NCBI RefSeq assembly: GCF_000382705.1
Contig: NZ_ARQE01000001.1
Span: 41,547 to 105,546 of the forward strand
Length of the DNA: 64,000 bases
Source: Aureimonas ureilytica DSM 18598 = NBRC 106430
GTDB lineage: Bacteria; Pseudomonadota; Alphaproteobacteria; Rhizobiales; Rhizobiaceae
Reading direction: 5' to 3'
Of the stretch, positions 1 through 64,000 are shown piece after piece. The translations under genes were made by a program, and so were the position numbers. How positions within the stretch are numbered: position 1 is the first letter of the stretch; each line of letters begins with the position of its first letter. The notes beneath the pieces are model-generated. The model was not told the DNA's origin. It did not search any database and worked only from the letters and a program-made list of their open reading frames with translations.

Positions 1-51
1 ATGGTAGGCACATAATGTTCGGCCTTCGTAGATTTACCATTCAGAGGCAGA

Positions 52-1122
52 ATGCGTTCCTTCTGGAAAACCCCGTCGTCCCCCATGGGCGAACTCGAGG
101 ATCTTCGTGAATTCACGGATATCCTGAATGAAACGGGTGGTGTCGGCCTCTGGAACTGCACGATGCCATCAGGCGATCCGGGCGATCCGACCAGTTGCTG
201 GCGCTACTCGAACGAGTATCGCCGCATCCATGGCTACCGTGACGAAACGGATTTTCCCAACATCATGGCAAGCCTGGTCGAGGGTTTTCATCCCGACGAC
301 GCCGGAAGGGCATTGGGAGCGTTCGGGGAATATCTGAAAGGCCCCGAGGACGGCTCCCGCTTCTCGATCGAGTATCGGGCGCGCCACAAGGCGGGCCATT
401 ACATCTGGCTGCTCGTGACCGGCGGATGCAAGCGCAACGCCGAGGGCGTCGCCGTGCGGGCGGCGGGGACGGTGACGGACATCACCCGAATGAAGTCCGG
501 CCAAACGGACATGGAAGCCTTGCTGCGCCATCAGGCGAGCGCCGTCGAGACGGCGACGAGCGCCGTGGTGCAGATGACGAGCAACATTCGACAGAATGCG
601 GACAACGCGTCGAGCACGATGCAGATCGCCGACGCCGCCGCGACGAACGCGCGTCGCGTGAGCGAAGTCGTTCGGCAGGCCGTCGATGCCATCCAGGAGA
701 TCACGGACAAGATCCGTGTCGTGCAGGAGATCGCCCGCCAAACCGATCTCCTGGCCCTGAACGCCGCCATCGAAGCGGCGCGGGCGGGCGCGCATGGCAA
801 GGGCTTCGCCGTTGTCGCCTCGGAAGTGCGCAAGCTGGCCGAACGCTCGCAGGACGTGTCGAAGCAGATCGGCGGTCTGTCGATGTCCACGTCGTTGATC
901 TCGCGAGACGCGGGCGCCATGCTCGAAAAGCTCGTTCCCGAAATCCGCAAGACGGCGGAGTTGATCGGAGAGATCACGGCCGCCTGCCGCGAGCAGACGA
1001 TCGGGGCCGAACAGATCAACGACGCCATGCACAAGCTCGGCAATGGCTACGATCCCGTCACCGCCGGACAGGGGCAAAGCCCTGCCGAAACGGGTCGCCC
1101 CAAGCGCTACGCCCGGGCCTGA
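52..1122 (+). CDS. Soluble PAS-domain methyl-accepting chemotaxis protein
   Basis: A chemoreceptor-like signalling protein of 356 residues. Residues about 20-150 form a PAS domain with a PAC tail ending [12 protein letters not shown], a fold that senses small ligands or redox state. Residues about 155-345 are an MCP signalling coiled coil, with the conserved hairpin tip [15 protein letters not shown] near residue 232. No signal peptide or membrane helix is visible, so it should work in the cytoplasm with CheA/CheW arrays. The C-terminal arm after the tip is rather short and ends in a basic low-complexity tail without a CheR-docking pentapeptide. AGAGGCAG precedes the ATG at 52; an in-frame ATG at 85 is a less likely start. 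No other che gene is in the window, so its ligand and partner array are unknown. Confidence 0.88.
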
Positions 1123-1147
1123 CCGGAGGCTTCGCGCCTTCAAAGCC

Positions 1148-1180
1148 GCGCAGGACGCCGGAGCCTCCCGCGTCCTGCGC
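1148..1180. terminator. Hairpin between convergent MCP and SDR genes
   Basis: Perfect 11-bp arms (1148-1158 GCGCAGGACGC and 1170-1180 GCGTCCTGCGC) with an 11-nt loop lie 25 bp after the chemoreceptor stop and before the end of the opposing SDR gene. There is no T-tract, so it may act as a bidirectional barrier or RNA 3'-end stabiliser and not as a canonical intrinsic terminator. Confidence 0.45.
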
Positions 1181-1255
1181 CCCGATCGGGGAAAGACCCG
1201 CTCGCGATGGTCTGCCCCTGACGGGTCGCGGCGAAACCCGACCTTCGAGGCTTCG

Positions 1256-2002
1256 TCACCACCGGACCGGAACGAGCTCGCCTGCGGGCGAGGAAGCGTA
1301 GAAGCCGGCCGTCGGGCCGTAGGCATGGGTGGTCGCCAGGGCGACGGCGGGTCGCGCGCCCACCTCCGGCGCGTGGCCGGCGCCGTTGCCGGTCATGTCG
1401 GTCGCGGTGAGACCGGGATCGACCGCGTTCACCTTGATCCCCTCGCTCGCCAGTTCCTTGGCGAGCTTGACCGTCAGCATGTTCAGCGCCGTCTTCGAGG
1501 CGCAGTAGCCGCCGAGGCCGACCGTCCAGGTCTCGCTGCGCAGGTCGAGCGCGTCGCCGAGGGAGCTGAGGCCGCTGCTCATCATGACGATCCGCGCCCC
1601 CTTCGATCGGCGGAGCAAGGGCAGGAAGCGCTGTGTCACCCGCAGGGCGCCGAGGACATTGGTCTCGAACATCCGGCGGATCTCGTCGAGCGGCTCGGCT
1701 TCCAGCGAGGGGGACGAGGCGAACATGAGGCCGGCATTGTTGACGAGAACGTCGAGCCGCCCCTCCGCGTCTTCGAGCACCGCCACGGCCGCCGCCACGC
1801 TCGCATCCTCGGTGACGTCGAGGAGTACCGATCGCACATCGAGGCCCTCGCCCCGCAACGCCCGCGCGGCCGCCTCGCCGCGCCCGGCATCCCGGCAACC
1901 CAGCCAGACCCTGTGGCCCTCTGCTGCGAGCTGACGCGCGATCGCAAGGCCGATGCCTTTGTTGCCGCCGGTGACGAGGGCGATGCGGGGAGCTGTTGTC
2001 AT
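1256..2002 (-). CDS. Short-chain dehydrogenase/reductase (SDR) family oxidoreductase
   Basis: A classical SDR of 248 residues. The N-terminal cofactor motif TGGNKGIG, the NNAG motif, and the catalytic Ser plus YxxxK (visible as GYCASKTALN) are all present, so it should be an active NAD(P)-dependent carbonyl reductase/dehydrogenase; the pattern resembles carbonyl-reductase-like SDRs that carry 'NKGIG'. Substrate unknown. The start is ATG at 2002 because AGGAAA lies 7 bp upstream; an in-frame ATG at 2032 lacks a site. It lies downstream of and co-oriented with a MarR regulator (55-bp gap), and a palindrome at 2041-2053 sits in that gap. It is therefore probably controlled by that MarR protein, a common arrangement for electrophile or xenobiotic-responsive reductases. 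Confidence 0.86.
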   Translation of the reverse strand: MTTAPRIALVTGGNKGIGLAIARQLAAEGHRVWLGCRDAGRGEAAARALRGEGLDVRSVLLDVTEDASVAAAVAVLEDAEGRLDVLVNNAGLMFASSPSLEAEPLDEIRRMFETNVLGALRVTQRFLPLLRRSKGARIVMMSSGLSSLGDALDLRSETWTVGLGGYCASKTALNMLTVKLAKELASEGIKVNAVDPGLTATDMTGNGAGHAPEVGARPAVALATTHAYGPTAGFYASSPAGELVPVRW

Positions 2003-2040
2003 GGCTGGTTTCCTGGTTGGGAACGTCGCCATGCCAATAC

Positions 2041-2053
2041 TACGAACTTCGTA
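2041..2053. promoter_or_regulatory. Candidate MarR operator upstream of the SDR gene
   Basis: TACGAACTTCGTA is a 13-bp perfect inverted repeat around a central C, in the 55-bp AT-richer gap between the marR-like gene and the SDR gene. It is 39 bp upstream of the SDR start. MarR dimers bind short palindromes of this type, so it may be an operator for the adjacent regulator. Binding is inferred. Confidence 0.5.
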
Positions 2054-2057
2054 TAAT

Positions 2058-2507
2058 TCAAACGTCGGAGTTTTCGATCTTTCGGGCGAGGCGAACGAAC
2101 TCGGCCCGCTCCTCCGTATCGAGCGACACGAGCATGGCCCGGCACGAGGCCTCGTATCCCTTGACATAGGCGGCGACGGCCTCCTCGCCCTTCGCCGTGA
2201 TCGACAGCGCCACGGTCCGCCGGTTCGCCTCCGACCGCTCGCGCCGGGCCATGTCCCGCCGCACGAGGCGATCGACCGACGAGGACATGGTGGTCAGCGC
2301 GACATGGAGATTTCGGGCGGCGTCGCCGAGCGTGCATCCGGAGTGATCGTTCACGAACAACAGCGTCTGGATGTCGAGGGCGGTCAGCGAACGCTCCAGC
2401 GCGGTCGCGGCTTCCGCGACCTTGAAGCGGCGGGTGAATCGCTCGAAGGCGAGCGTCAGTTGTTCGACCTGTTCGGCGGTGGGCTCTGTCATGGCCGTTT
2501 GAAGCAT
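2058..2507 (-). CDS. MarR family winged-helix transcriptional regulator
   Basis: A 149-residue MarR-type repressor. The winged-helix region runs from about residue 45 to 105: TLGDAARNLHVALTTMSSSV is the recognition helix region, and RRERSEANRRTVALSIT is the wing with the typical DxR-like charged hairpin. Flanking helices form the dimer interface. The first codon at 2507 is preceded by a weak ribosome site; Met6 at 2492 is an alternative start. It is followed on the same strand by an SDR gene with a palindrome in the gap, so it probably represses that gene and is released by a small phenolic or oxidant ligand. No cysteine is seen in the DNA-binding core that would mark it as an OhrR-type peroxide sensor. 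Confidence 0.85.
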   Translation of the reverse strand: MLQTAMTEPTAEQVEQLTLAFERFTRRFKVAEAATALERSLTALDIQTLLFVNDHSGCTLGDAARNLHVALTTMSSSVDRLVRRDMARRERSEANRRTVALSITAKGEEAVAAYVKGYEASCRAMLVSLDTEERAEFVRLARKIENSDV

Positions 2508-2609
2508 CTTCCGACGGGCGAGGCTACCGGCGTGCCACGTCTTCGGCCGAAGTGAAGGCGCTGGCCCGGCCGGATGCGCCGTTCACGAGGGCCTCCCCGC
2601 GGCCCTTCC

Positions 2610-3437
2610 TCAGGGCGCGGCGGGTGCCGGCCCGCCGCCGGTGGCGGAGAAATATCGGCAGAGATCGTTGAGGAAGCAGGTCTCGCAGCGCGGGCGGCGG
2701 GCGAGGCACACGCTCTTGCCGAACTGGATCAGCCAGAAATGCCCGTCGCGGCGCGCCCAGTCCGGCGTGTCGCGCTCCAGCGCGGCGGCGGTCTTGTCGG
2801 CGGTCTTCTCGGCCGTGAGGCCGGTGCGGTTGCAAACGCGGAAGACATGCGTGTCGACGGCGATCACGTCCTCGTCGAAGGTGAAGCTCATGACGATGTC
2901 GGCGCATTTGCGCCCGATGCCGGGCAGGCTCATCAGGCCTTCGCGCGTCTGCGGCACGATACGGTCGTGCTCCTCGATCAAGGCGTGGCACAGGCGCCGG
3001 ATGCTGCGCGCCTTCATGTTGTAGAGGCCGCAGGGCTTGATGGCGCGGGCGATCTCGGCCTCGTCCAGCGCCAGCATCGCGTCGGGGGTCGTGGCGAGCG
3101 CGAAGAGCCCGCGCACGGCGGCGGCGGTGTTGACGTCCCGGCTCTGCGCCGACAGGAGGCAGGAGACCACCGAGCGGAACGGATCGGGCTGGTCCTTCGG
3201 ACCCTTGGCCGATGGCGTGCGGCCGGGCATGTGCGCGGCGAGCCGGCGAAAGGCCTCCTCGCGCTCAGGCGCGCTCAAGGGGACGGGATCGACTGAAGGG
3301 GCGAGGTCGGCGGCCGGCGCATCCGCCGGGCGAGTGGCCGCGCGGGCGCCCGCACCGGCCGCGCGTCTCGGGGTGCGGGGCGGTGCGCCCTTCGCTCTTG
3401 CCGCCGCGCCTCGCGCCTCGCCCGCCGCCTTCGCCAT
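2610..3437 (-). CDS. nth: Endonuclease III (DNA glycosylase/AP lyase)
   Basis: Bifunctional base-excision-repair enzyme that removes oxidised pyrimidines and cleaves the abasic site. The 275-residue protein shows the helix-hairpin-helix LPGIGRKCAD with catalytic Lys177, the GPD-loop Asp195 in VDTHVFRV, and a C-terminal [4Fe-4S] ligand set C244-x6-C251-x2-C254-x5-C260. All catalytic residues are intact. It is longer than the ~211-residue E. coli protein because of a ~55-residue Ala/Arg/Pro-rich N-terminal extension, which may be disordered or bind DNA. The start is ATG at 3437, 8 bp after GGGAGG; an upstream in-frame ATG at 3482 lacks a good site. It stands alone between a MarR gene and an alkylation-repair gene on the same strand. 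Confidence 0.95.
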   Translation of the reverse strand: MAKAAGEARGAAARAKGAPPRTPRRAAGAGARAATRPADAPAADLAPSVDPVPLSAPEREEAFRRLAAHMPGRTPSAKGPKDQPDPFRSVVSCLLSAQSRDVNTAAAVRGLFALATTPDAMLALDEAEIARAIKPCGLYNMKARSIRRLCHALIEEHDRIVPQTREGLMSLPGIGRKCADIVMSFTFDEDVIAVDTHVFRVCNRTGLTAEKTADKTAAALERDTPDWARRDGHFWLIQFGKSVCLARRPRCETCFLNDLCRYFSATGGGPAPAAP

Positions 3438-3549
3438 CGCGTCCGCCTCCCGATCACGAGGGGAGGACGTGGAGCCGGCCAAAGAGTTCCGGCCCGCGAC
3501 GATCCGGCGGGGGCGGGCCGGCCAGGGTGGGCCGGTTGGGACGGGCCGA

Positions 3550-4443
3550 TCAGCCGCTCTTCAGGCCGAATTCCCAGCCGAGCATGGCGCGCTTGCGGGT
3601 GAGGCCCCAGTGATAGCCGGTGAGCGCGCCGGACTTGCCGACGACGCGGTGGCAAGGCACCACGAAGCTGAGCGGGTTGCGCCCGACCGCCGCACCGACG
3701 GCGCGCGAGGCCGTGGGCTGGCCGATGTCGCGGGCCACCGTCGAATAGGTCTCGGCCGCCCCCAGCGGGATGTCGAGCAGCCGCTGCCAGACCCGCACCT
3801 CGAAATCCGTGCCGATCAGGACGATGCGCAGGGGCTGGTCGGCGCACCAGCGCTCCGGCGAGAAGACGCGCGCCACATGCGCCGCCGCGCCCTCGTCGTC
3901 GCGCTCGGCGCGGGCGCGCGGCCAGCGCCCGAGCATGTCGGCGAGCGCATGATCGTCGCCGCCCCGATCCTCGTCGCTGAAGGCGAGCCCCGCGAGCCCG
4001 CGCTCGGTCCAGGTGGCGAGCGTGCGGCCGAAGGGGCCGTGCGCGAACCCGTAGAGCAGGGTCATGCCCTCGCCCTTGCTCTTGTGCGTGCCCGGGCTCA
4101 CCGCCTCGTGCTTGACGAAGAGATCGTGCAGCCGCGAAGGGCCGCTGAGCCCCACCTCGATCGAGGCGTCGAGAAGCGGCAGGCCCTCGGCGAGAAGGCG
4201 GCGGGCGTGATCCAGCGTCACCGCCTGCAGAAAGGCCTTGGGGCTGAGCCCCGCCCAGCGCGCGAGCGCCGCTTCCAGTTCGCCGACGCTCGCGCCGACG
4301 CCCTCGGCGACCTCGGCCAGACTCGGCTGGACCTGATACTCCCGCGAGATGAACTCGATCGTCCGGCGCACCAGCGGATAATCGGCGGGCGGGGCCAGTT
4401 CCCGGAAGGTCGTATCGCCGGGAATGCGGGCAAGAGCGGTCAT
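3550..4443 (-). CDS. AraC-HTH / methylated-DNA–protein-cysteine methyltransferase fusion
   Basis: A 297-residue fusion of an AraC-type helix-turn-helix (about residues 20-125) with an O6-alkylguanine-DNA alkyltransferase (about 135-297). The acceptor cysteine is C264 in VVPCHRVV, followed by GYHWGLTRKRAMLGWE, so repair activity is expected: the protein irreversibly takes the alkyl group from O6-methylguanine. It resembles Ada without its N-terminal zinc domain, so it cannot sense phosphotriester methylation through the usual N-terminal Cys; whether its HTH regulates transcription is open. The start is ATG at 4443 with AAGGAAC upstream. It neighbours nth, giving a small DNA-repair grouping, although the 112-bp gap argues against tight coupling. 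Confidence 0.92.
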   Translation of the reverse strand: MTALARIPGDTTFRELAPPADYPLVRRTIEFISREYQVQPSLAEVAEGVGASVGELEAALARWAGLSPKAFLQAVTLDHARRLLAEGLPLLDASIEVGLSGPSRLHDLFVKHEAVSPGTHKSKGEGMTLLYGFAHGPFGRTLATWTERGLAGLAFSDEDRGGDDHALADMLGRWPRARAERDDEGAAAHVARVFSPERWCADQPLRIVLIGTDFEVRVWQRLLDIPLGAAETYSTVARDIGQPTASRAVGAAVGRNPLSFVVPCHRVVGKSGALTGYHWGLTRKRAMLGWEFGLKSG

Positions 4444-4533
4444 GGCGCGGGTTCCTTGGTCTCGCACGACCATGCCCCTGCCGCCCGCGCACCGCCACCC
4501 GTTTTCCCGCCCTATGCGTCACCCTGGCCTTGG

Positions 4534-4573
4534 AAAAAGACGAAGGCGCCGGGGGATCGTCCCGACGCCTTCG
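4534..4573 (-). terminator. Intrinsic terminator of the TonB-dependent receptor gene
   Basis: On the minus strand a GC-rich stem (arms 4541-4548 and 4566-4573, extended by pairing of inner GGG/CCC) is followed by a T-run corresponding to the A-tract at 4534-4538. It lies 40 bp after the receptor stop codon and has the form of a Rho-independent terminator. Confidence 0.75.
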
Positions 4574-4613
4574 CACCCCGCCCGGCTGGAGAGACCCCGG
4601 GCGGTTGGGCGTG

Positions 4614-6782
4614 TCAGAACCGGTAGCGCACCGAGCCGATGACGTTGCGCTCGGGCTCCTTGTAGCAGAAGCCCGAGGAGCAGATCTGCGTGTCCTCGTC
4701 GAAGAGGTTGGTGGCGTTCACCTGGAAGCGCAGGCCCTCGACGCTGGGCACATCGTAATGAGCCGTGGCGTCGATGAAGACGCGCGCGTCGTTCTCGAAG
4801 CTGTTGGCGTCGTCGCCGAAGCTCTTCGACAGGTATCGAAGCCCGGCCCCGAAGCCGAGCCCCTCCAGCGCGCCCGTCTGGACGGTGTAGTCGCCCCAGA
4901 GCGAGACGGTGTGGCGCGGCGTGGAGGAGAGCGTGTTGCCGGTGGTGGTCTGCGTCCCCTCGACGATCTCGACATCGGTATAGGCGTAGGCGAGCGTGAC
5001 GTTCAGGCCGTCGAGAAGCGTCGCCGTGCCCTCTAGTTCGACGCCGCGCGAGCGCAGCTTGCCGCGCTGCACCTGCTCGTTGGTGCCGGTCAGAGGGTTG
5101 ACGTCGAAGAAGACGCCGTTCCGCTGGTCGATGCTGAACACGGCGGCGGTGAGAAGCGTGCTCCAGCCGGGAAGGGCGTATTTGACGCCCGCCTCGGCCT
5201 GCTCGGCCTCGGTCGGCACGAAGGCCGCGCCCGTGCGGCTCGTTCCGATATTGGGCGTGAAGGCGGTGGAATAGCTGACATAGGGCGCAATGCCGCTGTC
5301 GAAGAGATAGGACAGGCCGGCGCGGCCGGACCATTGGGCGTCGCGCTGTTCGGGCGCATCGGTGAGCGCGCCCGGCGCGCCGGAGGCCGTATCGGTCCAC
5401 ACCCAGTCGTGCCGGCCGCCGAGCGTCAGCGTCAGGCGGTCATAGGCGATCTCGTCCTGAAGGTAGAGGCCGAGCTGGGCCTGTTCCTGATCGGCGGCGA
5501 CGGAATAGGCGGGCGTGGCGATGGGGCTCGCATAGACCGGCGCGGAGAAGCGCAGGGTGGAGGCCGAGCCGTAGCCCTCCAGATTGGTATAGAGCGCGTA
5601 GGACGCGTCGACGCCGCCGAGCAGCGTGTGCTTCAGCGGTCCCGTCTCGGCTTCCACCTGAAGCTGCGTGTCGGAGACCGCGCCCTTCAGCGTCTGCTTC
5701 ACATTGCCCGAGCCGCGCGGCACCAGTCCGTTGACCGGGCCGCCGATCGCATAGGCATATTCGCCATAGACATCGAGCGCCTGATAGCGCGCCTTCTGGC
5801 GGAAGGTGACGCCATCCCCGAGCTTCTGCTCCAGCTCGAAGCCGATGCGCCCCTGCGTCTGGTCGAGATCGTTGAAGGACGGATCGCCCGCCGCGACGTC
5901 GGTCACGCGGTTGTTCTCGTTGACATAGGCGAAGGTGCCGCCCGAGCGGGAGCGTTGCAATTCGCCCAGAATCGTCAGCGACGTGTCGCCGTCCGGCGCG
6001 AAGGTGATGGCCGGCGCGACGCTCAGCCGATCGTCGGAGGCGAAGGGATAGTCGGTGTCGCCGTCGCGTCCGACGGCGGTCAGGCGATAGAAGACGCCCT
6101 GCGACGACCCGAGCGGGCCGGAGGCATCGCCGTTCAGCTGGATGCGGCTGTTGGACCCGACCTGCGCCTCGATTTCGCGCGCGGCAGCCATGGTCGGCCG
6201 CTTGGAGCGCAGGTCCACGATGCCGCCGGCATTGGACGAGCCGTAAAGGCCGGCCGCCGGCCCTTTCAGGATGGTCAGACCTTCCAGCCCGTAGGGCTCG
6301 ATGTCGAAGGTCGAGAAGCCGTTGTTGAACTCTCGCAACCCGTCGCGGAAGAGGCCCGTGTAGGTGGCGGGCAGGCCACGGATGAAGAAGGCGTCGAAGC
6401 GCGGGTCCAGCCCGTAGGCGCCGATGCGAACGCCCGGCGTGTAGCCCACCGCCTCCTGCAGCGTCTGCGGATTGCGGTCTTCCAGCTGCTCCTCGGTCAC
6501 GACGGACACCGACTGGGGCACGCGCACGAGCGGCGTGTCGGTCTTGGTGGCCGCGCGCGTCGTCCGGGCGACATAGCCTTCCGTCTGGAAGCCGCTGGCC
6601 GAAGCGCCGGCGACGCCGCCGCCTTGCGCCGTCAGCCCCTCGCCCGCTGCGCCCGAACCCTCCACGGTCACCGTGTCGAGCACGACCGTCTCCTGCGCGC
6701 CGGCCGGCCCGGCCAGAAGCGAAAGCGTCAGCGCGCTGGCGGTGGCGGCGAACCGAAGACGGGAACGGAGGGTCGAACGCAT
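4614..6782 (-). CDS. TonB-dependent siderophore receptor
   Basis: Outer-membrane ferric-siderophore receptor of 722 residues. A signal peptide ends at AGPAGA-QE, a plug domain follows (SVSVVTEEQLEDRNPQTLQEA, then IRGLPATYTGLFRDGLR and LKGPAAGLYGSSNAGGIVD), then a 22-strand-type beta-barrel ending in the canonical C-terminal Phe (SVRYRF). Motifs and spacing match the FhuA/FoxA/FpvA hydroxamate-type family; the ligand cannot be told from sequence. It has a conserved C-terminal disulfide candidate (CSSGFC). ATG at 6782 is chosen; a GTG at 6809 in frame is also possible. A TGA-N9-TCA iron box lies at 6847-6861, so expression is probably iron-repressed. No siderophore synthesis or ABC uptake genes adjoin it. 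Confidence 0.92.
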   Translation of the reverse strand: MRSTLRSRLRFAATASALTLSLLAGPAGAQETVVLDTVTVEGSGAAGEGLTAQGGGVAGASASGFQTEGYVARTTRAATKTDTPLVRVPQSVSVVTEEQLEDRNPQTLQEAVGYTPGVRIGAYGLDPRFDAFFIRGLPATYTGLFRDGLREFNNGFSTFDIEPYGLEGLTILKGPAAGLYGSSNAGGIVDLRSKRPTMAAAREIEAQVGSNSRIQLNGDASGPLGSSQGVFYRLTAVGRDGDTDYPFASDDRLSVAPAITFAPDGDTSLTILGELQRSRSGGTFAYVNENNRVTDVAAGDPSFNDLDQTQGRIGFELEQKLGDGVTFRQKARYQALDVYGEYAYAIGGPVNGLVPRGSGNVKQTLKGAVSDTQLQVEAETGPLKHTLLGGVDASYALYTNLEGYGSASTLRFSAPVYASPIATPAYSVAADQEQAQLGLYLQDEIAYDRLTLTLGGRHDWVWTDTASGAPGALTDAPEQRDAQWSGRAGLSYLFDSGIAPYVSYSTAFTPNIGTSRTGAAFVPTEAEQAEAGVKYALPGWSTLLTAAVFSIDQRNGVFFDVNPLTGTNEQVQRGKLRSRGVELEGTATLLDGLNVTLAYAYTDVEIVEGTQTTTGNTLSSTPRHTVSLWGDYTVQTGALEGLGFGAGLRYLSKSFGDDANSFENDARVFIDATAHYDVPSVEGLRFQVNATNLFDEDTQICSSGFCYKEPERNVIGSVRYRF

Positions 6783-6846
6783 GGAGACGGGCCTGAACTG
6801 TGTCGGCACCCCTCGCGCCGATCGTCCGGTCCTTGCTAAATAAACT

Positions 6847-6861
6847 TGATTACATGAGTCA
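6847..6861. promoter_or_regulatory. Iron-responsive operator (IRO/RirA-type box)
   Basis: TGATTACATGAGTCA has the form TGA-N9-TCA, extended to TTGA-N9-TCAA, in an AT-rich patch 65 bp upstream of the TonB receptor ATG. The same motif is the known RirA iron-responsive operator of rhizobia. A TTGACT -35-like hexamer on the minus strand overlaps it, consistent with repression under iron-replete conditions. RirA itself is not in the window. Confidence 0.7.
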
Positions 6862-7042
6862 ACTTATTGCCCGGACGGGCCTCTGCCTGTGAACAAGCGC
6901 CGCAAAGCCCTTCGCAGCGGGAAAACGGGACGTGTCCTCGCGCCGGTCGCCGCCGGCGGAAAAGGCCGCCGGCTTGCGGCTTTGCGGGCAGAGATGCAGC
7001 GCGGCCACAGGTTCTGGAGCGATTCCAGAGAGTTGGGGACCG

Positions 7043-7846
7043 TCAGCCCTCCAGCCGGACGATCACCGGCACATGGTCGGACGGGCGGTCCCAGCCGCGC
7101 GCCTCGCGCAACACGCGCACGTCGCGCACCATGGCCGGAAGCGTGTCCGAGCCCCAGACATGGTCGAGGCGGCGGCCCTTGTCGGCCCCGTCCCAATCCT
7201 TGGCGCGGTAGCTCCACCACGTGTAGAGCTTCTGCGGCACGGGGATGTGATGGCGCACGAGATCGCGCCAGTTGCCCTCATTCAGGATGCGGATCAGCCC
7301 CTCCGTCTCGATCGGCGTGTGCGAGACGACCTTCAGGAGCTGCTTGTGGCTCCAGACGTCCTCCTCGTAGGGCGCGATGTTGAGATCGCCGACGAGGATG
7401 GAGGCGACGCCGGGCTCGGCGTCGGCGCGCATCAGGCGCATCTCCTCCAGGAAGTCGAGCTTGTGGCGGAACTTCGGATTGATCTCCGGGTCCGGTTCGT
7501 CGCCGCCGGCCGGAACGTAGAGATTGTGGATGCGCAGGGGCGTGCCCAGCGCCTCCACCCGCACCGACAGGTGGCGCGCGTCGCCGATCGCGCAGAAATC
7601 CTGGCGCAGGATGTCGTGGAAGGGCAGGCGCGAGATCGTCGCCACGCCATGGTAGCCCTTCTGCCCGTGCAGGGCGACGTGCTCGTAGCCGAGGGCGCGG
7701 AACGCCTCTTCCGGGAAGAGCTCGTTCGGGCACTTGGTTTCCTGCAGGCACAGGACATCGGGCGCTTCCCGGCGCAGGAACTCCTCCACGATCGGCAGGC
7801 GCAGGCGCACCGAATTGATGTTCCAGGTGGCGATGGTGAAGGACAT
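7043..7846 (-). CDS. xth: Exodeoxyribonuclease III
   Basis: AP endonuclease/3'-5' exonuclease of base excision repair, 267 residues, the family's usual length. Motifs seen in order: WNINSVR, catalytic LQETK, GDLNIAP, a WSYR patch and the C-terminal RLDHVWGS and SDHVPV, which supply the metal ligands and catalytic His. The start is ATG at 7846 (MSFTIATWN), matching the family N-terminus; the frame stays open upstream without conservation. It is transcribed divergently from the dehalogenase gene at 8050, with about 200 bp between them. Confidence 0.95.
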   Translation of the reverse strand: MSFTIATWNINSVRLRLPIVEEFLRREAPDVLCLQETKCPNELFPEEAFRALGYEHVALHGQKGYHGVATISRLPFHDILRQDFCAIGDARHLSVRVEALGTPLRIHNLYVPAGGDEPDPEINPKFRHKLDFLEEMRLMRADAEPGVASILVGDLNIAPYEEDVWSHKQLLKVVSHTPIETEGLIRILNEGNWRDLVRHHIPVPQKLYTWWSYRAKDWDGADKGRRLDHVWGSDTLPAMVRDVRVLREARGWDRPSDHVPVIVRLEG

Positions 7847-8049
7847 GGGCAGCTTTCGCAGGGTCGGCGGGCTGGGAAGGGCTCGCGAGCGACACGAAAG
7901 CCCCTGACGGGACGCGCTCCGAGCGGGTCCCCTCGGCTCTAAGCGATGCGCCCTCGCCTCGCAAGGCAACGGATCGGCGCTCCCATGCGTTGACGCCGCG
8001 CGACGGGGCCGGCACTCGGCCGGGCGGGTTGCGAGGGGAGCGGCAGGTC

Positions 8050-8931
8050 ATGTTCGAGGGCTTCGAGACGCGCGAGATCGCCGGCGAGGGCGCGACGCTC
8101 TTCTGCCGCATCAAGGGATCGGGCGCGCCGCTTCTGCTGCTCCACGGCTATCCGCAGACCGGCGCCATGTGGGGGCCGGTCGCCGAACAGCTGGCCGAGC
8201 ATTTCACCACGATCGTCCCGGATCTGCGCGGCTACGGCCGCTCCAGCGCGCCGGAATCCTCGGGCGGCGAGAACTATTCCAAGCGCCACATGGCGCGCGA
8301 CATGATCGCCCTGATGCGGGCGCTCGGCCATGAACGCTTCTCGCTCGCCGGCCACGACCGGGGCGGGCGCGTCGCCTATCGCCTGGCGCTCGACCATCCC
8401 GAACGCGTCGAAAAACTGGCGCTTCTCGACATCCTGCCGACCGTCGAGATGTGGGAGCGGGTGGACGCCGGGCGGATGCTCTCCTCCTACCATTGGGCCT
8501 TTCTGGCGCAGCCCAACCCCATGCCCGAGCGGCTGATCGCGAGCGATCCGGTCTTCTATCTCGACCACACGCTGGCGAGCTGGACGCGGGACAAGTCGAC
8601 CGCCGCCTTCGCGCCGGAAGCGCTCGCCGAATATCGCAAGGGCTTTTCGCGCCCCGGCGGCGCGCACGGCCCCTGCGAGGACTATCGCGCCGGGGCGACC
8701 ATCGACCCGGCCGACGACGAAGCCGACCGGCAGGCCGGGCGGCGCATCACCTGCCCGACGCTGGTTCTCTGGGGCACGGACGGCACGCCGGCGCGAAGCG
8801 GCGACCCGCTCGCCATCTGGCGCGACTGGGCCGACGCGGTCGAGGGACAGGCGATCGAAGCGGGGCATTTCCTCGTGGAGGAAGCCTCGCAGCCGGTGCT
8901 CGACGCGCTGATGGCCTTTCTTCGAAAGTAG
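8050..8931 (+). CDS. Haloacetate (fluoroacetate-type) dehalogenase, alpha/beta hydrolase
   Basis: Alpha/beta hydrolase of 293 residues that should hydrolyse a carbon-halogen bond of a 2-haloacid. The nucleophile is D103 in GHDRGGR, with carboxylate-binding R104 and R107, acid D127, halide-binding H148, W149 and Y212, and catalytic H273. As recalled from the structural literature, the fluoroacetate dehalogenase RPA1163 of Rhodopseudomonas palustris uses D110, R111, R114, D134, H155, W156, Y219 and H280. Every residue is present at a constant offset of seven. The start is ATG at 8050 after GAGGGGAG; a frame open to 7990 lacks a site. It lies alone before an ArsR gene. Epoxide hydrolase is the main alternative but does not fit the HW pair. 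Confidence 0.88.
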   Translation: MFEGFETREIAGEGATLFCRIKGSGAPLLLLHGYPQTGAMWGPVAEQLAEHFTTIVPDLRGYGRSSAPESSGGENYSKRHMARDMIALMRALGHERFSLAGHDRGGRVAYRLALDHPERVEKLALLDILPTVEMWERVDAGRMLSSYHWAFLAQPNPMPERLIASDPVFYLDHTLASWTRDKSTAAFAPEALAEYRKGFSRPGGAHGPCEDYRAGATIDPADDEADRQAGRRITCPTLVLWGTDGTPARSGDPLAIWRDWADAVEGQAIEAGHFLVEEASQPVLDALMAFLRK

Positions 8932-8983
8932 GCTCCCCCTCCCCTTCGCCGCTGGAAGCGCGAAATCCGCGCTTGCCAATCGT

Positions 8984-9007
8984 ATAAGTCGATGCTTATG
9001 TATCGAC
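8984..9007. promoter_or_regulatory. Operator-like inverted repeats before the arsR-type gene
   Basis: ATAAGTCGATGCTTAT (8984-8999) is an inverted repeat with 5-bp arms and a 6-bp spacer, resembling ArsR/SmtB operators. It is interleaved with a second pair, GTCGAT (8988-8993) and ATCGAC (9002-9007). The repeats run right up to the arsR start codon, so autoregulation by occlusion of the transcription or translation start is likely. Confidence 0.55.
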
Positions 9008-9322
9008 ATGAGCGAGGACGATATCTTCAAGGCCCTTTCGGACCCGACGCGGCGCGCGATCTTCGAGAAGCTCGCGGGTGGACGGCTGAACGCCAGCGCC
9101 CTGCGCGAGGGCATGGCGATCAGCCAGCCCGCCATGTCGCAGCATCTCTCGGTGCTGCGCGGCGCGGGTCTGGTGCGCGAGGAGCGGCAGGGGCGCTTCG
9201 TCCATTACGAGGTGGACCCGGCGGGGCTCGGCTGCGTGGCGTCCTGGCTCGCGAAATACCGCGCCTTCTGGCCGGCGCGCGTCGACGATCTCAACGCGCT
9301 TCTGAAGGAGATGGACCAATGA
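9008..9322 (+). CDS. ArsR family winged-helix regulator
   Basis: A 104-residue ArsR-type repressor beginning MSEDDIFKALSDPTRRAIF, with the recognition region ISQPAMSQHLSVLRGAGLV and wing RQGRFVHYEVD. No metal-binding CxC motif is visible in the recognition helix, so it is probably one of the non-metal ArsR regulators that control SRPBCC proteins. No Shine-Dalgarno sequence precedes the ATG at 9008 and operator repeats reach it, suggesting a leaderless or very short-leadered transcript. Its stop overlaps the next start by 4 bp (ATGA), so it is translationally coupled to the SRPBCC gene. Confidence 0.88.
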   Translation: MSEDDIFKALSDPTRRAIFEKLAGGRLNASALREGMAISQPAMSQHLSVLRGAGLVREERQGRFVHYEVDPAGLGCVASWLAKYRAFWPARVDDLNALLKEMDQ

Positions 9323-9708
9323 GCGACGGGCGGGACGGTGCGGCACCGCGGGGTGAGACACAGGAGGACGAGCCGCACGAGGGCGGGGGGGCGCTGGACC
9401 TCACCTACGATCTCGACGCGCCGCCCGCGAAGGTCTGGCGGGCGCTCAGCATCCCCGCCTTTCGCGAGCGCTGGCTGCCGGATGTCGCCGATCCCGAGCC
9501 GGACGCCGGCTCCGTGGTGCCGGGCGAGGCGCTGCGCTACCGGCTGCGCGAGAGCGAGCCGCCCTTCGAGACCAGCGCCGTCACCTTCCGCATCAGCCCC
9601 AACGAGACCGGCGGCACGCGCCTTCGCATTCTCCACGAGCGCGGCAAGGCGGCGCCTCCCCTGATGGCGGCGAACACCAACCAAGCGGCCCGCGCCCGCG
9701 TGGCCTGA
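9319..9708 (+). CDS. SRPBCC (AHSA1-like) domain protein
   Basis: A 129-residue protein with an AHSA1/START-like helix-grip fold: [19 protein letters not shown] is the usual first strand and helix, followed by ERWLPDVAD and a C-terminal strand region. Such proteins bind hydrophobic small molecules and are commonly encoded immediately after an ArsR regulator, as here, with an ATGA overlap. The precise ligand is unknown. The C-terminus ends in a short low-complexity tail ([13 protein letters not shown]), so the last helix of the fold is shorter than usual; a truncated family member is possible. Confidence 0.72.
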
Positions 9709-9856
9709 CGCCTTCCCGTCGGGCTCCGTCGCTTCGGCGCCCGCCAAGGCCATTTCGAGAATGGAAGCCTGCTGGCCGATCCGGTTTCCGCCGGACGGGT
9801 TCTCCACGCCTGGCTCTTCCCCGCTTCCCCCAATCCAGATCCAAAGGAATTCGCCC

Positions 9857-10480
9857 ATGCGCGAAGCGATGCAACTCGTCCCCATGGTGGTCGAGCAATC
9901 CAACCGGGGCGAGCGCGCCTTCGACATTTTCTCGCGCCTCCTGCGCGAGCGCGTCATCTTCCTCAATGGCGAGGTGAACGATCAGGTCTCGGCGCTGGTC
10001 TGCGCGCAGCTTCTGCTTCTGGAGGCGGAAAACCCGAAGAAACCGATCCATCTCTACATCAACTCGCCGGGCGGCGTGGTGACGAGCGGGCTCGCCATGT
10101 ACGACACGATGCAGTTCATCGAGGCACCGGTTCACACGCTCTGCATGGGCACGGCGCGCTCCATGGGCTCCTTCCTCCTGATGGCGGGCGAGGCGGGCGA
10201 GCGCTGCGCCCTGCCCAACAGCTCGATCCATGTCCACCAGCCGCTCGGCGGCTTCCAGGGACAGGCCTCCGACATCCTGATCCACGCCGAGGAAACGCGG
10301 AAGGTGAAGCATCGCATGACGCGGCTCTATGCCGAGCATTGCGGCCGCACTTACGAGGAGGTGGAGCGCAAGCTCGACCGCGACTGCTTCCTATCGGCCG
10401 AGGAAGCGCTCGAATGGGGCTTGATCGACCGGATCGTGGATAAGCGCGTGGCCACGACGCGCGCCGCGGGTTCGGCCTGA
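9857..10480 (+). CDS. ClpP-family serine protease subunit (paralogue)
   Basis: ATP-dependent Clp protease proteolytic subunit, 207 residues. The catalytic triad is intact: S102 in [11 protein letters not shown]127 in IHVHQP, and D176 in [11 protein letters not shown]. The handle region and YINSPGG oxyanion segment are present, so it should form tetradecamers with peptidase activity when capped by ClpX or ClpA. The usual clpP-clpX-lon neighbourhood is absent, and the active-site segment reads TARSM where housekeeping ClpP typically has GQAASM. It is therefore probably one of the extra ClpP copies found in alphaproteobacteria. ATG at 9857 follows AAAGGAAT by 7 bp; no propeptide like that of E. 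coli ClpP is evident. Confidence 0.88.
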
Positions 10481-10488
10481 CGCAGCGC

Positions 10489-10740
10489 CTACCAGACGCG
10501 CCCGTAGCCCCCGCCCGGCACGACGCCGCCCACATAGAACGGGTCGTCGTAGAGACGCGCACGCCGATCGACCTGCCGTGCGAGGTCGATGCGCTGGAGG
10601 CAGGCGGCAAATGCGTCCGTGCCGCGCCGGAAGCCATAGTCGGCGCAGCGCGCCTCGTCGGCCGCGCGCCGCGTTTCGGGCGTCACGGTGGTGCAGCCGG
10701 CCACCAGAAGCACAGGCAGAACAAGCAGGATCGGACGCAT
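10489..10740 (-). CDS. Small lipoprotein of unknown function
   Basis: An 83-residue protein with a lipoprotein signal peptide: hydrophobic LLVLPVLLVAG followed by the lipidated C16 (lipobox LVAGC). The mature part contains two further cysteines (ARCADYGF and FAACLQR) spaced so that a disulfide is plausible, then a Gly/Tyr-rich C-terminus. It is convergent with the clpP paralogue (8 bp between stops). I do not recognise a family with a known role; location in the inner or outer membrane cannot be decided because residue +2 is Thr, which would favour outer-membrane sorting. Confidence 0.75.
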   Translation of the reverse strand: MRPILLVLPVLLVAGCTTVTPETRRAADEARCADYGFRRGTDAFAACLQRIDLARQVDRRARLYDDPFYVGGVVPGGGYGRVW

Positions 10741-10914
10741 CGTGACGGACTCCTCGGCGAGGCCTCGGCGTCCCCTCCGTGGGAGGACGCCTCGCTCTTC
10801 CCAAAGCTCGACGACGGGTCCGAGGTTCCCGGCCCCCGAACGGCGCCGGCAACGCGCGGAGCGCCGCGCCCTTCCCCTCGTTGTTGGCGCGCGTTGTCGG
10901 CGCCCAGGCGCGCC

Positions 10915-11571
10915 TTAGCGCTTGCCGCCGGTCTGGCCGGTGGCGATCTGCGAATAGGGGATGGTGAAGAGATCGTCCTTCACCGATGCGCCGTCCTGGA
11001 CATTGTAGACCATGACGGTGGTGTCCTTGCCCTGCGCGTCGCGGATCGTCCATTGGCGCAGGTCGTAGGTCGTCGGGTCGAACATCATGGTAATGCGCGA
11101 CGTGCCGAAGACCGACTTGTCGCCCATCACGATCGTGGTGAGGTCCGCCCCTTCCTTCACGCTCTGGATATTGGCGGCCGACAGGTCGATGCGCTGGTCG
11201 AGCAGGAGCTTCAGCGGCGTCTTGGACAGGGGATAGAGGTCCCAGGTGTTGAGCTTGCGGTTGTTCACCGCGACCTGGGAGCCGTCCGAGATGACGCGCA
11301 CGGGCGAGCCGGAATAGTCGAAGCGGATCTTGCCGGGGCGCTCCAGATAGAACGTGCCCTCGGTCTGATTGCCGGCCGCGTCGAACTGGACGAACTGGCC
11401 CTTCATGGAGCGCACGCCCGAGAAATGGTCGGCGACGCGCTGGGCCGTGGCCGTCGCATTGGCCGCCTGCGCGAAGGCCGGGCCGGCGGTCAAGGCGGGG
11501 CCGAGCGCGGCGCCGAGAAGCAGCGTGGCGGTCAGTCCGGCCTTGGCGATCCGGGAAAAGCTCGTCGTCAT
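10915..11571 (-). CDS. lolA: Outer-membrane lipoprotein carrier LolA-family protein
   Basis: Periplasmic protein of 218 residues with a signal peptide cut near AGPAFA-QA. The mature protein has the LolA fold signature, starting with VADHFSGVRSMKGQFVQFD, then GTFYLERPGKIRFDY and a repeated beta-sheet pattern. LolA shuttles lipoproteins from LolCDE to the outer membrane; alphaproteobacteria generally lack LolB, so this protein may also insert them. The start is ATG at 11571 with AAGGAAAC upstream. In many relatives lolA lies directly after ftsK; here ftsK is 2.5 kb upstream on the same strand, with a diguanylate cyclase and TA-like genes in between, suggesting later insertion into an ancestral ftsK-lolA pair. 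Confidence 0.85.
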   Translation of the reverse strand: MTTSFSRIAKAGLTATLLLGAALGPALTAGPAFAQAANATATAQRVADHFSGVRSMKGQFVQFDAAGNQTEGTFYLERPGKIRFDYSGSPVRVISDGSQVAVNNRKLNTWDLYPLSKTPLKLLLDQRIDLSAANIQSVKEGADLTTIVMGDKSVFGTSRITMMFDPTTYDLRQWTIRDAQGKDTTVMVYNVQDGASVKDDLFTIPYSQIATGQTGGKR

Positions 11572-11818
11572 GTCCGTTTCCTTGTTCGTCTCGTCGCGCG
11601 CCGCGCCGGGGACGGCCCCTCCCCGTGGCGCTTCGCCTCTCTCGTTCCTTCGCGTCCCGTCTAGCCCATCGCTCTGGCGGCAATGCGGCACGGGCGCTTC
11701 GGTGTCCTGGTTTCGAAATGGCGTGGAACAGGCCCGATGCCAAGGCCGGATCGGACGGTTGATGAACCGCCCGGCGACATGAGAGCGTTTCTCAGAGGGT
11801 CACATGCGATGCCTGCCG

Positions 11819-12229
11819 TTAAAGCTGCGCGCCCAACGCGGCCCAGGCGGCCATTTCGCCGTCGGCGATCGTCAGCGAGACGCGCCAGCGCTCATCGCGG
11901 CGCAGGATGTAGACATGCTCCCATTGCGCGATCAACGTGTCCGCCTCGCCGAGCATCCGGTAGGCCATGCGCGCCTCGGCGACATCCGGGAAGAGCTCGG
12001 AGGCCGACAGCAATTCGCCCGAGGGTCGCACCACGCCTTGCCGGCGATAGAAGTCCATCAGCGTGACGCAATGGTCGCGAAACGCCTCGCGCGGCATCGC
12101 GAAATTGCCGCCGGGCGAGGGAAACAGGCCGACCGGCTCCCAAAGCTCGCTCAGCGCCTCGGCGTCGCCCCGCGCGAACGCGTCCACGTAGTCGGCGAAG
12201 AAGGCCGCGATTTCGTCCTGAAAGCTCAT
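11819..12229 (-). CDS. NTF2-like (SnoaL-type) fold hypothetical protein
   Basis: A 136-residue protein whose N-terminus (FFADYVDAFARGDAEALSELWEPVG) and C-terminal strands (WEHVYILRRDERWRVSLTIADGE) look like a nuclear-transport-factor-2 cone fold, shared by SnoaL cyclases, ketosteroid isomerases and many stress proteins. No catalytic residues can be assigned. It starts 35 bp after a ParD-like antitoxin gene on the same strand, so the two are probably cotranscribed. Whether they interact is unknown. Confidence 0.65.
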   Translation of the reverse strand: MSFQDEIAAFFADYVDAFARGDAEALSELWEPVGLFPSPGGNFAMPREAFRDHCVTLMDFYRRQGVVRPSGELLSASELFPDVAEARMAYRMLGEADTLIAQWEHVYILRRDERWRVSLTIADGEMAAWAALGAQL

Positions 12230-12264
12230 GACCGTCCGGCCCCGCGTGCGCTCGATGCCATTCG

Positions 12265-12471
12265 TCAGGCCGCCGTGGCGGACGGATGGGCGGCCTCCGC
12301 CGCCTCCATCTGCGCCTTGACGATCTCGTTGAAGGCCAAGGTGGGATTGGCCTCGGCGAGCATCCCCATCTTCATCCAGAACTCGGCCTGCGCGTTGATC
12401 GAGCGGCACATGACCGCGCTCGCCCGCCGGACCTGTTCGTGCAGATCGTCATCGATTTTCACGAGACCCAT
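12265..12471 (-). CDS. ParD-like antitoxin family protein, no adjacent toxin
   Basis: A 68-residue protein starting MGLVKIDDDLHEQVRRAS and continuing MCRSINAQAEFWMKMGMLAE, which fits the ParD_like antitoxin family: a ribbon-helix-helix DNA-binding N-terminus followed by a partner-binding helix. No ParE-type toxin gene is present on either side; its only likely operon partner is the NTF2-fold gene 35 bp downstream. The start at 12471 has GGAGG 4 bp upstream; an in-frame ATG at 12483 is less likely. An AT-rich imperfect palindrome covers the promoter at 12484-12515, consistent with autoregulation. It may be a solitary antitoxin or a transcription factor. Confidence 0.75.
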   Translation of the reverse strand: MGLVKIDDDLHEQVRRASAVMCRSINAQAEFWMKMGMLAEANPTLAFNEIVKAQMEAAEAAHPSATAA

Positions 12472-12483
12472 ATTGCCTCCCAT

Positions 12484-12515
12484 CCTATATGAATCGTTTA
12501 TGATCCATATATAGG
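12484..12515. promoter_or_regulatory. Imperfect AT-rich palindrome upstream of the ParD-like gene
   Basis: CCTATATGAATC (12484-12495) and GATCCATATATAGG (12502-12515) form an interrupted inverted repeat in a sharply AT-rich island directly in front of the ParD-like start codon. It covers the likely -10 region. This is the typical place for ribbon-helix-helix autorepression. Confidence 0.55.
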
Positions 12516-12785
12516 CGCGTCAAGCGTGGCCTGAGGCCGCGTTGCAGTTGTCAGCGGTCGCGGGCACCCCGCGCGAATGCCGGGGAGATCGAAGCCGTTG
12601 ACCGAGGCAACCGTCCCGTTCCGCTGCGACCATCGCCTCCCTGACAGGACACGCCTCCGGTCTTCGTTCGGATAAAGGCAACCATCGCCCGCGCTCGGGC
12701 TTGCCCGAAGCTTTCCGGCCCAATTCGTTAGCCAGGACATTAACCGCGCGCGTCTATACCTTGGTCGGGTTGATCGGAGGGGCGG
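12516..12785. other. Intergenic region without a convincing gene
   Basis: The 270 bp between the ParD-like promoter and the diguanylate cyclase hold a short minus-strand open frame (to 12740) with no codon bias, homology or ribosome site, which I do not call. TATACC at about 12759 could be a -10 element for the downstream gene. Nothing else is seen. Confidence 0.4.
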
Positions 12786-13907
12786 ATGTTCGTCGGCTTA
12801 CAGAGGGTCGGTGATTGGCTTCTGCGACTCGGGAGGGAAGAGGATTCGTTTCTCCGCTCCGCGCTTGTTCGAACCCTTGTCGACGATACGTGGCTTGCCC
12901 TTTCGACGATCGCATTGACCCAGATCGGTTGGGCGATGGTGATCGCGACGACCGGCAATTTCCTTTTCCTGCTTTTCATGCCCATCGATCTCGCGCTCTG
13001 GGTGGGACGCCGACGCCTCAGGCACCGCATCGTCCTTCCGCGTTCGGCGGAAATCGAAACCGCGGGTGCAACGCTTGCCCTTCTCAATGTCGGCTGGTCG
13101 GTTCTGGTCGCCACGCAGGTCATCCTTCTCCTGCAGGCCGGCAACCTTCGCGCGCTCGTTCTGGGCATGATGTTGTCGGTCGGGGAGCGGAGCTATACGA
13201 GCACGCTTTACGCCGGGTTCCCTCGGCTGACCCGCGCTTGCGCCGCCATTTCCACGCTGGCGCAGATGATCGGCTTGTGGTTGGCGTTCAACCCGCAACT
13301 CGTGCCCATGGTGCCGATGGCCGTGGCGCTCAGCCTGGCGTTCCTGCTCCTGGGGCGCCGCGCGCACGCGACTCTTCTGGAGGCCGTCAAGGCGCGGCAG
13401 ATCGCCCACCGTCAATCGCGTCTGGACCCGCTCACCGGCCTCGGAAACAGGCTGGCCAAGCTGGAACGCCTCGAGGCCATCTGCGAAGCGGCCGGCGCGG
13501 GCGAGCGGTTCGGCAGCCTCCTTTATATCGATCTCGATGGGTTCAAGCTCGTGAACGACCGGTTCGGCCATGCCGTCGGCGATCGGGTGCTGGTGGAGGT
13601 CGGACGCAGACTGTCGGCCTGTCTGCGAAAGCACGACATCGCCTGCCGAACGGGGGGAGACGAGTTCGCCGTTCTGGTGACGGCGATGGACGAATTCTCC
13701 CTGCGGCACCTCGCCTCGACCATCGTGTCCTCGGTTCAGGAGCCGATCGCGATCACCGAGCAAACCAGCGTCAATGTCGGCGCGAGCGTCGGCATCGCCA
13801 CCACGTCGCCCGAGACGACCTCTCCGGCCTGTCTGATGGAAACGGCCGACGCCGCCCTCTACGACGCCAAACGAAGCGGCAAAGGACGCTTCGTCATCGC
13901 CTCGTGA
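12786..13907 (+). CDS. Membrane-anchored diguanylate cyclase (GGDEF)
   Basis: A 373-residue inner-membrane protein with about five transmembrane helices in residues 35-195 followed by a GGDEF domain (about 210-373). DPLTGLGNR marks the domain start, DLDGFKLVND the metal-binding strand, and GGDEF near residue 290 is intact, so it should make cyclic di-GMP from GTP. The allosteric I-site RxxD is present as RKHD five residues before GGDEF, so product inhibition is expected. The membrane region has no recognised sensor family. The gene stands alone; a second diguanylate cyclase with a similar layout lies at 21166-22404 but lacks the I-site arginine. Confidence 0.9.
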   Translation: MFVGLQRVGDWLLRLGREEDSFLRSALVRTLVDDTWLALSTIALTQIGWAMVIATTGNFLFLLFMPIDLALWVGRRRLRHRIVLPRSAEIETAGATLALLNVGWSVLVATQVILLLQAGNLRALVLGMMLSVGERSYTSTLYAGFPRLTRACAAISTLAQMIGLWLAFNPQLVPMVPMAVALSLAFLLLGRRAHATLLEAVKARQIAHRQSRLDPLTGLGNRLAKLERLEAICEAAGAGERFGSLLYIDLDGFKLVNDRFGHAVGDRVLVEVGRRLSACLRKHDIACRTGGDEFAVLVTAMDEFSLRHLASTIVSSVQEPIAITEQTSVNVGASVGIATTSPETTSPACLMETADAALYDAKRSGKGRFVIAS

Positions 13908-14032
13908 CGCCGATCGGACGTCCGGCCTCGGTGGCGAGCGGCCGGACCGGCATAGGCGCGCAGTTCGGCACCGAACGAGCATGTTCGGCACGACGGGAAG
14001 GGTCCGGGCGCGTCTCGACGAGCCCCAAACGC

Positions 14033-14060
14033 AAAAACGGGCGCGATCGCTCGCGCCCGT
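14033..14060 (-). terminator. Intrinsic terminator of ftsK
   Basis: On the minus strand a perfect 10-bp stem (arms 14051-14060 and 14037-14046, loop GCGA) is followed by a T-run matching AAAAA at 14033-14037. It lies about 50 bp after the ftsK stop codon. Confidence 0.85.
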
Positions 14061-14109
14061 CCCGTGTTCTCGAAGCTCGCGCCCTTTGCCGGGCGCGCCG
14101 CCCTCGCCC

Positions 14110-17100
14110 TCAGGCGTTGTCCGTCGGCACCAGGATCTCGCGCTTGCCGGCGTGGTTGGCGGGGCCGACGATGCCCTCGCGTTCCATGCGCTCGATGATC
14201 GAGGCCGCGCGGTTGTAGCCGATCTGGAGGCGGCGCTGGACGTAGGAAGTGGAGGCCTTGCCGTCGCGCAGGACGATCGCCACCGCCTGGTCGTAGAGAT
14301 CGGCGCTTTCCTCCATGCCGCCCGCCGAGCCGCCGGACGCGGCGGCCGGAGCCTCCTCGTCCTCGTCCTCCAGGATGGCGTCGAGATATTCCGGCACGCC
14401 CTGCGTCTTCAGGTGCTTGACGATCTCCTCCACCTCGTCGTCGCCGACGAAGGGGCCGTGGACGCGCTGGATGCGACCGCCGCCGGCCATGAAGAGCATG
14501 TCACCCATGCCGAGCAGCTGCTCGGCGCCCTGCTCCTGCAGGATGGTGCGCGAGTCGATCTTCGAGGTCACCTGGAAGGAGATGCGGGTCGGGAAGTTGG
14601 CCTTGATCGTGCCGGTGATGACGTCGACCGAGGGGCGCTGCGTCGCCATGATGACGTGGATGCCGGCGGCGCGGGCCATCTGCGCGAGGCGCTGGACGGT
14701 GCCTTCGATGTCCTTGCCGGCCACCATCATGAGGTCGGCCATCTCGTCGATGATGACGACGATATAGGGCAGCGGCGCGAGGTCGAACTCCTCCGACTCG
14801 AAGATCGGCTCGCCGGTCTCGCGGTCGAAGCCCGTCTGAACCGTGCGCGAGATCGTCTCGCCGCGCTCCATGGCGGAGGCGACGCGGGCGTTGAAGCCGT
14901 CGATGTTGCGAACGCCCACCTTCGACATCTTGCGGTAGCGGTCCTCCATCTCGCGGACCGTCCATTTCAGCGCCACCACGGCCTTCTTCGGATCGGTGAC
15001 GACCGGAGCCAGAAGATGCGGGATGCCGTCATAGATCGAGAGTTCGAGCATCTTCGGGTCGATCATGATCATGCGGCATTCGGCCGGGGTCATCCGGTAG
15101 AGAAGCGACAGGATCATCGTGTTGATCGACACCGACTTGCCCGAGCCGGTGGTGCCGGCCACGAGCAGATGCGGCATCTTGGCGAGATCGGCGATGACCG
15201 CCTCGCCGCCGATCGTCTTGCCGAGCGCCAGCGGCAGCTTGGCCTTGGAGCCGGCGAACGTGTCGGAGCCGATCATCTCGCGGAAATAGACGGTCTCGCG
15301 GCGCTGGTTCGGCAGCTCGATGCCGATCGCGTTCTTGCCGGGGATCACGGCGACGCGCGCGGCGATCGCCGACATCGAGCGGGCGATGTCGTCGGCGAGG
15401 CCGATGACGCGGCTCGACTTGATGCCGGGCGCGGGCTCCAGCTCGTAGAGCGTGACGACCGGGCCGGGGCGCACTTCGATGATCTCGCCCTTCACGCCGA
15501 AATCGTCGAGCACGCCTTCGAGCAGCCGCGCGTTCTCCTGCAGGATCTCGGGCGTCAGAGAATTGTCGCGGTTGCGCGGCTTGGGCGGGGCCAGAAGCTC
15601 GATCGGCGGCAGGATGAACTCGTCGTTGAGATCGGGATGCCCAAGCTCGGCAAGGCGGGCGCGCGAGGACTGGCGCGACAGCATCTCGGCCGCCGGCTGC
15701 ATCTGGACGCGCGCCGGACGGGCGTCGATCGCGCTGGCGCGCGGAGCCATGGGGGCCTGCGGCGCGACGCGGGGCTGGGGCGCGGGGGCGCGGGGGGCCT
15801 CCGGCTCGGCGCGCTGCGTGGCGCGCTTCAGGCCCGGAAAGGCGACGATGTTGTTGGCGATGAAGCCGCGCCAGCCGCCCGGCTCCTCGGGCTCCGGTTC
15901 GGGCTGGTAGCGCCGGTCGGCCTCGATGGCGAAATCGTCTTCGTCCTCTTCGGCGGCGATGCGCTCTTCCAGCGTCGGGCGGCGCTCGTCGCCGAGAGCG
16001 GCATGGGTCTCGAGTTCGAAGGGCGCCTCGTCCTGCTCGTCCGCATAGCGCGCGTCGTCATAGCGGGCCGCGTCGTCATAACGGGCTTCCTCGGCGTAGC
16101 GGACCTCGTCCTCGTAGGCGTCGCGATAGGCGGCGTCCGTTTCCATCGCCGCCGCATGGGCGTCCGGCTCGGCGACGCGCGCGGCTTCGGCCGCGGCGGC
16201 AAGGGCGGCCTCGCGCTGCGCCATCTTGTAGGAGCCGTTCCAGTCCGAGCGGCCATGGCGCACCGTGGCGCGGCTCGTGTCCACCGTGCGGCGGGCCGGC
16301 GCTTCGGGCGCGTCGAACACCGGCGGGGCGCTCGGCGCGGCGCGCGTGGCGGAGGGGCGGGCGGCGGCGGGCGGCGCGGACGGGGCGGCGGCGCGGGGCG
16401 CGGGCGCGGCGGCCTGCGGCACGAAGCCCTCTTCGGCCTCGTGAGGCTCGAATTCCAGCGGCTCGTCGAACATCGGCGGCTCGTCGAAGCGCGGCGGCTG
16501 GACGACGCGGGCGGCGCGGGTTTCGCGGGCCGGCGGCGGGGCGTCCTCGGCGTCCACCGCGCGCAGCGCCTCGCGCAGGCGCGCTTCGGGCGCGGGCGGC
16601 ATCAAGGGCGCGTCGCGGTCCCAGTCGCGATGGGCGAAGGGATCGTTGCGGCGGCGACGCGCTTCGGCGAGATCGCCGACGCGACGGCCGAGCGCCGAGC
16701 GCGCGGAATAGAGCCAATGGCTGGCGGCGCCCGCCAGAAGCTGCATCGCGCCTTCGCGCTCGTCCTCGTCGTGGCGCATGCCGCGATGGGGCTCGGTCTC
16801 GTAAGCGTCGGAATAGGTGTCGGAGGGACGAGCCACCAGACCCGCGCCGTTCAGAACGCACCAGCCGGCGGGCAGCGCGAAGAGCGCGGCCAGCACCACG
16901 CCGAGCGAGCCCTGCGGATAGGAGCCGGTGACGAGGGCGGGCACCTTGAGAACGAGATCGCCGACGACGCCGCCGAGGCCGATCGGCAGCGGCCAGCCGG
17001 CCGGCGCCTGGAGGCAGCCAAGCGCAGCGCTGGCGAGCGCCATGCCGCCGAGCGCCCACCAGGCGCGCGCGCTCGTGTGGCCGACGCGCCGGCCGATCAC

Positions 17101-17382
17101 GAGAAGCAGCCCGCGCGAGGCGAGAAGCAGCGGCAGGAGAACCGCGCCGAGGCCGAGAAGCTGCATGGCGAGATCGGCCGCCACGGCGCCGGAGGCGCCG
17201 GCGAGATTGCGCACCGGATTGCCGTTGGCGTAGCTGAGCGAGGGGTCGTCCACCGTCCAGCTGGCGAAGGACACGGCGAGCCAGACGGACGCGGCCAGAA
17301 GCGCCAAGCCCATCAGCACCTGTGCCGGGCGGCCGAGCCGGCCGGTGCCCTCTTCCCTTGCGTCGATCGATGCCATCGCCAT
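14110..17382 (-). CDS. ftsK: DNA translocase FtsK
   Basis: Septum-located DNA pump that moves chromosome termini and activates XerCD recombination at dif. The ~1090-residue protein has four N-terminal transmembrane helices (FtsK_4TM), a long Ala/Arg/Glu/Pro linker with low complexity, and a motor domain with Walker A GTTGSGKS near residue 742 and IMIDPKMLE as a conserved motor segment. A C-terminal winged-helix gamma domain ([18 protein letters not shown]) reads KOPS sequences. ATG at 17382 is chosen; ATG at 17376 fits the ribosome site AAGGGC about as well, and the frame extends to 17481. A very long open frame lies antisense to it, as expected for GC-rich codon usage. A strong terminator follows at 14033-14060. 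Confidence 0.96.
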
Positions 17383-17647
17383 GCCCTTGAGCCCTGAAGT
17401 CTGGCGGGGAAGGCCCCGCTTAAGCCTGCTTGTTCGCGCCTCTTTCGCGGAGGCACGGCCTTGATCGGGCAAGGTAAACAAAGCTGGTTAAAGCGCATTT
17501 AACCCTCTTGGCCACGTGCGCTTTCGCCCCTCCCTTGCTCAGCCGAAACACCGCGCGAGCGTCCCTCTTGCCGGCACCGTGATGGAACCGTGGGCGCGCG
17601 GCCGACATATCCGACCAGTTCCATTCCAAGCGAGAAGGACAGGACCC

Positions 17648-17959
17648 ATGGAGATCAGGCACGAGGATTTGGGCCGGGGCGGTTTGTTCGTGGCGGGCGA
17701 AGGCGAGGACCGGGCGGAGCTGACCTATGCGCCGGCCGGCATCCAGAACTCCCTCATCTTCGATCACACCTATGTTCCCGAGCACATGCGCGGCCAGGGG
17801 ATCGCCGAGAAGCTGGTGGACCACGCGGTCGGCTATGCCCGCGAAAAGGGCATGACCGTGGTGCCCGCCTGTTCCTATGTGCGCTCGCTGTTCCAGCGCC
17901 ATCCCGAGCGCTACGGCGACGTCGCGGCGGCCGAGGAGAAGCCGATCGGCCGCATCTGA
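17648..17959 (+). CDS. GNAT-family N-acetyltransferase (YjdJ-like)
   Basis: A 103-residue minimal GCN5-related acetyltransferase. The acetyl-CoA pyrophosphate loop is seen as VPEHMRGQGIAEKL, and the C-terminal VVPACSYVRSLFQRHPERY matches the small YjdJ/GTLF3-type family, which includes yeast and bacterial proteins of unknown substrate. A start at ATG 17648 with AGGAC upstream gives the family-typical N-terminus; upstream frame to 17516 is not conserved. It ends just before a strong bidirectional terminator and is convergent with amtB. Confidence 0.82.
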   Translation: MEIRHEDLGRGGLFVAGEGEDRAELTYAPAGIQNSLIFDHTYVPEHMRGQGIAEKLVDHAVGYAREKGMTVVPACSYVRSLFQRHPERYGDVAAAEEKPIGRI

Positions 17960-18033
17960 CGCGGCGCGCCGCGCGCCTGCCGCGCGAGGGCGTGGGGGCA
18001 CGTGCCGCGCGGGGGCGCGTGGCACCGAACGCG

Positions 18034-18068
18034 AAAAAGGGCAGGCGGATCGCTCCGCCTGCCCTTTT
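18034..18068. terminator. Bidirectional terminator between GNAT gene and amtB
   Basis: A perfect 15-bp inverted repeat (18035-18049 and 18054-18068) with TCGC loop is flanked by A-tract on the left and T-tract on the right, so it forms a Rho-independent terminator in both directions between two convergent genes. Confidence 0.9.
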
Positions 18069-18098
18069 CATGACCGGGGCGAACCCGGAAGCCGCCGA

Positions 18099-19487
18099 TC
18101 AGGCGTGGTAGGCCGCCTCGCCATGCGAGGTGATGTCGAGGCCCTCGCGCTCGGCTTCCACGGTCGGACGCAGGCCGATCACGGCGTCGACGATCTTGTA
18201 GAGGATCGCCGAGACGATGCCGCCATAGACCACGGTGATGAGCACCGCGACGGCCTGGGAATAGACCTGCGCGCCCATGGTGACGCCTTCCAGATAGCCG
18301 CCGCCGCCGAACGCGGTGGAGGCGAAGACGCCGGTGCCGATCGCGCCGACGATGCCGCCCACGCCATGGATGCCGAACACGTCGAGCGAGTCGTCGTAGC
18401 CGAACTTCGGCTTCACCACCGCCACGAAGAAGTAGCAGGCGGCCGACGAGATCGCGCCGAGGACGATGCCGCCGATCGGGCCGACCGCACCGGCCGCCGG
18501 GGTCACGGCGACGAGGCCGGCGATGATGCCCGACACGGCGCCGAGCATGGAGGCCTTGCCGCGCAGGAGAGCCTCGATGAGCACCCAGGCGACGGTGGCG
18601 CCGGCGGTCGCGGTGAAGGTGTTGATCATGGCGAGCGCCGCGCCGCCATTGGCCTCGAGGTTGGAGCCGGCGTTGAAGCCGAACCAGCCGACCCAGAGGA
18701 TCGAGGCGCCGACCATGGTCAGCGTCATCGAGTGCGGGGCCATGTTGTCACGGCCGAGACCCGTGCGCTTGCCGACCAGGAACGAGCCGACGAGGGCCGC
18801 GATGCCGGCATTGATGTGGACGACGGTGCCGCCCGCGAAGTCGAGCGCGGCCACGCCCCCGGCATGGGCGCCGGTGAAGATCAGGCCGTTCGCGTCCCAG
18901 ACCATGTGAGCGACCGGGAAATAGACGATCGTCACCCAGAGGATGGTGAAGAGGACCACCGCGCCGAACTTGATGCGCTCGGCAAACGCGCCGACGATCA
19001 GCGCCGGCGTGATGCAGGCGAAGGTCATCTGGAAGGCGATGAAGACATATTCGGGGATCACGACGCCCTTGGTGAAGGTCGCGGCCATCGTGTCCTTGGT
19101 GATGCCGGCCAGGAACAGCTTGCCCGTGCCGCCCCAGAAGGCGCTCGTCGAGCCGCCAAAGGCGAAGGAATAGCCGTAGGTCACGTACATGATCATGACG
19201 ATGGCGGTGATCGTGACGCACTGCATCAGCACCGAGAGCATGTTCTTGGCGCGAACGAGGCCGCCGTAGAACAGGCCGAGGCCCGGCAGGATCATGAACA
19301 GGACGAGGAGCGTCGACACCAGCATCCAGGCGACGTCGCCCTTGTCCATGACGTCGGCGGCGACGGCGGCCGCGGCGGCCGGCACCTGTTCGGGGGCCGG
19401 CGCGATGCCGGTCTCCTGCGCGAAGGCGACGACCGGAAGAAGGCTTGCCGCGAGGAGCGCCGGAGCGATGGATTTCACAAAACGCAT
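18099..19487 (-). CDS. amtB: Ammonium transporter AmtB
   Basis: Inner-membrane ammonium channel of 462 residues with a cleavable signal peptide (cut near VVAFA-QE), a short periplasmic Ala-rich segment, and eleven transmembrane helices. Family signatures include VLFMILPGLGLFYGGLVR, AFAERIKFG, DFAGGTVVHINAG and the C-terminal DVFGIHGVGGIVGAIGTG, which carries one of the twin pore histidines. The start is ATG at 19487 with GAGAG upstream. It follows glnK by 17 bp and is cotranscribed with it. GlnK blocks the channel under nitrogen-replete conditions. Expression is probably NtrC/sigma-54-dependent from the promoter at 19947-19961. Confidence 0.96.
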   Translation of the reverse strand: MRFVKSIAPALLAASLLPVVAFAQETGIAPAPEQVPAAAAAVAADVMDKGDVAWMLVSTLLVLFMILPGLGLFYGGLVRAKNMLSVLMQCVTITAIVMIMYVTYGYSFAFGGSTSAFWGGTGKLFLAGITKDTMAATFTKGVVIPEYVFIAFQMTFACITPALIVGAFAERIKFGAVVLFTILWVTIVYFPVAHMVWDANGLIFTGAHAGGVAALDFAGGTVVHINAGIAALVGSFLVGKRTGLGRDNMAPHSMTLTMVGASILWVGWFGFNAGSNLEANGGAALAMINTFTATAGATVAWVLIEALLRGKASMLGAVSGIIAGLVAVTPAAGAVGPIGGIVLGAISSAACYFFVAVVKPKFGYDDSLDVFGIHGVGGIVGAIGTGVFASTAFGGGGYLEGVTMGAQVYSQAVAVLITVVYGGIVSAILYKIVDAVIGLRPTVEAEREGLDITSHGEAAYHA

Positions 19488-19504
19488 GGTTCTCTCACAG
19501 CCCC

Positions 19505-19942
<438 letters not shown>

Positions 19943-19946
19943 CTAT

Positions 19947-19961
19947 CCAAGATGCGTGCCA
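19947..19961 (-). promoter_or_regulatory. Sigma-54-type promoter of glnK-amtB
   Basis: On the minus strand TGGCACGCATCTTGG matches the sigma-54 -24/-12 consensus TGGCACG-N4-TTGCW, with one mismatch at the -12 GC (TTGG for TTGC). It would start transcription about 90 bp before glnK. The following plus-strand region 19980-20000 contains a GCAC-N5-TGG-like half site that could be part of an NtrC enhancer; this is weak. NtrC control of glnK-amtB is well known in proteobacteria. Confidence 0.7.
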
Positions 19962-20053
19962 ATTGAGCGACGGCCGGATTTTCGCCAGATTTGTGCGGCG
20001 CGAAAGCGCTTTCTGCCACTCGTCTGCTCAGGCCTGGGTTTCTGAGCTCTGAA

Positions 20054-20078
20054 CACATGCCGAAAATTTCGGCATGTG
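20054..20078. terminator. 25-bp near-perfect palindrome downstream of tesB
   Basis: Two 12-bp arms (20054-20065 and 20067-20078) flank a single base, between the tesB stop codon (minus strand) and the glnK promoter. It may form the tesB transcript's terminal hairpin, although no T-tract follows on the minus strand, or it may be a protein-binding palindrome. The almost absent loop favours a DNA-level site or cruciform. Confidence 0.4.
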
Positions 20079-20101
20079 CCTGCCTTTTGGTCGCGACGGA
20101 T

Positions 20102-20971
20102 TCAGGCTTTGGGCTCGCGCGGGCGGATCAGCCCTTCCTGTGCCACGGAGGCGACCAGCGTTCCGTCGGCCGAGAACAAGGAGCCGCGCGTCAGACCTCG
20201 CCCACCGGACGAGGATGGGCTGTCCTGCGCGTAGAGATGCCACTGGCTGACGCGCAGCGGGCGGTGGAACCACATGGCATGGTCGAGGCTCGCCGCCTGG
20301 ATGCGCTCGTCGAAGATCGACAGGCCATGGGCGAAGAGCGAGGTGTCGAGAAGGGTCATGTCGGAGAGATAGGCCATGACGGCGGCGTTGAGCGCGGGAT
20401 CGTCGCCGATATCGGCGGTGACGCGCACCCAGATGCGCTGCTCGGGGGCGAGCTTCTCGCGCGTCAGATAATGATCGGTCGAAACGGGGCGGAACTCCAC
20501 CGCGCGCGGGCGCATCCAGTAGCGCCGGATCGGCTCGGGCGCGTGGCGCAGGATGTCCTGGCCGAGGCTCTCGCCCGAGGGCAATTCGTCCGGGCCCGGC
20601 ACGACCGGCATCGCGATCTGGTGGTCGAGCCCCTCCTCCTCGCGCTGGAACGAGGCCGAGAGGGTGAAGATCGCCTGCCCGTGCTGGATCGCGGTGACGA
20701 GCCGTGTCGAGAAGGAGCCGCCGTCGCGCAGCCGCTTGGCCTCGTAGATGACGGGCACGCGCGGGTCGCCCGGCCGCATGAAATAGCCATGCAGCGAATG
20801 CACCTGCCGGTCGGGCGCGACGGTGCGCTGGGCGGCGACGAGCGCCTGCGCGATCACCTGCCCGCCGAAGATGCGCTGCCAGCCGACATCCGGGCTGGTG
20901 CCGCGAAACAGGTTTTCCTCGAGCCGTTCCAGATCGAGCGTCGATACGAGCTTCGCCACCAGATCCTTCAT
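20102..20971 (-). CDS. tesB: Acyl-CoA thioesterase II
   Basis: Double hot-dog thioesterase of 289 residues that hydrolyses medium- and long-chain acyl-CoA. Signatures: LFRGTSPDVGWQRIFGGQV, VHSLHGYFMRPGD, a catalytic-site Asp in MAYLSDMTLLDT, and C-terminal SLDHAMWFHRP with the SGGRGLTRG segment holding the active-site Gln/Thr neighbourhood. The start is ATG at 20971 with GGAAGGGA upstream. It is followed by a 25-bp palindrome and then by the glnK promoter on the same strand, so it is probably transcribed separately from glnK-amtB. Confidence 0.93.
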   Translation of the reverse strand: MKDLVAKLVSTLDLERLEENLFRGTSPDVGWQRIFGGQVIAQALVAAQRTVAPDRQVHSLHGYFMRPGDPRVPVIYEAKRLRDGGSFSTRLVTAIQHGQAIFTLSASFQREEEGLDHQIAMPVVPGPDELPSGESLGQDILRHAPEPIRRYWMRPRAVEFRPVSTDHYLTREKLAPEQRIWVRVTADIGDDPALNAAVMAYLSDMTLLDTSLFAHGLSIFDERIQAASLDHAMWFHRPLRVSQWHLYAQDSPSSSGGRGLTRGSLFSADGTLVASVAQEGLIRPREPKA

Positions 20972-21165
20972 ATGCGTCCCTTCCTGCAAGCCATGCCGTC
21001 TGGCGGCGAGGCCCCGCGTCGCGCGGCGCCGGCCGTTTCTGTGGCGTTCCTTATGCGACAAGAGGCGGGCGGCCGAAAGGGCGAGGGTTTTACGCCCGGC
21101 TTTTGGCGAGCCGGGCCTTTCGCGAGGACGCCTTTTCGCGAGAAGGGGTTTCCGCGAGGTCGGCG

Positions 21166-22404
21166 TCAGGCCGCGCGTTCGAGGCCGCCGCCGCGCTGCT
21201 TGGCTCGGTAGGAGGCGGCATCGGCCGCGCGCAGCATGGGCTCGAGCTCCGCCCAGGCGGCCGGATCGACGCGGTAGCCGTAGCTGAATCCGATCCGCAC
21301 GGGCGTGTCGCCGAGATCGTAGGGCTCGCAGAGGAACTCGACCAATCGCATGGCGAAGGCTTCCGCCTGTTCCGGATGATCCAGCCTCGGCTGGAGGATC
21401 ACGAATTCGTCGCCGCCGGTGCGGATCGCGATGTCCCGCTCGCCGAGAAAGGCGTGGAGCCGGTCGGCGACGCGCCGCAGAAGCTCGTCACCCGCCGCGT
21501 GGCCCCAGCGGTCGTTCACGGTCTTGAAGTCGTCGAGATCGAAGCAATGCACCGCCGCGAAACCCTCCCCGCCGCCCGGAAACCAGAGCGCGGCCTCCTG
21601 AATGGCGAGGCGGTTGGACAGGCCCGTCAGGGCGTCGGTGCGGGCGAGATGCGCCATCTTCATGCGCAGCTCGATCTCCTCGGCGGACACCGCGTAGAGG
21701 TGGCGCACGCTCTCGAAACTACCGCCCAGGAAGAACAGGAAGATCACGCCCAGAATGCGGTCGGGCGTGCCGCCGAAGGTCAGGGCGGACACGGCCGCCG
21801 GAAAGGCGGCGATCAGGAGCGCGGCGATGGCGAGCTTGGGGCGCAGGAAGATGCGCGCCGCGACGCCCGAGCAATAGCCGAAGACGAGGCCGGTCGCGAG
21901 CATGTGGAGCGTGGCGTCCGACTGGGCGAAGAGGCCCGCCGACAGGGCGCCGACCGAGGAGGCCATGGCGCAGGTCGTCGCCCCATGCCCCAGTTCCCAG
22001 ACCCGCGCCTCCTCCAGCGTGGCGGCCCCCTGGCCGAGACGGCGGCGATGCAGGCCGACGAGCGTCACCTTGGCGGCCGAGGCCAGGCCCCCGAGACAGG
22101 TCGCGGTCAGGATCGTGAGCGAGCCGAGCGCCGCATGGGCATAAAGACCGACCGCCAGAATCGTCAGCCCCATGATCGAGCTGGGAATCATGCTGAAGGC
22201 GAGCCCGGCGACGAGCGTGGTGTAGAGGCCGCTCGATTCGGGCCGGATGGCGATCGAGCCATGGGGAAGCCGCGAGCGCCCCTTCCTCAGGACGCGACCC
22301 AGCAGCCCAAAGGACAGCCGGTCGACCCGGCCCCGCGCATCACTGGTCACGCCTCTATGCCGCCCTTCGTTGACGTTGCGGGAGATGATTTCGGGCTTCT
22401 TCAA
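21166..22404 (-). CDS. Membrane-anchored diguanylate cyclase (GGDEF), I-site degenerate
   Basis: A protein of up to 412 residues with about six hydrophobic segments in residues 58-235 and a GGDEF domain from about 255. TDALTGLSNR, DLDDFKTVNDRWGHAAGD and TGGDEF near residue 328 are intact, so cyclic di-GMP synthesis is expected. The inhibitory I-site reads GERD in place of RxxD, so feedback inhibition is probably lost. The first codon at 22404 is TTG with no clear ribosome site; GTG at 22350 after GAAGGGCGG is an alternative start. Its layout resembles the diguanylate cyclase at 12786-13907, but the membrane regions do not look closely alike. Confidence 0.87.
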   Translation of the reverse strand: MKKPEIISRNVNEGRHRGVTSDARGRVDRLSFGLLGRVLRKGRSRLPHGSIAIRPESSGLYTTLVAGLAFSMIPSSIMGLTILAVGLYAHAALGSLTILTATCLGGLASAAKVTLVGLHRRRLGQGAATLEEARVWELGHGATTCAMASSVGALSAGLFAQSDATLHMLATGLVFGYCSGVAARIFLRPKLAIAALLIAAFPAAVSALTFGGTPDRILGVIFLFFLGGSFESVRHLYAVSAEEIELRMKMAHLARTDALTGLSNRLAIQEAALWFPGGGEGFAAVHCFDLDDFKTVNDRWGHAAGDELLRRVADRLHAFLGERDIAIRTGGDEFVILQPRLDHPEQAEAFAMRLVEFLCEPYDLGDTPVRIGFSYGYRVDPAAWAELEPMLRAADAASYRAKQRGGGLERAA

Positions 22405-22620
22405 GCGAAGGTCAACGGCAAATGTTGCGGAAGATTATTACTAAGTCCGTCAAACAAAATCCTTCACCCGATCCGTGGTCGCATTGGGTGAAAGAGCATG
22501 GGGTTGAAGGGCGCGGCCACGACGCCACACTTGTCCTTGGTCCGCTGGAGACACTATCACCGGACGAGGGTCGGCCGCCCGCAGGCGCCGCCCTTCTGAA
22601 TTTCGAACCGGAGCCGCCCC

Positions 22621-23862
22621 ATGTCCGATCCTCGCCTTGAGACCCTGCCCGAGCGCGCCGACATCGTCGTCGCCGGCGCGGGCTATGTCGGGCTCGGCAC
22701 CGCCGTCGCCATCCGCCAGGCCGCGCCCGAATTGTCCGTGGTGCTGGTGGATGCCGCGCCGGACGGCGTCTGGGAGCGCGACACGCGCGCCTCGGCCATC
22801 GCGGCGGCCGCCGTGCGGATGCTGACACGGCTCGGCGTGTGGGAGGCGATCGCGCCGGAGGCGCAGGCGATCCGCGAGATGATCGTCACGGATTCGCGCA
22901 CCAACGATCCGGTGCGCCCGGTCTTCCTGACCTTCGGCGGCGAGGCCGAGCCGGGCGAGCCCTTCGCCCATATGGTGCCGAACGTCGCGCTGAACGGGGC
23001 GCTTCGCGCCCGCGCCGATGAGCTGGGCATTCCCATCCGCTCGGGCGCGGCGGTCACCGGGCTCCAGGTCGGCCCCGCCTCCGTCACGGTGGAAACCGGC
23101 GCGGGCGCGATCGAGGCCAAGCTTCTCGTCGCCGCCGACGGCGTGCGCTCGGCGATCCGCGACATGGCGGGCATCCGCACCGTCCACACCGATTACGGCC
23201 AGAGCGGCATCGTGGCGACGGTGCGCCACGAGCGCCCGCACGAGGGGCGCGCCGAGGAGCATTTCCTGCCCGCCGGCCCCTTCGCCATCCTGCCGCTCAC
23301 GGACAACCGCTCCTCGCTGGTCTGGACCGAATCCACGGCCGAGGCCGAGCGCCTGCTGCGGGCCGACGAGATGGTGTTCGAGCTGGAGCTGGAGCAGCGC
23401 TTCGGCCTGAAGCTCGGCGCGCTCACCGTCGAGGGCAAACCCCGCGCGTTTCCTCTGGGGCTGACGCTCGCGCGCGACTTCGTCAAACCGCGCATCGCGC
23501 TCGCCGGAGACGCCGCGCACGGCATTCATCCGATCGCCGGCCAGGGACTCAATCTCGGCTTCAAGGACGTCGCGGCGCTGGCCGAGACGGTGGTGGAGGC
23601 CGCGCGCCTCGGGCTCGACATCGGCGCGCTCGACACGCTGCAGCGCTACGAGCGCTGGCGCCGCTTCGACACGGTGCAGATGGGCGTCACCACCGATGTC
23701 CTGAACCGGCTCTTTTCCAATGACAATCCGATGCTGCGGGCCGCCCGCTCCTTCGGCCTGTCGCTGGTGGACCGCGCGCCCTTCGCCAAGCGCTATTTCA
23801 TCGAGCAGGCGTCCGGCCTCAACCCGTCCACGCCCCGCCTTCTGCGCGGCGAGCCGGTCTGA
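22621..23862 (+). CDS. UbiH/UbiF/COQ6-family FAD-dependent hydroxylase
   Basis: Flavin monooxygenase of 413 residues probably acting in ubiquinone ring hydroxylation. The FAD dinucleotide motif VVAGAGYVGLGTA, the DG motif VAADGVRSAIRDMAG and the second FAD motif GDAAHGIHPIAGQGLNLG are all present; the last is the family hallmark. Length is as usual for the family. Which ring position it hydroxylates cannot be told, since alphaproteobacteria use one to several of these enzymes (UbiL, UbiM, UbiH). It is preceded by a 215-bp gap with no gene and is not in an operon with other ubi genes. Confidence 0.92.
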   Translation: MSDPRLETLPERADIVVAGAGYVGLGTAVAIRQAAPELSVVLVDAAPDGVWERDTRASAIAAAAVRMLTRLGVWEAIAPEAQAIREMIVTDSRTNDPVRPVFLTFGGEAEPGEPFAHMVPNVALNGALRARADELGIPIRSGAAVTGLQVGPASVTVETGAGAIEAKLLVAADGVRSAIRDMAGIRTVHTDYGQSGIVATVRHERPHEGRAEEHFLPAGPFAILPLTDNRSSLVWTESTAEAERLLRADEMVFELELEQRFGLKLGALTVEGKPRAFPLGLTLARDFVKPRIALAGDAAHGIHPIAGQGLNLGFKDVAALAETVVEAARLGLDIGALDTLQRYERWRRFDTVQMGVTTDVLNRLFSNDNPMLRAARSFGLSLVDRAPFAKRYFIEQASGLNPSTPRLLRGEPV

Positions 23863-24082
23863 CGGCGCTGCGGCGCGCGCATTGCGCGGCCGGGGCTCGA
23901 ATGAGCAAAAACATCCGCTTGAGTGGCGCCGAAGGAAATCCTCTTCGGCGCAACCACGCTGGCATTGGATTATTTAGAACGATAACAAGCGAGCCGCGAC
24001 ATCTCTTCGGATGTCGGGAGGTGTCTTCGTGGCCGCCGCGCGATCGGCGGCCGGGAAGGCCGGCAGAAAAGGACCATCGGGA

Positions 24083-24421
24083 ATGGCGAGCGACGTCAAG
24101 GCGGGTGCGAAGACCAAGGGGCCGAAGCTCCCCGTCATCATGAGCGCCAACGACCTTCTGGACGGCGACGTCGTGTTCCTGACCCGCGAGGGCTGGAGCC
24201 TCGACCCCAAGGCCGCGCTGGTGGCTGATGATGCCGAGACGGTCGCCTTCATGGAAGACGCGGGCGCCAGGGGCTTCAAGGGCAATCAGGTCGTCGATCC
24301 CTATCTCGTCGAGGTCACGCTCGACGCGGACGGGCTGCCGGTCGCCACGCATTTTCGCGAGGCGATCCGCCAGAAGGGTCCGAGCATTCTGCCGCAATAC
24401 GGCAAGCAGGCTGAATTTTAA
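24083..24421 (+). CDS. DUF2849 domain protein of the sulfite reductase operon
   Basis: A 112-residue protein with the DUF2849 pattern VIMSANDLLDGDVVFLTREGWS and a C-terminal GPSILPQYGKQAEF. Members of this family typically sit immediately before the sulfite reductase hemoprotein gene in alphaproteobacteria, as here (85-bp gap). It may be a small accessory factor for siroheme enzyme maturation or electron supply; no activity is known to me. The start is ATG 24083; GGGA lies close upstream. The 220 bp before it probably hold the operon promoter in an AT-rich stretch at about 23960-23990, but no CysB-type box was recognised. Confidence 0.85.
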   Translation: MASDVKAGAKTKGPKLPVIMSANDLLDGDVVFLTREGWSLDPKAALVADDAETVAFMEDAGARGFKGNQVVDPYLVEVTLDADGLPVATHFREAIRQKGPSILPQYGKQAEF

Positions 24422-24506
24422 GCGTTTCGGGATGGGGAGCCCTTAAGCGCTCTCACCACCCACCGGGCGCCCGCAAGAGCGCCGGAACCGATCGAGGACG
24501 ACAGGC

Positions 24507-26198
24507 ATGTATCGGTACGACGAATTCGACGAGCGCTTCGTGCGCGAGCGCGTCCAGCAGTTTCGCCATCAGGTGGAGCGCCGGCTCGACGGCTCGCTCT
24601 CGGACGACGAGTTCAAGCCGCTGCGCCTCAAGAACGGCCTCTATCTCCAGCTGCACGCCTACATGCTGCGCGTCGCCGTGCCCTATGGCACGCTGAACTC
24701 CAAGCAGATGCGCCAGCTCGCCCTGATCGCCGAGAAATACGACAAGGGCTACGCGCATTTCACCACGCGCCAGAACCTTCAGTACAATTGGCCGAAGCTG
24801 CGCGACGTCCCCGACATCATGGACCTTCTGGCCGATGTCGAGATGCACTGCATCCAGACCTCGGGCAATTGCATCCGCAACGTCACGGCGGACCAGTTCG
24901 CCGGCGTCGCCGCCGACGAGGTGGAAGACCCGCGCCCGACCGGCGAGCTGATCCGCCAGTGGTCGAGCCTGCATCCGGAATTTTCCTGGCTGCCGCGCAA
25001 GTTCAAGATCGCCGTGACCGGCGCCGAGCATGACCGCGCGGCGATCAAGGTCCACGATATCGGCCTGCGCATCCTGCGCCACGCGGAAACCAACGAGATC
25101 GGCTACGAGGTCGTCGTGGGCGGCGGTCTCGGCCGCACGCCGATGGTCGGCAAGGTGATCCGCGACTTCCTGCCCAAGGCCGAGCTGCTCGCCTATCTCG
25201 AGGCGATCATGCGCGTCTACAACGCGGAAGGCCGGCGCGACAACAAGTACAAGGCGCGCGTGAAGATCCTCGTCCACGAGATCGGCACGGACGAGTTCAA
25301 GGCTCGCGTCGAAGCCGAATATGCTGAGCTCAACGGCCCGACGATCAACGCGCCGGCGGAAGAAGTGGAGCGCATCGCGCGCTATTTCGCGGCCCCCGCC
25401 TACGAGACCCTGCCCGAGTCCTCTTCGGTGCTGGAGGCCGCCCGCGCGGCCGACCCGGAACTCGACCGCTTCGTGGAGCAGAACGGCTTTGCGCATCGCC
25501 AGCCCGGCTATATCGCGCTGACCGTCTCCTTGAAGCCCATCGGCGGCGTGCCGGGCGACATGTCGGACAAGGAAATGCGCGCCTTCGCCGATATCGCGGA
25601 GCGCTATTCGTTTGACGAGTTCCGCGTGACGCACGTCCAGAACCTCGTTCTGCCGCATGTGCGCAAGGACGACGTGCCGGCGGTCTACGCCGCGCTGAAG
25701 GCGGCGGGCCTTGCCACCGCCAATGCCGGTCTCGTCACCGACATCATCGCCTGCCCCGGCCTCGATTATTGCGCGCTGGCGACGGCCCGCTCGATCCCGA
25801 TCGCGCAGGACATTTCCAATCTCTACGCCGACGAGGCCAAGCAGAAGGAGGTCGGTCCGCTCCAGATCAAGATCTCGGGCTGCATCAACGCCTGCGGCCA
25901 CCACCATGTCGGCCATATCGGCATTCTCGGCCTCGAAAAGTCGGGCCGCGAGAATTACCAGATCACGGTCGGCGGCGACGCCTCCGAACATGCCGCGCTC
26001 GGCGAGCGCGTCGGGCCGGGCATCGACGCCGAACAGGTGCCGGGCGCGATCGAAGCGCTGGTCGGCGTCTACATGAGCGAGCGGCAGACGGGCGAAACCT
26101 TCATCGACACGGTGAAGCGCGCGGGGCTGGAGCCCTTCAAGCAGGGCTTCACGGCCTATGTCGCGGGCAGCACGGCGGGTGAAGGAGCGCACGCATGA
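24507..26198 (+). CDS. cysI: Assimilatory sulfite reductase hemoprotein (nitrite/sulfite reductase family)
   Basis: Siroheme-[4Fe-4S] enzyme of 563 residues that reduces sulfite to sulfide for cysteine synthesis. Two ferredoxin-like half domains are followed by two siroheme domains. Cluster ligands are C416-x5-C422 (CPGLDYC) and C459-x3-C463 (GCINACG). N-terminal arginines in AHFTTRQNLQYNW contact siroheme. Length and its DUF2849/DUF934 neighbours fit the rhizobial single-subunit, probably ferredoxin-dependent enzyme; no CysJ flavoprotein gene is in the operon. Its stop overlaps the DUF934 start by 4 bp. Confidence 0.94.
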   Translation: MYRYDEFDERFVRERVQQFRHQVERRLDGSLSDDEFKPLRLKNGLYLQLHAYMLRVAVPYGTLNSKQMRQLALIAEKYDKGYAHFTTRQNLQYNWPKLRDVPDIMDLLADVEMHCIQTSGNCIRNVTADQFAGVAADEVEDPRPTGELIRQWSSLHPEFSWLPRKFKIAVTGAEHDRAAIKVHDIGLRILRHAETNEIGYEVVVGGGLGRTPMVGKVIRDFLPKAELLAYLEAIMRVYNAEGRRDNKYKARVKILVHEIGTDEFKARVEAEYAELNGPTINAPAEEVERIARYFAAPAYETLPESSSVLEAARAADPELDRFVEQNGFAHRQPGYIALTVSLKPIGGVPGDMSDKEMRAFADIAERYSFDEFRVTHVQNLVLPHVRKDDVPAVYAALKAAGLATANAGLVTDIIACPGLDYCALATARSIPIAQDISNLYADEAKQKEVGPLQIKISGCINACGHHHVGHIGILGLEKSGRENYQITVGGDASEHAALGERVGPGIDAEQVPGAIEALVGVYMSERQTGETFIDTVKRAGLEPFKQGFTAYVAGSTAGEGAHA

Positions 26199-26713
26199 GC
26201 CTTCTCGTCACCGCCGCCGGAGAGAAGACCGACGAGTTCACCCCTGTCGAGGACATTGCCGATCTGTCCTTGAGCGAGGGCGCGGTTCTCGTGCCGCTCA
26301 CCGTCATCGATCAGGCCATTGCCGACCGGCGCAACGCGCCCTTGGGTCTGGCGGTCGCCGGCGACGCGCCGGTCTGCGCCGTCGAGCCCTATTTCGGGCA
26401 GGTGGAGCTGATCTCGGTTCGCTTTCCGTCCTTCTCGGACGGGCGCGGCTTCTCGCTCGCCAAGCGCCTGCGCCGCGCGGGCTTTTCCGGTACGCTGCGC
26501 GCCAGCGGCCCCCTCATCGCGGACCAGTTCGCCGAGGCGCTCGCCTGCGGCTTCGATGAGGTCTGGCTGCCCGACCAGATGGCCGAGCGCCAGCCTGTTG
26601 ATCAATGGATGAAGGCCAAGGACATCGTCCGCGACCATTACCAGACGGGCTATGGCGAGGATCAGAGCATCCTGCAGAAGCGCCTCGCCGCCCGCGCGGG
26701 AGAGGCCGCATGA
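26195..26713 (+). CDS. DUF934 protein of the sulfate assimilation operon
   Basis: A 172-residue soluble protein with the DUF934 features VEPYFGQVELISVRFPSFSDGRGFSLAKRLR and GFDEVWLPDQ. The family is found almost only between sulfite reductase and CysH genes in proteobacteria, and it overlaps both here by 4 bp (ATGA at each junction), so all three are translationally coupled. Its biochemical role is not established; a link to electron supply or assembly of sulfite reductase is inferred from context. Confidence 0.9.
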   Translation: MSLLVTAAGEKTDEFTPVEDIADLSLSEGAVLVPLTVIDQAIADRRNAPLGLAVAGDAPVCAVEPYFGQVELISVRFPSFSDGRGFSLAKRLRRAGFSGTLRASGPLIADQFAEALACGFDEVWLPDQMAERQPVDQWMKAKDIVRDHYQTGYGEDQSILQKRLAARAGEAA

Positions 26714-27489
26714 GCGCCGAGCTCGCGCAGGAGCTGAACGACAGCTTCGCGGGCCTTAAGCCCAATGAGCGCCTGCGCCTTCTGACGGAGCGCCTGCCCG
26801 GCCGCATCGTCTTCACGACCTCGCTCGGCATCGAGGACCAGATGCTGACCCATCTGATCTTCCGAGAGAAGCTGGCGATCGACGTCGTGACGCTCGACAC
26901 CGGCCGCCTGTTTCCCGAGACCTACCAACTCTGGCAGCAGACGGAAGAGACCTATGGCCGGCGCATCAAGGCGAAATATCCGCAGGCCGAAGCGCTCGAA
27001 GAGCTGATCGGCGATCAGGGCATCAACGGCTTCTATTTCGCGCCCGAAATGCGCAAGGCCTGCTGCGGCGTGCGCAAGGTGGAGCCGCTCGGCCGCGCTC
27101 TGTCGGGCGCGTCGGGCTGGATCACGGGCCTGCGCCGCGACCAGTCGGCCAATCGCGAGCGGCTCGACTTCGTGTCCTTCGACGGCGCGCGCGGCCTCAT
27201 CAAGGCCAACCCGCTCTTCGACTGGACGCGCGAGGAAATCCGCGTCTTCACGGTCGACCACGCCGTGCCGGTGAACCCGCTGCACGATCAGGGCTTTCTC
27301 TCCATCGGCTGCGCCCCCTGCACCCGCGCCATCCGCCCCGGCGAGGTCGAGCGGGCGGGCCGCTGGTGGTGGGAAGAGGAAACCAAGCGCGAATGCGGCC
27401 TGCATGTGGACGAGGCCGGCCTGCCCGTGCGCGCGGAAGACGGCCGCCCCGCCCCCGGCGACAGCGCCTTCGAGACGATTCCCTCCTGA
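26710..27489 (+). CDS. cysH: Adenylyl-sulfate (APS) reductase, CysH type
   Basis: Thioredoxin-dependent reductase of 259 residues that converts APS to sulfite. The [4Fe-4S] ligands C118 C119 (KACCGVRK) and C201-x2-C204 (GCAPCTR) mark it as an APS-using enzyme and not a cluster-free PAPS reductase. The catalytic Cys is C229 in ECGLH, and the PP-loop-like segment FTTSLGIEDQ binds the nucleotide. This agrees with the absence of an APS kinase (CysC) in the operon. The start ATG overlaps the DUF934 stop. A 14-bp tandem repeat begins at its stop codon and runs into the gap before cysD. Confidence 0.94.
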   Translation: MSAELAQELNDSFAGLKPNERLRLLTERLPGRIVFTTSLGIEDQMLTHLIFREKLAIDVVTLDTGRLFPETYQLWQQTEETYGRRIKAKYPQAEALEELIGDQGINGFYFAPEMRKACCGVRKVEPLGRALSGASGWITGLRRDQSANRERLDFVSFDGARGLIKANPLFDWTREEIRVFTVDHAVPVNPLHDQGFLSIGCAPCTRAIRPGEVERAGRWWWEEETKRECGLHVDEAGLPVRAEDGRPAPGDSAFETIPS

Positions 27490-27541
27490 TCGGCCCGTTC
27501 TGATCGGCTGCTTCTGACTGGCCCTGCCTGACTGGACTGCG
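27486..27541. repeat. Four 14-bp degenerate tandem repeats after cysH
   Basis: Four contiguous 14-bp units start at 27486, 27500, 27514 and 27528, each beginning CTGAYYGG (CTGATCGG twice, then CTGACTGG twice). The first unit contains the cysH stop codon. The array fills half of the 111-bp gap to cysD, the only sizeable gap within the sulfate operon. It looks like slipped-strand duplication; a regulatory role is untested. Confidence 0.75.
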
Positions 27542-27600
27542 CCGACTTATTCCCCTTCTCAGCCGCGCCCGCGCCTGCCGGGCGTCAAAGGTCCCCTGCC

Positions 27601-28503
27601 ATGAAGCACATGACCCATCTCCAGAGCCTCGAGGCGGAGTCGATCTACATCATCCGCGAAGTGGCGGCGACGGCCGAGAACCCGGTGATGCTCTTCTCCA
27701 TCGGCAAGGATTCGATGGTCATGCTGCATCTGGCGCGCAAGGCCTTCGCGCCGGGCAAGCTGCCCTTCCCGCTGCTCCATGTCGACACGACCTGGAAGTT
27801 CCGCGAGATGATCGAGTTTCGCGACCGCATCGCGCGCGAATGGGATCTCGACCTCCTCGTTCACACGAACGAGGAGGGCCTGAAGGCCGGCATCAACCCG
27901 TTCGATTCCGGCTCGCGCCTCCACACGGACGTGATGAAGACGGAAGGGCTGAAGCAGGCGCTCGGCAAGTACAAGTTCGACGCGGCCTTCGGCGGCGCGC
28001 GGCGCGACGAGGAGAAGAGCCGCGCCAAGGAGCGCGTCTTCTCGCTGCGCTCGGCCGAGCATCGCTGGGAGCCCAAGAACCAGCGCCCCGAGCCCTGGCA
28101 CCTCTTCAACACCCGTAAGCGCCAGGGCGAAAGTTTTCGCGTGTTTCCCTTGTCCAATTGGACCGAGGCCGACGTGTGGGACTATATCGCGCTGGAAGAC
28201 ATTCCCGTCGTGCCGCTCTACTTCGCCAAGCACCGCCCCGTGGTCTCGCGCGACGGCACGCTGATCATGCGCGACGACGAGCGCATGAAGCTCGCCGAGG
28301 GTGAGGCGACATCGGACGAGCTGGTCCGCTTCCGCACGCTCGGCTGCTATCCGCTGACGGGCGCGGTGCGCTCCACCGCCACGACGCTGCCCGAGATCAT
28401 CGCCGAGATGCGCGCCTCCCGCTCCTCCGAGCGCGAGGGCCGGGTGATCGACCGCGACGGCGGCGCCTCCATGGAAGAAAAGAAGCAGGAAGGGTATTTC
28501 TGA
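27601..28503 (+). CDS. cysD: Sulfate adenylyltransferase subunit 2
   Basis: Catalytic subunit (300 residues) of the heterodimeric ATP sulfurylase, making APS from sulfate and ATP. The PP-loop is seen as [13 protein letters not shown], followed by [14 protein letters not shown], the [14 protein letters not shown] active-site segment and the C-terminal GRVIDRD. Length is typical. ATG at 27601 or the second Met codon at 27610 may be used. The stop overlaps the cysN start by one base (TGATG), so the two subunits are translationally coupled. Confidence 0.96.
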
Positions 28504-30275
28504 TGTCCGCGGCACGCCCTTCCTCCGCAGAAGCCGACGCAGCCCTCGACAGCGCCACCAACCGCGCGGCGCTGGCCGAGGACCAGACCTTCGCCGGTCC
28601 GGCCCCGGACGACGCGCCGCTCGATGCCTCGCTTGACCCCGCGAAGGCCGCCGACCTGCGCGCGCAAGCCGCTGCCGTGGCCGCCGCCGGCGCCAAGGCC
28701 TCGCTCCTGCGCTTCATCACCTGCGGCTCGGTGGACGACGGCAAGTCCACGCTGATCGGCCGGCTTCTCTTCGACACCAATTCCGTCTTCGACGACCAGA
28801 TGGAAGCGCTTCAGCGCGACTCCAAGAAGTTCGGCACGACGGGCAGCGATCTCGACTTCGCGCTTCTGGTGGACGGGCTCTCGGCCGAGCGCGAGCAGGG
28901 CATCACGATCGACGTCGCCTATCGCTACTTCAACACGAAGAAGCGCGCCTTCATCATCGCCGACACGCCGGGGCACGAGCAGTACACCCGCAACATGGCG
29001 ACCGGCGCGAGCCAGGCCGAACTCGCCATCATCCTCGTGGACGCGCGCAAGGGCATCCTGGCCCAGACGCGGCGGCACTCCTTCATCACCTCCATGGTCG
29101 GCATCAAGTCCGTCATCGTGGCGGTGAACAAGATGGACCTCGTGGAGTTCAGCGAGAGCGTCTTCAACGAGATCGTCGCGGGCTACAAGGCGCTGCTCCC
29201 CCATCTCGGCTTCACGGATGTGCGCTACATCCCGCTCTCGGCCAAGAACGGCGACAATCTCGCCGAGCGCTCCGCCCACACGCCCTGGTACAAGGGACCG
29301 ACGCTCTTGGAGACGCTGGAAGAGGTGGAGCCGCAGACCTTTGCGGCCGGCTCGCCGCATTTCCGCCTGCCGGTGCAATGGGTGAACCGCCCCAATCTCG
29401 ACTTCCGCGGCTTCTGCGGAACGGCGGCGGGCGGGCGCATTTCGCAGGGCGACGCGGTTCTCTCCCTGCCGAGCCGACAGCGCTCCACCGTCAAGGCCGT
29501 CTACGGGCCGAACGGGCAGGTGGAGAGCGCCGAGGACGGCGAGGCGATCACGCTGACGCTGAACGACGAGATCGACGCTTCGCGCGGCGACGTGCTCGTC
29601 AAGGTCGGCGATCCGATCGCCGCGCATCGCACCCTCCAGGCCGAAATCCTCTGGATGGTGGATCGCCCGCTCATCGCCGGCGGGCGCTTCGTCGCCAAGC
29701 TTTCCAGCGCGCAGACGCCCGTCAACGTGCGCTCGCTGGACGAGGCGGTGGACATCCATTCCTACCAGCCGCGCTCGGCCAACGCCCTTCTCATGAACGA
29801 GATCGGCCGCGTCACGCTGCAATTCGACAAGCCGCCGGTGGCGACGCTCTATTCGGAAAGCCGCGAGCTGGGCGCCTTCATCCTGATCGACCCGCTCACC
29901 AACGAGACGGTGGCGCTCGGCATCGTGACCGGCCTGCCGCGCGTCGAGGACGCGCCCGGCACGGCGGCGCGCTCGGCGCAGGCCGCGAGTCCCGCCGCGC
30001 CCCGCTCGCAGTTCGAGCGTGTGAGAGCCGAATGGCTCGGTCCGGCGCTCGCCGCCGATCCCGCGCGCGCGCGCGGCGTCACGATCTTCCGCGCGGCGGC
30101 GGCCGTCGCCATCGGCCTCTTCGCGCTGATCCTCGGCCTCGCGCTCTGGAAGGCGGTGCTGCTGGGCGCGCTCGATTTCGCGCTGCGTCCGCTCCTGCGC
30201 CGGCTCATGGTGCCGGCCGAGACCGAGGCGGCGCCGGCCGATCCGACCACGGTCCGCGACGGCGAGGGCATCTGA
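28503..30275 (+). CDS. cysN: Sulfate adenylyltransferase subunit 1 with C-terminal membrane helix
   Basis: GTPase subunit of ATP sulfurylase, 590 residues. The GTPase core has G1 GSVDDGKS (75-82), DTPGHEQY, NKMD and SAKNGDN, followed by two beta-barrel domains ending near residue 490 (LGIVTGLPRV). Two features are odd. A ~65-residue Ala/Asp-rich N-terminal extension precedes the core. After the core, where CysNC fusions carry APS kinase, there is a linker and one hydrophobic helix (about 531-549, AVAIGLFALILGLALW) plus a basic amphipathic stretch. No APS kinase motif is present, which fits an APS-reductase pathway. The protein may therefore be anchored to the inner membrane. Its stop overlaps the next small membrane-protein gene (TGATG). 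Confidence 0.92.
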   Translation: MSAARPSSAEADAALDSATNRAALAEDQTFAGPAPDDAPLDASLDPAKAADLRAQAAAVAAAGAKASLLRFITCGSVDDGKSTLIGRLLFDTNSVFDDQMEALQRDSKKFGTTGSDLDFALLVDGLSAEREQGITIDVAYRYFNTKKRAFIIADTPGHEQYTRNMATGASQAELAIILVDARKGILAQTRRHSFITSMVGIKSVIVAVNKMDLVEFSESVFNEIVAGYKALLPHLGFTDVRYIPLSAKNGDNLAERSAHTPWYKGPTLLETLEEVEPQTFAAGSPHFRLPVQWVNRPNLDFRGFCGTAAGGRISQGDAVLSLPSRQRSTVKAVYGPNGQVESAEDGEAITLTLNDEIDASRGDVLVKVGDPIAAHRTLQAEILWMVDRPLIAGGRFVAKLSSAQTPVNVRSLDEAVDIHSYQPRSANALLMNEIGRVTLQFDKPPVATLYSESRELGAFILIDPLTNETVALGIVTGLPRVEDAPGTAARSAQAASPAAPRSQFERVRAEWLGPALAADPARARGVTIFRAAAAVAIGLFALILGLALWKAVLLGALDFALRPLLRRLMVPAETEAAPADPTTVRDGEGI

Positions 30276-30454
30276 TGCGCGGCGCCTCTTCCATGTGCGA
30301 AAGCGAGGGCGCGCTCGGCCGCGAGGCCCTCGCCGATCACGCCCGCACCGCGCGCGTCGCCGCCTGGCGCCGCCCGCGCCCGGTTCTGGACGCGGCGCTC
30401 CTCGCCGCCTCGCTGCTTCTCTGCACGGCGCTGGTGTTCGGCCCGCTGGTCTGA
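30275..30454 (+). CDS. Small single-pass membrane protein coupled to cysN
   Basis: A 59-residue open frame whose ATG overlaps the cysN stop codon by one base (TGATG), the same coupling used between cysD and cysN. The N-terminal ~35 residues are charged (Arg/Glu/Asp), then one clear transmembrane helix, VLDAALLAASLLLCTALVFG, ends the protein. No family was recognised. The position and the membrane helix at the end of CysN suggest the two proteins may pair in the membrane; this is inference. It could also be a decayed remnant of a longer gene. Confidence 0.6.
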   Translation: MRGASSMCESEGALGREALADHARTARVAAWRRPRPVLDAALLAASLLLCTALVFGPLV

Positions 30455-30467
30455 GGCTTGGGTTCGG

Positions 30468-30932
30468 TTACAGGCCGAGTTCGCTCAAACCCGGATGATC
30501 GTCCGGCCGGCGGCCGAGCGGCCAATGGAACTTGCGCTCCTCCGGCCTGATCCGCACGTCGTTGATCGAGGCGTGGCGGCGCGCCATGAGGCCGGCCGCG
30601 TCGAACTCCCAGTTCTCGTTGCCGTGCGAGCGGAACCACTGGTCGCTGTCATCGCGCCATTCGTAGACGAAGCGCACGGCAATGCGCGCGCCCGCATGGG
30701 CCCAGACTTCCTTGATCAGCCGGTAGTCCAGCTCGCGATGCCATTTGCGGGTGAGAAAGGCGACGATCTCCTCGCGGCCCGTCAGGAACTCGGCGCGGTT
30801 TCGCCATTGGCTTTCAATCGTATAGGCCAGCGACACGCGCTCGGGGTCGCGGCTGTTCCAGGCGTCCTCGGCCATACGGGCCTTCTGGACGGCGGCGGCA
30901 AAGTCGAAGGGCGGCAGCGGCGGACGGGACAT
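30468..30932 (-). CDS. DUF1348 / NTF2-like family protein
   Basis: A 154-residue protein matching the DUF1348 family: [38 protein letters not shown], and a C-terminal [15 protein letters not shown]. The family has an NTF2-like cone fold and occurs singly in many proteobacteria; its function is not known to me. It ends 13 bp from the convergent stop of the small cysN-linked gene. A weak AAGG ribosome site lies 11 bp upstream of the start. Confidence 0.85.
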
Positions 30933-30983
30933 GGGGCGCGAACCTTTCCGAATGGATCGGCCACGGCTCGGCCGATGGGTGAT

Positions 30984-31017
30984 ACGAGAAGGGCCGGCGG
31001 GACCGGCCCCGTCTCGT
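30984..31017 (-). terminator. Hairpin ending the prdX–Trm112 operon
   Basis: An interrupted inverted repeat (outer arms ACGAGA 30984-30989 and TCTCGT 31012-31017; inner GGCCGG/CCGGCC) directly abuts the Trm112 stop codon on the minus strand. No T-run follows, so it is only a probable transcript-end structure. Confidence 0.5.
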
Positions 31018-31212
31018 TCAGTCGAGTTCGCGCGCTTCGGACGGCAGCATGATCGGAATGCCGTTGCGGATCGGATAGGCGAGCCGGGCGGCGCGGGAGA
31101 CCAGCTCGTTGCGCTCGGAATCGTAGCTGAGGCCCGTCTTGGTGAGCGGGCAGACCAGAAGCTCCAAGAGCTTGGGGTCGGGCCGGCCCTTGCGCTCCGC
31201 GTCGTCGACCAT
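31018..31212 (-). CDS. Trm112 family protein (YcaR-like)
   Basis: A 64-residue protein with the Trm112/UPF0434 signature [17 protein letters not shown] and [19 protein letters not shown]. Such proteins act as small activating or stabilising partners of methyltransferases in eukaryotes; the bacterial role is less clear. Only one Cys of the zinc-binding set is visible, as usual for proteobacterial members. GGAG lies 7 bp upstream of the ATG at 31212. It is the last gene of a four-gene minus-strand cluster. Confidence 0.9.
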
Positions 31213-31344
31213 GCTTATCTCCTCGTGGACGGCCGCGCGCCAGGCATCCTCGCCCCGCGCCGGCCGGCCTCTGTCTTCAAAGTCGGTATCCGATAGCGTC
31301 CGGCTCCGCCGGTGCCAAGGGACCGACGGGCCGACATCGAAGGC

Positions 31345-32025
31345 CTATTGCAGGATCTGCCCGCCGCCGTCCTCGCTGCCCTCGCGGGCCAGCGCGATCT
31401 CGGTGATCGCCACCAGCGTTTCGGCGCGGGTGCGCAGGTCCGGCGCTTCCAGAAGCGCCTGCTTTTCCGCCGCGCCATAGGGGGACATCATCGACAGCGC
31501 GTTGACCAGCGTCTCGTTGGAGGCTTTGGACACGCTGTCCCAATCGGCTTCCAGCTGGTTGGCCTGGAGATAGGCGCGGAAGCTCTTCAGAAGCGCGTCG
31601 CGATCCACCTCCTCCTCGCCCCCGCCGGACGAGAGATCGCCCGCGAACGGCGTGACGCGGCACAGGCGGAAGGGCTCGTCGCTCTCCAGTTCCTCCGACA
31701 CGCGAAAGCGCGCGATGCCCTGGAGATTGACGAGATAGCGCCCGTCGCCGGTCTCGGTCAGCGAGGTGATGCGCCCCAGGCACCCGACGGCGCAGAGTTC
31801 GGGCTCGCCGTCCGGCCGCATGGCGCCGTCGAGGCGCGGCTGGATCATGCCGAGCACCCGCTCGCCCGACATGGCGCTGTCGATCAGCGCGATGTAGCGC
31901 GGCTCGAAAATATTGAGCGGCATCTGCCCGCCCGGCAGAAGCAGCGCGCCGGTGAGGGGAAACACCGCCACCGTTTCCGGCAGATCGGCTTCCGAGCGAT
32001 AGGTGACGTTGCCGGCTTGCACCAA
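31345..32025 (-). CDS. LON peptidase N-terminal (substrate-binding) domain protein
   Basis: A 226-residue stand-alone Lon-N domain protein: VAVFPLTGALLLPGGQMPLNIFEPRYIAL opens the domain, followed by CLGRITSLTETGDGRYLVNLQG and a helical C-terminus. It has no ATPase or protease domain. Its start codon is GTG at 32025 with GGAGAA 9 bp upstream. It follows the CnoX-like thioredoxin gene (84-bp gap), a frequent association in alphaproteobacteria that hints at a shared protein-quality-control role. Confidence 0.92.
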   Translation of the reverse strand: MVQAGNVTYRSEADLPETVAVFPLTGALLLPGGQMPLNIFEPRYIALIDSAMSGERVLGMIQPRLDGAMRPDGEPELCAVGCLGRITSLTETGDGRYLVNLQGIARFRVSEELESDEPFRLCRVTPFAGDLSSGGGEEEVDRDALLKSFRAYLQANQLEADWDSVSKASNETLVNALSMMSPYGAAEKQALLEAPDLRTRAETLVAITEIALAREGSEDGGGQILQ

Positions 32026-32109
32026 TGCATTTCTCCGATTGAACGCCTGGAATTGGCGCGCCGCGTCCCGAACTCAAGAGCCCGAACCGGATGCGGCGCG
32101 CGACAAATC

Positions 32110-33096
32110 CTACCGGAACAGGAGCGAGGACAGGCGGCGGCGCCCTTCCTTCGTGGCGGGGTCCATCGGACCCCAGGCGTCGAAGAATTCGACGAGCTTG
32201 CGGCGCGCGCCATCGTCCGCGAAGGTCCGGTCGCGCTTGACGATCTCCAGGAGATGGCCGGCCGCCACGTCCCGCTCGCCCTTGGCCTGCGCGATCAGGG
32301 CGAGGTCGAAGCGCGCCTGATGGTCGTCCGGATTGCCCTCGAGCCGCGCCTGAAGCTCGGCCTGATCGCCGAGACCCGCCAGTTCCTCGGCGAGCTTCAG
32401 CTTGGTCTTCACCGAGGCGAAGGCCGGGTCGTTCAGCACTTCGGGCGGCATCTGGTCGATCACCGCCTGCGCCCGGTCGGCGTGCCCCGCCGCGAGGAAG
32501 CATTCGGCAAGACCCGCGCCGGCCTTGGCGTTCTCGGGGTCGTGCTGGAGCACGGCGGAGTAGAGCTGCGCGGCGCCCGCCGCATCGCCCGCCGCCAGGA
32601 ACTCGGCGGCCTGCGCGATCGCCTCGTCCATCGGGTCGCCGCCCGCCTCGCCGCCGCCCATCTTCACAAGCCGGTCCACGAAGGCCTTCACCTCGCTCTC
32701 GGGCAAGGCGCCCATGAACCCGTCCACCGGCTGGCCGTTGACGAAGGCGAAGACGGCCGGAATCGACTGGACGCCGAGCTGGCCGGCGATCGAGGGGTGA
32801 TCGTCGATATTCATCTTCACGAGCTTCACCCGGCCGCCCGCCGCGCGCACGACGCGCTCGATCACGGGGGTGAGCTGCTTGCAGGGGCCGCACCAGGGCG
32901 CCCAGAAATCCACGAGAACCGGCTGGTTGCGCGATTCGCGGATGACGTCGGCCGAGAAGGCCGCCGTGGTCGTGTCCTTGACGAGATCGCCCCCGGCCTC
33001 ACCGCCCGGGGCGGGCGCTGCGCCCGCCGGGCCACGGGGCGAAACGCTCTGCCGGCCGAAGCCCGTAAGGCCGGACGCGTAGGGATTGTCGCTCAT
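32110..33096 (-). CDS. CnoX/YbbN-like thioredoxin-TPR co-chaperone
   Basis: A 328-residue protein with an N-terminal thioredoxin domain (about 38-145) and a helical tetratricopeptide tail. The active site is WCGPC, so unlike E. coli CnoX, whose motif is SxxC, this member keeps a redox-active thioredoxin dithiol. Family members form mixed disulfides with oxidised proteins and hand them to GroEL/DnaK. The start overlaps the stop of prdX by 4 bp (33093-33096), and a Lon-N protein gene follows. Confidence 0.9.
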   Translation of the reverse strand: MSDNPYASGLTGFGRQSVSPRGPAGAAPAPGGEAGGDLVKDTTTAAFSADVIRESRNQPVLVDFWAPWCGPCKQLTPVIERVVRAAGGRVKLVKMNIDDHPSIAGQLGVQSIPAVFAFVNGQPVDGFMGALPESEVKAFVDRLVKMGGGEAGGDPMDEAIAQAAEFLAAGDAAGAAQLYSAVLQHDPENAKAGAGLAECFLAAGHADRAQAVIDQMPPEVLNDPAFASVKTKLKLAEELAGLGDQAELQARLEGNPDDHQARFDLALIAQAKGERDVAAGHLLEIVKRDRTFADDGARRKLVEFFDAWGPMDPATKEGRRRLSSLLFR

Positions 33097-33689
33097 GGGG
33101 TCTGTCCGCTCGCAAGTTCGGCCGCGTCCGCTTCCAGCCGCACGACCAGGGGGTCGTGCGAGACGGCGGCGAACAGGGCCAGGAGATGATCCCGCGCGAT
33201 CGATGTCGTTCCGCGGTTCGTCAGGGGATGGCAGTTGATGATATCGTGCCCGAGGAGCCGCTCATCAAGAACGAGCGTCACCACGCCGTCCGCATCGTTG
33301 ACGACGCCGAAGGCAGTGACGGAGCCGGGCTCGACGCCGAGCCGCTCGCGCATCTGCTCGGGCGAGCCGAAGGACAGGCGTCCCTGCGCGCCGATGCGCG
33401 TGTGCAGCGTCTTCAGATCGATCGGCGTGTCCTCCTCGGCCACGACCAGAAAGAGCCGGCTCTTCTTGTCCTTCAGGAAGAGGTTCTTGGTGTGCGCGCC
33501 TGGGATCGCGCCGCGCAGCTCCTGCGATTGGCCGACCGTGAAGACCGGCTCATGGGCGAGCGTGCGCGTCGGCAGGCCGAGGGCGGCGAAGCGCTCGGCG
33601 AGATCGGGCGCGAGCGTGCGCAGGACCGCGTCCGTGCCCGGCGCTCCCCAGCCGTCCCGATTCGCCTCGCCTTGCGTCCCATCGACCAT
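33093..33689 (-). CDS. Prolyl-tRNA editing (ProX/PrdX, YbaK-type) protein
   Basis: A 198-residue trans-editing deacylase that clears Ala-tRNA(Pro). Motifs AHTKNLFLKDKKSRLFLVV, DLKTLHTRIGAQGRLSF and the C-terminal GHDIINCHPLTNRGTTSI match the PrdX/ProXp-ala group. The start ATG at 33689 has GGGAGAG 6 bp upstream. It opens a minus-strand operon with the CnoX-like gene (4-bp overlap), the Lon-N protein and Trm112. Confidence 0.92.
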   Translation of the reverse strand: MVDGTQGEANRDGWGAPGTDAVLRTLAPDLAERFAALGLPTRTLAHEPVFTVGQSQELRGAIPGAHTKNLFLKDKKSRLFLVVAEEDTPIDLKTLHTRIGAQGRLSFGSPEQMRERLGVEPGSVTAFGVVNDADGVVTLVLDERLLGHDIINCHPLTNRGTTSIARDHLLALFAAVSHDPLVVRLEADAAELASGQTP

Positions 33690-34008
33690 GAATGCTCTCC
33701 CGGCGCTCGGATACCCAAGCCCGGTCGTGCCATCGCCACCGACGCGCCGTCAAGCGCCGCGCGGCTCCAGGCCGGGCCCGGCGCACCGCCGCGAAGCCCG
33801 GCGGGAGCGGGCGAGAGCGGCGAGTCGCGCCCTCCATTCACAGCCCGCCGCCGGGCAAGGCGCGAAGGGGTTGCGCAAGCCCCTGTTTCCAAACGCCTTT
33901 TCCCGCTTTGCGACGCTTCTGCATTTTTCCTATTGCAAAGCACCGAGCCATCGTCCATAAGCCGCTCATCCGCAGCGGACATCAGCGCCGGGGCGGAAAC
34001 GAGAGCGG
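33690..34008. other. Intergenic region before tRNA-Gly
   Basis: No gene is seen in these 319 bp. A plausible tRNA promoter is TTGCAA (33933-33938), 17 bp, CATAAG (33956-33961), 47 bp before tRNA-Gly. Open frames that run through the tRNA are not coding. Confidence 0.45.
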
Positions 34009-34083
34009 GCGGGCGTAGCTCAGGGGTAGAGCACAACCTTGCCAAGGTTGGGGTCGTGGGTTCGAATCCCATCGCCCGCTCCA
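34009..34083 (+). tRNA. tRNA-Gly (anticodon GCC)
   Basis: A complete cloverleaf of 75 nt with encoded CCA. The acceptor stem GCGGGCG (34009-34015) pairs with CGCCCGC (34073-34079), the discriminator is T, and CCA is at 34081-34083. The D-arm GCTC..GAGC, anticodon stem CAACC/GGTTG with loop TTGCCAA and T-arm GTGGG-TTCGAAT-CCCAT are all regular. The anticodon GCC is at 34041-34043. Confidence 0.97.
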
Positions 34084-34201
34084 GTTTTCCTTCACATCAT
34101 CGATCATCGGTTTCGACGTGGCAGGCTTTCTGCATCTGCGCTCGCGTGGGTCGTTTCCCTGAAATCTCGCAGCGGCGACGCAATGTCGTCGCGCGCGATC
34201 G

Positions 34202-35149
34202 TCACGCCTGCGCTTTGCCCACGGGCGGGCAGAGGGTCCGCAGGCTCGTCGCGTCCGGCAGCTCGGCCGCCAGCGTATCCAGCGCGAGGCGCACGCGGGG
34301 CGCAAGAGGCACCGTCTGCGGCCAAAGCGCGTGGCAGTCGAAGACCGTCGAGGGCTCCTCGTCCAGAACGAGAACGAGACGCCCGGCCGCCACGTCGTCC
34401 CGGATCAGCCAGCAGGGCAGCCAGGCGAGCCCATAGCCCGCGACGGCCGCGTCGCGGATCGCGCCGAGATCGTCGAAGCGCAGGCGGCTCGGCGGCGTCA
34501 GCGTCAGCGCCGGGCCGGCCTCTTGCGGAAACTGCCAGGACAGGACGCGCCCCGCCCGGCCATAGAGAATGGCGCGGTGCCGCTCCAGATCCGCCGGCGT
34601 CCCGGGCCGGCCTGCGGCGTCGAGATAGGCGGGCGCGGCACAGACCCGCATGTGCTGATGGGCGATGCGCCGCGCCATCAGGCCGGGCCAGCTCTGCAAC
34701 GGCCCGTTGCGCACCACGAGGTCGAACCCGTCCTCCACCACATCCACCAGCCGGTCGCTGAAGGCGAGATCGAGCTCCAGCTTGGGATGCGCCTCGGCCA
34801 TGCGGATCAGGAGCGGCGCGACGCAGACGCGGCCGAAGAGGACCGGCATGGACACGCGCAGCCGGCCCGCCACCTCCCGCCGCCCCGATTCCAGAAGCGC
34901 CCGGCCCGCCTGCATCTCGCCGAGCGCCCGCCGGCCATGGTCGAGAAAAAGCTGCCCGTCCTCGGTCAGCGTCAGGGAGCGCGTCGTGCGGTGAAAGAGC
35001 CGCACGCCCAGCCGCGCCTCGAGCCGGCCGACGGATTTGGCAACCGCCGAGCGCGACAGGTTGAGCCGCTGCGCGGCCGCCGCGAAGCCGCCCGCATCCA
35101 CGGACGCGACAAAGGCGGGAAGGTCCGCGAGAAGATCGGTTTCCGCCAT
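34202..35149 (-). CDS. LysR family transcriptional regulator
   Basis: A 315-residue LysR regulator of the AaeR/DsdC-like 'LysR family with two-lobed effector domain' type. The N-terminal winged helix-turn-helix is ADLPAFVASVDAGGFAAAAQRL plus LSRSAVAKSVGRLEARLG, followed by the linker helix and the effector-binding domain from about residue 95 (VAGRLRVSMPVLFG). It is divergent from the MDR oxidoreductase gene at 35255, so that gene is its probable target. A CATAC-N6-GTATG repeat at 35163-35178 lies between them. Confidence 0.92.
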   Translation of the reverse strand: MAETDLLADLPAFVASVDAGGFAAAAQRLNLSRSAVAKSVGRLEARLGVRLFHRTTRSLTLTEDGQLFLDHGRRALGEMQAGRALLESGRREVAGRLRVSMPVLFGRVCVAPLLIRMAEAHPKLELDLAFSDRLVDVVEDGFDLVVRNGPLQSWPGLMARRIAHQHMRVCAAPAYLDAAGRPGTPADLERHRAILYGRAGRVLSWQFPQEAGPALTLTPPSRLRFDDLGAIRDAAVAGYGLAWLPCWLIRDDVAAGRLVLVLDEEPSTVFDCHALWPQTVPLAPRVRLALDTLAAELPDATSLRTLCPPVGKAQA

Positions 35150-35162
35150 GTGATTGTCGCCC

Positions 35163-35178
35163 CATACGCGCCAGTATG
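35163..35178. promoter_or_regulatory. Candidate LysR operator between the regulator and the MDR oxidoreductase gene
   Basis: CATACGCGCCAGTATG is an inverted repeat with 5-bp arms and a 6-bp spacer in the 105-bp divergent gap, 14 bp from the LysR start. It fits the dyad T-Nx-A form of LysR sites, although its T-to-A spacing is 10 and not 11. Confidence 0.45.
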
Positions 35179-35254
35179 AGGAAGAACTATCGCCACAGGC
35201 GCCCGGAGATCAACGCTATCGTTCCGCCATCTCGAACCTTCGGAGACGGTGACG

Positions 35255-36268
35255 ATGCGACATTGGCAGTTGACGGGCTTCGGCCGCGAGAATCTGCGCC
35301 TGGAAGAGGCCCCGCGTCCGGCGCCCGGCCCGGGCGAAGTGCTGGTGAAGGTCGCGGCGGTGTCGCTCAACTATCGCGACCGCCTCGTGATCGACAGCGG
35401 GATGGGCGCAGCGCTGCCCTTTCCGCTGACGCCGCTGTCGGACATGGCCGGCACGGTGGAAGCGCTGGGCGAGGCGGCGAGCCGCTTCCGGCCGGGCGAC
35501 CGGGTCCTCGCGACCTTCTTCCCCGGCTGGATCGACGGCCCCGCGCCCGGCCGCGCCGATGCGCTGGACGGGCGCGCGCTCGGCGGCCAGCATCCGGGCG
35601 TTCTCGCCGATTACGTCGCGCTGCCGGAGGATTGGCTGGTGCGCGCGCCCGCCTTGCTCGATCTGGCGCAGGCGAGCACCCTGCCCTGCGCCGGGCTCAC
35701 CGCCTGGTTCGCGCTCGTGGAGCAGGGACGGCTGCGCGCGGGCGAGCGGGTTCTCGTGCAGGGCACGGGCGGCGTCGCGCTGTTCGGCCTGCAGATCGCC
35801 AAGGCCCATGGCGCCGAGGTCTTCGTCACCTCGGGCAGCGCCGACAAGCTGGCGCGCGCGAAGGCGCTCGGCGCCGATCACGCGATCGACCGGAGCCGGG
35901 AGGACTGGCCCGCCGCCACGCATCGGCTGACCGGGGGTCGGGGCCTCGACCATATTCTGGAACTCGTCGGCGGCGCGCATCTCGCCCGCTCGCTGGAGGC
36001 GGTGGCGATCGGCGGCCGCGTGTCGGTGATCGGCGTGATGGAAGGCTTCGATCTCTCGGGCAGCGCGGGTCCCCTGATGATGAAGAACGCGACCGTGCAG
36101 GGCATTCGCGTCGGCCATCGGCGGGCGCTGGAGGATCTGGTGCGCGCGGTGGACGCGACCGGCCTGAAGCCGGTGATCGACGCGCGCTACCGGATGGACG
36201 AGCTTCCCGCCGCGCTCGACCATCTCGAACGGGGCGCCTTCGGCAAGATCGTCATCGAACTCGACTGA
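35255..36268 (+). CDS. Medium-chain dehydrogenase/reductase, zinc-independent NAD(P)-dependent oxidoreductase
   Basis: A 337-residue MDR-superfamily enzyme. The GroES-like domain (AVSLNYRDRLVIDSG, GDRVLATFFPGW) lacks the catalytic zinc Cys/His set, so it is more like quinone reductase. The Rossmann motif VLVQGTGGVALFGLQIAKA binds NAD(P)H. Proteins of this form are often annotated as zinc-dependent alcohol dehydrogenase family on overall similarity, but zinc chemistry is not supported. ATG at 35255 has GGAG 9 bp upstream; GTG at 35249 is too close to that site. Divergent LysR gene suggests effector-induced expression; the substrate is unknown. Confidence 0.88.
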   Translation: MRHWQLTGFGRENLRLEEAPRPAPGPGEVLVKVAAVSLNYRDRLVIDSGMGAALPFPLTPLSDMAGTVEALGEAASRFRPGDRVLATFFPGWIDGPAPGRADALDGRALGGQHPGVLADYVALPEDWLVRAPALLDLAQASTLPCAGLTAWFALVEQGRLRAGERVLVQGTGGVALFGLQIAKAHGAEVFVTSGSADKLARAKALGADHAIDRSREDWPAATHRLTGGRGLDHILELVGGAHLARSLEAVAIGGRVSVIGVMEGFDLSGSAGPLMMKNATVQGIRVGHRRALEDLVRAVDATGLKPVIDARYRMDELPAALDHLERGAFGKIVIELD

Positions 36269-36561
36269 GGTGACGAGCCGGTCGGGGCGAACGGAAACAT
36301 GCCCTCGCCTCGCCTGCCAGCCGGATCATGCCGAAGGACTCATGGATGCTCTCGGCGCGCCTCTTCTTCAGGGGCGCGCTGCCGCGTGTCGGAAGCAATG
36401 GCGCGGCTCTCCAGAGCGTGCACGAATCGAGAAAAGACGGCGTCCGTTCCAGCCGAATCGGACATTCGACATTTCGCCCTGTGAGCGAAGCGATCTGAAA
36501 CACTTGGGAAGAAAATCGCCGGATCGATCCTCGCTGGCGAGGGGTCCTGGCGGTCTGACAA
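36269..36561. other. Intergenic region before the tandem tRNA-fMet genes
   Basis: About 290 bp with no convincing gene. An open frame crossing it ends inside the tRNA gene and has no conserved content. No terminator with a T-run was seen for the oxidoreductase gene. Confidence 0.4.
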
Positions 36562-36638
<77 letters not shown>

Positions 36639-36680
36639 CCATGTCCCTGCGGCGCCGGTGCCGCGGGTCGTCTCTGTCAT

Positions 36681-36757
<77 letters not shown>

Positions 36758-36960
36758 CCATGACCCTTCAGCGTCGCCGCCGTCGGTGATTGGCGATATA
36801 GCCGTCTTTGGCAGCTTTGGAAAGGGCCTCATGTCGCTTTTATGAAAAACCGACCTCGTCTCGCCAAACACCAAGGTTTTGCGAGCCCGGCACGTCGCCA
36901 ATTGCGCAAAAGCATATCGCAGAACCGGAAAAAGGCGAATCCCTTGATTCGCGCCCGCTT

Positions 36961-38211
36961 TCACGCCGGCTTGAGGCCGCGCGAGAGAAGCGCGCCGAGA
37001 AGGGCGAAGCCGGCGGTCAGCGCCCCGATCGCCGGCCAGCCGCCCGCCTGCCAGACCCAGCCGCCCACGGCCCCCGTGACGCTGGCGCCGAGATAGTAGA
37101 TCAGGAGATAGAGCGAGGTCGCGTGGCCCTTGTCGCCCCGCGCCAGCGCCCCGACCGAGCCGCTGGCGACCGAATGGCCGATGAAGAAGCCGGTGGTGAC
37201 GAGCGCGATGCCGCAGGCGATGAGCGGGAGCGCGCTGGCGAGCGTCAGGAGCACGCCGGCGAGCATCAGGAGAAAGCCGACCGTCAGGAGCGGCCGCCGC
37301 CCGAAGCGATCCGACAGGCGGCCCGCGAGCGAGGAGGACACGATGCCGAACCCGTAGGCGAGGAAGATCAGGCTCACCTCCGTCTGCCCGAGGCCGTAGG
37401 GCGCGCCGGTGAGGCGGAAGGTCGAGTAGTTGAACAGCGTCACGAAAAGGCTCGTGAGCAGGAAGCCGATCGCATAGAGGCGCAGGAGCGCGCGGTTGCG
37501 AAGGTGCCGGCCCCAGGCGCTCAGGTGGAAGCGGAAGGCGAGCCCGCGTCGCGCCTCGAAATGGCGCGAGGGCGGCAGGAGCGCCAGAAAGCCGAGCGCG
37601 GCGGCAAAGCAGATGATTCCGAGCCCGCCCATGGCCCAGCGCCAGGACATGAATTCCGTGGCGACGCCGAGCCCGACCCGCCCGATCATCGCGCCGAAGG
37701 CCGTGCCCCCGACATAGAGACCCATCGTGCGCCCGAGATGCGCGGGCTCGATCTCCTCGGCGAGCCAGGCCATGGCGACGGCCGGGACGCCGCCGAGCAC
37801 GAAGCCTTCCAGCGCGCGCGCCGCGAGCAGCCCGTGCCAGCTCGGGCTCAGCGCGGCGACGAGGTTCAGAACCGCCGCGCCCGCCATGGACGCGAACATC
37901 AGGCCCCGCCGCCCGAGCGCCTGCGAGAAGGCGCCCGCAAGAAGGATCGACACGGCGAGGAACCCGGTCGTCAGCGACAGGACGAGCGAGCTTTCCGCCG
38001 GGCTGACGCCGAAGCTTGCGGCAAAGGCCGGCAGGAGCGGCTGCACGCAGTAGATCAGCGAGAAGCTGGCAAAGCCCAGGAGAAATAGTGCGAGCCCCGC
38101 GCGGCGATGCTCCCGCGTGCCGTGGCGGATGAAGCCGGCCGTGGCGGCGGGCCGATCGGGAACGGCGGGAACGGCGGCGGCGGTGCCGTCGAGACGCAGG
38201 GAGGAGGCCAT
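36961..38211 (-). CDS. Major facilitator superfamily exporter (YnfM-like)
   Basis: A 416-residue inner-membrane transporter with twelve predicted helices and a charged cytoplasmic N-terminus. The A-motif-like loops GAFSQALGRRGLMFAS and GRLSDRFGRRPLLTVG lie between helices 2-3 and 8-9, and the pattern resembles the YnfM/arabinose-efflux-like drug transporters. Substrate unknown. It is divergent from a LysR gene at 38312, which probably controls it. Confidence 0.9.
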   Translation of the reverse strand: MASSLRLDGTAAAVPAVPDRPAATAGFIRHGTREHRRAGLALFLLGFASFSLIYCVQPLLPAFAASFGVSPAESSLVLSLTTGFLAVSILLAGAFSQALGRRGLMFASMAGAAVLNLVAALSPSWHGLLAARALEGFVLGGVPAVAMAWLAEEIEPAHLGRTMGLYVGGTAFGAMIGRVGLGVATEFMSWRWAMGGLGIICFAAALGFLALLPPSRHFEARRGLAFRFHLSAWGRHLRNRALLRLYAIGFLLTSLFVTLFNYSTFRLTGAPYGLGQTEVSLIFLAYGFGIVSSSLAGRLSDRFGRRPLLTVGFLLMLAGVLLTLASALPLIACGIALVTTGFFIGHSVASGSVGALARGDKGHATSLYLLIYYLGASVTGAVGGWVWQAGGWPAIGALTAGFALLGALLSRGLKPA

Positions 38212-38311
38212 GAACGCGAAACCTTCGCAGCGGATCGGCCCGATATAGAAGCGCCCGCCTTCATGCGTCCAATATATGGAAGAGGCGATTTCAATAGCTT
38301 ATACGAATGGC

Positions 38312-39232
38312 ATGGAGCTTCGACATATCCGCTATTTCCTCGCGGTCGCGGAGGAAGGCAATTTCACCCGCGCCGCCGCCCGGCTCGGCATCGGCCAGCC
38401 GCCGCTGAGCCTTCAGATCCGCGATCTGGAGCGGGAGGTCGGCGCGCAGCTGTTTCATCGCGTGCCGCACGGGGCGGAGCTGACGGAGGCCGGCCGCGTG
38501 TTTTTCGAACGTGTCGCCCCCCTGCCCGAGCGCGCGCGTCAGGCGGCGGAAGCGGCGCGCCGCGCCGAGCGGGGCGAAACTGGCACGCTGCGCCTCGGCT
38601 TCACCGGCACCTCGGTTCTTCACCCGGTGCTCGGCGCGGCCATCCGCGCCTTTCGGCGGCGCTTTTCCGAGGTGGAACTGGTGCTGGAAGAGGCCAATTC
38701 CGCGACGCTTCTGGACGGGCTGGAGGAGGAGCGGCTTGATGCGGCGATCCTGCGCCCGTCCCTGTCGGAAGCGGGCGCGATCCAGGCCTTCGCGCTCGTG
38801 CGCGAGCATCTCGTGGCCGCCGTCCCGTCGGGCCATGCGGCGGCGTCCGGCGCCGCGCCGCTCGATCTCGAACGCCTCGCCGGGGAGCCGCTGCTCCTGA
38901 CGCCCCGGCGGGTCGGCACCAGCCTGCACGACGCGGCGATCGAGGCGTGCCGGCAGGTCGGCTTCGAGCCCGTGCTCGGCCAGTCCGCCCCGCAGATCGC
39001 CTCGGTCCTGTCGCTCGTGTCGGCCGAGCTCGGCTTTTCGCTCGTGCCGGACGCGCTGCGCCAGCTCAGCATCGCGGGCGTCGCCTATCGCGATCTCGTC
39101 GGCCCCGCGCCGCATGTGGAACTCGCCGTCGCCTATCGCCGGCAGCGGCCCGCAAGGCTCGCGGTGAATTTCGCCGACATGGCCCGCGCCGCCGCGCGCG
39201 ACCTCGCGGCCGGATCGACGCCCAACGCCTGA
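38312..39232 (+). CDS. LysR family transcriptional regulator divergent from the MFS gene
   Basis: A 306-residue LysR protein starting MELRHIRYFLAVAEEGNFTRAAARLGIGQPPLS, which matches the CatR/BenM/CbbR-like branch, with an effector domain from about residue 90 (TLRLGFTGTSVLHPVLG). The start is ATG at 38312; frame upstream to 38276 is not conserved. The 100-bp AT-richer gap to the MFS gene contains a TTC-N12-GAA inverted repeat (about 38290-38307) that could be its operator. It probably activates or represses the MFS exporter. Confidence 0.92.
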   Translation: MELRHIRYFLAVAEEGNFTRAAARLGIGQPPLSLQIRDLEREVGAQLFHRVPHGAELTEAGRVFFERVAPLPERARQAAEAARRAERGETGTLRLGFTGTSVLHPVLGAAIRAFRRRFSEVELVLEEANSATLLDGLEEERLDAAILRPSLSEAGAIQAFALVREHLVAAVPSGHAAASGAAPLDLERLAGEPLLLTPRRVGTSLHDAAIEACRQVGFEPVLGQSAPQIASVLSLVSAELGFSLVPDALRQLSIAGVAYRDLVGPAPHVELAVAYRRQRPARLAVNFADMARAAARDLAAGSTPNA

Positions 39233-39251
39233 CCCGGCCGGAAGATGGGTC

Positions 39252-39770
39252 TTACTGCGCCGGGGCCGGAGCCGGAGCGGTCGGCATCTTCACGATCTGG
39301 CCGTCGGGCATGATGATGTCGCCCGGGCTCTGGCCGGCTTCGCAGGGGCCGACATAGGTGGCCTCGATCTCCATCTGCTGGCGCACGGGCTCCTTGGTGT
39401 CGGGCACGCCGGTCAGCGTGGTGTCGACCTTCATGGTGATCTTGCTGTTGAAATCGCCGCTGATCTGGCTTTTTCCTGCGGCCGAGATCGTGCCGATCTT
39501 GCACTCGGTCTCGCCCTCGTAGCCATCGGCCGTCTTGACCATGGTGCGCTTGGAACAGGCCTGCCCCGCGCCGAAGGCGTTCTGGGCAAGGCCGTCCGTC
39601 TTCTCGTCGATACATTGCCGGACCGTCACGTCGCCGTTCGGCGACTGGGTCTTGGTTTCCCACAGGCCGGGCTTGCGCGTCGGCAGCGTTTCGGCCGCGA
39701 GCGCCGAGCCGAGCGTCGCGAGGCTCATGACCGTGGAGGCGAGGCAGAGGGAGACGATGCGATGCCGCAT
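39252..39770 (-). CDS. DUF3617 family periplasmic protein
   Basis: A 172-residue exported protein with a signal peptide cut near GSALA-AE. The mature part starts TLPTRKPGLWETKTQ, and three cysteines (VRQCIDEK, QACSKR, ETECKIG) plus a late Cys (VGPCEAG) make the disulfide-rich DUF3617 pattern. The function is unknown. The C-terminus is Pro/Ala-rich. It is convergent with the LysR gene and precedes the large helicase gene on the same strand only in coordinate order; the 147-bp gap between them suggests separate transcription. Confidence 0.85.
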   Translation of the reverse strand: MRHRIVSLCLASTVMSLATLGSALAAETLPTRKPGLWETKTQSPNGDVTVRQCIDEKTDGLAQNAFGAGQACSKRTMVKTADGYEGETECKIGTISAAGKSQISGDFNSKITMKVDTTLTGVPDTKEPVRQQMEIEATYVGPCEAGQSPGDIIMPDGQIVKMPTAPAPAPAQ

Positions 39771-39917
39771 GGATGTATCCTGAAACTGCGTGGTCGGAAC
39801 CACCTGGCAAGGCGAACTTAGGTTCACCCGGGCCGAGGGCAACGGAAAGCCGCCGCGCGGGCGTCCGAGCACGCCTGCGCCTGGGCCACCGCCGCCCTTG
39901 CCGCCAGACGGGCGGGA

Positions 39918-42900
39918 TCAGGCCGGCGCGGCGGCGCCCCCCTCCTCGCCCTTGGCGCGCTCCGCCTCGTCCCGCGCGCGGCTTTCCGCCACCAATCCTT
40001 TCAGCGCCTGATCGAGCCGCACGGTCGCGCCCATCGGGTCGAACCACCAGTCGGTGGACCAGATGCGCAGGATGCGCCAGCCGAGCCCGGTGAGCACCTG
40101 CTCGCGCACCTTGTCGCGGTCGCGGGCCGTGGCCGAGCGGTGATAGGTCGCCCCGTCGCATTCGACGCCGGCCAGAAACGCGCCGGCATGGTCGGGATGG
40201 CGGATGGCGAGATCGACGCGGAAGCCGGACACGCCGACCTGCGTCACCACCTGCCAGCCGCGCCGCGAGAGCGACTCGGCCACCGCCGCCTCGAAGGGCG
40301 ATTCCACGCCGCCGAGCGAGCCCTGATCCGTGGCGGGCAGCGCCACCGCGCCCCGGTCGGCATAGTCGAGGAAGGTTTTCAGATGGCGCACGCCCGCCGC
40401 CTTGGAGCGCGACAGGTCGATCGCCTCGGCCTTGATCGAGGAGACGATCTGCAATTCCTGACGGGCGCGCGTCACCGCCACGTTCAGGCGCCGCTCGCCG
40501 CCCTCGCGGTTCAGCGCGCCGAAATCCATGGCGAGCTTGCCGGCCGCGTCCTTGCCGAAGGTCATGGAGAAGAGGATCACGTCGCGCTCGTCGCCCTGCA
40601 CGCTTTCCAGATTCTTGACGAAGACCGGCTCCAGCCGCTCGTCCTCGAAGAACCATTCGAGCGCGGGGTCGTCGCGCCGCTCCTGATCGAGGAGGTCCTG
40701 AATCAAGCCCTGCTGCTGGCTGTTGAAGGTGATGACGCCGAGCGTCGGGCGCTTGGCTTCCGGCAGATCGAGCGCGGCGCGCAGGCGGTTCGCGACGTCC
40801 TTCGCGATGGCGCGGGCCTCGGCCGGATTGGTGCGGCTCTTGCCCCGGTCGTAGACGGCCTCGGGGAGGTGGCGCAGCGAGACGGCGCGGTCCTGCGTCA
40901 CCGGCGAAGGGAAGGTGATCAGCCGGTTGTCGTAATAATGATGGTTGGAGAAGGCGATCAGCGATTCATGGCGCGAGCGATAGTGCCAGCGCAGATCATG
41001 CACCGGCAGGCCGGAGGCCTTGGCCTCGTCCAGAATGCTTTCCAGATCGCGCTCGAACTCGGGCGCTTCGTCCTCCGCCTCGGTGCGGCCGAAGAAATTG
41101 GTCGGTGGCAGCTGCTTGGGATCGCCGACGATGATGGTCTGGCGCCCGCGCGCCACTGCGCCGACCGCATCCCATGTCGTGATCTGCGAGGCTTCGTCGA
41201 AGATCACGACATCGAACAAGGCCTGATCGGGCGGCAGATATTGCGCGATCGAGAGCGGCGACATGAGAACGCAAGGCGCAAGCCGGGCGAAGCTTTCCGG
41301 CATGGCGCCGATCATCTCGCGGATCGAGCGGCTGGGGCGCTTCAGCTCCATCTGATGGCGCAGGAGGCCGAGTTCAGACTTGCGCGGCACCGATTGCGGA
41401 TCGGGCAAGCCATGGGTCAGCGCCTCGCGGATGCGCTGCGAGGCCGCCTTGCGCACGAGATCGTCGAGCTTGCGGAAATCGTCGATCGCGTGCTCGTGGC
41501 TGAAGCGGCGGAAATCGCGAAGGCGCGGGTCGGCGTCGATGGCGAGCGGCAGCCACCAGCGGGCATAGGAGAGCGCGAAGGCGGCGCGCGCGCCATCCGG
41601 CCGCACCGCGCCGGTCTCGAGATCGGCCACGAGCGGGGCCAGACCCTCCGCCAGCGCGCGGCGGCGAATGGCGCACCAGGAGGTCCAATCGCGCAGGAAG
41701 CCGCGGCTCGTCTCCAGATCGGCGAGAGCCGCCGACACGCTGTCCAGCGTTTCGCTTTGTTCTGCGCCGAGCGGCACGCCGCCGCTCACCTCGCGCCATT
41801 GGCGCTCGGCCTCCAGCCAGCCGGCCTCGGCCTCCACGATCGCGCGGGCGGCCTCGCTGAGCGGGCTCGTCTCGGTCAGCTCCGGCAGCACGCGCAGGAG
41901 CGCCGCGACGATGGCACCCGTTTCCCCCGTCGGCTCGCCCAGACGCATGACGGCGGCGCGTAGCTGCTCGGCCGAGACGAGGTTGGCGGACAGGCGCGGA
42001 AGATCGCTGTCGATCCCGGCAAAGCCCTTGAGCCGCCCCGCGAGTGGGCTTGCCTGCGCCTGCGCTGTTAGCGCTTGCAGGCGGCGCAGGACCGGCAGAT
42101 CGGTTTCCGGAACGGGCGTGCCGGAACGGGCATAGGTCTGCAGGAGCTTGGCGACGCCGCGCCGCTTGAACCAAGAAAAGGGCCAGAAGCTCGCCTCGGC
42201 CTCGCGCAGGCGGCGGTCGAGATCCTCCACCGGAATGCGCGTCATCTCCTCGCGCTCATAGGTGGCCGAGAGCCGCGATTCTTCGGTGCGGAAGGCGGAG
42301 ACGGCAGCTTCCAGCGCGCCGAACGCTTCGCGCAGCTCCGCAAAGCCGGGATCGAAGGCGAGCGCGCCCTCGCCCGGTTTCAGCGCGGCCGCCAGCGCGG
42401 CGAGGCGGCGCGTTTCGGGGAGGCTGAGAGACCCGGCCGGGGCCATGCCGATGCGGGCGCGAAACGCCGTGGCCTCTCGTGCCAGCGCCTCGGCCGCCTC
42501 GCGCGCGGTGCGCGCCTGCGCCAGCAGACGCTCCGCCCAGGCGGAGGTCCATTCGTCCACATCCACCAGCGCGAGGCTCGGGCGCGCTTCGACGGCGGCG
42601 ATGGTGCGGCCGAGCCCCTCGGCGAGGTCTTCCAGCGCGGCGTAATGGGCGGTCTCGTGCTGGTCCATCGCGGGCCACACGAGCGCGGGCGCATGCTGCT
42701 CGGCCCCGCGCAGCGTCACGCCCATGGCGCGATAGGGCGTCCAGCCGCAGCGCGCCTCACGGTGCAGCGCCTCGGCATAGCTGTTCAGCGCGTCGCGCTG
42801 CACCTTGAGCCGCCCGTTCAGCTCCACCCAGTCCCCGCTCCGGGCCGCGCCGCTTTCCCAGGCGTTGCGCAACTGGCTGAGGAAATGCCGCCGGTCGGCC

Positions 42901-45191
42901 TTGGAGGAATGAAGCTCCAGGCAATGCTCACCGAGCCCATGCTCGCGCAGGCGGCGATAGACGACATCCAGCGCGGCGGTCTTTTCCGCCACGAAGAGGA
43001 CCGTGCGCCGATGCGCGAGGCAATGGGCGATCATATTGGCGATGGTCTGGCTCTTGCCCGTGCCCGGCGGGCCGATCACCACGAAATCCTTGCCCTCGGC
43101 CGCCGCCAGCGTCGCGACGATCTGGGAAGAGTCGGCCGGCAGCGGCGTCACGATATCGGCCGGGGCATAGGCGCGGTCGATCTCGCGCGCCTCGCGGAAG
43201 GGCACGGGGTCGGCGAAGGCGTCTTCGGGCGTATCGATGAGATGGCGCACGACGCGGTTCTGGCGCAGCGCGTCGGTGCGCTCCGTCAGGTCCTTCCACA
43301 TCAGATATTTGGCGAAGGAGAAGGTGCCGAGCGCGGTCTCGTCCACTACCTCGAAGCCCGGCACGTCGCGCACCGCCTGACGCATCCGCGACAGGACGTC
43401 CGCCACGTCGATGCCCGTTTCGTCAGTGGGCAGTTCGCCCTGGAGCGAGGGCACTTTCAGGCCGAAATCGCGCTCCAAGAACTGAAGCAGGGTCGCGTTG
43501 AAGCGGATATCGTCCTCGTGATGCACGAGGCGGAAGGGCGAGGAGGCGCTGCGACGCTCGAGCTTGCCCGGCAGCAGCAGAAGCGGCGCGCGATAGGTGC
43601 GCTCGTCCTCGGGCTTCTTCTTCCAGCGCAGAAAGCCGACCGCGATATAGAGCGTGTTGGTGCCGCCCTCGGCCATGTCGCTGCGCGATTGACGAAACAG
43701 CGCGGTAAGGCGCGCTTCCAGCGTCTTCTGATCGAGGGTGGAGGCGAGTTCGCCGCGCGCCAAGGCGTCGGCCGCAAAGCGCGCCTGCAGATCCTCGCCG
43801 CGCGTTTCGCGAAACAGCGTCTCGTCGCGCTCGCCGACCGGGTTCTGCTCGGGGATGGAGACGAGGCGCATGGCCCCGCCCGCCGCCAGCCGATCCTCCA
43901 GTGCGGCGGCGTCCGGGCAGAGGAAGGGCACGGTGGAGCCGGTCTGGCTGAAATTCAGGAGCTTGTTGCGCAAGGAGAGATCGAGGAGCTTGCGCTGCCA
44001 GCGATCGATGCGCCCGCCGGGCGTCGTCGGCTTTTCCTCAACGCTCTCCGCCGGCATCGCGCCGAAATCCGGCATGGCGGGCAGAGCCGGCGCGGCGGGC
44101 TCGGCACTTGGTCCCGCCTCGCCCGATATGCCTAAGTCGTGCGAGGCGAGCGGCTGGATGCCGCCGCTGCGAGAGCGCGCCACATCCACCGCGCAGACGA
44201 AGGCGCGGCGCGCACCCTCGGCCAGGAGCGCCGCGCCATCTCGGCAGGCCTGCTCGAAGCCCATGGCCGGCCGAAAGGTCACGCCCGTCGTCTCGAACAC
44301 CAGAAGCTCGCGCGCGGCCAGCGCCTTGCGCAGTTCCACGCCGTCCGTCTCCACCGCGCGCGGCAGGGTGCGCTTGGAAAGCCAGACGCCGGCGGCCGCA
44401 TGGCCCGAAACGAAGACGACCACGGCGTTCAACCCCGCCGCCTCCAGCGCGGCGGCCAGAAGCAGGCTCGTATCGAGACAGGTGGCGAGCCCGTCGCTCA
44501 AGGCGCTCGCCGGGCGGCGAATTTTCTGCCCGCGCTGTTCGAAGCTCGCGGGCGGCTCGGCATAATGCAGCCCGAGGCCGGCGACGCTCGTATAAAGCGC
44601 GGCGGCCAGCATATAGGCGCGCCTCACATCGCCGCTCTGGTAGCCGTCCATCGCGCCGGAATGGCCGTGGGCCACCAGCATGTCGGCCGCTGCCCGCAGG
44701 ATCTTCGCGGTGGCCGGATCGTTCGGCATGACGAAGGCGGGCAGAAGCTGGGCCATGTCGCCCGCCCCGCCCCATTCGTCGCGCGCCAGAAGCCGGATCG
44801 GATGGGTCGCTTCCGTGAGAACCGCCTCACCCTGGGTCAGGCGAAAGCGAAGCTCGCCGCGCTCGGCCTCGTTCAGCCCCGCGAGATAAGCCGCGTCGAG
44901 GTCCACGCGCCGGTCGCTTAAGCTCAGCGTCTCGCCGGCGCCGAGGCGATCGATCGCCCAGTTCTTCGGCCGCAGAAAGGGCGGCACGGAGGACAGTTCC
45001 AGCCTCAGCCCGTCGAGCGCTTCCGCGCCGGGATGGTGGATCGAGAGGTTCGAGAGAAGAGGCACGGCGTTCTGGAACGAGGCATAGGTCAGGCTTTCGC
45101 GCGCCTCTGCCCGGATGTCAGGAGGCAAGACCTCCCGCGCTTCGATCCCGTCCGTGCTGTCCATCATGCTCGATCGTTCCGACTCAACCAT
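39918..45191 (-). CDS. DUF4011–SF1 helicase–Vsr-like nuclease, Hhe-type antiphage protein
   Basis: One 1757-residue protein. The N-terminal third holds a transglutaminase-like region (GLATCLDTSLLLAAA with C238, and VSGHAAAGVW with H264). DUF4011 starts near 394 (RIDRWQRKLLDLSLRNKLLNF). The superfamily I helicase has Walker A GPPGTGKS (707-714), Walker B DEASQ near 1332 and GDPKQLPP, with Upf1-like motifs to about 1580. The C-terminus (about 1620-1740) is a Vsr/DUF559-type nuclease with FRVDLAIRH, VECDGATYH and GWRILRIWSTDWW. This domain order is that of the single-gene phage defence system named Hhe (DUF4011-helicase-Vsr). The start ATG at 45191 has AGGA 7 bp upstream. GC and codon use look like the neighbours, and no other defence gene adjoins it. 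All catalytic motifs appear intact. Confidence 0.9.
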   Translation of the reverse strand: MVESERSSMMDSTDGIEAREVLPPDIRAEARESLTYASFQNAVPLLSNLSIHHPGAEALDGLRLELSSVPPFLRPKNWAIDRLGAGETLSLSDRRVDLDAAYLAGLNEAERGELRFRLTQGEAVLTEATHPIRLLARDEWGGAGDMAQLLPAFVMPNDPATAKILRAAADMLVAHGHSGAMDGYQSGDVRRAYMLAAALYTSVAGLGLHYAEPPASFEQRGQKIRRPASALSDGLATCLDTSLLLAAALEAAGLNAVVVFVSGHAAAGVWLSKRTLPRAVETDGVELRKALAARELLVFETTGVTFRPAMGFEQACRDGAALLAEGARRAFVCAVDVARSRSGGIQPLASHDLGISGEAGPSAEPAAPALPAMPDFGAMPAESVEEKPTTPGGRIDRWQRKLLDLSLRNKLLNFSQTGSTVPFLCPDAAALEDRLAAGGAMRLVSIPEQNPVGERDETLFRETRGEDLQARFAADALARGELASTLDQKTLEARLTALFRQSRSDMAEGGTNTLYIAVGFLRWKKKPEDERTYRAPLLLLPGKLERRSASSPFRLVHHEDDIRFNATLLQFLERDFGLKVPSLQGELPTDETGIDVADVLSRMRQAVRDVPGFEVVDETALGTFSFAKYLMWKDLTERTDALRQNRVVRHLIDTPEDAFADPVPFREAREIDRAYAPADIVTPLPADSSQIVATLAAAEGKDFVVIGPPGTGKSQTIANMIAHCLAHRRTVLFVAEKTAALDVVYRRLREHGLGEHCLELHSSKADRRHFLSQLRNAWESGAARSGDWVELNGRLKVQRDALNSYAEALHREARCGWTPYRAMGVTLRGAEQHAPALVWPAMDQHETAHYAALEDLAEGLGRTIAAVEARPSLALVDVDEWTSAWAERLLAQARTAREAAEALAREATAFRARIGMAPAGSLSLPETRRLAALAAALKPGEGALAFDPGFAELREAFGALEAAVSAFRTEESRLSATYEREEMTRIPVEDLDRRLREAEASFWPFSWFKRRGVAKLLQTYARSGTPVPETDLPVLRRLQALTAQAQASPLAGRLKGFAGIDSDLPRLSANLVSAEQLRAAVMRLGEPTGETGAIVAALLRVLPELTETSPLSEAARAIVEAEAGWLEAERQWREVSGGVPLGAEQSETLDSVSAALADLETSRGFLRDWTSWCAIRRRALAEGLAPLVADLETGAVRPDGARAAFALSYARWWLPLAIDADPRLRDFRRFSHEHAIDDFRKLDDLVRKAASQRIREALTHGLPDPQSVPRKSELGLLRHQMELKRPSRSIREMIGAMPESFARLAPCVLMSPLSIAQYLPPDQALFDVVIFDEASQITTWDAVGAVARGRQTIIVGDPKQLPPTNFFGRTEAEDEAPEFERDLESILDEAKASGLPVHDLRWHYRSRHESLIAFSNHHYYDNRLITFPSPVTQDRAVSLRHLPEAVYDRGKSRTNPAEARAIAKDVANRLRAALDLPEAKRPTLGVITFNSQQQGLIQDLLDQERRDDPALEWFFEDERLEPVFVKNLESVQGDERDVILFSMTFGKDAAGKLAMDFGALNREGGERRLNVAVTRARQELQIVSSIKAEAIDLSRSKAAGVRHLKTFLDYADRGAVALPATDQGSLGGVESPFEAAVAESLSRRGWQVVTQVGVSGFRVDLAIRHPDHAGAFLAGVECDGATYHRSATARDRDKVREQVLTGLGWRILRIWSTDWWFDPMGATVRLDQALKGLVAESRARDEAERAKGEEGGAAAPA

Positions 45192-45353
45192 TGGCGCATC
45201 CTAAGCCCCAGCGAGGGTTTGAGAAGGGCTCGCGTCGCCGCGCGCCCGTCGCGGTCGGACGCCCGTGGTGATGCAATGCACAAGAAGCACGAAAATTAGG
45301 CAGCCAAGGATCGGCTCGGTCCGATGAACCCCACAGCCGCAGAGCTTTTCAAA

Positions 45354-45370
45354 TTGGCACGGCGCTTGCA
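45354..45370 (+). promoter_or_regulatory. Consensus sigma-54 promoter before the GntR–amino-acid ABC operon
   Basis: TTGGCACGGCGCTTGCA matches the sigma-54 consensus YTGGCACGRNNNTTGCW at every defined base, with -24 GG and -12 GC correctly spaced. It would start transcription at about 45381, only two bases before the GntR start codon, so the mRNA would be nearly leaderless. An activator such as NtrC would be needed; no enhancer was recognised. Confidence 0.75.
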
Positions 45371-45377
45371 CTCTACA

Positions 45378-45389
45378 CTTGTATGCAAG
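45378..45389. promoter_or_regulatory. GntR-type operator overlapping the regulator's start codon
   Basis: CTTGTATGCAAG is a 4+4 inverted repeat resembling FCD-subfamily GntR sites of the TTGTATACAA form. It overlaps the predicted sigma-54 transcription start and the ATG at 45383, so the product of the gene could shut off its own expression. Confidence 0.6.
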
Positions 45390-46102
45390 ATCGCCGCAAT
45401 CCCTCGCCCCCTTCCGCCGCCATCGACACCGCGATTCTGGAGTCGATCCTGGCGCGCCGTCTGCGCCCCGGCCAGCGGCTGGGCGAAGGGGAACTGGCGA
45501 GCCTGTTCACCGTGTCGCGCACCCTCGTTCGCGAAGCGCTGATGCGGCTTGCCTCGCGCCATATCGTGGAGGTGCGCCCGCGCCGGGGCTGGTTCGTGGT
45601 CGAGCCCTCGTCCGCCGAGGCCAAGCGTGTCTTCGAGGCCCGTCGCGCCGTGGAAGCCGGGCTGATGCGCATCATGCCTGCGCTGGAGCCCGCTCATCTG
45701 GCGCTGCTCCAGAGCCATTTGAGCGACGAGCGCGCGGCGATCGTGGCGGGCGATCATCCCCGCCTCGTCTGCCTGATGGGCGACTTCCACATCCGGCTCG
45801 GCGACATCGTGGCCAACCCGGTCCTCAGCGAAATCCTGCGCGACCTCACGGCCCGCACGATCCTGATCTCGATGCTCTACCAATCCACGACCCATGCCGA
45901 GGAATCGCATCTCGGCCATTGCCGCATCGTCGAGGCGCTGGCGCGCGGCGACCGGCTGGCGGCCTGCGACCTCGCCATCCAGCATCTCGACGAGGTGGAA
46001 GCCGGGCTCGATCTCGACATCGCGGCCGACCCTCTCGCCGATCTCCGGCGCTCGCTCGACCCCACGGGCGCCCTTGCCCTTCCCGCCTCATCCCTGCTCT
46101 GA
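45383..46102 (+). CDS. GntR family (FCD) regulator of the amino-acid ABC operon
   Basis: A 239-residue GntR regulator. The winged helix-turn-helix covers residues about 12-75 (ILESILARRLRPGQRLGEGELASLFTVSRTLVREAL is split by the recognition helix SRTLVREALMRL). The C-terminal all-helical FCD domain has the metal-ligand positions in FHIRLGDI and GHCRIVEA. The first ATG lacks a Shine-Dalgarno sequence and lies two bases from a predicted sigma-54 start site, so leaderless translation is possible. The solute-binding protein gene follows after 15 bp, so it heads its target operon. Confidence 0.9.
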   Translation: MQDRRNPSPPSAAIDTAILESILARRLRPGQRLGEGELASLFTVSRTLVREALMRLASRHIVEVRPRRGWFVVEPSSAEAKRVFEARRAVEAGLMRIMPALEPAHLALLQSHLSDERAAIVAGDHPRLVCLMGDFHIRLGDIVANPVLSEILRDLTARTILISMLYQSTTHAEESHLGHCRIVEALARGDRLAACDLAIQHLDEVEAGLDLDIAADPLADLRRSLDPTGALALPASSLL

Positions 46103-46117
46103 AAAGGACCCCGCCTC

Positions 46118-46906
46118 ATGATCCATCGTCGCTCGCTTCTCTCCGCCGGCCTCGCGCTCGCCGGACTCGTCTCGCTCGCCCTGCCAGCCTCGGCCGACGC
46201 CCTCTCCGATATCGAGAGCCGTGGCACGCTGCGCGTCGCCGTGCCGCAGGACTTCCCGCCCTTCGGTTCGGTCGGCACCGACATGACCCCGCAGGGCTAC
46301 GACATCGACATGGCCAAACTCATCGCCGAGAAGATGGGCGTGAAACTCGAACTGACGCCCGTCACCTCGGCCAACCGCGTGCCCTTTCTCCAGACGGGCA
46401 AGGTCGATCTCGTGATCTCCTCGCTCGGCAAGAACCCGGACCGCGAGAAGGTGATCGATTTCTCCACCGCCTACGCCCCCTTCTACAACGGCGTGTTCGG
46501 CCCGGCCGACGTCGCGGCCAAGGACGTGGCGGAGCTAGCAGGCAAGGTGATCGGCGTCACGCGCGGCTCGGTCGAGGATCTGGAACTGACCAAGGTCGCG
46601 CCGACGGACGCCACGATCAAGCGCTACGAGGACAATAACGGCACGATCTCGGCCTTCCTGTCGGGCCAGGTGCAGCTGGTCGCAACGGGCAACGTGGTGG
46701 CCGCCGCGATCATCGAGCGCAACCCGCCCAAGCGTCCGGAGCTGAAGTTCCTGGTCAAGAACTCGCCCTGCTATATCGGCCTGCCCAAAGGGGCCGAGGC
46801 GCTGAAAGCCAAGGTGGACGAGATCATCGCCGAGGCCAAGAAGGACGGCTCGCTAAACGCCATCGCCCAGACATGGCTGAAGACCGACCTGCCGGCCGAC
46901 CTGTAA
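46118..46906 (+). CDS. Polar amino-acid ABC transporter, substrate-binding protein
   Basis: Periplasmic binding protein (SBP_bac_3) of 262 residues with a signal peptide ending at ALPASA-DA. Signatures: RGTLRVAVPQDFPPFGSV, GYDIDMAKLIAEKMGV, LQTGKVDLVISSL and the downstream hinge DFSTAYAPF. It delivers a polar amino acid or related compound to the permeases encoded next; the exact ligand is not visible. AAAGGA precedes the start. Second gene of the operon 45383-49025. Confidence 0.94.
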   Translation: MIHRRSLLSAGLALAGLVSLALPASADALSDIESRGTLRVAVPQDFPPFGSVGTDMTPQGYDIDMAKLIAEKMGVKLELTPVTSANRVPFLQTGKVDLVISSLGKNPDREKVIDFSTAYAPFYNGVFGPADVAAKDVAELAGKVIGVTRGSVEDLELTKVAPTDATIKRYEDNNGTISAFLSGQVQLVATGNVVAAAIIERNPPKRPELKFLVKNSPCYIGLPKGAEALKAKVDEIIAEAKKDGSLNAIAQTWLKTDLPADL

Positions 46907-46988
46907 CCAGACGCCGACATGAAAGGCAGCCCGGCAGCAAGCCGGGTCGCCTTCGCCATTCCCGCTTCAGCTTCAGAGGCCCGGCCTC

Positions 46989-47660
46989 ATGCCCTATCAG
47001 TTCGATTTCTCGTGGCTGGCCGAATATGGGCCGGTGCTGCTTCACGGCGTTCGCGTCACGCTCCAGCTCATTCTGGTCGGCGGCACGCTCGGCATTCTCG
47101 TCGGCATCGCCTGCGCCTGGGTCCGCGCGCTCGGGCCCAAAGCGCTGCACTGGCCAGTCTCGGCCTATGTCGAGATGATCCGCAACACGCCCTTCCTGAT
47201 CCAGCTCTTCTTCATCTTCTTCGGCCTGCCGGGTCTCGGAGTCCAGATGGACGAGATGAGCGCGGCCTATCTCGCCATGACGATCAATCTCGGCGCCTAT
47301 GCCTGCGAGATCATCCGCGCCGGCATCGAGGCGACGCCCAAGGGCCAGTTCGAGGCCGGCGCGAGCCTTGCCATGACGCGCTGGGAAACGTTCCGCCATG
47401 TCGTGCTCGTGCCCTCGCTCCAGCGCATCTGGCCGGCGCTCTCCTCGCAGGTCGTGATCGTGATGCTCGGCTCGGCCGTGGTCTCGCAGATCGCCGCCGA
47501 GGATCTGACCTTCGCGGCCAATTTCATCCAGTCGCGCAATTTCCGGGCCTTCGAGACCTATCTCGTCTCGACCCTCATCTATCTCACTCTCGCCATTCTT
47601 CTGCGCCGCGCCATGGGGCTTCTCGGCTCGGCCCTCTTCCCCAAGCGGAGGCCCGCATGA
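46989..47660 (+). CDS. Amino-acid ABC transporter permease 1
   Basis: Inner-membrane permease of 223 residues (HisM/GlnP type) with about five helices and the coupling loop EAGASLAMTRWETFRHVVLVPSL, which contacts the ATPase. AGAGG lies upstream of the ATG at 46989. Its stop overlaps the start of the second permease by 4 bp (ATGA). Confidence 0.94.
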   Translation: MPYQFDFSWLAEYGPVLLHGVRVTLQLILVGGTLGILVGIACAWVRALGPKALHWPVSAYVEMIRNTPFLIQLFFIFFGLPGLGVQMDEMSAAYLAMTINLGAYACEIIRAGIEATPKGQFEAGASLAMTRWETFRHVVLVPSLQRIWPALSSQVVIVMLGSAVVSQIAAEDLTFAANFIQSRNFRAFETYLVSTLIYLTLAILLRRAMGLLGSALFPKRRPA

Positions 47661-48316
47661 TCGAGTTCTCGACCTGGGACATCCTGCGCAATCTGCTTCT
47701 GGCGGCGCGCTGGACGGTGGTGCTCTCGCTCGTTTCCTTCGCGGGCGGCGGCCTTGTCGGCCTTCTCGTCCTGTTCGGGCGCATCTCGCCGCGCAAGGCC
47801 ATTCAGCGCGCGGCCAAGGCCTATATCGAGCTTCTCCAGGGCACGCCGCTCCTGATGCAGCTCTTTCTGATCTTCTTCGGCCTTGGCATGTTCGGCGTGG
47901 ACGTGCCGGCCTGGCTCGCTGCCGGCTCGGCGCTGACGCTCTGGAGCGCGGCGTTCCTCGCCGAAATCTGGCGCGGCTGCGTGGAATCGGTCTCCAAGGG
48001 CCAGTGGGAGGCCTCGGCCAGCCTCGGCATGGGCCGGCTCCAGCAGATGCGCCATGTCATCCTGCCCCAGGCGCTGCGCGTCGCCGTGCCGCCGACTGTC
48101 GGCTTCTCGGTGCAGGTGGTGAAGGGCACGGCGCTCACCTCCATCATCGGCTTCACCGAACTCTCCAAAGCCGGCACGGTCGTCACCAACGCCACGTTCC
48201 AGCCCTTCACCGTTTATGGCCTCGTCGCGCTCATCTATTTCGCGCTGTGCTGGCCGCTGTCCAAGTCCTCGCAGATCCTCGAAAGGAAGCTCAATGTCGC
48301 TCATCGCGGTCACTGA
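47657..48316 (+). CDS. Amino-acid ABC transporter permease 2
   Basis: Second HisQ/GlnP-type permease, 219 residues, with the coupling loop EASASLGMGRLQQMRHVILPQAL. Its ATG overlaps the stop of permease 1, and its 3' end overlaps the ATPase gene by 23 bp, so the three are translationally coupled. Together with the first permease it should form the heterodimeric channel. Confidence 0.94.
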   Translation: MIEFSTWDILRNLLLAARWTVVLSLVSFAGGGLVGLLVLFGRISPRKAIQRAAKAYIELLQGTPLLMQLFLIFFGLGMFGVDVPAWLAAGSALTLWSAAFLAEIWRGCVESVSKGQWEASASLGMGRLQQMRHVILPQALRVAVPPTVGFSVQVVKGTALTSIIGFTELSKAGTVVTNATFQPFTVYGLVALIYFALCWPLSKSSQILERKLNVAHRGH

Positions 48317-49025
48317 GGTCAAAAAGCGCTTCGGATCGAACGAGGTCCTGAAAGGCATCAATCTCGACGTCGCGCCCGGCGAAGTCATCGCCATCATCGG
48401 CAAGAGCGGCTCGGGCAAGTCCACCTTGCTGCGCTGCATCAACGGGCTGGAATCGATCGACGGCGGCTCGATCCTGGTGGCCGGCGCGCAGCTTCTGCCC
48501 GACGAGACGCATCTGAAGGCGCTGCGGCTGAAGGTCGGCATGATCTTCCAGCAGTTCAACCTCTTCCCGCACCTCACCGCCGGGCGCAACGTGATGCTGA
48601 GCCAGAGCGTGGTGAAGAAGGTGCCGAAAGCCGAAGCTGAAGCCATGGCACGCCGGCAGCTGGAGCGGGTCGGGCTGGGGCACAAGTTCGACGCCTATCC
48701 CGACGAGCTGTCGGGCGGCCAGCAGCAGCGCGTCGCCATCGCCCGCGCGCTCGCCATGCAGCCCATCGCGCTTCTGTGCGACGAGATCACCTCCGCGCTC
48801 GACCCCGAACTCGTGGCCGAGGTTCTGGCCGTGGTGCGCGAACTCGCCGCCGAAGGCATGACGCTGATGATGGTGACGCATGAGATGAAGTTCGCCCGCG
48901 AGGTCGCCTCGCGCGTCGTCTTCATGCACGAGGGACGCGTCCACGAGATCGGCCCGCCGGAGGAACTGTTCGGCAACCCCAAGACGCCGGAGCTTCAGCG
49001 CTTCCTCGGCCACGGGCAGGCGTGA
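48294..49025 (+). CDS. Amino-acid ABC transporter ATP-binding protein
   Basis: ATPase of 243 residues of the GlnQ/HisP family: Walker A GKSGSGKST, Q-loop FQQFNLFPHLT, signature LSGGQQQRVAIARAL, Walker B ALLCDEITSALDPE and H-loop THEMKFA. Starts at ATG 48294 with GAAAGGAA upstream, inside the end of the second permease gene. It completes the importer. A GC hairpin follows at 49087-49119. Confidence 0.95.
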   Translation: MSLIAVTEVKKRFGSNEVLKGINLDVAPGEVIAIIGKSGSGKSTLLRCINGLESIDGGSILVAGAQLLPDETHLKALRLKVGMIFQQFNLFPHLTAGRNVMLSQSVVKKVPKAEAEAMARRQLERVGLGHKFDAYPDELSGGQQQRVAIARALAMQPIALLCDEITSALDPELVAEVLAVVRELAAEGMTLMMVTHEMKFAREVASRVVFMHEGRVHEIGPPEELFGNPKTPELQRFLGHGQA

Positions 49026-49086
49026 CGCGGCGCGGGCGGAGGCGATAGGGCCGGCTTGCTATTTCGAAGGCCTTCGGGCCAAGAGC

Positions 49087-49119
49087 GGGGCGTGCGGGAT
49101 CGACCCGCCCGCATGCCCC
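49087..49119. terminator. Hairpin after the amino-acid ABC operon
   Basis: GGGGCGTGCGGG (49087-49098) pairs with CCCGCATGCCCC (49108-49119) with one G·T pair, 60 bp after the operon's stop codon and before the EamA gene. No T-run follows, so termination may be partial. Confidence 0.4.
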
Positions 49120-49141
49120 CCGATGCCCGAAAGACCCCACC

Positions 49142-50038
49142 ATGACGGACACCCAGCCCCGCCTCGCCGTCAGCCTTCTGATGCTGCTTTCGCTGGCGAC
49201 GCTCTGGGGCGCGTCCTATTCCTTCATCAAGCTCGGCGTCGCCACCATTCCCCCGGTGACGCTGATCGCGGTGCGCACGCTGATCGCCGGCAGCCTGCTT
49301 CTGGTCATCCTTCACCTTCGCGGCCTGCGCCTGCCGACCGACCGGCGCAACACCAAGCGCTTTCTGATCCAGGCGGGGCTGAACACCGTCGTGCCCTTCA
49401 CGCTGGTCGCCTGGGGCTCGCAGTATGTCGATGCCGGGCTCGTCACGATCCTGAACTCGCTGACGCCCGTCTTCGCCTTTCTGATCAATGCGCTCGTCAC
49501 CCGGCACGAGGCGGTGACGGGCCGGAAGCTCGTCGGCGTGCTACTGGGGCTCCTCGGCATCTGTCTGGTGATCGGCCCGTCCGCGCTCGGTGGGCTGAAC
49601 GAGGCGTTGCTCGCGCAATGCGCCATCGTGTTCGCCGCCGTCGCCTATGGCGCGGCCGTCACCTTCGGGCGAACCTTTCGCGATCTCGATCCGATGATGC
49701 CGGCGGCGGGCTCGCTCCTTTGGGGCGGGATCGTGCTCCTGCCCTTCAGCCTCGCCTTCGACCATCCCTGGACGCTCACGCCCTCGCACAGCTCGATCCT
49801 GGCGCTTCTTGCCCTTTCGGTCTTTTCCACCGCCCTCGCCTTCGTTCTCTACTTCAACCTCCTGTCGCGCATCGGCTCGATCGGCACGACGGCGCAGGCC
49901 TATCTGCGCGTTCCCATCGGCGTCGGAATCGCGATGGTGTTTCTCGGCGAAGTGCCGCAGCCGAGCGCCTGGATCGGGCTCGTCTTCGTCATCGCCAGCG
50001 TCGTCATGATGACCCTGCCCGCGCGCCGCCGCGCGTGA
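49142..50038 (+). CDS. EamA-family (DMT) transporter
   Basis: A 298-residue inner-membrane protein with ten predicted helices in two EamA repeats (first ATLWGASYSFIKLGVATIPP; second AAVAYGAAVTFGRTFRDLDPMM onward). Family members export amino acids and metabolites (RhtA/YdcZ-like). Its place after an amino-acid importer may mean overflow export of the same substrate class, but a 116-bp gap with a hairpin separates them. Confidence 0.9.
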   Translation: MTDTQPRLAVSLLMLLSLATLWGASYSFIKLGVATIPPVTLIAVRTLIAGSLLLVILHLRGLRLPTDRRNTKRFLIQAGLNTVVPFTLVAWGSQYVDAGLVTILNSLTPVFAFLINALVTRHEAVTGRKLVGVLLGLLGICLVIGPSALGGLNEALLAQCAIVFAAVAYGAAVTFGRTFRDLDPMMPAAGSLLWGGIVLLPFSLAFDHPWTLTPSHSSILALLALSVFSTALAFVLYFNLLSRIGSIGTTAQAYLRVPIGVGIAMVFLGEVPQPSAWIGLVFVIASVVMMTLPARRRA

Positions 50039-50067
50039 CCGCGCTTTCCGCAGGGGGACGCCAGCGG

Positions 50068-50083
50068 CGTTTCACGTGAAACA
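50068..50083. other. parS-like ParB binding site
   Basis: CGTTTCACGTGAAACA matches the bacterial centromere consensus TGTTTCACGTGAAACA at 15 of 16 positions and contains a perfect 14-bp palindrome. It is intergenic, between the EamA and DHDPS-like genes. parS sites are bound by ParB and cluster near the replication origin. Only this one copy was seen in the window and no parAB genes are present. Confidence 0.65.
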
Positions 50084-50112
50084 AAAATTAGGAAAGACGC
50101 AACGAGTGCAGA

Positions 50113-50145
50113 TTGACAGGTAGCTGACATGTCAGTTACCTGTCA
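50113..50145. promoter_or_regulatory. 32-bp near-perfect palindrome and overlapping promoter before the DHDPS-like gene
   Basis: Bases 50114-50145 form an inverted repeat with only one mismatched pair; its core is the perfect 12-bp CTGACATGTCAG (50124-50135), and the outer arms are TGACAGGTA and TACCTGTCA. TTGACA (50113-50118) could be a -35 element with a weak -10 TTACCT 17 bp on, so protein binding here would block transcription. It is probably the operator for the GntR protein encoded at 51069-51758 or another dimeric regulator. The absence of a T-run argues against a terminator. Confidence 0.65.
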
Positions 50146-50167
50146 CGCCAACGAAGGGGAGGATTTC

Positions 50168-51055
50168 GTGGGCGATCAGGTTTTTGGATTGTCGGCCGCG
50201 CTGGTGACGGTGCTGGACGAGACGGGTTCGATCGACAGCGGCGCCATGGTGCGCCATGCGCGCTGGTGCCTCGATCAGGGCTGCTCCAGCGTCACGCTGT
50301 TCGGCACGACGGGCGAGGGTTCCTCGGTTTCGCGCGCCGAGCGCAGCCAGCTCCTCCGCGCCTTCGCGCAAGGCGGCATCGCGCCCGCCCAGACGATCGG
50401 CTGCGTCATGGCCAATGCGGCCGACGACGCCACCGAACAGGCGGCCGAGCTTCTGGACAGCGGCGCGCGCGGCGTGCTCCTCGCTCCGCCCTCCTATTTC
50501 AAGAACGTTTCGGAAGACGGCGTCTTCAGCTGGTTCGCCCAGGTCCTGTCCGCGCTCGGTGACAAGGCGCGCGGCATCATCCTCTACAACATTCCCTCGG
50601 TGACGGCGGTGGAGCTCTCGGTTCCGCTGATCGGGCGCATCCGCGCCGCCTTCCCCAAAGCCATCGCGGGCGTCAAGGATTCCTCGGGCAACTGGCCCTA
50701 TACCGAGCGGCTTCTCGCCGAGCACAAGGACATCGCGATCCTGATCGGCGACGAGCGCAATCTCGCCGCCGGCGTCCGGCTGGGCGCGCAAGGGGCGATC
50801 TCCGGCATGGCCAATCTCCTGCCCGACCGCCTTCTACCGATGATCCGCGAAGGGCGCGACGACAAGGGCGTGCACGACCTCGTCGAGACGATCCTCACCT
50901 TCCCCGTGACGCCGGCGGTCAAGGCGCTGGTCGCCCATCGCACGGGCGACGAGGCCTTCGCGCGGGTGCGCGCGCCGCTCGTCCCGACGCCGGCGGAGGG
51001 CGCGGCGCGTCTCGGCGCGACCTTTGATGCGCTCAGCGCCTCCAAGGCCGCCTGA
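50168..51055 (+). CDS. Dihydrodipicolinate synthase/N-acetylneuraminate lyase family aldolase
   Basis: A TIM-barrel class I aldolase of 295 residues. The Schiff-base Lys is in IAGVKDSSGNW, the general Tyr in ILYNIPSVTA, and the carboxylate-binding GTTGEGSS loop is present, so it acts on pyruvate or a 2-oxo acid. It is not expected to be the housekeeping DapA, since it sits in a sugar-importer cluster and lacks lysine-pathway neighbours; cleavage of a 2-keto-3-deoxy sugar acid or a related compound is more likely. Start: GTG at 50168 has GGGGAGG 5 bp upstream; an ATG at 50129 lies inside the palindrome and has no ribosome site. Confidence 0.88.
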   Translation: MGDQVFGLSAALVTVLDETGSIDSGAMVRHARWCLDQGCSSVTLFGTTGEGSSVSRAERSQLLRAFAQGGIAPAQTIGCVMANAADDATEQAAELLDSGARGVLLAPPSYFKNVSEDGVFSWFAQVLSALGDKARGIILYNIPSVTAVELSVPLIGRIRAAFPKAIAGVKDSSGNWPYTERLLAEHKDIAILIGDERNLAAGVRLGAQGAISGMANLLPDRLLPMIREGRDDKGVHDLVETILTFPVTPAVKALVAHRTGDEAFARVRAPLVPTPAEGAARLGATFDALSASKAA

Positions 51056-51068
51056 GAGGGCGCGGCGG

Positions 51069-51758
51069 GTGGACGCGGAAGCCGAGCCGGAACTGGCGAA
51101 GGGTCGCGGCGGAGACGCTCTCAAGCTGCGCGAGCGCGCCTATGAGAGCATCATCGAAAAGCTGATCGCGCGGGATTTCTCGCCCGGCGAGTTCGTCTCG
51201 CAGCGCCAGCTCGTCGCCCGCACCGGCCTGCCGCTCGGCGCGATCCGCGAGATCATTCCGCGCCTCGAATCCGAAGGCCTTCTCGTCACCGTGCCCCAGC
51301 GCGGCATCCAGATCGCCCATGTGGACCTGAACCTCATTCGCGAGGCCTTCCAGTTCCGCCTGTTTCTGGAAAAGGAGGCGATCGGCGTCTTCACGGCGCA
51401 GGCGAGCGATGCGGCCATCGCAGCCTTGCGCGCCGAGCACGAGGCGATGCTGGCGCTGGCGCTGTCGCGCACGCTGACGAAGGACGAGGAAGCCGAGGCG
51501 CAGGCGATCGACTGGCGGCTGCACGACATGTTCATCGACGCGCTCGGCAATTCGATCATCTCGATGGCCTATCGCGTCAACTCGGTGAAGCTGCGTCTCA
51601 TCCATCAGGAGCGCTATCGCATCGACGGGCGCGTCGTGCCCGTCATGCGCGAGCATCTCCAGGTGATCGCCGCCATCGAAAGCCGCGACCCGGCGCGCGC
51701 CACGCAGGCGATCGCCGACCATATCGACAATGCCAGACGATTGGCGCTCACCGTCTGA
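51069..51758 (+). CDS. GntR family (FCD) regulator of the sugar ABC cluster
   Basis: A GntR regulator of 229 residues (GTG start at 51069 assumed, 14 bp after the aldolase stop; ATG at 51024 would overlap that gene). The helix-turn-helix is SQRQLVARTGLPLGAIREIIPRL in residues about 40-62, and the FCD domain contains LHDMFIDALG and MREHLQVIAAI. It lies in the middle of the plus-strand cluster between the aldolase and the importer genes and probably controls both, with the palindrome at 50114-50145 as candidate operator. Confidence 0.88.
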   Translation: MDAEAEPELAKGRGGDALKLRERAYESIIEKLIARDFSPGEFVSQRQLVARTGLPLGAIREIIPRLESEGLLVTVPQRGIQIAHVDLNLIREAFQFRLFLEKEAIGVFTAQASDAAIAALRAEHEAMLALALSRTLTKDEEAEAQAIDWRLHDMFIDALGNSIISMAYRVNSVKLRLIHQERYRIDGRVVPVMREHLQVIAAIESRDPARATQAIADHIDNARRLALTV

Positions 51759-51885
51759 AGTATTGGCATTATCGCATTATCCGACGGCAAAGCGTGTCCG
51801 CTTTACCTGGAAATGCTCGCAAGAGCGCGCCGGGACAGGTCGTTGGAGGACGCCGCCCGGAGCCACAAAAGGGGAGGAAGACCAC

Positions 51886-53220
51886 ATGACCCATCGCACG
51901 ATCGCCCTGTCCCGCCGCCAGTTCCTGGCCGGCACGGCCGCCGCCGGCGCCTTCGCGCTCGCCGGCCTCCGCCCGAGCTTCGCGGCCGGGGTGGACTGGA
52001 AGAAGCACGCCGGCACCACGCTGGAAGTGAACCTCACCAAGAACCCGCGCGGCGAGCTTCTGCGCAAGCACCAGGCCGAGTTCGAGGCGCTGACCGGCAT
52101 CAAGGTCAACGCGGAAGCCACCCCGGAGCAGCAGCAGCGCCAGAAGGCGGTGATCGAGCTGACCTCCGGCAAGCCGAGCTTCGACGTCATCCATATCAGC
52201 TTCCATGCCCAGAAGCGGCAATACGAGAAGGCCGGCTGGCTGGCCGATCTCTCGCCCTTCATGGCCGATCCCTCGCTCACCGACGCCTCGCTGACCGAAA
52301 GCGACTTCGCCCCCGCCGGCCTGTCCTACGCCAAGGACCGCGAAGGCCGCATCCGCGCCCTGCCCTTCTCCGTGGACTACTGGATCGTCTACTGGAACAA
52401 GGAGCTCTTCGGCGCCAAGAACATCGCCTTCCCCGAGACGTTCGAAGCCATGCTGGAAGCGGCGAAAGCCCTCACCGACAAGTCGGCCGGGACCTCGGGC
52501 TTCGTCGCGCGCGGCATGAAGAACGCCAACACGCCGGTCTGGACCTCGCTCATGCTCGGCTTCGGCCAGCAGGCGATCGGCCCGAACGGCGCAATTCTCG
52601 CCGACGACGAAAAGGCCGTCGAGGCCGCCAAGCTCTACCAGAGCCTCATGACCGAATGCGCGCCGCGCGGCGTCACCGGCTTCAACTGGGCCGAATGCCA
52701 GTCCGCCTTCCTGCAGGGCAAGGTCGGCATGTGGTTCGACGGCTGCGGCTTCGCCGCGCCGCTGGAGAACCCGGAACTCTCCCGCGTCGTCGGCAAGGTC
52801 GGCTATCATGTCGTGCCCGCCGGCCCGGCCGGTGCCGCCGCGCCGACGCTCGGCGACGGCATCGCGGTGACGGAAGCCTCCACCAAGAAGGAAGCCGCCT
52901 ATCTCTACTGTCAGTGGGCCGTGTCCAAGGAAATGGGCGCGCGCCTGTTCCAGGCCGGCGCGGGCGTGCCCTTCCGCACCTCCATCGTGGAAGACCCGGA
53001 GGTGCGCAAGGGCGTGACCATGCCGGCCGAATGGGCCGACGCGATCGCCGCCTCCGCCAAGGTCAGCCAGATCGCGCTGCCGGTGATCATCCCGATCACC
53101 GAGTTCCGCGACGTCTATGGCGTCGCCCTCACCAATCTCCTGGGCGGCGGCGATCCGGCGGCCGAGTTGAAGAAGGCCACCGAGCAGTTCAAGCCGATCC
53201 TGGAACGAAGCGAGGCCTGA
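51886..53220 (+). CDS. Sugar ABC transporter substrate-binding protein, Tat-exported
   Basis: Extracellular solute-binding protein family 1, 444 residues. The signal peptide has a twin-arginine motif SRRQFLAG followed by AAAGAFALAGL, so it is probably exported folded by Tat. The mature domain has family features TGIKVNAEATPEQQQRQKAVIEL, YWIVYWNKELFG and a long hinge region. It should bind a mono- or disaccharide or sugar acid. GGGGAGGAAG lies upstream of the ATG at 51886, 127 bp after the GntR gene; the stop overlaps the next start by one base (TGATG). Confidence 0.93.
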   Translation: MTHRTIALSRRQFLAGTAAAGAFALAGLRPSFAAGVDWKKHAGTTLEVNLTKNPRGELLRKHQAEFEALTGIKVNAEATPEQQQRQKAVIELTSGKPSFDVIHISFHAQKRQYEKAGWLADLSPFMADPSLTDASLTESDFAPAGLSYAKDREGRIRALPFSVDYWIVYWNKELFGAKNIAFPETFEAMLEAAKALTDKSAGTSGFVARGMKNANTPVWTSLMLGFGQQAIGPNGAILADDEKAVEAAKLYQSLMTECAPRGVTGFNWAECQSAFLQGKVGMWFDGCGFAAPLENPELSRVVGKVGYHVVPAGPAGAAAPTLGDGIAVTEASTKKEAAYLYCQWAVSKEMGARLFQAGAGVPFRTSIVEDPEVRKGVTMPAEWADAIAASAKVSQIALPVIIPITEFRDVYGVALTNLLGGGDPAAELKKATEQFKPILERSEA

Positions 53221-54146
53221 TGAGCGCCGTGATCTCCCGATCCGACGAGACGGGGGCGGCTTCGGCCGCCCCGCGAAAGGCCAAGCGCCTTCGCCCCTTC
53301 TACTGGCCCTTCGTCATTCCCGCGCTCGCCGTCACCTGCGCGGTGATTGTCTTTCCGTGGGTCTTCACGGCCTGGATGAGCGCCCATTCCTGGCGGCTCG
53401 GCGGCGACACCGCCTTCGTGGGCTTCGAAAACTACGCCCGCCTTCTCACCGACACCCGCTTCTGGGAGTCGATGGGTCACACCCTGTTCTACACGATCCT
53501 CTCGGTCGTCGCCCCGCTGGTGCTCGGCACTTTCGCGGCCGTCCTGTTCGATTCCAAGATGCCGCTGCGCGGGGTGCTGCGCGCCATCTTCGTCATGCCG
53601 ATGATGGCGACGCCCGTCGCCATCGCGCTGGTCTGGACCATGATGTTCAACCCCTCGCTCGGCGTTCTCAACTATCTCCTGTCGGTGGTCGGCCTGCCCG
53701 AGCAGTCCTGGATCTACGACCAGTCCACCGTCATCCCCTCGCTGGTTCTGGTGGAAACCTGGCAGTGGACGCCGCTCGTCATGCTGATCGTCTTGGGCGG
53801 CCTCGCCTCCTTGCCGCGCGAGCCCTATGAGGGCGCCGAGATCGACGGGGCCAATGGCTGGCAGAAGTTCCGCTACATCACCCTGCCCTTGATCGCGCCC
53901 TTCATGATGGTCGCCGTCATCATCCGCACGATCGACGCGCTCAAAAGCTTCGACATCATCTACGCGATGACGCAGGGCGGGCCCGGCACGGCGTCGGAGA
54001 CGATCAACATCTATCTCTACAACGTCGCCTTCTCCTATTACGACATCGGCTACGGCTCGGCCATCGCCGTCGTCTTCTTCGCCGTCATCATCGCGCTGTC
54101 GCTCGTCATGCTTCACCTGAAGCAGCGCGCGAAGTGGAACGATTGA
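53220..54146 (+). CDS. Sugar ABC transporter permease (MalF/UgpA type)
   Basis: Inner-membrane permease of 308 residues with six helices and the coupling loop EGAEIDGANGWQKFRYITLPLIAP. Its ATG overlaps the binding-protein stop (TGATG). It pairs with the MalG-type permease at 54158. Confidence 0.94.
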   Translation: MSAVISRSDETGAASAAPRKAKRLRPFYWPFVIPALAVTCAVIVFPWVFTAWMSAHSWRLGGDTAFVGFENYARLLTDTRFWESMGHTLFYTILSVVAPLVLGTFAAVLFDSKMPLRGVLRAIFVMPMMATPVAIALVWTMMFNPSLGVLNYLLSVVGLPEQSWIYDQSTVIPSLVLVETWQWTPLVMLIVLGGLASLPREPYEGAEIDGANGWQKFRYITLPLIAPFMMVAVIIRTIDALKSFDIIYAMTQGGPGTASETINIYLYNVAFSYYDIGYGSAIAVVFFAVIIALSLVMLHLKQRAKWND

Positions 54147-54157
54147 GGCCATCGACC

Positions 54158-54976
54158 ATGACGCTTCGCCGCCAGTTCGACCGGATCGGCCTCTTCTTTC
54201 TCGGCCTCGTCCTCGTCTCGCCCGCCGTGTTCTTCTTCGTCTGGATGCTGTCGCTTTCGCTGAAATTCGAGATCGACAACGGCGCCTATCCGCCGATCCT
54301 GATCCCCGAGCGCATCGCCTGGGGCAATTACGCCAAGATCTTCCAGGAGAACGACTTCCTCCTTTATTTCTGGAACTCGGTTCTCGTCACCGGCACGGCG
54401 ACGCTGCTCGCGCTTCTCGTCGGCGTGCCCGCCGGCTACGGCATCGCCCGGCTGAAGGCCGACAAGGCCGCGATCGTCATCATGATCGCGCGCATGACGC
54501 CGGGCCTGTCCTTCCTCATCCCGCTCTTCCTCCTGTTCCAGAATGTCGGCCTGCTCGGCACGCTCTGGCCGCAGATCATCATCCATCTCGTCGTTACCGT
54601 GCCCATCGTGATCTGGGTCATGATCGGCTATTTCGAGACGACGCCGCTGGAACTGGAAGAGGCCGCGCGCATCGACGGCGCCTCCGCCTGGCAGGTCTTC
54701 TCCAAGGTCGCGCTGCCCATCGCCCGGCCCGGCATCGTGGTCTCGCTGATTCTGGCCGTCATCTTCTCCTGGAACAATTTCGTCTTCGGCATCGTGCTCG
54801 CCAACCGCGAAACCCGCACCCTGCCCGTCGCCGTCTACAACATGCTCTCCTTCGAGCAGGTGAGCTGGGGGCCGCTCGCCGCCGCCGCCCTCGTCGTCAC
54901 CCTCCCCGTCCTCATCCTCACCCTTCTGGCCCAGCGCCAGATCGTCGCCGGCCTCACGGCGGGCGCGGTGAAGTAA
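54158..54976 (+). CDS. Sugar ABC transporter permease (MalG/UgpE type)
   Basis: Second permease, 272 residues, six helices, with the EAA loop EEAARIDGASAWQVFSKVALP. The start ATG at 54158 follows the first permease by 11 bp with a GAGG site overlapping the preceding stop. Its C-terminal LLAQRQIVAGLTAGAVK is typical for the MalG family. Confidence 0.94.
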   Translation: MTLRRQFDRIGLFFLGLVLVSPAVFFFVWMLSLSLKFEIDNGAYPPILIPERIAWGNYAKIFQENDFLLYFWNSVLVTGTATLLALLVGVPAGYGIARLKADKAAIVIMIARMTPGLSFLIPLFLLFQNVGLLGTLWPQIIIHLVVTVPIVIWVMIGYFETTPLELEEAARIDGASAWQVFSKVALPIARPGIVVSLILAVIFSWNNFVFGIVLANRETRTLPVAVYNMLSFEQVSWGPLAAAALVVTLPVLILTLLAQRQIVAGLTAGAVK

Positions 54977-54999
54977 GCCGAAGAGACAAGGAAAAACCC

Positions 55000-56070
<1,071 letters not shown>

Positions 56071-56139
56071 TCGACACATAGGCAAGCCCGGCGCGACCTG
56101 CCGGATCGGGCTGGGCCGGGCCGGGCCGCATAAGAAATA

Positions 56140-56174
56140 GGAGGGGCGGTGGCCTGTTCGGCCGCCGCCCCTCC
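56140..56174. terminator. Terminator between two convergent ABC ATPase genes
   Basis: A 15-bp GC-rich stem (56140-56154 and 56160-56174, one G·T pair, loop TGTTC) lies between the convergent ugpC-type genes. On the minus strand it is followed by the T-rich TATTTCTTA, so it should terminate the minus-strand operon best. Confidence 0.75.
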
Positions 56175-56176
56175 GT

Positions 56177-56204
56177 GCGACAGGCCTCAGACGCGCGACA
56201 GGCC

Positions 56205-56219
<15 letters not shown>
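56177..56219. repeat. 18-bp tandem duplication over an ATPase stop codon
   Basis: The unit at 56184-56201 is repeated exactly at 56202-56219, with a partial copy at 56177-56183. On the minus strand each unit encodes LSRV followed by a stop, so the duplicated unit carries a second in-frame stop codon just beyond the real C-terminus. It is a slipped-strand type repeat. Confidence 0.85.
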
Positions 56220-57293
<1,074 letters not shown>

Positions 57294-57383
57294 GGGAGTC
57301 TCGTCGCCTCGTTGGCCGGTTGGCGTCTTATCGCTCGCCCGGCGGGCCGAAGGCGCCCGCCGGACCGTTGGTCTCGTGCGCGG

Positions 57384-58733
57384 TCAGGCCCGCGCCCATT
57401 CGGGCAGCCACTGCCCGTGGGCGGCGGTGAGCTTGTCCACGAGGCTCCAGATCTGGTCGAGATCGAGTTCGGCGCCCGTGTGCGGGTCCATCATCGCGGC
57501 ATGGTAGATGTGCTGGCGGTTCTGCGTCATCAGCGCCTTCACCGTCAGCTCCTGCACGTTGATATTGGTGCGCATGAGGGCGGTGAGCTGCACCGGCAGC
57601 TCGCCGATGAAGGTCGGCTGGATGCCGTTGGCGTCCACGAGGCAGGGCACCTCGGCGGCGCAATTGTCGGGCAGCGAGGTGATGCAGCCATTGTTGCGCA
57701 GGTTGCCGTAGATCACCGAGGGCTCGCCGGTCCAGATCGAGTTCATGATCGAGGAGGCGTATTCGTGGCTTTCCTTCACCTCGATCGTGCCCGAGCCGGT
57801 GAGAGCGGCCGATTCTTCCTTCCAATGGGCGATCTGCTCGACGCAGCGCTTGGGATATTCATCGAGCGGAATGCCGTATTTCTCGATGAGGTCCTCGCGC
57901 CCCTCCTTGATGAACCAGGGCGTGTATTCGGCGAAATGCTCCGAGCTTTCGGTGACGAAATAGCCGAGCCGCGTGAACATGTCGTAGCGCACCTTGTTGG
58001 GGCAGCGCGGGTTCCAGGAGGAGGGCTTGGGAATACGGCCCGCCCGGTAGCCTTCCAGAAGATCGGGATAAAGGTCGCGGAACGAGCCGTCCGGGAGCTT
58101 GCGCTCGAACTTGAGATAGAAGGCCATGTGGTTGATGCCGGCGGCGCGGTAGCGCAGCTCCGACACGGGAATGTCGAGATCGCGCGCCAGCTCGGCCGCC
58201 GTGTGCTGCACGGAATGGCACAGGCCCACCTGGCGGATGGAAGGGAACTTCTCGGCGATCGCCCAGGTGTTGATCGACATCGGGTTGACGTACTGGAGCA
58301 GCACCGCCTCGGGGCAGACCTCCATCATGTCGGCGCAGATCGCCCAGAGATGGGGCACGGTGCGAAGGCCCCGCATGATGCCGCCGACGCCGAGCGTGTC
58401 GGCGATGGTCTGGCGCAGGCCGAACTCTTTGGGGATCTCGAAATCCGTCACCGTGCAGGGCTCGTAGCCGCCGATCTGGAAGGCGACCACCACGAAATCG
58501 GCGCCCTCCAGCGAACGGCGGCGGTCGGAATGGGTCTCGATCGTGGCCGTGGCGCCCAGCGCCTGCACCAGCTTGCCCGCCACGACCTCGCTCTCGGCGA
58601 GGCGCTGGGCGTCGATATCCATCAGCGCGATGATCGCGTTCTTGAACGCGGGGCGGTGCAAGACATCGCCGATGATGTTCTTCATGAAGACGGTGGAGCC
58701 GGCTCCGATGAACGTGATCTTGGGGCGTCTCAT
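57384..58733 (-). CDS. melA: Glycoside hydrolase family 4 alpha-galactosidase/alpha-glucosidase
   Basis: NAD+- and Mn2+-dependent glycosidase of 449 residues, close to the 451 of E. coli MelA. The Rossmann motif ITFIGAGSTVFMKNI binds NAD, VNPMSINTW and GLCHSVQHT supply metal and substrate contacts (the Cys and His), and GINHMAF holds the second metal His. GH4 enzymes cleave by an oxidation–elimination mechanism, so they need no acid pair. It probably acts in the cytoplasm on an alpha-galactoside or alpha-glucoside brought in by the neighbouring importer. The 188-bp gap before it contains a terminator-like hairpin. Confidence 0.9.
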   Translation of the reverse strand: MRRPKITFIGAGSTVFMKNIIGDVLHRPAFKNAIIALMDIDAQRLAESEVVAGKLVQALGATATIETHSDRRRSLEGADFVVVAFQIGGYEPCTVTDFEIPKEFGLRQTIADTLGVGGIMRGLRTVPHLWAICADMMEVCPEAVLLQYVNPMSINTWAIAEKFPSIRQVGLCHSVQHTAAELARDLDIPVSELRYRAAGINHMAFYLKFERKLPDGSFRDLYPDLLEGYRAGRIPKPSSWNPRCPNKVRYDMFTRLGYFVTESSEHFAEYTPWFIKEGREDLIEKYGIPLDEYPKRCVEQIAHWKEESAALTGSGTIEVKESHEYASSIMNSIWTGEPSVIYGNLRNNGCITSLPDNCAAEVPCLVDANGIQPTFIGELPVQLTALMRTNINVQELTVKALMTQNRQHIYHAAMMDPHTGAELDLDQIWSLVDKLTAAHGQWLPEWARA

Positions 58734-58778
58734 GGCGTGTCCTCGAAAGGTCTCGGGTCGGAAGATTCAAGAAAATCG

Positions 58779-58824
58779 AAAAAAGGGCGCCGGGCAGGCG
58801 CGGGAGAGCCATCCACCCGGCGCC
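58779..58824 (-). terminator. Terminator/attenuator between binding-protein and melA genes
   Basis: On the minus strand arms at 58816-58824 and 58786-58794 (GGCGCCGGG/CCCGGCGCC) with a 21-nt loop are followed by six Ts (A-tract 58779-58784). It lies inside the operon, after the solute-binding protein and before the glycosidase gene, so it may lower expression of the enzyme and ATPase relative to the binding protein. Confidence 0.7.
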
Positions 58825-58921
58825 GGGGGCCTCGGGAGAGCCGGCCCCAAGCAAGGGATCGTCCGGCCCCGCGCGGTCGCGGAGCCGACGGGCCGGGCCG
58901 CCGGTCCCGGCCGCGCGGTTC

Positions 58922-60235
58922 TCAGAACAGGCCGTTGGCCTGCTCGTTGGCCTCTTTCAGGATCGTGGCCGCATCGCCCCGGCCCAGAAGGACGTTCTGG
59001 ACGGCGGCGGTCAGGATCGAGAAGATTTCCGACCCGTGTTCGGACATCGGGATCGGGAAGGTGGTCTCTGGCGTCGCGACATCGACGAAGGCGGAGACGT
59101 CGAGGCCCTTGGCCTTGTGCGCGGCTTCGGCCGCCTTGGTGCCCTCGGGACGGGCGGGGAAGACCACGCCCGATTCGCCGACGATCGTCTGGCATTCCGA
59201 GCCGCCGAGATACTTCACCCATTCCCAGGCTTCGTCCGGGTGCTTGGTGCCGGCCCAGATGCTGTCGGCCAGACCGTTGAACATGGACTTGCGGCCTTCC
59301 GACCCCTTGGGCACGGGCACGAAGCCGAACTCCACGCCCGAGTCGCGATAGGCGGCGATGTTCCAGGAGCCGTCGGGCACGATCGCGGCCTTGCCGGCGG
59401 CGAAGATCGCGGTCGCCTGCAGCATGCCGGTCTGCTCCTGGCTCAGCGACACGCCCTGCTTCAGGGCGAGATCGCGCAGCCAGGACAGCGTCTCGGCAAG
59501 GACCGGGCTGTCGTAGTTGTAATGCGTGCCCCAGGACTTATCGATCGGCTTGAACCCGTCGGACGCCGCGAGGAAGCTCCAGCTCGTCTGGCCGATGGCG
59601 TCGGCCGTCGAGGTCGCCCAGCCATAGGTCGCGACCTTGGACTTGTCGAAGCCCGCCTCGTCGCCCCGCTTGCCGTTCTGATCGACCGCCAGATGCGCCA
59701 CCGCCTTGGCGAAGGAGCCGCCGTCCTTGGGGTTCCAGTCGAGATTCTGGAGGTCGGATTCCTTCAGGCCGGCCTCGGCCAGCTTCTTCTTGTTGTAGAC
59801 GAGGGCGATCGTGTCCCAGTCCTTGGGCAGGCCCCACTGCTTGCCGTCCTTGTTCCAGGTCTCGGCGAGACCGGGCATGTAGCCCTTCATGTCCACCTTG
59901 TCGGCGGCGATGCGGTCGGTGAGGTCGAGAAGAACGCCGTTCGACAGGAATTCGGGGAAGCGGCTGACATGGTCGACGAAGACGTCCGGCGCGGTGCCCG
60001 AAACGAAGCCGGTGGACAGGGTCGTCCAGTAGTTTTCCCAGCTGTCCTGCTTGATGTCGATCTTGATGCCGGGATGGGCGGCCTCGAACTTCGCCGCGCA
60101 CTTGCCGTAGACGGGCGCCTGGTTGGCGTCCCACATGGCGTAGGTCAGGGTCACGTCCGCGGCCCGGGCGCCGGGCGCGCCGATCAGCGTCAATGCGGTG
60201 GCCGCCGTGAGGGCGCCGGTCAGGTATCGATTCAT
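58922..60235 (-). CDS. Sugar ABC transporter substrate-binding protein
   Basis: Extracellular solute-binding protein family 1 of 437 residues with a Sec signal peptide cut near GARA-AD. The mature protein begins VTLTYAMWDANQAPVY and has the domain-hinge features of oligosaccharide binders. It is preceded by the two permease genes on the minus strand (52-bp gap) and followed by a terminator-like hairpin, which fits its usual higher expression. Probable ligand: an alpha-linked galactoside or glucoside, by association with the GH4 enzyme. Confidence 0.94.
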   Translation of the reverse strand: MNRYLTGALTAATALTLIGAPGARAADVTLTYAMWDANQAPVYGKCAAKFEAAHPGIKIDIKQDSWENYWTTLSTGFVSGTAPDVFVDHVSRFPEFLSNGVLLDLTDRIAADKVDMKGYMPGLAETWNKDGKQWGLPKDWDTIALVYNKKKLAEAGLKESDLQNLDWNPKDGGSFAKAVAHLAVDQNGKRGDEAGFDKSKVATYGWATSTADAIGQTSWSFLAASDGFKPIDKSWGTHYNYDSPVLAETLSWLRDLALKQGVSLSQEQTGMLQATAIFAAGKAAIVPDGSWNIAAYRDSGVEFGFVPVPKGSEGRKSMFNGLADSIWAGTKHPDEAWEWVKYLGGSECQTIVGESGVVFPARPEGTKAAEAAHKAKGLDVSAFVDVATPETTFPIPMSEHGSEIFSILTAAVQNVLLGRGDAATILKEANEQANGLF

Positions 60236-60287
60236 CGCTTGGTAACCTCCCCTTGAATTGTCCCTCGTCCCGCCTTCGGCGGTCCGC

Positions 60288-61160
60288 TCATTTCATGCCG
60301 CTCGTCTGGAGCGACTCCACGATCTGCCGCCCGAACACCACGAGCAGCGCGATAATCGGCAGGATCGACAGCCCGATGGCCGCCATCAACCCGCTCCAGT
60401 CCGGATTGCCCCGGCCCGTCTGGCTCATGAAGTCCGACAGGGCGACGGCCATGACGCGCACGCTCGGATCGCGCCCGACCAGGAAGGGCCAGAAGAACTC
60501 GTTCCAGGAATTCACCGACAGGAGGATCGCGAGCGTCGCGATCGGCCCCTTCTGGATCGGCAGCGCGATGCGCCAGAAGATCTGGAACTGCGAGGCCCCT
60601 TCGAGGCGCGCCGCCTCGTCCAGCTCCTTGGGCGCCGACAGGAAGAACTGGCGCAGGAAGAACACGGCGAAGGGCGTCATCAGGATCGTCGGCGCGACGA
60701 GGCCGGCAAAGGTGTTCAGAAGGCCGAACTGCTTCACGAGGATGAAGTTCGGGATGAAGAGCACCATGCTCGGGATCATGGTCGCCGCCAGGAAGGCGAA
60801 GAACAAGACGTCCCGCCCCGGAAAGCGCATCCGCGCGAAGGCATAGCCCGCCATGGCCGAGAAGAAGATCTGCCCCGACACGGTGAGCGCCGTGTAGATC
60901 AGGCTGTTGCGCAGCGCGAGCAGGAAGTTGATCGGCGAGGCCTGGAACGCCGTCAGCTCGATGTCGGACGGCAGGCCCATGACGCGCAGGAAATTGCCGA
61001 TCGTGATGCGGCCCGGCAGCAGGCTGTCGGCGCTCGTGTAGACGTCGGCCGGGTTGGTCAGCGCCAGCTTCAGCGCCATCCAGAGCGGCAAGAGCGAGAT
61101 GAACACGAACAGCGCGAGAACGAGATAGCCGAGCGCGGCCTGGCCTGTGAGCTTCTTCAT
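60288..61160 (-). CDS. Sugar ABC transporter permease (MalG type)
   Basis: Inner-membrane permease of 290 residues, six helices, with the coupling loop DEAARLEGASQFQIFWRIALP. It follows the MalF-type permease gene by 10 bp and precedes the binding protein gene. Confidence 0.94.
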   Translation of the reverse strand: MKKLTGQAALGYLVLALFVFISLLPLWMALKLALTNPADVYTSADSLLPGRITIGNFLRVMGLPSDIELTAFQASPINFLLALRNSLIYTALTVSGQIFFSAMAGYAFARMRFPGRDVLFFAFLAATMIPSMVLFIPNFILVKQFGLLNTFAGLVAPTILMTPFAVFFLRQFFLSAPKELDEAARLEGASQFQIFWRIALPIQKGPIATLAILLSVNSWNEFFWPFLVGRDPSVRVMAVALSDFMSQTGRGNPDWSGLMAAIGLSILPIIALLVVFGRQIVESLQTSGMK

Positions 61161-61170
61161 CGGGGCCTCC

Positions 61171-62076
61171 TCAATCCAGGTCCGAACGGTCGGCCCGCAG
61201 GAGCCGCATCTGAAGGATCGTGACGAGGATCAGCACCGCGAAGAGCACCACCGAGATCGCCGAGGCGTAGCCCATCCTGTTGAAGCGGAAGGCGTTCTCG
61301 TAGATGTACCAGAGCAGGACCCGGGTGGAGTTGGACGGGCCGCCCGCCGTGGTGACGGCCACGACGTCGAAGACCTGAAACGATCCGATGAGGCTCGTCA
61401 CCAGGACGAAGGCGAGAACGGGGCGCAGCAGCGGCAGCGTGATGCGGCGGAACATCGTCCATTCCCCGGCCCCTTCGAGCTTGGCCGCCTCGTAGAGATG
61501 GCGCGGGATCGCCTGAAGCCCGGCATAGAAGAGAAGCGCGGTCAGGCCCGTGTGCCGCCAGGTCGAGATGCCCGCGATCGAGAGCATGGCCTGGTCGGGC
61601 GAGGCGAGAAAACCCTGCCGGCCGATGCCGACCACGTCCAGAAAGGCGTTCACGAGGCCGAGGATCGGGTCCAGCATCAGGAGCCAGATCAGCGCGGCGA
61701 CGACGTTGGAAATGAGATAGGGCGCGATGATCACCGCCCGCAGCCAGACGGCGCGGGCGAGGCGATCGGACAGAACGGCGAGAAGCAGCCCGAGCGCCGT
61801 CTGGATCGGAATGTTGTAGAGAACATAGGCGAGCGTGACGCCGGCCGAATGCCAGAAATTGCCATCGCCAAGGAGCCGGGCATAGTTCTCGAGCGCGATG
61901 AATTTCGGCGCCCGCATCATGTTCCAGTCCGTCAAGCTGATCTGAACGGCCCGGATCGTCGGGAGAAGATAGAACAGGAGGAAGCCCATGAATGCCGGCG
62001 CGACAAACAGGACACCCGTCAGGGTCTCCTTGCGCCGACGCTGCCGACGCGACACGCCGCCCGATGCTTCCGCCAC
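61171..62076 (-). CDS. Sugar ABC transporter permease (MalF type)
   Basis: First gene of the minus-strand operon, 301 residues with six helices and the coupling loop YEAAKLEGAGEWTMFRRITLP. The start is GTG at 62076 with GGGAGG 5 bp upstream. Two LacI-type palindromes lie 29-71 bp upstream, in the gap shared with the divergent lacI-type gene. Confidence 0.94.
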   Translation of the reverse strand: MAEASGGVSRRQRRRKETLTGVLFVAPAFMGFLLFYLLPTIRAVQISLTDWNMMRAPKFIALENYARLLGDGNFWHSAGVTLAYVLYNIPIQTALGLLLAVLSDRLARAVWLRAVIIAPYLISNVVAALIWLLMLDPILGLVNAFLDVVGIGRQGFLASPDQAMLSIAGISTWRHTGLTALLFYAGLQAIPRHLYEAAKLEGAGEWTMFRRITLPLLRPVLAFVLVTSLIGSFQVFDVVAVTTAGGPSNSTRVLLWYIYENAFRFNRMGYASAISVVLFAVLILVTILQMRLLRADRSDLD

Positions 62077-62104
62077 GGTGGCCTCCCAGCTCCGTTACCA
62101 TCCG

Positions 62105-62147
62105 ACACGTGTAACCTCCCGAATCCCTTCGAGCTAACACGTGTTAG
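62105..62147. promoter_or_regulatory. Paired LacI-type operators between the ABC operon and its regulator
   Basis: CTAACACGTGTTAG (62134-62147) is a perfect 14-bp palindrome, and ACACGTGT (62105-62112) shares its core. Centres are 32 bp apart, about three helical turns, so one face of DNA is presented. Both lie between the divergent permease and regulator genes, at the expected place for repression of the importer operon. Confidence 0.75.
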
Positions 62148-62285
62148 TGTTTGATAGCCGCGCTCGGGTTTTCTTGTCAACCCGCCTTGTTCCTTCTAAT
62201 ACTCAACGAAGGCGAGCCCTTTCGCCGGCTGTGTCGAGCGGGCCGGGGCGGCCCTCCCGCCCGCCTGTCCAACAGAAAGCGTCGC

Positions 62286-63329
62286 ATGGCTTCGAAACGT
62301 CTGACCAGCCATGATGTCGCCCGCCATGCCGGCGTTTCGCGCGCCACGGTCTCCCTGGTCCTCAACCGCTCCGAAAGCGTCACGATCGCCACCGAAACGC
62401 GCGAGCGCGTGCTGCGGGCGGCGGCCGAGCTCGGCTACAAGCCGAATTCGGCGGCGCGCATGCTGGTGAGCGGGCAGAGCGAGACGATCGGCCTCGTCCT
62501 GTCGGACCCTTCGATCCTCCTGGTGGACCAGTTCGTCACGCGCGTTCTCTACGGCATCGAGAAGGCCAATCGCGAGCTCGGCTTCCATGTCCTCGTGGAA
62601 GGGCTGGAAAGCGGCGGGCGCGGCGGCACCTACGACAATCTCGTGGAATCACGGCGCATCGACGGGCTGATCGTCGTCAACCCGCGCGCCGACGACGAGG
62701 CGCTGATCGCGCTGATCGAAACGGATTTTCCGCTCGTCCTCATCGGTTCGGTGCGCCATCCCGCCGAAGCCTCCGTCACCTTCGGCACCCGTGGGGTTCT
62801 GGCCCAGGCGGTGGACCATGTGGTCGGGCTCGGCCACCGGCGCATCGGCGCCATCACCTTCGCCCCGCGCGGCTTCGTGGCCGCCGACGCGCGCCTGCGG
62901 GCGCTCGACGCGGGGTTGCGGGCGCACGGGCTCGCCCTGGAGGAGGATGCGATCGAGGACGGCGCGTTCAGCGCGGAAAGCGGCTACGAGGCGGGGCTGG
63001 CCCTCCTGCGCCGACGCCCGGACCTCACCGCCATCTTCGCGGGCAACGACACGCTCGCCATCGGCCTGTTGAGCGCGGCGCGCGAATTGAACCGCAGCGT
63101 CCCGGACGACCTTTCGATCGTCGGCTTCGACGATCTGCCCTTCGCCCGCTGGCTGACGCCCGCCCTCACGACGATCCGGACCGACGGCGTGCGCCAGGGC
63201 ATGATCGCCGCCCAAATGCTCTTCGCCCGGCTCAACCGCCGTCCCTTGGACGAGCCGCGCGTGCGGCTGGAGCCGGAGTTCATGCCCCGCGCCTCCACCG
63301 CGCCCGCCCCGCGCCCCGCGCGCGGCTGA
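62286..63329 (+). CDS. LacI family transcriptional regulator
   Basis: A 347-residue LacI-type repressor. The helix-turn-helix and hinge helix occupy the N-terminus (MASKRLTSHDVARHAGVS, then RATVSLVLNRSE and GYKPNSAARML), followed by a periplasmic-binding-protein-like sugar domain with the usual IIGLVLSDP-type first strand and C-terminal SIVGFDDLPFARWLTPALTT. The start is ATG at 62286. It is divergent from the alpha-glycoside importer/GH4 operon, so its inducer is probably that sugar. The C-terminus is followed by a GC-rich repeat array. Confidence 0.93.
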   Translation: MASKRLTSHDVARHAGVSRATVSLVLNRSESVTIATETRERVLRAAAELGYKPNSAARMLVSGQSETIGLVLSDPSILLVDQFVTRVLYGIEKANRELGFHVLVEGLESGGRGGTYDNLVESRRIDGLIVVNPRADDEALIALIETDFPLVLIGSVRHPAEASVTFGTRGVLAQAVDHVVGLGHRRIGAITFAPRGFVAADARLRALDAGLRAHGLALEEDAIEDGAFSAESGYEAGLALLRRRPDLTAIFAGNDTLAIGLLSAARELNRSVPDDLSIVGFDDLPFARWLTPALTTIRTDGVRQGMIAAQMLFARLNRRPLDEPRVRLEPEFMPRASTAPAPRPARG

Positions 63330-63364
63330 CGCCGCCGCCCGCACGCGCCCCGCGTTCGCGCCCG

Positions 63365-63460
63365 CCGCAAGCTTGGCGCTCCGCGCCGAGCTTGCGCCCC
63401 CCCTTCCCAAGCTTGCACCCCCATTGCCGAGCTTGCGCACCCGCGCCAAGCTTGCGCAAG
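63365..63460. repeat. Five ~20-bp iterons with an RAGCTTGC core
   Basis: AAGCTTG or GAGCTTG cores start at 63369, 63388, 63409, 63429 and 63448, spaced 19-21 bp and alternating A/G at the first base. Most are preceded by CC or GCC and followed by CGC or CAC. Adjacent copies can also pair as hairpins (for example CAAGCTTGGCGC with GCGCCGAGCTTG). The array lies between the LacI gene and tRNA-Ser. A folded RNA 3' end or a protein-binding array are both possible. Confidence 0.75.
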
Positions 63461-63605
63461 CCCGACCGCACATGACGGATTTTCGACACGCCTCCGTTTG
63501 GCTCTTGCCATCCACCGGCGATTTGATTAAGCACCCACCAACGCCTTCGGGCGTCGACCACACAAGGCGCTCGTCGCCCGCGGCTCCCCGGAGCCGACCT
63601 CAAAC

Positions 63606-63695
63606 GGAGAGGTGGCAGAGTGGTTGAATGCACCGCACTCGAAATGCGGCATGCCTGCAAGGGCATCGGGGGTTCAAATCCCTCCCTCTCCGCCA
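63606..63695 (+). tRNA. tRNA-Ser (anticodon CGA)
   Basis: A 90-nt class II tRNA with encoded CCA. Acceptor GGAGAGG (63606-63612) pairs with CCTCTCC (63685-63691), discriminator G, CCA at 63693-63695. The anticodon stem CCGCA/TGCGG has loop CTCGAAA with CGA at 63640-63642, and a long variable arm (CATGCCTGCAAGGGCATC) confirms serine identity. Confidence 0.96.
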
Positions 63696-63943
63696 TTTGC
63701 CTCATCTAAAGCCGTGATTTAGCCGCGATTTCGGCCTTTCAGAAGGTTAGGCAACCCTCACTTTAGCCCACATTTTTCATCGGTTGGTAGTAGGCGTCAC
63801 AGCACACTGCCGGACGGCCCTTTCCTATGAGGTCTTCCGCAATGTGGGGCCGCGATCCAGAAGTGGGTCGCCTAGGCAGTGCCCCCATAACGGGGTTCAA
63901 GATTTTAGGCTGATCTGATTCATCTCCTGAGAAGGAGGTTGGC
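63696..63943. other. Region between tRNA-Ser and the IS5-type element
   Basis: The 248 bp after tRNA-Ser contain no convincing gene. The part before about 63870 is less GC-rich than the rest of the window. From about 63875 (AGGCAGTGCCCCC) the sequence looks like the left end of an insertion sequence, but its terminal inverted repeat cannot be fixed because the right end is outside the window. Confidence 0.45.
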
Positions 63944-64000
63944 ATGCGTCGCCATGAACTGACGGATCATGGAGTGGTCGGTGATCGAGCCGCTGTTGCC
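63944..64000 (+). pseudogene. IS5-family transposase, 5' end, apparently frameshifted and cut by the window end
   Basis: AAGGAGG precedes an ATG at 63944 that reads MRRHELTDH. One extra G at 63971-63972 then shifts the frame: the continuation EWSVIEPLLP, the usual next part of IS5-type transposases, is read from 63972 in another frame. An ATG at 63969 is in frame with it and could give a shortened start (MEWSVIEPLLP) but has no ribosome site. The rest lies beyond 64000, so whether the element is intact cannot be judged. Confidence 0.7.

Follow-up and report, generated by a model that had tools for sequence, protein, structure and literature searches.

In Aureimonas ureilytica, the GTPase subunit of ATP sulfurylase (CysN) carries, in place of an APS kinase domain, a conserved C-terminal extension that is predicted to fold as a two-helix hydrophobic hairpin. 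The hairpin likely descends from a DUF2061-type domain, and its role may well be to hold the enzyme at the inner membrane. Assimilatory ATP sulfurylase is usually treated as a soluble enzyme. Among the matches listed in the open literature searched, we found no description of a membrane-anchored CysN.

The cysN gene and its cluster

The window, meaning the whole stretch of DNA analyzed, covers 64,000 nt of A. ureilytica DSM 18598 = NBRC 106430 (NZ_ARQE01000001.1, 41,547-105,546, forward strand), and all features given below by window position lie on the + strand. The cysN gene (28503..30275) encodes a protein of 590 amino acids that matches the NCBIfam CysN profile TIGR02034 over its full length (positions 1-406 of 406; 572 bits, cut-off 336.1) and NF003478 with 600.8 (cut-off 590), and residues 64-475 match PDB chain 1zun_B at 2e-136. 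The core, about residues 64-477 (28692..29933), consists of ordinary-looking GTPase and barrel domains. The gene lies directly 3' of cysD (27601..28503), which encodes the catalytic subunit (TIGR02039, 495 bits, cut-off 396.6), with a TGATG overlap that places the cysN start within the cysD stop. Judged by the whole-core profile match above the curated cut-off and by the coupling to cysD, the protein is a CysN.

In core and gene coupling the protein resembles the known CysN of CysDN ATP sulfurylase (TIGR02034, 1zun chain B), but about 110 residues are added, in which the hydrophobic hairpin is followed by a conserved end. In the 17 Rhizobium-type CysNs that we compared, the end is instead non-hydrophobic and 57-68 residues long. 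CysNC proteins, whose length class accounts for 65 of 80 named CysN loci (six of the 80 were not parsed by the motif used), also bear an extra C-terminal module behind the same core, but theirs is APS kinase and not a hairpin.

The same run of genes contains, upstream, a DUF2849 gene (24011..24421; PF11011), a sulfite/nitrite reductase haemoprotein-like gene (24507..26198; PF01077, PF03460), a DUF934 gene (26195..26713; PF06073), and a cysH of the APS-reductase type (26710..27489). CysH scores 248.2 bits with TIGR02055 (cut-off 235.3), versus 158.2 bits with the PAPS-type TIGR02057, which is under the cut-off of 254.2. The cysH start adopted here is the ATG that overlaps the stop codon of the DUF934 gene; the profile scans took the in-frame sequence 26641-27486, which begins 23 codons upstream.

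APS kinase is indeed absent, as originally predicted: PF01583 has no match in the window CysN and none in the whole genome assembly. The idea that the tail is a consequence of the missing kinase was rejected, because 12 of 21 Aureimonas genomes have both the tail and a strong APS kinase match elsewhere (the match in a thirteenth, G512, is marginal). The tail is thus independent of the absence of APS kinase.

Predicted structure of the C-terminal tail

The original prediction described a hydrophobic helix at about residues 531-549 of CysN, followed by a basic tail. The most hydrophobic 19-mer is exactly residues 531-549, with a mean Kyte-Doolittle value of 2.42, computed on a 98%-identical homologue (P0001) and again on the window's own locus; within the first 480 residues of P0001 no 19-mer exceeds 1.48. 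What follows the helix is more than a basic tail: it is a second predicted helix containing D558, R562, R566, and R567. AlphaFold2 places these two helices, residues 520-543 (30060..30131) and 548-569 (30144..30209), in a hairpin with a block pLDDT of 86-97, and hydropathy also supports the first. Beyond helix 2 lies a low-confidence stretch that closes in a conserved motif. A weaker model of a homologue with a recognizable DUF2061 domain (P0105, mean pLDDT 63.1) has the hairpin at the same place, with a block pLDDT of 76-89. Helix 2 has internal charges and is marginally hydrophobic (best 19-mer up to 1.37), so that insertion of both helices is uncertain.

Conservation and distribution of the tail

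Conservation of the helix in relatives is borne out: the CysN tail occurs in all 21 Aureimonas genomes and in 114 of the best 120 of 8000 homologues scored. The six left out were judged by eye to have no tail or to be cut short (P0017, P0076, P0080, P0088, P0093, and P0100); the 114 include P0084, which lacks the last stretch, and P0107, in which helix 1 is shortened. Genera with hairpin CysNs include Aureimonas, Aurantimonas, Jiella, Fulvimarina, Bartonella, and Bosea. Sequence identity between the tails of distant groups is low. With the tail region of P0109 as query, a protein search returned only a match to itself, and in a tblastn search of plasmids with P0099 the tail was unmatched, the best 60 of 318 records stopping by residue 459 of 519.

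In a tree of 87 chosen sequences, rooted for drawing only, a branch with support 100/99 separates 45 of the 46 hairpin CysNs from all 41 sequences of other kinds. This sample favors the group of the window protein, because the hairpin sequences are mostly best matches of that full-length protein.

Two short motifs stand out. In an alignment of 58 CysNs (that of the window and 57 of the best 120 homologues), the D558, R562, and P563 of a D-x3-R-P motif in helix 2 (30174..30191) are each kept in 54 sequences, while P0115 and P0119 have E-x3-K at the D558-x3-R562 site. The protein ends in RDGEGI (30255..30272), with the family form D/S-G-x-G-I; this GxGI end is present in 106 of the 114 tails and absent from eight, as well as from two CysN-DUF2061 proteins (L189 and L225, discussed below), and it also appears in two CysNC proteins without the hairpin. 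We considered and rejected the explanation that the GxGI end is a by-product of a Shine-Dalgarno sequence, because it is retained in loci that have no downstream small ORF (for example, L002, L003, L004, and L009).

The hydropathy of the best tail 19-mer spans 2.32-2.83 across the 21 Aureimonas and 2.12-2.86 across another 13 hairpin loci (L003-L015), compared with 0.35-1.45 in the 17 Rhizobium-type CysNs. A 19-mer of at least 1.6 is found in 110 of the 114 tails, namely in all 79 of the closer and 31 of the 35 more distant ones, the other four of the 35 falling below that value. CysNC proteins are taken to be soluble. Since the 65 CysNC proteins reach 2.18 after the core (median 1.57), hydropathy alone is no proof of a membrane tail.

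Relationship to DUF2061

The hairpin cannot be assigned to DUF2061 (PF09834) by direct match. The Pfam model has no match in the window CysN at E 1, nor anywhere in the genome at E 0.1, and direct comparison of the tail profile of the window group with 30 stand-alone DUF2061 proteins was not significant, at a probability of 0.9% against up to 2.3% in shuffles. The same comparison yielded 1.6% and 43.0% for two other tail groups. PF09834 does match seven of the 58 aligned CysNs at E up to 1, the best at 3.7e-15. In hhalign, the hairpin alone of the window group matches that of the DUF2061-bearing CysN group with a probability of 95.6%, where none of 60 column shuffles exceeds 16.2%, and the DUF2061-bearing group matches the 30 stand-alone proteins with 96.2%. 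One CysN group in the tree contains both tail forms, with and without a DUF2061 match. These profile comparisons suggest that the CysN tail descended from a DUF2061-type domain. The window tail has the features seen in the DUF2061 sequences collected here, a unit of about 50 residues (52 model positions) with a predicted hairpin whose second half, helix 2, carries an acid-x3-base pair (E-x3-[KRQ] in 20 of the 30 stand-alone proteins), but it does not match the Pfam model and is joined to the family through intermediates only.

DUF2061 meets sulfate-assimilation genes elsewhere as well. L189 is a CysN-DUF2061 fusion that lies outside the hairpin group in the tree, L225 is a further such fusion nearest to L189, and L190 is a CysN-CysC-DUF2061 protein, with APS kinase and DUF2061 in one chain. 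In five loci of two families, DUF2061 is directly 3' of cysH. A wider reading of the domain, considered below, counts at least three captures of DUF2061 by CysN or CysNC, plus the placement after cysH. Among the 93 DUF2061 loci examined, a subset of all DUF2061 matches, 84 have none of six cys queries within 1.5-2.5 kb around, and the domain is therefore not specific to sulfate. In the literature, mutation of PA3237, a DUF2061 gene, made cells less resistant to polymyxin B when calcium was elevated (PMC12632274), and DUF2061 genes are tabulated among iron-responsive or regulated genes (PMC3751524, PMC12442407) and in a list of mutations (PMC13361928); the excerpts consulted from these four papers give neither a mechanism for DUF2061 nor a link to sulfate.

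The hairpin could instead be soluble or bound at a surface, driving oligomerization of CysDN in replacement of the structural role of the APS kinase domain. The charged and marginally hydrophobic helix 2, the four weakly hydrophobic distant tails, and the values of stand-alone DUF2061 itself (19-mers of 1.24-2.22) are consistent with this, but the helix 1 values of the Aureimonas-Aurantimonas group and its neighbors (2.1-2.9) exceed the 1.48 of the soluble core, and the related Pfam family is named as a predicted membrane protein. We regard a soluble hairpin as unlikely.

The small downstream gene

As noted in the original prediction, cysN is followed by a small ORF (30275..30454) encoding 59 amino acids, a predicted single-pass membrane protein with its hydrophobic stretch at residues 37-55 (30383..30439). 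Its ATG lies inside the cysN stop in a TGATG overlap, the same coupling as that of cysD and cysN, and cysN is the only one of the 53 genes called in the window that is then overlapped by a small hydrophobic ORF. The gene is conserved in part: it is present in three of the 21 Aureimonas and in four (with two weaker cases) of the 13 other hairpin loci, but it is missing from the rest: 18 Aureimonas and seven of the other loci keep the tail without it. On this distribution the small protein is a putative optional accessory.

In the strict form of the original proposal, CysN and the 59-residue protein would be obligate membrane partners located next to a sulfate importer. The TGATG or ATGA overlap speaks for such a pair, as do the features shared by nine aligned small proteins (all nine have an acidic residue with a Gly further on, and eight have a Cys) and a dN/dS of 0.34-0.73 in three pairs of the small gene. 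Against it stand the many tailed loci without the gene and the position of the importers. None is adjacent to the operon in a whole-genome search for sulfate ABC binding proteins and SulP: both ABC binding proteins above cut-off are on other contigs; one SulP-type transporter is likewise on a different contig, and another lies about 40 kb away on the cysN contig. A Pfam scan of eight neighboring genes likewise contained no sulfate transporter. An obligate pair next to an importer is therefore most improbable.

A possible role for the hairpin

What stands of the original prediction is membrane tethering itself, without the obligate partner or the adjacent importer. A tail that is conserved, strongly hydrophobic, and kin through intermediates to a predicted membrane domain is best read as a docking device, and we think that the hairpin probably holds the CysD-CysN enzyme against the inner membrane, on its cytoplasmic face. 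Both helices would dip into the membrane or lie on it, and both ends of the hairpin would be cytoplasmic, because basic residues flank it on each side. The D/R pair (E/K in DUF2061) may pack against the helix of a second copy or of a membrane partner, and the GxGI end, again cytoplasmic, may bind a membrane partner or CysD. The probable benefit would be conversion of incoming sulfate to APS at the point of entry; CysH, which is of the APS type and encoded in this gene run, would then receive the APS without a CysC step. In genomes that encode it, the 59-residue protein would add an accessory helix to the docked assembly.

The nearest parallel in gene position may be E. coli K-12 YgbE (DUF3561), annotated as an inner-membrane protein whose gene directly follows cysDNC; YgbE is encoded by a separate gene after cysC and is not a domain of CysN. 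An excerpt of one report describes it as having "no known function" and its overexpression as conferring resistance to phage T4 (PMC7553319).

More tentatively, DUF2061 hairpins might be a general membrane-docking module of sulfate assimilation that lines up the importer, CysDN, and APS reductase on the membrane through acid-base pair and GxGI contacts, an extension that we find rather doubtful. The hairpin might also be a regulator, responding to the membrane or to an ion by switching the CysN GTPase, docking being secondary. The conserved acid-base pair in helix 2 and the conserved free C-terminal motif do suggest something beyond a passive anchor, but the GTPase and barrel domains look ordinary, and we hold a regulatory role to be very unlikely. 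Functionless drift, already disfavored, might account for the low identity among distant tails but is scarcely tenable given the near-invariant D, R, P, G, and I residues, the retention of the tail throughout Aureimonas, and the origin of similar fusions more than once.

If the docking of CysDN by its hairpin is real, the first step of sulfur assimilation in these organisms would take place at the membrane and not free in the cell. A predicted membrane hairpin on CysN in an alphaproteobacterial group would allow a direct test of whether sulfate uptake is coupled to activation, and it offers a concrete lead on the role of the uncharacterized membrane domain DUF2061 in part of its range.

Gene context and sulfate activation

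The genes at 24011-30454 all lie in the same direction and encode a DUF2849 protein, a sulfite/nitrite reductase haemoprotein, a DUF934 protein, CysH, CysD, CysN (28503-30275, 590 residues) and the product of a 59-codon open reading frame (30275-30454). CysD and CysN each score above their NCBIfam cut-offs, and the closest CysN homologue among the matches listed is an A. ureilytica protein with 98% identity. CysH passes the APS-reductase model (248.2 bits, cut-off 235.3) and fails the PAPS model (158.2 bits, cut-off 254.2). The original observation that this CysN lacks an APS kinase was borne out, and PF01583 (APS kinase) has no match anywhere in the assembly, which is listed as 99.98% complete. 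With an APS-type CysH and no PF01583 protein, the pathway as read from its genes needs only APS, so the absence of CysC is not a gap.

The predicted C-terminal hairpin of CysN

An alignment with PDB chain 1zun_B covers the CysN core (residues 64-475). In the AlphaFold2 model, a low-confidence linker (487-497) and short helices (503-512 and 514-518) lead to long helices at 520-543 and 548-569, with block pLDDT values of 86-97. CysN had been predicted to end in one hydrophobic helix and a basic tail; the hydrophobic stretch at 531-549 (mean hydropathy 2.42) stands within helix 1, but the supposed tail is instead the predicted helix 2, followed by the terminal RDGEGI. Helix 2, owing to D558, R562, R566 and R567, is milder in hydropathy (up to 1.37). 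Helix 1 is preceded by basic residues and helix 2 ends in them, which by the positive-inside rule suggests that both ends of the hairpin would be cytoplasmic.

The tail is found in all 21 Aureimonas genomes (best 19-mer hydropathy 2.32-2.83), so the expected conservation in relatives held. Alignment A1 combines this CysN with 57 of the 120 homologues listed. Of its 58 sequences, 54 have Asp and 2 have Glu at position 558, 54 have Arg and 2 have Lys at position 562, Pro 563 and Gly 587 each occur in 54, and Ile 590 in 53. The motif D-[FLAIV]-x-x-R-P is present in 108 of the 114 listed homologues with a tail, and the GxGI end in 106. A family-wide sample gave a CysN match in 107 of 121 genomes, the alignment extending beyond residue 570 in 15; the 17 Rhizobium-type CysNs from the same family end without a tail (19-mer 0.35-1.45). 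Among the matches listed, the bearers of hairpin CysNs include Aureimonas, Aurantimonas, Jiella, Fulvimarina, Mangrovicella, Consotaella, Bartonella sp., Candidatus Tokpelaia and Bosea.

Two CysNC proteins without the hairpin have GxGI-type ends, DDGGGI in Aminobacter (locus L137) and GPGSGI in Hyphomonas (L145), so this end may bind something general to sulfate activation rather than specific to the hairpin. At the other terminus, the extension of residues 1-63 (28503-28690) contains a D-x-T/A-F-A-G-P-A-P-D-like stretch that is repeated in several Aureimonas, Jiella and Fulvimarina CysNs in A1, despite low model confidence there.

Origin of the hairpin

In a tree of 87 CysN cores, a branch with support 100/99 sets 45 of the 46 hairpin rows apart, and all 41 other rows fall outside this set. 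As the tree is rooted for drawing only, "clade" is an inferred term for these rows, which are mostly best matches of the full-length protein, so that the sample favours that group. DUF2061 (PF09834), a predicted membrane domain, matches 7 of the 58 A1 CysNs with an E-value of at most 1, the best being 3.7e-15, and at that limit does not match the CysN studied here. Profile comparison of its group's tail with 30 stand-alone DUF2061 proteins was not significant, its probability of 0.9% lying below the 2.3% that 60 shuffles reached; for two other tail groups the values were 1.6% and 43.0%. The same group's hairpin, minus its last 20 residues, gave 95.6% against the DUF2061-bearing CysN group (60 shuffles reached 16.2%), and that group gave 96.2% against stand-alone DUF2061. 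The DUF2061-like rows lie outside the subgroup of our CysN in the tree. We infer descent from a DUF2061-type domain, a single fusion with later divergence being the simplest account of the hairpin CysNs.

DUF2061 matches occur in 79 of 385 genomes of the class, and 93 DUF2061 loci were examined for neighbouring cys genes. Fusion to CysN occurs in four: L188, which the tree puts within the hairpin group; L189, the one remaining hairpin row of the 46, which sits among CysNC proteins; L225, which ends at a contig edge and is nearest to L189 (59% identity) among 18 sequences compared; and L190 (genome G176, contig C50), with CysN, CysC and DUF2061 in one open frame and a CysN at most 38% identical to 18 others compared. 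By this evidence, DUF2061 would have been joined to sulfate-activation proteins on about three occasions: once in the hairpin group, once in L189 and L225, and once in L190. A stand-alone DUF2061 lies directly 3' of cysH in five loci (L032, L036, L043, L046 and L056) from two families, four being from one genus. Six cys queries found no match within 1.5-2.5 kb around DUF2061 in 84 of the 93 loci; the domain therefore ranges more broadly than sulfate assimilation.

The small gene following cysN

The TGATG coupling noted at first is present, with the start of the small gene inside the cysN stop, and cysN is alone among the 53 genes called in the window in having such an overlapping reading frame. 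Four proteins of 58-59 residues match the product, including P0121 (97% identity). Conservation of the gene was found in part: it recurs in some relatives, but in only 3 of 21 Aureimonas genomes, and is missing from 7 of 13 further hairpin loci. Four of these 13 have an overlapping ATG (L005, L007, L010 and L012), L008 has an overlapping TTG, and in L011 the start is four bases downstream. All nine aligned small proteins have an acidic residue close to where the hydrophobic stretch begins, with a Gly further on; eight have a Cys. Pairwise dN/dS among the three Aureimonas copies is 0.34-0.73, compared with 0.23-0.29 for the last 90 cysN codons of the same pairs, which points to modest purifying selection on the small gene, less than that acting on cysN. 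The gene is likely translated and is outside the core arrangement.

Locus L188 (genome G309, outside the family) has a hairpin CysN ending in DGGGI and then an ATGA-overlapping 48-residue hydrophobic reading frame, by eye unlike the Aureimonas one. CysN ends in the codon ATA at the loci with ATGA starts (L005, L010, L012 and L188) and mostly in ATC at the others, as though ATA had been picked to make the start codon of the small gene; L204 is an exception, with ATA and no small gene.

A probable docking hairpin for CysDN

The gene neighbourhood in this genome gives no support to a sulfate importer as partner, and in the two importer families searched no member lies beside the operon, where one was originally suggested: contigs C13 and C2 carry the sulfate-binding proteins above the cut-off, and SulP-type genes are on C4 and on C1, the latter about 40 kb away. 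A loose parallel is the E. coli inner-membrane gene ygbE, directly 3' of cysDNC, whose product is described in PMC7553319 as having "no known function". The CysN enzyme itself is known; its predicted membrane-hairpin form is new within the open-access journal literature, where the matches listed describe neither a membrane-anchored CysN nor a DUF2061 mechanism.

The acid-base pair within helix 2 resembles a contact site more than a feature of a plain anchor, as does the free GxGI end. The sequence of the tail, its conservation and its recurrence are observed; the fold is a model prediction, and membrane insertion, orientation, partner and benefit are putative. The reading with most support is that the tail forms a docking hairpin, which, inserted with both ends in the cytoplasm, would set CysDN at the inner membrane.
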